Positions 1 through 14,298 of a stretch of DNA of 14,298 nt are shown in pieces. The notes below the pieces were generated by a model, which had not been told where the DNA came from, made no database searches, and saw nothing but the letters and a program-made list of their open reading frames with translations. The translations under genes and the position numbers were made by a program. How positions within the stretch are numbered: position 1 is the first letter of the stretch; every line of letters starts with the position of its first letter. This DNA comes from Phycisphaerae bacterium (GTDB lineage: Bacteria; Planctomycetota; Phycisphaerae; Sedimentisphaerales; Anaerohalosphaeraceae), in assembly GCA_021736615.1 (NCBI GenBank), contig JAIPFN010000139.1, forward strand, positions 1-14,298. The letters are read 5' to 3'.

Positions 1-1071
1 TGTCAGGGCCGACGCACCGTCATCAACAACATTCGAAGTCAATGACACAGGCTCATCCGACCACGTGACCATATCCGGAGTTAGAATGTCTACTAGTTGA
101 GGACCAAGGTCAGAAGCGGTAGTGAAAGAATACACATCACTTTCGCATGGATCTGTGACCGCTTCGCCATTGAGATAAGAAATTATCTGCCAGTAGTATG
201 TGCCCCCGGCAGCGGCGGTAACTTGCGTAGTAGTCGCATTTGCAGCACCGGTAAGAACCTTTTGCATGTCGTAACCCGGAAGGGCCGAGTTTGGTTCTGT
301 GCCAAACATCACGTCAACATAAACGGTATCGCCAACATTAGGGTCCATGTTTGTCCAGCTAAGATCGACAGTACCGCCGCCAACGACTTCGCCGTCATCA
401 GGTGAAACATTCATCTTATCAGATTTTAGAACAATGTTATCGTAGTAGATATCATGGAAGTAGGTCCCTATGCCCTTTCTGAGCCTGACAGCTATTCTTT
501 CACCCAGTTTTGCCGGGTTCTCACCCGATTTGTAAGTAAGGATTACAGGGTTTGCTGCCAGATCATTTGAGGTGATGAATTCTCTAGCCGTAGCCAGCAC
601 TGTCTCTGCGCCGCCACCAGAAATGGCTATCAGTTCGACATGATACTCAATTTCATTGCTTCGACTGGAAGCTGTATTGAGTTTGAGCGTATAGGTTGTG
701 TTCGCCTCAATCGCAACATCAAGAGAATCTGCCGTTGTTGTCAGTCTGGCTTGTGTGTCACCACTAGGGATATTATTAAATACGTACAAAGCCTGATCGC
801 CGAAAGAGTTAATGAACATCTCATCCCCCGGCACATTAACGGATTTATCTCTTACGGCTATATATTTTTGACCGGCACCAACCCAGCCGGGCCAGGCTCC
901 GTCTCGACTGTTGGCAAAACCTACGATTTGCCATGTTCCGGGACTTTTCGTCGTAGTCACTGTAAGATCCGGATTCTCAAAGCTTTCGGTGAAGATTACT
1001 TTGGCGCCTGCCGAGGTCGTCAGGATGATCGCCATCACCATTGCAAGCATTACCAATTTCTTGTTTCTCAT
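1..1071 (-). CDS. Secreted carbohydrate-binding-like protein with FN3-like and PKD-like modules, C-terminus cut by window edge
   Basis: The reading frame is open from an ATG at 1071 to the window edge, giving 357 residues without a stop. The start follows AAGGAG (1080-1085) by eight bases. Residues 1-23 look like a signal peptide (basic MRNKK, hydrophobic stretch, then SAGA). Residues 24-217 begin with VIFTESFENP and end with HDIYYDNIVL, the pattern of jelly-roll carbohydrate-binding-like domains. Residues 220-320 look like an FN3/Ig-type module, with SWTNMDP and TYYWQI. From about residue 326 a PKD-like module begins; its DMVTWSDEPVSL matches the equivalent stretches of the proteins at 7739-8860 and 8918-10357. 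By analogy the missing end probably carries the same linker and dockerin-like unit, but this is not visible. No catalytic motif is seen. A binding or scaffold role at the cell surface is inferred. Confidence 0.85.
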   Translation of the reverse strand, partial: MRNKKLVMLAMVMAIILTTSAGAKVIFTESFENPDLTVTTTKSPGTWQIVGFANSRDGAWPGWVGAGQKYIAVRDKSVNVPGDEMFINSFGDQALYVFNNIPSGDTQARLTTTADSLDVAIEANTTYTLKLNTASSRSNEIEYHVELIAISGGGAETVLATAREFITSNDLAANPVILTYKSGENPAKLGERIAVRLRKGIGTYFHDIYYDNIVLKSDKMNVSPDDGEVVGGGTVDLSWTNMDPNVGDTVYVDVMFGTEPNSALPGYDMQKVLTGAANATTTQVTAAAGGTYYWQIISYLNGEAVTDPCESDVYSFTTASDLGPQLVDILTPDMVTWSDEPVSLTSNVVDDGASALT

Positions 1072-1322
1072 CGTTTAAACTCCTTAAAAAAAAATTAGAT
1101 TGGCATTTCAATGTATCGAGTTACTTGCCCAATACAAAACACCCTTTTACATTTTTTTAATCAATGATGCTGTTGAGGAGATTGCCTGTTGATGATGTTA
1201 TTTAAGGAGAAATTGCCCCGGGGAGTTGTTTATTGACGGAAATATACAGGCGGCTGTACCGGCTGGCTATAAAAAGCAAAGCCGAAACAGTTGACAATTC
1301 CATCAAAACACGATGTCTTTTC

Positions 1323-1386
1323 ATTTTTCCCAAATCACCAATCCAAAAGCCTCATCCCAAATTCAGCAAATCAAATTCAGCAAATA
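1323..1386. repeat. Degenerate short-period A/C-rich repeat tract
   Basis: The tract is built from variants of CAAATC and CCAAAT words. It includes an almost exact 14-base tandem pair, AAATTCAGCAAATC followed by AAATTCAGCAAATA, from 1359. It resembles the AATCCAAAATCC-type intergenic repeats of many environmental genomes. That comparison is from memory and was not searched. Confidence 0.45.
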
Positions 1387-1408
1387 GAACCCAAAAGAGA
1401 CATATTTC

Positions 1409-1437
1409 AGACTATCACATCAAGCAGATTCTGTCAA
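1409..1437 (-). promoter_or_regulatory. Candidate sigma70-like promoter
   Basis: On the minus strand a perfect TTGACA (1432-1437) is followed after 17 bases by TAGTCT (1409-1414), a weak match to TATAAT. It would drive the gene starting at 1071 with a leader of roughly 330 bases. Promoter rules in this lineage are poorly known, so this is only a sequence match. Confidence 0.25.
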
Positions 1438-1517
1438 GAGAAAAACAATCAATAAGCTTAAAAAGGTAGAAGTTAGTAATAATGGCTTTTTTGATATTAA
1501 GGCAAAAGTAACTATCC

Positions 1518-1991
1518 TTATGGTATATGCATAAGCATTTCGATTGGTTTCCATTGCTCGCCTTTTGGGGCATCGGGCAGGCGTTTCTGGCAAGCATCGG
1601 TTATGGGCCACCACTTATCGCGGATCGTTGGATTCTCTTTGAGCTGGGCGAAATCCTTTTCGAGGTCATCGCCGGCATATTCCAGGTAGGAAAAAAGATA
1701 TTTTTTGCCAGCCAGTTCCGTCATGAAAATGCTGTAGTTCTGGATATTGGCCTTCTTGACGGCGGTGACAACTTTGGGCCACACATCTGCATGGAGCCGG
1801 CGGTATGACTGTTCTTTTTCCGGAAGCAGTTCTATAACTGAGGCGAATCTCTTAACCTTGGCACCGGCCTTCTGGTCGGCCGTTGGATTCGTAGTACCGT
1901 AAACCGCTTTAACCGAACTGCTATCGGGAGTAGACGAACAACCGGCGAAAAAAACAACAAGGGCGATCAGGCCAAAAAGATAAGATTTCAT
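1518..1991 (-). CDS. L-rhamnose mutarotase-like lipoprotein
   Basis: A 157-residue protein with a lipoprotein signal: MKSYLFGLIALVVF followed by the lipobox FAGC (Cys18). The mature part matches the L-rhamnose mutarotase family (RhaM, DUF718/PF05336). It has Y63-R-R-L-H67, then W71-P, then N85-Y-S-I, a WW pair at 127-128 and a short hydrophobic end, LMHIP. In E. coli RhaM the equivalent Tyr and His form the active site that interconverts alpha and beta L-rhamnose. The ATG at 1991 is chosen over one at 2045 because it starts directly before the signal peptide and follows AAGGA at a normal distance. Classical RhaM is cytoplasmic, so a lipidated version is unusual and suggests periplasmic or surface action on released deoxysugar. 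It could act on fucose or another 6-deoxysugar. Confidence 0.85.
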   Translation of the reverse strand: MKSYLFGLIALVVFFAGCSSTPDSSSVKAVYGTTNPTADQKAGAKVKRFASVIELLPEKEQSYRRLHADVWPKVVTAVKKANIQNYSIFMTELAGKKYLFSYLEYAGDDLEKDFAQLKENPTIRDKWWPITDACQKRLPDAPKGEQWKPIEMLMHIP

Positions 1992-2080
1992 TGTATTTGT
2001 CCTTAAGTAAGATTTCCCGTATAAACGTTTAGAAAAAAGTTTCAACCCAAAAAAGCTGGTTGATATTCGGTTGATAGATC

Positions 2081-2129
2081 AAAAATTAAAATGTAAAAAG
2101 CAAAATCAAAAATACAAAATCAAAAAAAT
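2081..2129. repeat. A-rich degenerate repeat (CAAAATCAAAAAT words)
   Basis: The stretch is nearly all A with periodic C, T and G. It has two copies of CAAAATCAAAAA separated by a short ATA-containing spacer. It looks like the low-complexity intergenic repeats found scattered in some environmental genomes. Its function is unknown. Confidence 0.45.
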
Positions 2130-2193
2130 TGCACAGGGTGTTTCGCTGGGTCATACTTGCAACAATTGTAAATCTTGCTTGTTTTCTTTTTTT

Positions 2194-2223
2194 GCCACAG
2201 AGGGCACCGAGGGCCACAGAGAG
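2194..2223. repeat. CCACAGAG-type tandem triplet
   Basis: Three back-to-back near copies of 9-10 bases: CCACAGAGGG, CACCGAGGG and CCACAGAGAG, preceded by a T-rich run. From memory, this CCACAGAGACACAGAGG-style sequence recurs between genes in many environmental bacterial genomes. No database check was made. Confidence 0.55.
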
Positions 2224-2319
2224 TTAAGAAAGTTATTATTTAACCGTAACTAAAAGCTAATCGGCACTGATACTGTTACATGGCAACATAAATAGTCTTA
2301 TCAAAATCGTTTTTTGCTG

Positions 2320-3888
2320 TCAAGTTTTTTTGTTCTGTTTCTTTGGTACTGGGCTTTTTGGAGTTGCTTTCGTTTTTCTGCCGGTAATCTCTTGCTTGGC
2401 TGACCATGGAATATTGCGGTCAAAGAGCGTGGCGTATTTCTGGTAATTGTTGTAGGGCACGGCGTGCTTTTTCCATGCGGCTAATTCCTTGTCGTAATTG
2501 TTTCGCATTCTTTGAAGGTCGGACTTGTATGCAGGATCGTTTGCGAGGTTTTTCAGTTCCAGCGGGTCATTGGCCGTGTCGAAGAGTTCCTCGGTCGGAG
2601 TCATGTCTTCGCCGGCGTACCACCAGTAGGTGTATTTCCAATCTTTCGTAAGAGCCGTCAGGCTGTGGGTAGGTGTCGTGCCCCATACATTTATAAATGC
2701 CATGTGCTCGCGGATTCCTGTAGAGGGGGTTTCGATTAAGGGGAGAAGACTCTTGCCGTCGATGTTTTTCGGAAGCGGCAGACCGGCGAGTTCGAGGATC
2801 GTAGGTGCAAAGTCAATATTGCCTGTGAGCGCCTCGCATCGGAGTTTCTTGCCGGAAGTTTTGCTTCGCGGGTCGAAGATCATCAGCGGCACGCGCGAGG
2901 ACTCTTCCATGGGAAGGACCTTGGAAGCGTAACCGTGCGAGCCGCAGATATATCCGTTGTCGCTGGTGTAAATAATGACGGTGTTATCGGCGATTCCCTG
3001 GCGGTCAAGTTCATCTCGGATCATGCCTATCGAAACGTCTATGGCATAGACAAGCTGGTTGTATTTGGCCATTACGTTGTCGTAATCTGTGTCGTATTTC
3101 CATTCGCTGAAACGTGTGTATTGCCGCCCTTTTTTGCTTTGCTCGGCAAGGTGGGTTGCGTAATTTCTGCCGAAGTTACCGGGTTTTTTGAATTTCTTAC
3201 CGGCATATACATCGTCAAATTTCGGGTCCGGTGTTACCGGTCGATGCGGGGCCTTGTAGCTGATCTACAGGCAGAATGGCTTTTCTTCTTTTACCGCCCT
3301 CTTTATGACATCCTGTCCGAATGCACCATAAGATAAAGTTGAGTGCGGGTATTCCTTTGCGTAAGCAGCCATAGATTCATTCTTTGCAGTTTCGTAATTT
3401 GTCTGTCCGGGGCCGCCGCCCCATACATCGAAGTCTTCCTGGCAGAGTCCTTTGCCTTCAACCTCAAAGCCAAACTTTCCGGCGAATGCGGTGAGGTATC
3501 CGCTGTTTCTGAGCAGGACCGGGTAGGACTTGTTCCATACATCCGGTTTCATGTTGCCGTGTGAGAAATTGCAGCCGGTTTTGTATTCGTACTTGCCGGT
3601 CATTGCATTTGCCCGGCTTGCCATACAGATCGCCGTCGTATCGTAGTGGTTATCGAATATTACGCCGTCATTGCCCAGTCGATCCATCTGCGGTGTTTTT
3701 ACGTCCTTATTGCCGTAACAGCCAACCGAATATGTGCACTGGTCGTCAGCTAAGAGAAAGATTATGTTGGGGCGTTTGGCTTGTCTGGTTTTGTCTTGTG
3801 CATACAGACTTTTGCCAAGGGCAAGGCAGCAGCCGGCAAGACCCAGGGCCTTTAGAAAGTCTCTTCTATTTCGTTTCCTAGTTTGCAT
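2320..3888 (-). pseudogene. S1-family sulfatase interrupted by one in-frame amber codon
   Basis: The frame encodes a 522-codon S1 (formylglycine) sulfatase broken only by TAG at codon 208 (3265-3267). Before the stop lie a twin-arginine signal with RRDFLK (residues 8-13), the metal-binding ADDQ (47-50) and the catalytic C88-M-A-S-R92, whose Cys would become formylglycine. The CxAxR form is one that anaerobic sulfatase-maturing enzymes accept. After the stop the same frame continues at once with ISYKAPHRP, then TSDNGY near residue 310 and GSHGYASKV. The C-terminus is Lys-rich. KPFCL-stop-ISYKAPH aligns with KPFCLFMSWGPPH of the sulfatase at 13121-14298, so a single substitution explains the break. 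The start at 3888 gives a compact Tat signal and begins one base after the TAG of the phosphatase gene; an upstream ATG at 3912 would overlap that gene. A sequencing error or readthrough is possible. TAG ends two neighbouring genes, so general amber reassignment is unlikely. Confidence 0.85.
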
Positions 3889-3889
3889 T

Positions 3890-5326
3890 CTATTTTTCCA
3901 GAGTGTTAACATCTTCGTTGTTGATGTTTCCGTCGACTCCGTAATGTCTGAAAGTGATCTTCGGCGTACCGCTAACTCTTTCGACGGTTACAGATAAAAA
4001 TCCGCCCTTTACTTTCAGGTAGCGATGCATTGGTTTTCTGTTTTTTTCGCTATATCCGCCGGCGTGCTTATCCGAACTCGGGCCACAGCCGAACTCTTTT
4101 GCACCTGTTTTCGGATCAACCGACACGTATTGCCAGTGGCGGTCGCCGCAGATGACGAACATGTTTTGTTTGCCGATGAACTGTCGAATCTGATCGCCTT
4201 CATAAGTAAAGCCTTCGTTGGCGTAGCTATCGTTTTTATTTTGGCGGTCCGGCCCTACGATGGGCGTCGGGCTTATCAGAATGCGGAATGTCGCATCGGA
4301 TTTGCTGACCGTATCGAAGAACCATTCCTTCTGCTTTTCGCCCCAGATGGTCTTTTCGGGGCCGTCCGGCATATTGTTGGGGCTTCTGAAATCGCGGCCC
4401 TCGACGAGCCATATCTGCAAATCCTTGCCCCAGCGAATCGTCCTGTAGGTCTTTTCGCCCATGGGTACCTGCTCGCGGAAAATCGCCAGTCCTTGATCCC
4501 ATGTCAGTTCGCGTCCATAGGTCTGGCCTGCCCAGCAGTCGTTCCTTAGAGTATCATGGTCATCCTTCATGAAGTAACTGGAAACATTATTATGAAACTC
4601 ACGCTGGAAAGGCATCGAAAAAATCCGATTCCACTTGAACCTTGCAAGAGCAACGTCATCAGCAAATGGAAAGGGTTTGTCGTAGTATTCAATGTCACCG
4701 GTATGGACAAAAAAGTCCGGGTCCATCTTTAGCATCGTGCGATATATCTTGTGGCCGTTGTCCGGATCATCACGATTGGGGTATTCCTGGCAAGTAACAA
4801 CGTTAAAGTGTATTTTCGATATGGTATCAGCTTTCAGTGCGGTCAGAAACCCGCCCACCACTTTGGATGTGACCTTATCGTTTTCTGTAGAGCGACCTTC
4901 GGCGATTATAGAGTATTTCGTACTCGGCAACAGCCCTTGAAGTTTTGTTTGAAATGTAAAATCCTTATCCGGGCTAACCGGCTGCCATTGAGTAGACTTT
5001 TTCTGTTTATCATCACCTTCGGGCCAATATGTAAACCGCACCTGACCGCTAATGCCGGGAACGGCGGCGTCCATCACTTCAAGATCATAAACATACTCGC
5101 CCTGATTCTGTTTATCCCACGGATTTTTGCGTTCGGGGAAAGGCTTGCCATCGATATTGCGTTCGGGGCGTTTTGTCAGCCGCGTCCAGACGATAGCCGA
5201 CGATGAATCAACTTCGCCAATTTTAATGCCGTTAGCCATATAGACCGCTTCGGTTTTCGTTTCGTTAGCGGCAAAACATCCGCTGACAAATAAACCAACA
5301 GTAAATAAAACTAAAATCCTTTTCAT
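3890..5326 (-). CDS. PhoD-like metallophosphatase lipoprotein
   Basis: A 478-residue protein with a lipoprotein signal ending in VSGC (Cys17). Residues 28-165 look like the N-terminal beta-sandwich of PhoD-like phosphatases, with ANGIKIGEV and AIVWTRLT. The metallophosphatase core carries HTGD (208-211), DDHD (255-258), RDFRSP (311-316), SPTPIVGPD (352-360) and GDRHW (394-398), in the usual PhoD order. PhoD enzymes are secreted phosphodiesterases or phosphomonoesterases using Ca and Fe. The substrate here is not evident. Its place between two lipoproteins and a sulfatase suggests a role in glycan or phosphate processing at the envelope. AAGGAA lies seven bases before the ATG. Its TAG stop is one base from the start of the sulfatase downstream, so the two are probably translationally coupled. 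Confidence 0.9.
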
Positions 5327-5403
5327 TTTTAATTTCCTTATTAATATTATTGAGCATTGCTAATGCTGTTTTGTTTCTTGTTTAACTCTAATATTCAGTT
5401 TTA

Positions 5404-6417
5404 TTATTGCCTGAGTTCTTTCAAAGCGTCCTGTATTTCCTGTATTGAGACCTGCAGTTCGTTATCTAATCTTGATCTTACAGCGCTTACGTTGGGATTG
5501 CCCGGATCCTTTGTCAGAACTTCATTGATAAGAGCTTCTGCTGCCCCGAAATTCCTTGCTTTTATATGGCTGTCGGCAAGCTGAAGTTTGGACTCCATAT
5601 CCTTTTGTTTTTTACTCTTCGGGCTTGTAATATTTTCAATAAAATTTCTCAGGCCATTATTATCAAAATCGGTTAAAGTCAACTTCTCATCCACAGGAAA
5701 CCCCGTCGGCGGGACTGCTACCATTCTAAACTCAGTTCCATTATGCAAATAAAAATATGAGTTGTGATTAATATATTCAGATATACCGCTTACAGACCTT
5801 GGTTTAAACAGCATTTTGTTAGTTTTATTGTCAACTGCATAATACGTCAACTCGCAAGTAGCTCTTAATTTCTCCGACCATGCAATGACGGCGTCTTCGG
5901 TGCTGAGATTTGTGCCCAGAATATCAACTATTACATACAATGTTTTCTCACCGCCCCTGGCAAGAAAATCCAAGCCGCTCATCCGCATTTTTAAAGTAAG
6001 AAAGGAGTTGAAGTAATTCATGTCCTCATTTGAACGGAACACAGTCGGACGGAACTCGGGTCTGGCTCTGTATGAAATACCTGCATCCCAGCCATCCCTG
6101 ATATTATCACGAAGATTCGCCATATATTCGGTGTTAAAATCGCTAATACTGCCCGATAAGTTAGTAAACCCCGAATTCATTATCCATCCGCCGCCATCTT
6201 GTGAAAGATTAGAAATGATAAAAGAAACCTTTTGGCCTTTAAGTTCTGAAAAGTCCATCTGAGCAATCGCTGTCCTTATACAGCCGGCTACAACCCTTTG
6301 CTCTTCGTCAAATCTCTTGCCGCCACCATGAGCAGGAACAACCCGCCATGTGCCGCAGCCGGAAATAAAAAATAATAAAATGACTGCTGAAAATAAGATG
6401 CTTTTTTTAATTAACAT
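5404..6417 (-). CDS. MafA-like lipoprotein with C-terminal TPR-like tail
   Basis: A 337-residue lipoprotein (signal then ISGC, Cys21). The mature start GTWRVVPAHGGGKRF, then EQ-x-x-V and AQMDFSELKGQKV, closely follows the start I remember for neisserial MafA, CGTLTGIPAHGGGKRF, with EQ-x-x-V and MDL-x-AL-x-G further on. Later parts also fit: LYVIVDILGT (160-169), a Thr-x-Glu-Leu-x-Tyr-x-Ala-Val-Asp strand near 187-196, and KMLFKPRS. Residues 272-320 look like a TPR or TPR-like helical pair (ADSHIKARNFGAAEALINE, then DPGNPN), absent from MafA as I recall it. MafA is an adhesin-like lipoprotein encoded beside MafB polymorphic toxins; no toxin or immunity gene is visible here. The ATG at 6417 is chosen over the adjacent GTG at 6420 because GGGAG lies six bases before it. 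The role is unknown; a surface binding or assembly role is guessed. Confidence 0.75.
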   Translation of the reverse strand: MLIKKSILFSAVILLFFISGCGTWRVVPAHGGGKRFDEEQRVVAGCIRTAIAQMDFSELKGQKVSFIISNLSQDGGGWIMNSGFTNLSGSISDFNTEYMANLRDNIRDGWDAGISYRARPEFRPTVFRSNEDMNYFNSFLTLKMRMSGLDFLARGGEKTLYVIVDILGTNLSTEDAVIAWSEKLRATCELTYYAVDNKTNKMLFKPRSVSGISEYINHNSYFYLHNGTEFRMVAVPPTGFPVDEKLTLTDFDNNGLRNFIENITSPKSKKQKDMESKLQLADSHIKARNFGAAEALINEVLTKDPGNPNVSAVRSRLDNELQVSIQEIQDALKELRQ

Positions 6418-6446
6418 CACCAGCTCCCAATATTGACTTGAAAAAT

Positions 6447-6501
6447 GCTTTTACAGGCAGATAACTGAAATTTTGTTTCCGGTAATTTCACTTGTAAAAG
6501 C
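6447..6501 (-). terminator. Nested hairpin with T-rich tail between esterase and MafA-like gene
   Basis: An outer nine-base inverted repeat, GCTTTTACA (6447-6455) with TGTAAAAGC (6493-6501), encloses a second seven-base one, TGAAATT (6466-6472) with AATTTCA (6484-6490). In the minus-strand transcript the structure follows the esterase stop by 16 bases and is followed by ATTTTTC. That fits an A/U-rich intrinsic terminator or attenuator. It ends about 30 bases before the start codon of the next gene. Confidence 0.45.
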
Positions 6502-6517
6502 CGTATACGATTAACGT

Positions 6518-7525
6518 TCATTTCTTATTAGCAGAAATAAGATCGACCATAGAGTCTCCCATTGATTTACCTATGAGATATAAGGTTTCCCAGTTACGGA
6601 ACCAATGGTAGTCCTGCCTTGAGGGAGATTCTTGTTGGGGTCTCTGGAAGCCGCGTGTTTCTACGCCGGCTACGTTGCCTTTGAACTGGGGATATTTCTT
6701 CGCGTCGGCAGGTGCGAGCTGGGCTTCCATAAGCTTTTCGACTTTTTTCTTGTAACGAGCATTTTCCGGAATGTCCCATCCGCCCATACCTGTGTTTGCG
6801 ATCACGAATGGCAAATTCTTGACACCCAGGTCTTTTCTGATGTCGTTTACGAAGTTGACCATGTTTTTCTCGTAAACATCCACTGCATTTTGATCTATGC
6901 GGTCGTTCCATCCCTGATGCCAGCCGAAGCCGACTATCTCATAGCCTTTGCCCGTATAACCCGGATAGTACTTTTTCAAATTACCTGTAATTTCTTTAAC
7001 ATGCCTGAGGACTTCTGAATACTGAAAGCCTGCATCACCATCTTTCTGAGGGGTGGGATACTCCTTCGAGCTTGGAGGCAAAAAGTTATGCGAAAGCGAC
7101 CTGCCGCCCCATGCCGATTTAATAAGCAGAACAGGATCTTCATAATAGTCACCAACAACAAAACCAAAAGCGTACTCAGGGCCGATGTGACCTTCGCTTG
7201 CTCCGTAACCGGTAGTAAGCGGGCCCTGCTGCTCTTTGTCTTTATAGGACAGGTTTACGATCCATACGTCATCACGGACAACATTCTTGCCATCCTTGTC
7301 GACGAGTTTGCCGTAGTCTTTTGGATTGCTTTTAACATATGTCTCCATGGTTCCAGGGGTGCCTTTAAGTTGGCCGAACCCGACCATGTTCGACTGGCCT
7401 GACAGAATAAATATCTTCAGCTTACCGTTGGCGGGGCAGGTTTTCGCTGCTGCCGATGCGTTAGAAATTGACATTAAGACTGCTGCTATCAGACACAATA
7501 CTACAAATAACTTTCTCCTGCTCAT
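6518..7525 (-). CDS. Secreted SASA-family carbohydrate O-acetylesterase
   Basis: A 335-residue protein with a signal peptide (MSRRKLFVVLCLIAAVLMSI, cleavage near ASA-A at about residue 26). It has the SGNH/SASA (PF03629) pattern: LSGQSNM with nucleophile Ser45, a central GWHQGWND (201-208) and a C-terminal DYHW (305-308) giving the catalytic Asp/His. Such enzymes remove acetyl groups from polysaccharides or sialic acid; the sugar cannot be told here. It is a clear paralogue of the esterase at 8918-10357 but stops after the catalytic domain, without PKD-like or dockerin-like modules. The ATG follows AAGGAAA at about eight bases. A perfect 12-bp inverted repeat lies 31 bases upstream and a hairpin follows the stop, so it may be its own regulated unit. 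Confidence 0.9.
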   Translation of the reverse strand: MSRRKLFVVLCLIAAVLMSISNASAAAKTCPANGKLKIFILSGQSNMVGFGQLKGTPGTMETYVKSNPKDYGKLVDKDGKNVVRDDVWIVNLSYKDKEQQGPLTTGYGASEGHIGPEYAFGFVVGDYYEDPVLLIKSAWGGRSLSHNFLPPSSKEYPTPQKDGDAGFQYSEVLRHVKEITGNLKKYYPGYTGKGYEIVGFGWHQGWNDRIDQNAVDVYEKNMVNFVNDIRKDLGVKNLPFVIANTGMGGWDIPENARYKKKVEKLMEAQLAPADAKKYPQFKGNVAGVETRGFQRPQQESPSRQDYHWFRNWETLYLIGKSMGDSMVDLISANKK

Positions 7526-7555
7526 CGCTATGTTTCCTTTCGTAATCTTAATAAC

Positions 7556-7582
7556 TCAAACTGACCGTTTCGGTCAGTTTGA
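7556..7582. promoter_or_regulatory. Perfect 12-bp inverted repeat upstream of esterase
   Basis: TCAAACTGACCG (7556-7567), three T, then CGGTCAGTTTGA (7571-7582) form a perfect palindrome with a three-base centre. It lies 31-57 bases before the start of the esterase at 6518-7525. There is no T-run after it in the direction of transcription, which argues against a simple terminator. Its TGACCG...CGGTCA symmetry looks like a dimeric repressor operator of the TetR type, but this is inference. It could also be an RNA hairpin shielding the leader. Confidence 0.6.
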
Positions 7583-7585
7583 AAT

Positions 7586-7619
7586 GAATAATGTCTATTG
7601 TATAATGTATAATGAATGA
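7586..7619. repeat. TATAATG-type degenerate repeat
   Basis: The stretch contains successive variants of TATAATG and TGTATAATGAATGA. It resembles the ATGTATAATGTATAATG intergenic repeats that I recall from environmental genomes. No search was made. Confidence 0.45.
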
Positions 7620-7662
7620 TACGGCCTGACGGCCGAGGCTATTTTACAAAAAACAGACATTG

Positions 7663-7691
7663 CGTAATCCTCTTAAATGCAAGGGGTTACG
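7663..7691 (-). terminator. Imperfect hairpin downstream of the cassette protein, weak terminator candidate
   Basis: On the minus strand CGTAA, CC and CTT pair with AAG, GG and TTACG, with one mismatch and one bulge and a six-base loop. A run of six T (7648-7653 on the complement) begins nine bases after the stem. The hairpin starts 47 bases after the stop of the gene at 7739-8860. The distance to the T-run weakens the call. Confidence 0.3.
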
Positions 7692-7738
7692 TGAAAACTT
7701 TTTATTCACAACAAATCACCTGCAATTTGAGTTGGAAA

Positions 7739-8860
7739 TTATTTTTCAATCGGATTGGTCAAAGAATAATCAACCATCCAATCGGCGGCCATCTGGGCGA
7801 GGTCTTCAAGGCCTGTACCACAGTTGGCGTTAAAGTCAGCCGACTTTATCGTCACAGTACCGGCGCCAAGGGCGGCCTTGCAGGCATCATCGTAAACGTC
7901 GATAGTCATCGAAGATTCTACAGGCTCTTTGCCAGACTGGGTTACCGTAAGTGTCAATGTGACGGTAGACGGATTGCCGGGCTCTTTGGTAATCGTAACC
8001 GTTGGCATCTCAATGCTAGTCGAATCGAACACAACCCCAGTGTTTGGTACCGCACTCCAGGCATAGGTAAGTTCCCCCGCGCCGGAATCATTATTAGTAA
8101 CGTCTACATCGTTTAAAGTAACAGGTTGTCCCGACCAGGTAGCCCAGTCCGAACCGGCAATGACAGTAGGGGCACTCAGGTCTGTCACTCCAAACTGTAT
8201 GCCGCACGGCCCGAGATGATTGAAACCGTTACCCCAAACCTTAGCCGTGAAAGAAGAACCGGACACACCTTTAAAGATAATATAGTTGCCCGGAGTTGTA
8301 CCGTTGACGACCTCAACAAAAGTGCCGTCAAATCTTTGTTTCAGTGCTGTAAAGTCCTGCACAGGGCCGCCGTTAAAACTATATTTACCCGTATTGTCCC
8401 CCCAGTTACCACCCAGATAAATGATCACATCGTAAACATCCAGGGTAATATTCGACATCACCATGCTGAATATCAATGAATCATCATACGGATCTTCGGT
8501 GGCATTAACATGGCCATCCATCATGTCAGCATTGCCATCACCAAGCATAGTGGTACGGACGCCATTATAAGGACCGCCATTACGGGCACTTATTAAGTCA
8601 AATGTTGCCGTAGAACCATTATTACTGGTTATCTGCATCGGGGGCAGACCACCTTCCATACCATGGCCCATTACAATATTTTTCCAACCGGTAGTAAGCC
8701 AGGCATCCATACCCGCAGCTTGCCCCGCCTCCAATGTTAAATTTCCATTGGTATCATCTTTATAAAAATTAATGCTGAAGATGTTCGAATCGGCTAACAG
8801 GGGTTCGCAAAGAACTGCTGCCAAACACAATAATACTGAAATCAATAATAACTTTTTCAT
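7739..8860 (-). CDS. Secreted beta-sandwich protein with PKD-like and dockerin-like C-terminus
   Basis: A 373-residue protein of unknown function. Residues 1-24 are a signal peptide ending in LLADS. Residues 28-225 form a beta-rich domain starting IFSINFYKDD and containing NIVMGHGMEGG, VIIYLGGNWGDN and a late FKGVSGSSF-type strand; I recognise no catalytic motif. Residues 229-321 are a PKD-like module (WATWSGQPVTL, LTYAWSAVP, NPSTVTLTLTV). Residues 320-365 carry DVYDDACKAALG and one dockerin-like unit, ADFNANCGTGLEDLAQMAADWM. The same C-terminal cassette is in the esterase encoded just upstream (8918-10357), 57 bases away, so the two probably share an operon and a location. The ATG at 8860 is preferred over a GTG at 8878 because AGGGGA lies seven bases before it. 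A glycan-binding or surface-assembly role is inferred. Confidence 0.8.
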   Translation of the reverse strand: MKKLLLISVLLCLAAVLCEPLLADSNIFSINFYKDDTNGNLTLEAGQAAGMDAWLTTGWKNIVMGHGMEGGLPPMQITSNNGSTATFDLISARNGGPYNGVRTTMLGDGNADMMDGHVNATEDPYDDSLIFSMVMSNITLDVYDVIIYLGGNWGDNTGKYSFNGGPVQDFTALKQRFDGTFVEVVNGTTPGNYIIFKGVSGSSFTAKVWGNGFNHLGPCGIQFGVTDLSAPTVIAGSDWATWSGQPVTLNDVDVTNNDSGAGELTYAWSAVPNTGVVFDSTSIEMPTVTITKEPGNPSTVTLTLTVTQSGKEPVESSMTIDVYDDACKAALGAGTVTIKSADFNANCGTGLEDLAQMAADWMVDYSLTNPIEK

Positions 8861-8917
8861 AGTAATTCCCCTTTTCACGAAATATTTTCCTTGGTATCTT
8901 TTTCAAACAATAACATT

Positions 8918-10357
8918 CTATTTCCGTATCGCTGCAGACGGCACATCATTACTGAGCCATTGCAAAGCAAACTCTGCAAAATCGACAATATCTATAATAC
9001 AGTTCCCATCGAGGTCAGCTGGATGATCCGCTGAAAGACCCTTTCCGATCGCCGCCTTACACGGATCATCGTAAACATCGATCGTAATTGTATTTTTCAC
9101 GCTGTATCCGCTGCGCCCGCTGAGTCCGATCCTGCTGGCATCATTGACTTTAAGTACCAGGGTAACTGTCGATGGATTATTGGTTGGTTTGGTGATCGTA
9201 ATAATTGGAGATGCAATTGCATCGTTTGAAAACACAACACCTGTAGTTGGTTTTGGGTTCCATTTATAAGTCAGATCCGTCCAGTCAGACCCGTCTCTTT
9301 CAACAATATTCGGATCCAGGATTACCGGCTCACCGGACCACGTGATCATATCGACACCGGCATCGATATCAGGAGCATCAGGGTCGACCAATAAATCTGC
9401 CATCCCTTCACCCATTCCCTGGCCTATAAGGAAATAAGTTTCGGCGCTGCGGTTCCAGTGATAACCCTGATCGGCAGGCGATACGGCCACTTCACGCCAG
9501 TAGGGGCGTGTGTCGTCAACAGCAACGCCCCCTATAAATGACGGGTACTTCGTAAAGTTAGCCATCGCAAGCTGCCCAAATTCTGTACCTGTACTTGGGC
9601 TTCCACCGCCCATACCCGTAGTGGAAATGCTAAACGGCAGATTCGGCAAACCCAGATCTGCACGGATATCCTTGATAAAGTTTACCATGTTCGCCTCATA
9701 TGCAGCGTCCATAGCAGGAGTAACGCGGTCATTATAGCCCTGATGCCATCCGAGCCCGACTATCTCGTATCCGTCGGCAGGATTGTAACCATCGCAAAAA
9801 GATAACGGGTCAGCCTTGAAGTCAGCAACAACATCCAGGATCATCTTGTAGTAATACCCACGCTTGCCATCAGCAGTCGGTATTTCGTCCCAGCCGGAAC
9901 TTGGCGAAAGAAAATCATAGCCAAGGCTCTTGCCTCCAGCTGCGATCTTGAGTATAAACACCGGGGCTTCATAAAAATCACCCATAACATTTCCAAACTG
10001 AAGTTCCGGACCAATGGTAGTATTAGACCGTCCGTAACCAACAGACAAACCCCCTTTGACAAGACCGTCATCTGCGCCAGTGGCACTAAGCCTCTGGTAC
10101 CAGATCCAGACATCGTCACGCACGGCCCAATTACCATTGCCGTCTTTGAGATGACCAAAAGTCGCCGGATCATTAGCAACCAACGTTTCAAGATGCCCCG
10201 ACGATGTTCCGATCATCTCGCCATGGCCTTCCATATTGGATTGTCCGGCCAGGATAAACACCTTCAGAGGCTTACCGGCATAAACCGTCCCGCTAAACAC
10301 AATAGCAATCAGGAACAGGTAGAGACAAAAATTGTAGACGTGCTTTGATAATCTCAT
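8918..10357 (-). CDS. Secreted SASA esterase with PKD-like and dockerin-like modules
   Basis: A 479-residue protein. Residues 1-27 are a signal peptide (YLFLIAIVFSGTVYA). The SASA/SGNH esterase domain (30-325) has LAGQSNM with Ser40, GWHQGYND (203-210) and DQGYHW with His300. A PKD-like module follows (328-427), then DVYDDPCKAAIG and a dockerin-like unit, DLDGNCIIDIVDFAEFALQW, near 448-467. It should deacetylate an extracellular polysaccharide while the tail holds it on the cell or on a scaffold; the tail function is inferred. It is a paralogue of the esterase at 6518-7525, sharing VRDDVWI, IGPE, VGD/MGD-x-YE, GG-x-SL and EIVG-x-GWHQG blocks. The start at 10357 follows GGAG by eight bases and directly begins the signal peptide; an ATG at 10396 would add 13 residues before it. 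Confidence 0.9.
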   Translation of the reverse strand: MRLSKHVYNFCLYLFLIAIVFSGTVYAGKPLKVFILAGQSNMEGHGEMIGTSSGHLETLVANDPATFGHLKDGNGNWAVRDDVWIWYQRLSATGADDGLVKGGLSVGYGRSNTTIGPELQFGNVMGDFYEAPVFILKIAAGGKSLGYDFLSPSSGWDEIPTADGKRGYYYKMILDVVADFKADPLSFCDGYNPADGYEIVGLGWHQGYNDRVTPAMDAAYEANMVNFIKDIRADLGLPNLPFSISTTGMGGGSPSTGTEFGQLAMANFTKYPSFIGGVAVDDTRPYWREVAVSPADQGYHWNRSAETYFLIGQGMGEGMADLLVDPDAPDIDAGVDMITWSGEPVILDPNIVERDGSDWTDLTYKWNPKPTTGVVFSNDAIASPIITITKPTNNPSTVTLVLKVNDASRIGLSGRSGYSVKNTITIDVYDDPCKAAIGKGLSADHPADLDGNCIIDIVDFAEFALQWLSNDVPSAAIRK

Positions 10358-10494
10358 CTTATAACTCCGAAAAAAATTATTATCGGTACTTAACATAATT
10401 GAGCAACGCGCCCAGCGTCAAATACCATGCATATTAACAAATAACACACTAAATCTTACTGATTTTATCACTGCCAAAGCTCGTATCTTTTTAT

Positions 10495-10551
10495 GAATTA
10501 GCCCGGTACAAAACACATATACCATCCAAAGGCTAATTCTGGTATAATTAG
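10495..10551 (-). promoter_or_regulatory. Overlapping inverted repeats with two exclusive pairings
   Basis: GGCTAATTC (10531-10539) can pair with GAATTAGCC (10495-10503) across 27 bases. Part of it, CTAATT (10533-10538), can instead pair with AATTAG (10546-10551) across seven bases. The two pairings exclude each other, as in an attenuator. The arms are A/T-rich and short, so chance remains possible. Confidence 0.3.
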
Positions 10552-10577
10552 TCCTTATTGCTTCAGGTCGCCAAATA

Positions 10578-10605
10578 ATTTTATCTATTTTAACAAAATA
10601 CTCAA
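10578..10605 (-). promoter_or_regulatory. Candidate sigma70-like promoter for the modular esterase
   Basis: On the minus strand TTGAGT (10600-10605) is followed after 16 bases by TAAAAT (10578-10583), five of six matches to TATAAT. Transcription would start near 10570, about 210 bases before the ATG at 10357. The region is A/T-rich, so chance matches are likely. Confidence 0.3.
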
Positions 10606-10705
10606 AAAAGAGCAACATAATAAGTTGAAATTATTAAGCATAATCACAATAATACAAGCAGCTATGGCCAGTAAAGGGCTTTTAAGAGGCTTATTGCAGC
10701 TATGC

Positions 10706-10885
10706 TTATTTGTACACCTTTTCAATGACAATATCGACCAACTTACCGTCGTTACCGGCTTTGGCCGACTTTTTCTGACCGGCAAATTCAACCGTTACCT
10801 TTTTACCCGGATCGGACCAACCCCAGACAGGGACATCCATCTGCTGCTGCAAAATCACATTGTCGCAAAAAAGCCGAAACTGCAT
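10706..10885 (-). pseudogene. Remnant of a sialate O-acetylesterase N-terminal domain
   Basis: A 59-residue frame starts six bases after the stop of the GH29 fusion gene and ends at TAA (10706-10708). It contains LFCDNVILQQQMDVPVWGWS, DPGKKVTVEFAGQ and NDGK. This is the well-known N-terminal beta-sandwich signature of sialate 9-O-acetylesterases (usually LFSDNMVLQ, P-V-WG, G-x-V-TV-x-F-x-G-Q, DGKW). The protein normally runs to roughly 500-650 residues. Here the signal peptide and everything after DGK are missing, replaced by LVDIVIEKVYK. The simplest reading is a decayed or internally deleted esterase gene. A small expressed beta-sandwich protein is possible but less likely, because there is no signal peptide and only a weak AGAG ahead of the ATG. 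Confidence 0.7.
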
Positions 10886-10891
10886 TATGCG

Positions 10892-12997
10892 TTACTCTTT
10901 AGGTTCTTCAAACTCGCCCTTGTCATTTTTTATCGAATCAACCGAAGCGCCGTGGTAAGCGCGTGCCAGAACGGCAATGTTTTTGTCGTCGCCTCTAAGT
11001 TCGCTGACAGGTTTTGACATTATCCCTTCCAGCGGGATAAGTCCACTCATATTACGAGGCTTGGCGAAACCATAGAGACCAACGCCTGCTTTGAGGGCCT
11101 CGGGAACAACCTTGGTTGCATCCTTGCCGTTCCACAGTGCAAGGCATGTGATCAGGCGTGTGTGTTTACCGACCATCGATTTAACCTGATCGATACGCTT
11201 CATGTCGCCGCTTTCGTTCATCAGCCAGTCGGCCTCTTTATACATATCCGAGTTAATGGCGTGCGGATGATTCATTTCGTTGGTCGTCAGCCAGATAAGG
11301 CAATTCGGGTTGGCATCTTTTGCGGCCTTGCGGATGGCTTTCCAGCAGCGGTCAATAGCTTTGCGGCTGTAGGCGAGGTCCTGGTCTTTGGTGAGTTTGT
11401 CTTCGCCGGGGAATTCTTCTTCCATAAGCTGGTTGTAAAGTTTCTTTTCGCATTCAAGCCATTTGCCCTGAGTCGACAGCCGTTTCGGCATCCACACCCA
11501 GTCTATCATAAACCCGTCAATACCCGTCCTGCTGACGGCGTCACTGATCGATTTAGACAGGTAATCGAGATACTCGTCGGTATACGGAATATGGTATGTA
11601 CTCGGCTTGTCGTAGCTCAGTTCGGGATGGTCCGCAGCCCATTTGGGATTGGAAGCAATACAGAAATACCCAAACACCATCATTCCTTCCTTGTGGCCCA
11701 GTTTGACCATCTCCGGCAGAAAGTCGTGCTTAAGGCCGGGCTGTTCGGGAACAAAACCATTCTTGTACCAGGCATAACCGTTGCACGAAACGCAGAACGT
11801 CTGGATAACGTTGGCACCGATTGACTTGTACCATGCCACATGAGCAGCGGGATCTGAATTCTTCCAGGAACCCGGCGCAGCGAACCGGCGGCGACCGCCC
11901 CAGTTAAAATCAAGACAGTATGCCTTGATGTCCTTGACCTGCTTAAGCTCGTCAAGGTTAGCCTTTGGCTTTTCGGATTTTTCGGAGGCTGTTATCATCT
12001 CGCCAACCTCCTTAAGAGTCTTTACGTCGATGTCGCGGATCTTGCCGGCATAGTTGGGTCCGACGTCTATCGAGAAGATATTACCGTATTTCTGTGCGCC
12101 CTGGTAATCCTCGAACAGCTTGGTTGCCGTATGGCAAAGGTTGTCGTGTTCGGGAAGAGAATAGAACCACATCGCACCGCCTTTGTGCTTTGGCAGGATC
12201 GGGTAGGTGAATTCGGCTAAAAGGAAGTCATGTCCCGACTCGCCGCCTTTATTGTGAGGTGATGCCGCTTTTGCATCTCCCAGGGGACCAGGCCCTCCAA
12301 CTTCACGCAGGGCAATTCGTCCCGCTTTTTCGCCATGGTTAAAACCTACAAATGTGTTCGGCTGGAATTTGTGCATCCAATCGACTGTATCTTTGTGCGA
12401 AAGTCCCCCCGTTCCTACCGCGTGATCCATCCACCAGAATTCGATAGGGCCGTATTGAGTCAGCAGTTCCTTAAGCTGTGCCTTTTTCATTTCAGGATTT
12501 ATACCGCCACCGACCCGACCGCCTTTGCCATCAACCGCGCCCGGCCAATTCCAGTCACCCTCGGAGAAATACAGAGCCAGTTTGATACCGTACTTATCGC
12601 AGGATTTGCGAAGCTTTGCAAGAACATCGATACCGAGCGGACTGTTGGTGACTTTCTTTTCGGTAGTCTTCGTATCCCACAGACAGAACCCGTCATGGTG
12701 CTTGGCAAGAAAAAGTATGTATCCCATCCCGGCGTCCTTAGCCGTCTTGCACCACTGATCCGTATCGCAGCCGGTCGCTTTGAAGAAGGACGCGTCTTTG
12801 TCAAGCGTCGGCGTCCATTCCTGCCCATAAAATGTGCTGAACGACCAGCAGATGAACATACCCCACTTCATGTCCTGTATCTGTCTGGCGCGAACATCAT
12901 CGTCGAGTTTGGTCTTGTTAATTTCAGGTGCGGCCGAAAAAGCCGTCGCGGCCATTGCCAGGATCAAGAATAATGCGATCAATCTAGTTTTCATCAT
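10892..12997 (-). CDS. GH29 alpha-L-fucosidase-like domain fused to a second glycosidase-like TIM barrel
   Basis: A 701-residue secreted protein with a signal peptide to about residue 22 (AFSA-A). Residues 35-340 match GH29 fucosidases: MKWGMFICW, YILFLAKHHDGFCLWD (93-108), GIKLALYFSEGDW (137-149) and IEFWWMDH (185-192), where Asp191 fits the GH29 nucleophile. Residues 355-685 do not match the usual GH29 C-terminal beta-sandwich. They read as a second barrel: AYCLDFNWGGRRRF, HVAWYKSIGANVIQTF, GMMVFGYFCIASNP, TGIDGFMIDWVW (Asp499) and IWLTTNEMNHP (Glu574). This resembles GHL6-type hypothetical glycosyl hydrolases. The likely task is removing fucosyl or related residues from a glycan; the second barrel's activity is unknown. 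AAAGG lies close before tandem ATGs at 12997 and 12994; the second has the better spacing. Confidence 0.88.
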   Translation of the reverse strand: MMKTRLIALFLILAMAATAFSAAPEINKTKLDDDVRARQIQDMKWGMFICWSFSTFYGQEWTPTLDKDASFFKATGCDTDQWCKTAKDAGMGYILFLAKHHDGFCLWDTKTTEKKVTNSPLGIDVLAKLRKSCDKYGIKLALYFSEGDWNWPGAVDGKGGRVGGGINPEMKKAQLKELLTQYGPIEFWWMDHAVGTGGLSHKDTVDWMHKFQPNTFVGFNHGEKAGRIALREVGGPGPLGDAKAASPHNKGGESGHDFLLAEFTYPILPKHKGGAMWFYSLPEHDNLCHTATKLFEDYQGAQKYGNIFSIDVGPNYAGKIRDIDVKTLKEVGEMITASEKSEKPKANLDELKQVKDIKAYCLDFNWGGRRRFAAPGSWKNSDPAAHVAWYKSIGANVIQTFCVSCNGYAWYKNGFVPEQPGLKHDFLPEMVKLGHKEGMMVFGYFCIASNPKWAADHPELSYDKPSTYHIPYTDEYLDYLSKSISDAVSRTGIDGFMIDWVWMPKRLSTQGKWLECEKKLYNQLMEEEFPGEDKLTKDQDLAYSRKAIDRCWKAIRKAAKDANPNCLIWLTTNEMNHPHAINSDMYKEADWLMNESGDMKRIDQVKSMVGKHTRLITCLALWNGKDATKVVPEALKAGVGLYGFAKPRNMSGLIPLEGIMSKPVSELRGDDKNIAVLARAYHGASVDSIKNDKGEFEEPKE

Positions 12998-13120
12998 TTA
13001 CCTTTCTTTTATTTTCCATTTTAAATAAGCCCCAACAGCCACACATCATACTACCGTCAGGGGCATCTTTCCGGCGTTACCATTCGGACACAGTATTGCA
13101 ACTTGCCGCCTTCGATAAGT

Positions 13121-14298
13121 CTAACTATTTGGTGCGCGAGAAGCACTATAGTCGATGATCTTCTGTGTGTCGCCAGGGTCGCCGGCCTCGATCATCAATT
13201 CGCGCATACGTTTTTCCAGTTTGGCCTGCACGCTCGCATATTCCGGCTTGTTGATCAGGTTGTTTAGCTGATAGGGATCCTTTTCGTTGTCGTACAGCAG
13301 CCATGGTCCATGATCTAACAGGTTGGCGTAAGTGTAACGCTTTGTCCTCACGCCACGCCATGGTGTAATTGCGTTCATGAGGTATGGCCCTCCGCCGGGG
13401 AGCATTTTCATAAGCAGCACAGCGTCCTGCTGATCGGAATCAGTGCCCTTTGCAGCACCGGAGACATCTTTGCCGTCAACCTTCGGGCACTTAATACCGG
13501 CAAGCGACAATAATGTCGGCATGACGTCAATTGGCGCAACCAGTGCATCGCTGCGTTTGCCCTTTGGAACCGACGGCGGATATTCGACCAAAAATGGAAC
13601 ATTGATCGACTCCTCGAAAGGCATTTGCTTTAAGGCCATCCGGTGACTTCCAAGCATATCGCCGTGATCGGACGAGAACACCAGGATCGTGTTGTCGGTA
13701 AGACCGGCTTGCTTTAACGAATTGCGGATCTTTCCAATGCAATCGTCAAGAGCAGCGGTATGGGCATAATAGCCGTGAATACTCTGTTTCTTGAGCAGAT
13801 CGTCATTTTCAATACCCGCCCGGCGTCCCTTGCGTCCGTTCTTAGATTTTTTCGACGTTTCGTCAAGTTCAATCAAATGATCGACGATAGCCCGTTCGGA
13901 AACATTCTTGCGAAGTTCGATCTTGTCCAAATCAATCCGCTTTTTGTATTCATCCGGAACCTTGTTATACGGATTATGCGGCGGCCCCCAGGACATGAAC
14001 AGGCAAAACGGTTTGTCCTTATTCTTTTTGATATAATCGATAGCCAGGTCGGTCTGAATAACAGATTCGTACCCCTTGAACCTGATCTGTTCGGGCGTGT
14101 CTGTACAATAGAAATTATCAATGTAATTATGGGTGCAGTTGTTAACCGCCCAGTAATCAAACCCCTGACGCCGTTCTTTGGGCACAAAGGGCTTGCGGTT
14201 CCACTCCAGGTGCCACTTACCGATATACCCCGTGGCATAGCCCTGCTTCTTGCAAACCGTAGCAATCGTCTCGAGCCCGTCACGCATGCCGTTATCGT
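13121..14298 (-). CDS. S1-family sulfatase, N-terminus beyond the window
   Basis: An open frame from the right edge to the stop at 13121 gives 391 visible residues; the start, signal peptide and catalytic Cys/Ser motif lie outside. Counting from the internal Met at 14287, the protein has GYIGKWHLEWN (20-30), KPFCLFMSWGPPHNPY (92-107), FSSDHGDMLGSH (204-215; metal ligands Asp207 and His208) and the C-terminal TKRYTY...LLYDNEKDPYQLNNL block, all typical of S1 sulfatases. A basic insertion near 145-158 (SKKSKNGRKGRR) is unusual. These enzymes hydrolyse sulfate esters of polysaccharides in the periplasm or outside. The next gene downstream, the GH29 fusion, is 123 bases away. A GCCCC/GGGGC pair (13029-13064) in that gap is too weak to call a terminator. 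Confidence 0.93.
   Translation of the reverse strand, partial: DNGMRDGLETIATVCKKQGYATGYIGKWHLEWNRKPFVPKERRQGFDYWAVNNCTHNYIDNFYCTDTPEQIRFKGYESVIQTDLAIDYIKKNKDKPFCLFMSWGPPHNPYNKVPDEYKKRIDLDKIELRKNVSERAIVDHLIELDETSKKSKNGRKGRRAGIENDDLLKKQSIHGYYAHTAALDDCIGKIRNSLKQAGLTDNTILVFSSDHGDMLGSHRMALKQMPFEESINVPFLVEYPPSVPKGKRSDALVAPIDVMPTLLSLAGIKCPKVDGKDVSGAAKGTDSDQQDAVLLMKMLPGGGPYLMNAITPWRGVRTKRYTYANLLDHGPWLLYDNEKDPYQLNNLINKPEYASVQAKLEKRMRELMIEAGDPGDTQKIIDYSASRAPNS

Follow-up and report, generated by a model that had tools for sequence, protein, structure and literature searches.

A lipoprotein gene of the MafA family

The window, by which we mean the whole 14,298-nucleotide stretch of Phycisphaerae DNA analysed here, carries on its minus strand (5404–6417; ATG at 6417, stop codon ending at 5404) a gene for a 337-amino-acid lipoprotein that we assign to the MafA family from its open reading frame, its homologues, and BLASTP and hhalign comparisons. 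An in-frame GTG lies upstream of this ATG at 6420, and a GGGAG resembling a ribosome-binding site was found by eye 6 nt 5′ of the ATG (6424–6428); these and all features of the window below are on the minus strand. In order, the translation contains a lipoprotein signal, the signature PAHGGGKRFDEEQR, a domain of mixed alpha/beta type and a helical C-terminal part. The signal peptide (6355–6417) contains the lipobox ISGC with Cys21 encoded at 6355–6357, and a lipobox-like pattern is found in 127 of 137 tested rows of an alignment of proteins of this type (hereafter, window-type proteins). The signature (residues 28–41; 6295–6336), which the alignments place in MafA as well, has its His exactly nine residues after the anchor Cys. 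That spacing holds in all 137 window-type rows with more than 15 residues before the His, the remaining 4 of 141 being too short, and is likewise nine in MafA.

The MafA domain itself (residues 22–237; 5707–6354), supported by hhalign, has a CsgG-like alpha/beta fold in the predicted model. The model also contains a long variable beta hairpin (residues 76–125, with strands 83–96 and 105–117; 6043–6192), a candidate membrane hairpin, and alignments mark DILGT (residues 165–169; 5911–5925) by its invariant Asp and Gly. Across 61 rows P28, HGGGKR, D132, D165, G168 and Y215 never vary, and in 141 rows they are invariant or nearly so. The preliminary description of this gene had recognized MafA motifs in order, and all of them are there: SGC (Cys21), PAHGGGKRFDEEQ (28–40), MDFSELKG (54–61), VDILGT (164–169) and YYAVD (192–196). 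They are not chance matches, given 107 proteins, the window's own among them, at E ≤ 1e-3. The C-terminal helical repeat proposed at the same time is borne out as structure, with modelled helices at 266–286, 290–303 and 308–336 (tail residues 266–336; 5410–5622), but is only weakly TPR by sequence, the TPR_19 match scoring 20.7 bits against a cut-off of 25. Pfam and NCBIfam scans of the protein gave only weak matches, to this TPR-like tail; TPR_19 is listed for 6 of 107 homologues, and the helical tail is occupied in 87 of 141 window-type rows.

The gene lies, as first described, between an esterase and a phosphatase lipoprotein on one strand: 100 nt separate it from an upstream SASA carbohydrate esterase gene (6518–7525; PF03629, E 2e-22) and 77 nt from a downstream gene for a PhoD-like phosphatase (3890–5326; PF09423, E 1.2e-24) with a lipobox by eye. 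The absence of a toxin neighbour also holds, with no match to the MafB family (PF06255) among 8 scanned window proteins, the positive control being a Moraxella locus (MafB, E 1e-71). The same 8 proteins contain no csg-type families by Pfam, and among them and the window's open reading frames no ABC transporter or HlyD gene adjoins the lipoprotein gene. Elsewhere in the window, a sulfatase gene (2320–3912; PF00884 in both pieces) is split by a single in-frame stop at 3265–3267 that may be a mutation, an error or recoding, and an L-rhamnose mutarotase-family protein (1518–2045; PF05336, E 2.5e-22) begins with a lipoprotein-signal-like FFAGCSS by eye, which is odd for a sugar epimerase. One protein (10892–12997) combines an alpha-L-fucosidase domain (PF01120) with a GHL6 glycosidase-like domain (PF14871), and two more (7739–8878 and 8918–10396) end in a segment that is dockerin-like by eye and has no Pfam match.

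Homology to MafA extends over the whole N-terminal domain

A database search with the window protein returned 107 proteins, its own included, at E ≤ 1e-3 (best other match 2e-184), and an alignment-based search for the window type returned 266. A relative from a Desulfobacteraceae MAG (locus L008), used as the query in a plasmid collection, led to a Moraxella nonliquefaciens plasmid on which an ‘adhesin’ adjoins a ‘MafB family polymorphic toxin’; this neighbour is MafB by PF06255 (E 1e-71). Searching with the Moraxella MafA gave 457 proteins; PF26521.1 is annotated on all of the best 120 of the 457, four of them named adhesin MafA by NCBI, and is precomputed for 107 of 107 homologues of the window protein. 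Direct comparison of the window protein with Moraxella MafA by BLASTP aligned 252 residues at 29% identity (E 8e-22), and hhalign of 141 window-type rows with 30 MafA rows gave a probability of 100 (E 7.2e-40) over 250 columns, covering window residues 6–246. By these sequence comparisons the window protein is a distant MafA homologue across its whole N-terminal domain, well beyond the GGGKRF segment to which the similarity might have been confined. The two share the lipoprotein signal, the Cys-9-His spacing, P-x-HGGGKRF-x-x-EQ, MDxSxLxG, VDxxGT, YFAVD/YYAVD and the modelled fold class. They differ in that the window protein has DEEQR where Moraxella MafA has AVEQE and a shorter first strand-central helix stretch; relative to the MafA of Neisseria and Moraxella, it also has an extra TPR-like tail, no mafB, and a place in a separate clade.

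MafA has been regarded as Neisseria-restricted (PMC3482391). The wider MafA-like family envisaged in the preliminary description is real, but it is not new: MafA homologues without mafB, of unclear role, were already reported from Desulfobulbus and one Phycisphaerales bacterium (PMC7738311). According to the same study, MafA is an outer-membrane lipoprotein that is not protease-accessible on intact meningococci, and the Neisseria meningitidis protein forms a homo-oligomer of ~270 kDa, about eight subunits. Export of MafB, a competition toxin of Neisseria, needs MafA, which is the sole neisserial protein required for it in E. coli, although the authors leave possible a role for a common protein such as BamA, and they liken MafA to CsgG (PMC7738311). 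A second account pictures gonococcal MafA from AlphaFold and describes antisera that label whole gonococci, which conflicts with a fully protected MafA (PMC12574560). Whether MafA acts in adhesion or as a secretion channel is still debated.

Predicted fold and candidate membrane hairpins

CsgG is the curli secretion channel, an outer-membrane lipoprotein. Foldseek ranked it as the top match for the models of the window protein and Moraxella MafA alike, and it is among the best PDB structural matches of the window model, placing the modelled protein in the CsgG-like fold class. CsgG is not the sole match to this fold: by VIA-align the core of the MafA models is common to PelC, LpoB, TraT and FlgT, with LpoB ranking above CsgG and Cj1090c tied with CsgG in one comparison, and LptE, PqiC and HpaA score no more than about 1.5 Z lower, HpaA lying below CsgG, LpoB and PelC. 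The matches ranked 2–4 for the window model (Fis1 and others) cover the helical tail only. Sequence provided no convincing route to CsgG or to any solved structure, and CsgG was absent from the PDB sequence matches. The likeness to CsgG therefore consists of the outer-membrane lipoprotein character and the fold, whereas detectable sequence similarity is missing, the long hairpin before the central helix belongs to MafA, and csg families are absent from the scanned window neighbours. PelC, LpoB, TraT and FlgT are alike in core fold, but carry other decorations, have other partners, and show no sequence similarity among the PDB matches.

We examined the hairpins for hydrophobic/polar alternation, using a Kyte-Doolittle scale on which we raised F, W and Y. 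In hairpin 1, residues 109–118 show the alternation in every one of 141 rows, always with the same sign (mean moment 1.80 versus 0.67 when shuffled), a pattern that is supportive of membrane insertion at most and no proof of it, as core strands also alternate strongly. Residues 83–92 alternate weakly in the window clade (0.80 versus 0.71 shuffled). A second candidate hairpin (209–220) shows no alternation in this clade; in MafA proper, 248–258 and 261–272 alternate. This second hairpin makes a full CsgG-like pore less likely for the window clade. The window clade could instead form a lipoprotein ring of CsgG fold that has no pore and serves as an outer-membrane scaffold, bracing or activating some other envelope machine in the manner of LpoB, PelC and FlgT and docking to it by the helical tail. 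We consider this alternative rather unlikely: the strictly alternating hairpin 1 is kept, and the closest characterized relative, MafA, is an export protein (PMC7738311).

A separate clade without conserved neighbours

In a tree of 68 rows, which we chose (leaving out the partial L080 and L084 as well as L076, L036 and L035) and rooted at the midpoint, with several rows on long branches, the window clade of 35 rows lies on one side of a branch with support 100/100. The MafB-linked proteins (13 rows, 99/96) and the type I-linked proteins described below (17 rows, 93/81) lie on the other, together with L073, L081 and L082. The window-type family is rare. In a sample from the phylum of a planctomycete MAG (G001), at least 6 of 294 genomes have it, as do at least 2 of 161 from the order of that MAG, at least 2 of 288 from the phylum of a Kiritimatiellales MAG and at least 3 of 297 from the phylum to which the Desulfobacteraceae MAG belongs; of the last three, two are type I-linked. 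All are lower bounds, as 7 to 13 candidates were scored per genome, and each count includes the centre genome.

No neighbour is conserved. Among 13 other window-type loci with open reading frames called by a longest-frame rule, several on short contigs and one (L036) in two pieces, no window neighbour has a counterpart at E 1e-5; a 14th locus (L010), with a broken frame and no open reading frame, was dropped. Twelve of the thirteen members score at least 196 bits with the clade profile and have DEEQ, and the other, L035, is divergent (94 bits). A common neighbourhood (peptidase M20 and others) is found only in the near relatives L032 and L039; L009 and L042 have one neighbour family in common, and L036 and L039 another. 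An HlyD of the type I kind is absent, at E 1e-5, from 12 of 14 genomes with window-type genes. The window gene has an orphan setting.

In view of these loci we reject a partnership with the sugar-degrading enzymes of the window, with which the gene had initially been associated; the sugar-degradation locus looks incidental. It is also improbable that the protein works for the adjoining polysaccharide-degrading enzymes as an adhesin on the surface or as a sugar-binding lipoprotein: the gene does adjoin such enzymes, but this neighbourhood is not conserved in the 13 other loci, HpaA ranks below CsgG, LpoB and PelC in the fold comparison, and MafA is not protease-accessible on intact meningococci (PMC7738311). 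Moraxella MafB was likewise without a match at E 1e-5 among the open reading frames of the 13 loci. This makes it highly improbable that the window protein exports a toxin together with a MafB-like partner encoded at some distance in the genome, even though the homology to MafA fits such a role and meningococcal MafBII has no directly adjoining mafA (PMC7738311).

Two loci have features of their own. In L008 the MafA-like gene lies upstream of PilM and secretin genes of a type IV pilus, with an opposite-strand open reading frame between; this is one locus. In L009 (3550–6151), from one MAG, the MafA-like gene stands third in a row, after the genes for an ECF sigma factor and a FecR/CBM11 protein, the latter of which it overlaps by 4 nt; this arrangement was seen in L009 only.

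mafA follows ABC transporter and HlyD genes in one order of Desulfobacterota

In the first two cases of a different setting, from the phylum of the Desulfobacteraceae MAG, mafA overlaps an HlyD gene by 4 nt, and an ABC transporter gene with a C39-like domain precedes HlyD. A search with a MafA-type alignment through the order of G754 (Desulfobacterota) found mafA in at least 20 of 193 genomes, the centre genome being part of this count as well. These 20 genomes yielded 23 loci, and in 19 the order is ABC-HlyD-mafA on one strand, with an HlyD-mafA gap of −11 to 310 nt (median 18) and an ABC-HlyD overlap or gap of at most 58 nt in 17 of the 19; the other two gaps are 602 nt (L038) and 1632 nt (L084, in which mafA is cut by the contig end). 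The four exceptions are L073, where the contig ends beside mafA; L076, where mafA is in pieces and an RTX protein is near; and L081 and L082, which belong to another subclade on short contigs. RTX-type open reading frames lie near in 14 of 18 ABC-HlyD-mafA loci examined, some with matrixin-type protease or lipase domains.

The HlyD of these operons and mafA also occur together. Orthologous HlyD (55–100% identity, E ≤ 6.5e-152, next match 5e-50) was found in 19 of the 193 genomes, namely in 18 of the 20 with mafA versus 1 of the 173 others (Fisher p 3.8e-22, a value that overstates independence because the genomes are related). G1204 and G1210 have mafA and lack the HlyD orthologue. G1133 (L083, 9669–11024) has the order RTX-ABC-HlyD with no mafA found behind it or elsewhere by search; RelE-like and integrase-like open reading frames follow, by eye.

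TolC/OEP is the usual outer-membrane exit channel of type I secretion. We searched the open reading frames of the mafA loci with a profile built from four OEP proteins and found no OEP. The four are encoded in other type I operons of the same genomes, chosen for having an OEP match close to a second HlyD. MafA comes after HlyD, and in those four selected operons an OEP gene lies one or two genes downstream of HlyD, but the folds of MafA and TolC/OEP are unrelated. All 17 mafA genomes searched have OEP genes elsewhere, indicating that MafA does not compensate for a genome-wide lack of TolC-type channels; a distant OEP may serve the ABC-HlyD-mafA operons. Gene order strongly implies an export role for MafA in these operons. 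Together with the co-occurrence of HlyD, the ABC-HlyD-mafA order in 19 of 23 loci makes it probable that MafA serves several substrates as an exit ring, and the Desulfobacterota operons suggest a wider use of MafA proteins as rings for protein exit.

The presence of mafA in place of the usual exit channel within Desulfobacterota type I operons is new here, while the likeness to CsgG and a planctomycete homologue were already in print. We found no other report on MafA in type I secretion, on MafA and CsgG, or on CsgG/TolC alternatives among titles and abstract openings, mostly of freely available journal papers.

In the second, longer MafA subclade (L081, 2093–3981, 439 aa; L082, 1–2543, 448 aa), mafA is followed by a gene for a DUF2059 protein in L081 and for an uncharacterized protein with a signal-like start in L082.

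A possible exit ring in the window clade

The Desulfobacterota MafA resembles the window protein in family and N-terminal signature, but its gene comes third in a type I operon, frequently in company with RTX proteins, and it falls in the MafB-side half of the tree. The general surface-lipoprotein role first offered for the window protein is vaguer than the evidence allows. A CsgG-type fold, a published oligomer and type I operons in the sister clade all suggest a ring for exit across the outer membrane, by extension in the window clade. We give an even chance to the window protein being such a MafA-family lipoprotein ring, a way out for proteins that are unfolded or partly folded; ring, pore and export all derive from homology, and the second hairpin and the orphan setting stand as warnings. 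After cleavage and lipidation at Cys21, copies of the CsgG-like domain would assemble into a ring beneath the outer membrane, on its inner face. The nine-residue leader would hold the invariant HGGGKR against the membrane surface, and each subunit would contribute one or two beta hairpins that reach into the membrane or lie against it. The proteins to be exported would leave through this ring, and the C-terminal helical hairpin of the window clade would hang into the periplasm, where it may collect cargo.

The MafA proteins as a whole read best as outer-membrane rings of CsgG fold that release protein. More broadly, MafA may be a general outer-membrane exit ring on at least two routes: with Sec and MafB in Neisseria and Moraxella, and with ABC-HlyD type I secretion of RTX proteins in Desulfobacterota, where it would replace TolC. 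The window clade would then be a third, stand-alone branch with a periplasmic receptor tail. We hold this scheme to be evenly poised between right and wrong. If it is true, type I secretion can do without a TolC-type channel, and the planctomycetes and related bacteria harbour a branch of the MafA family that has gone unstudied. A type I system in which a CsgG-fold lipoprotein ring replaces TolC would be a new architecture. The ABC-HlyD-mafA operons offer a genetic test outside pathogens, in that they combine a type I exporter with an outer-membrane step apparently supplied by MafA.

The family was also sought on mobile elements. The L008 protein had no match in 50,697 phage records, and 27 and 64 pattern matches in viral contigs yielded 0 confirmed members. 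In the plasmid collection, the L008 and L037 proteins matched only two Moraxella plasmids and two gonococcal records. Two PLSDB entries labelled as Neisseria gonorrhoeae plasmids, NZ_CP119140.1 and NZ_CP119142.1, are about 2.17 Mb and thus chromosome-like in size.
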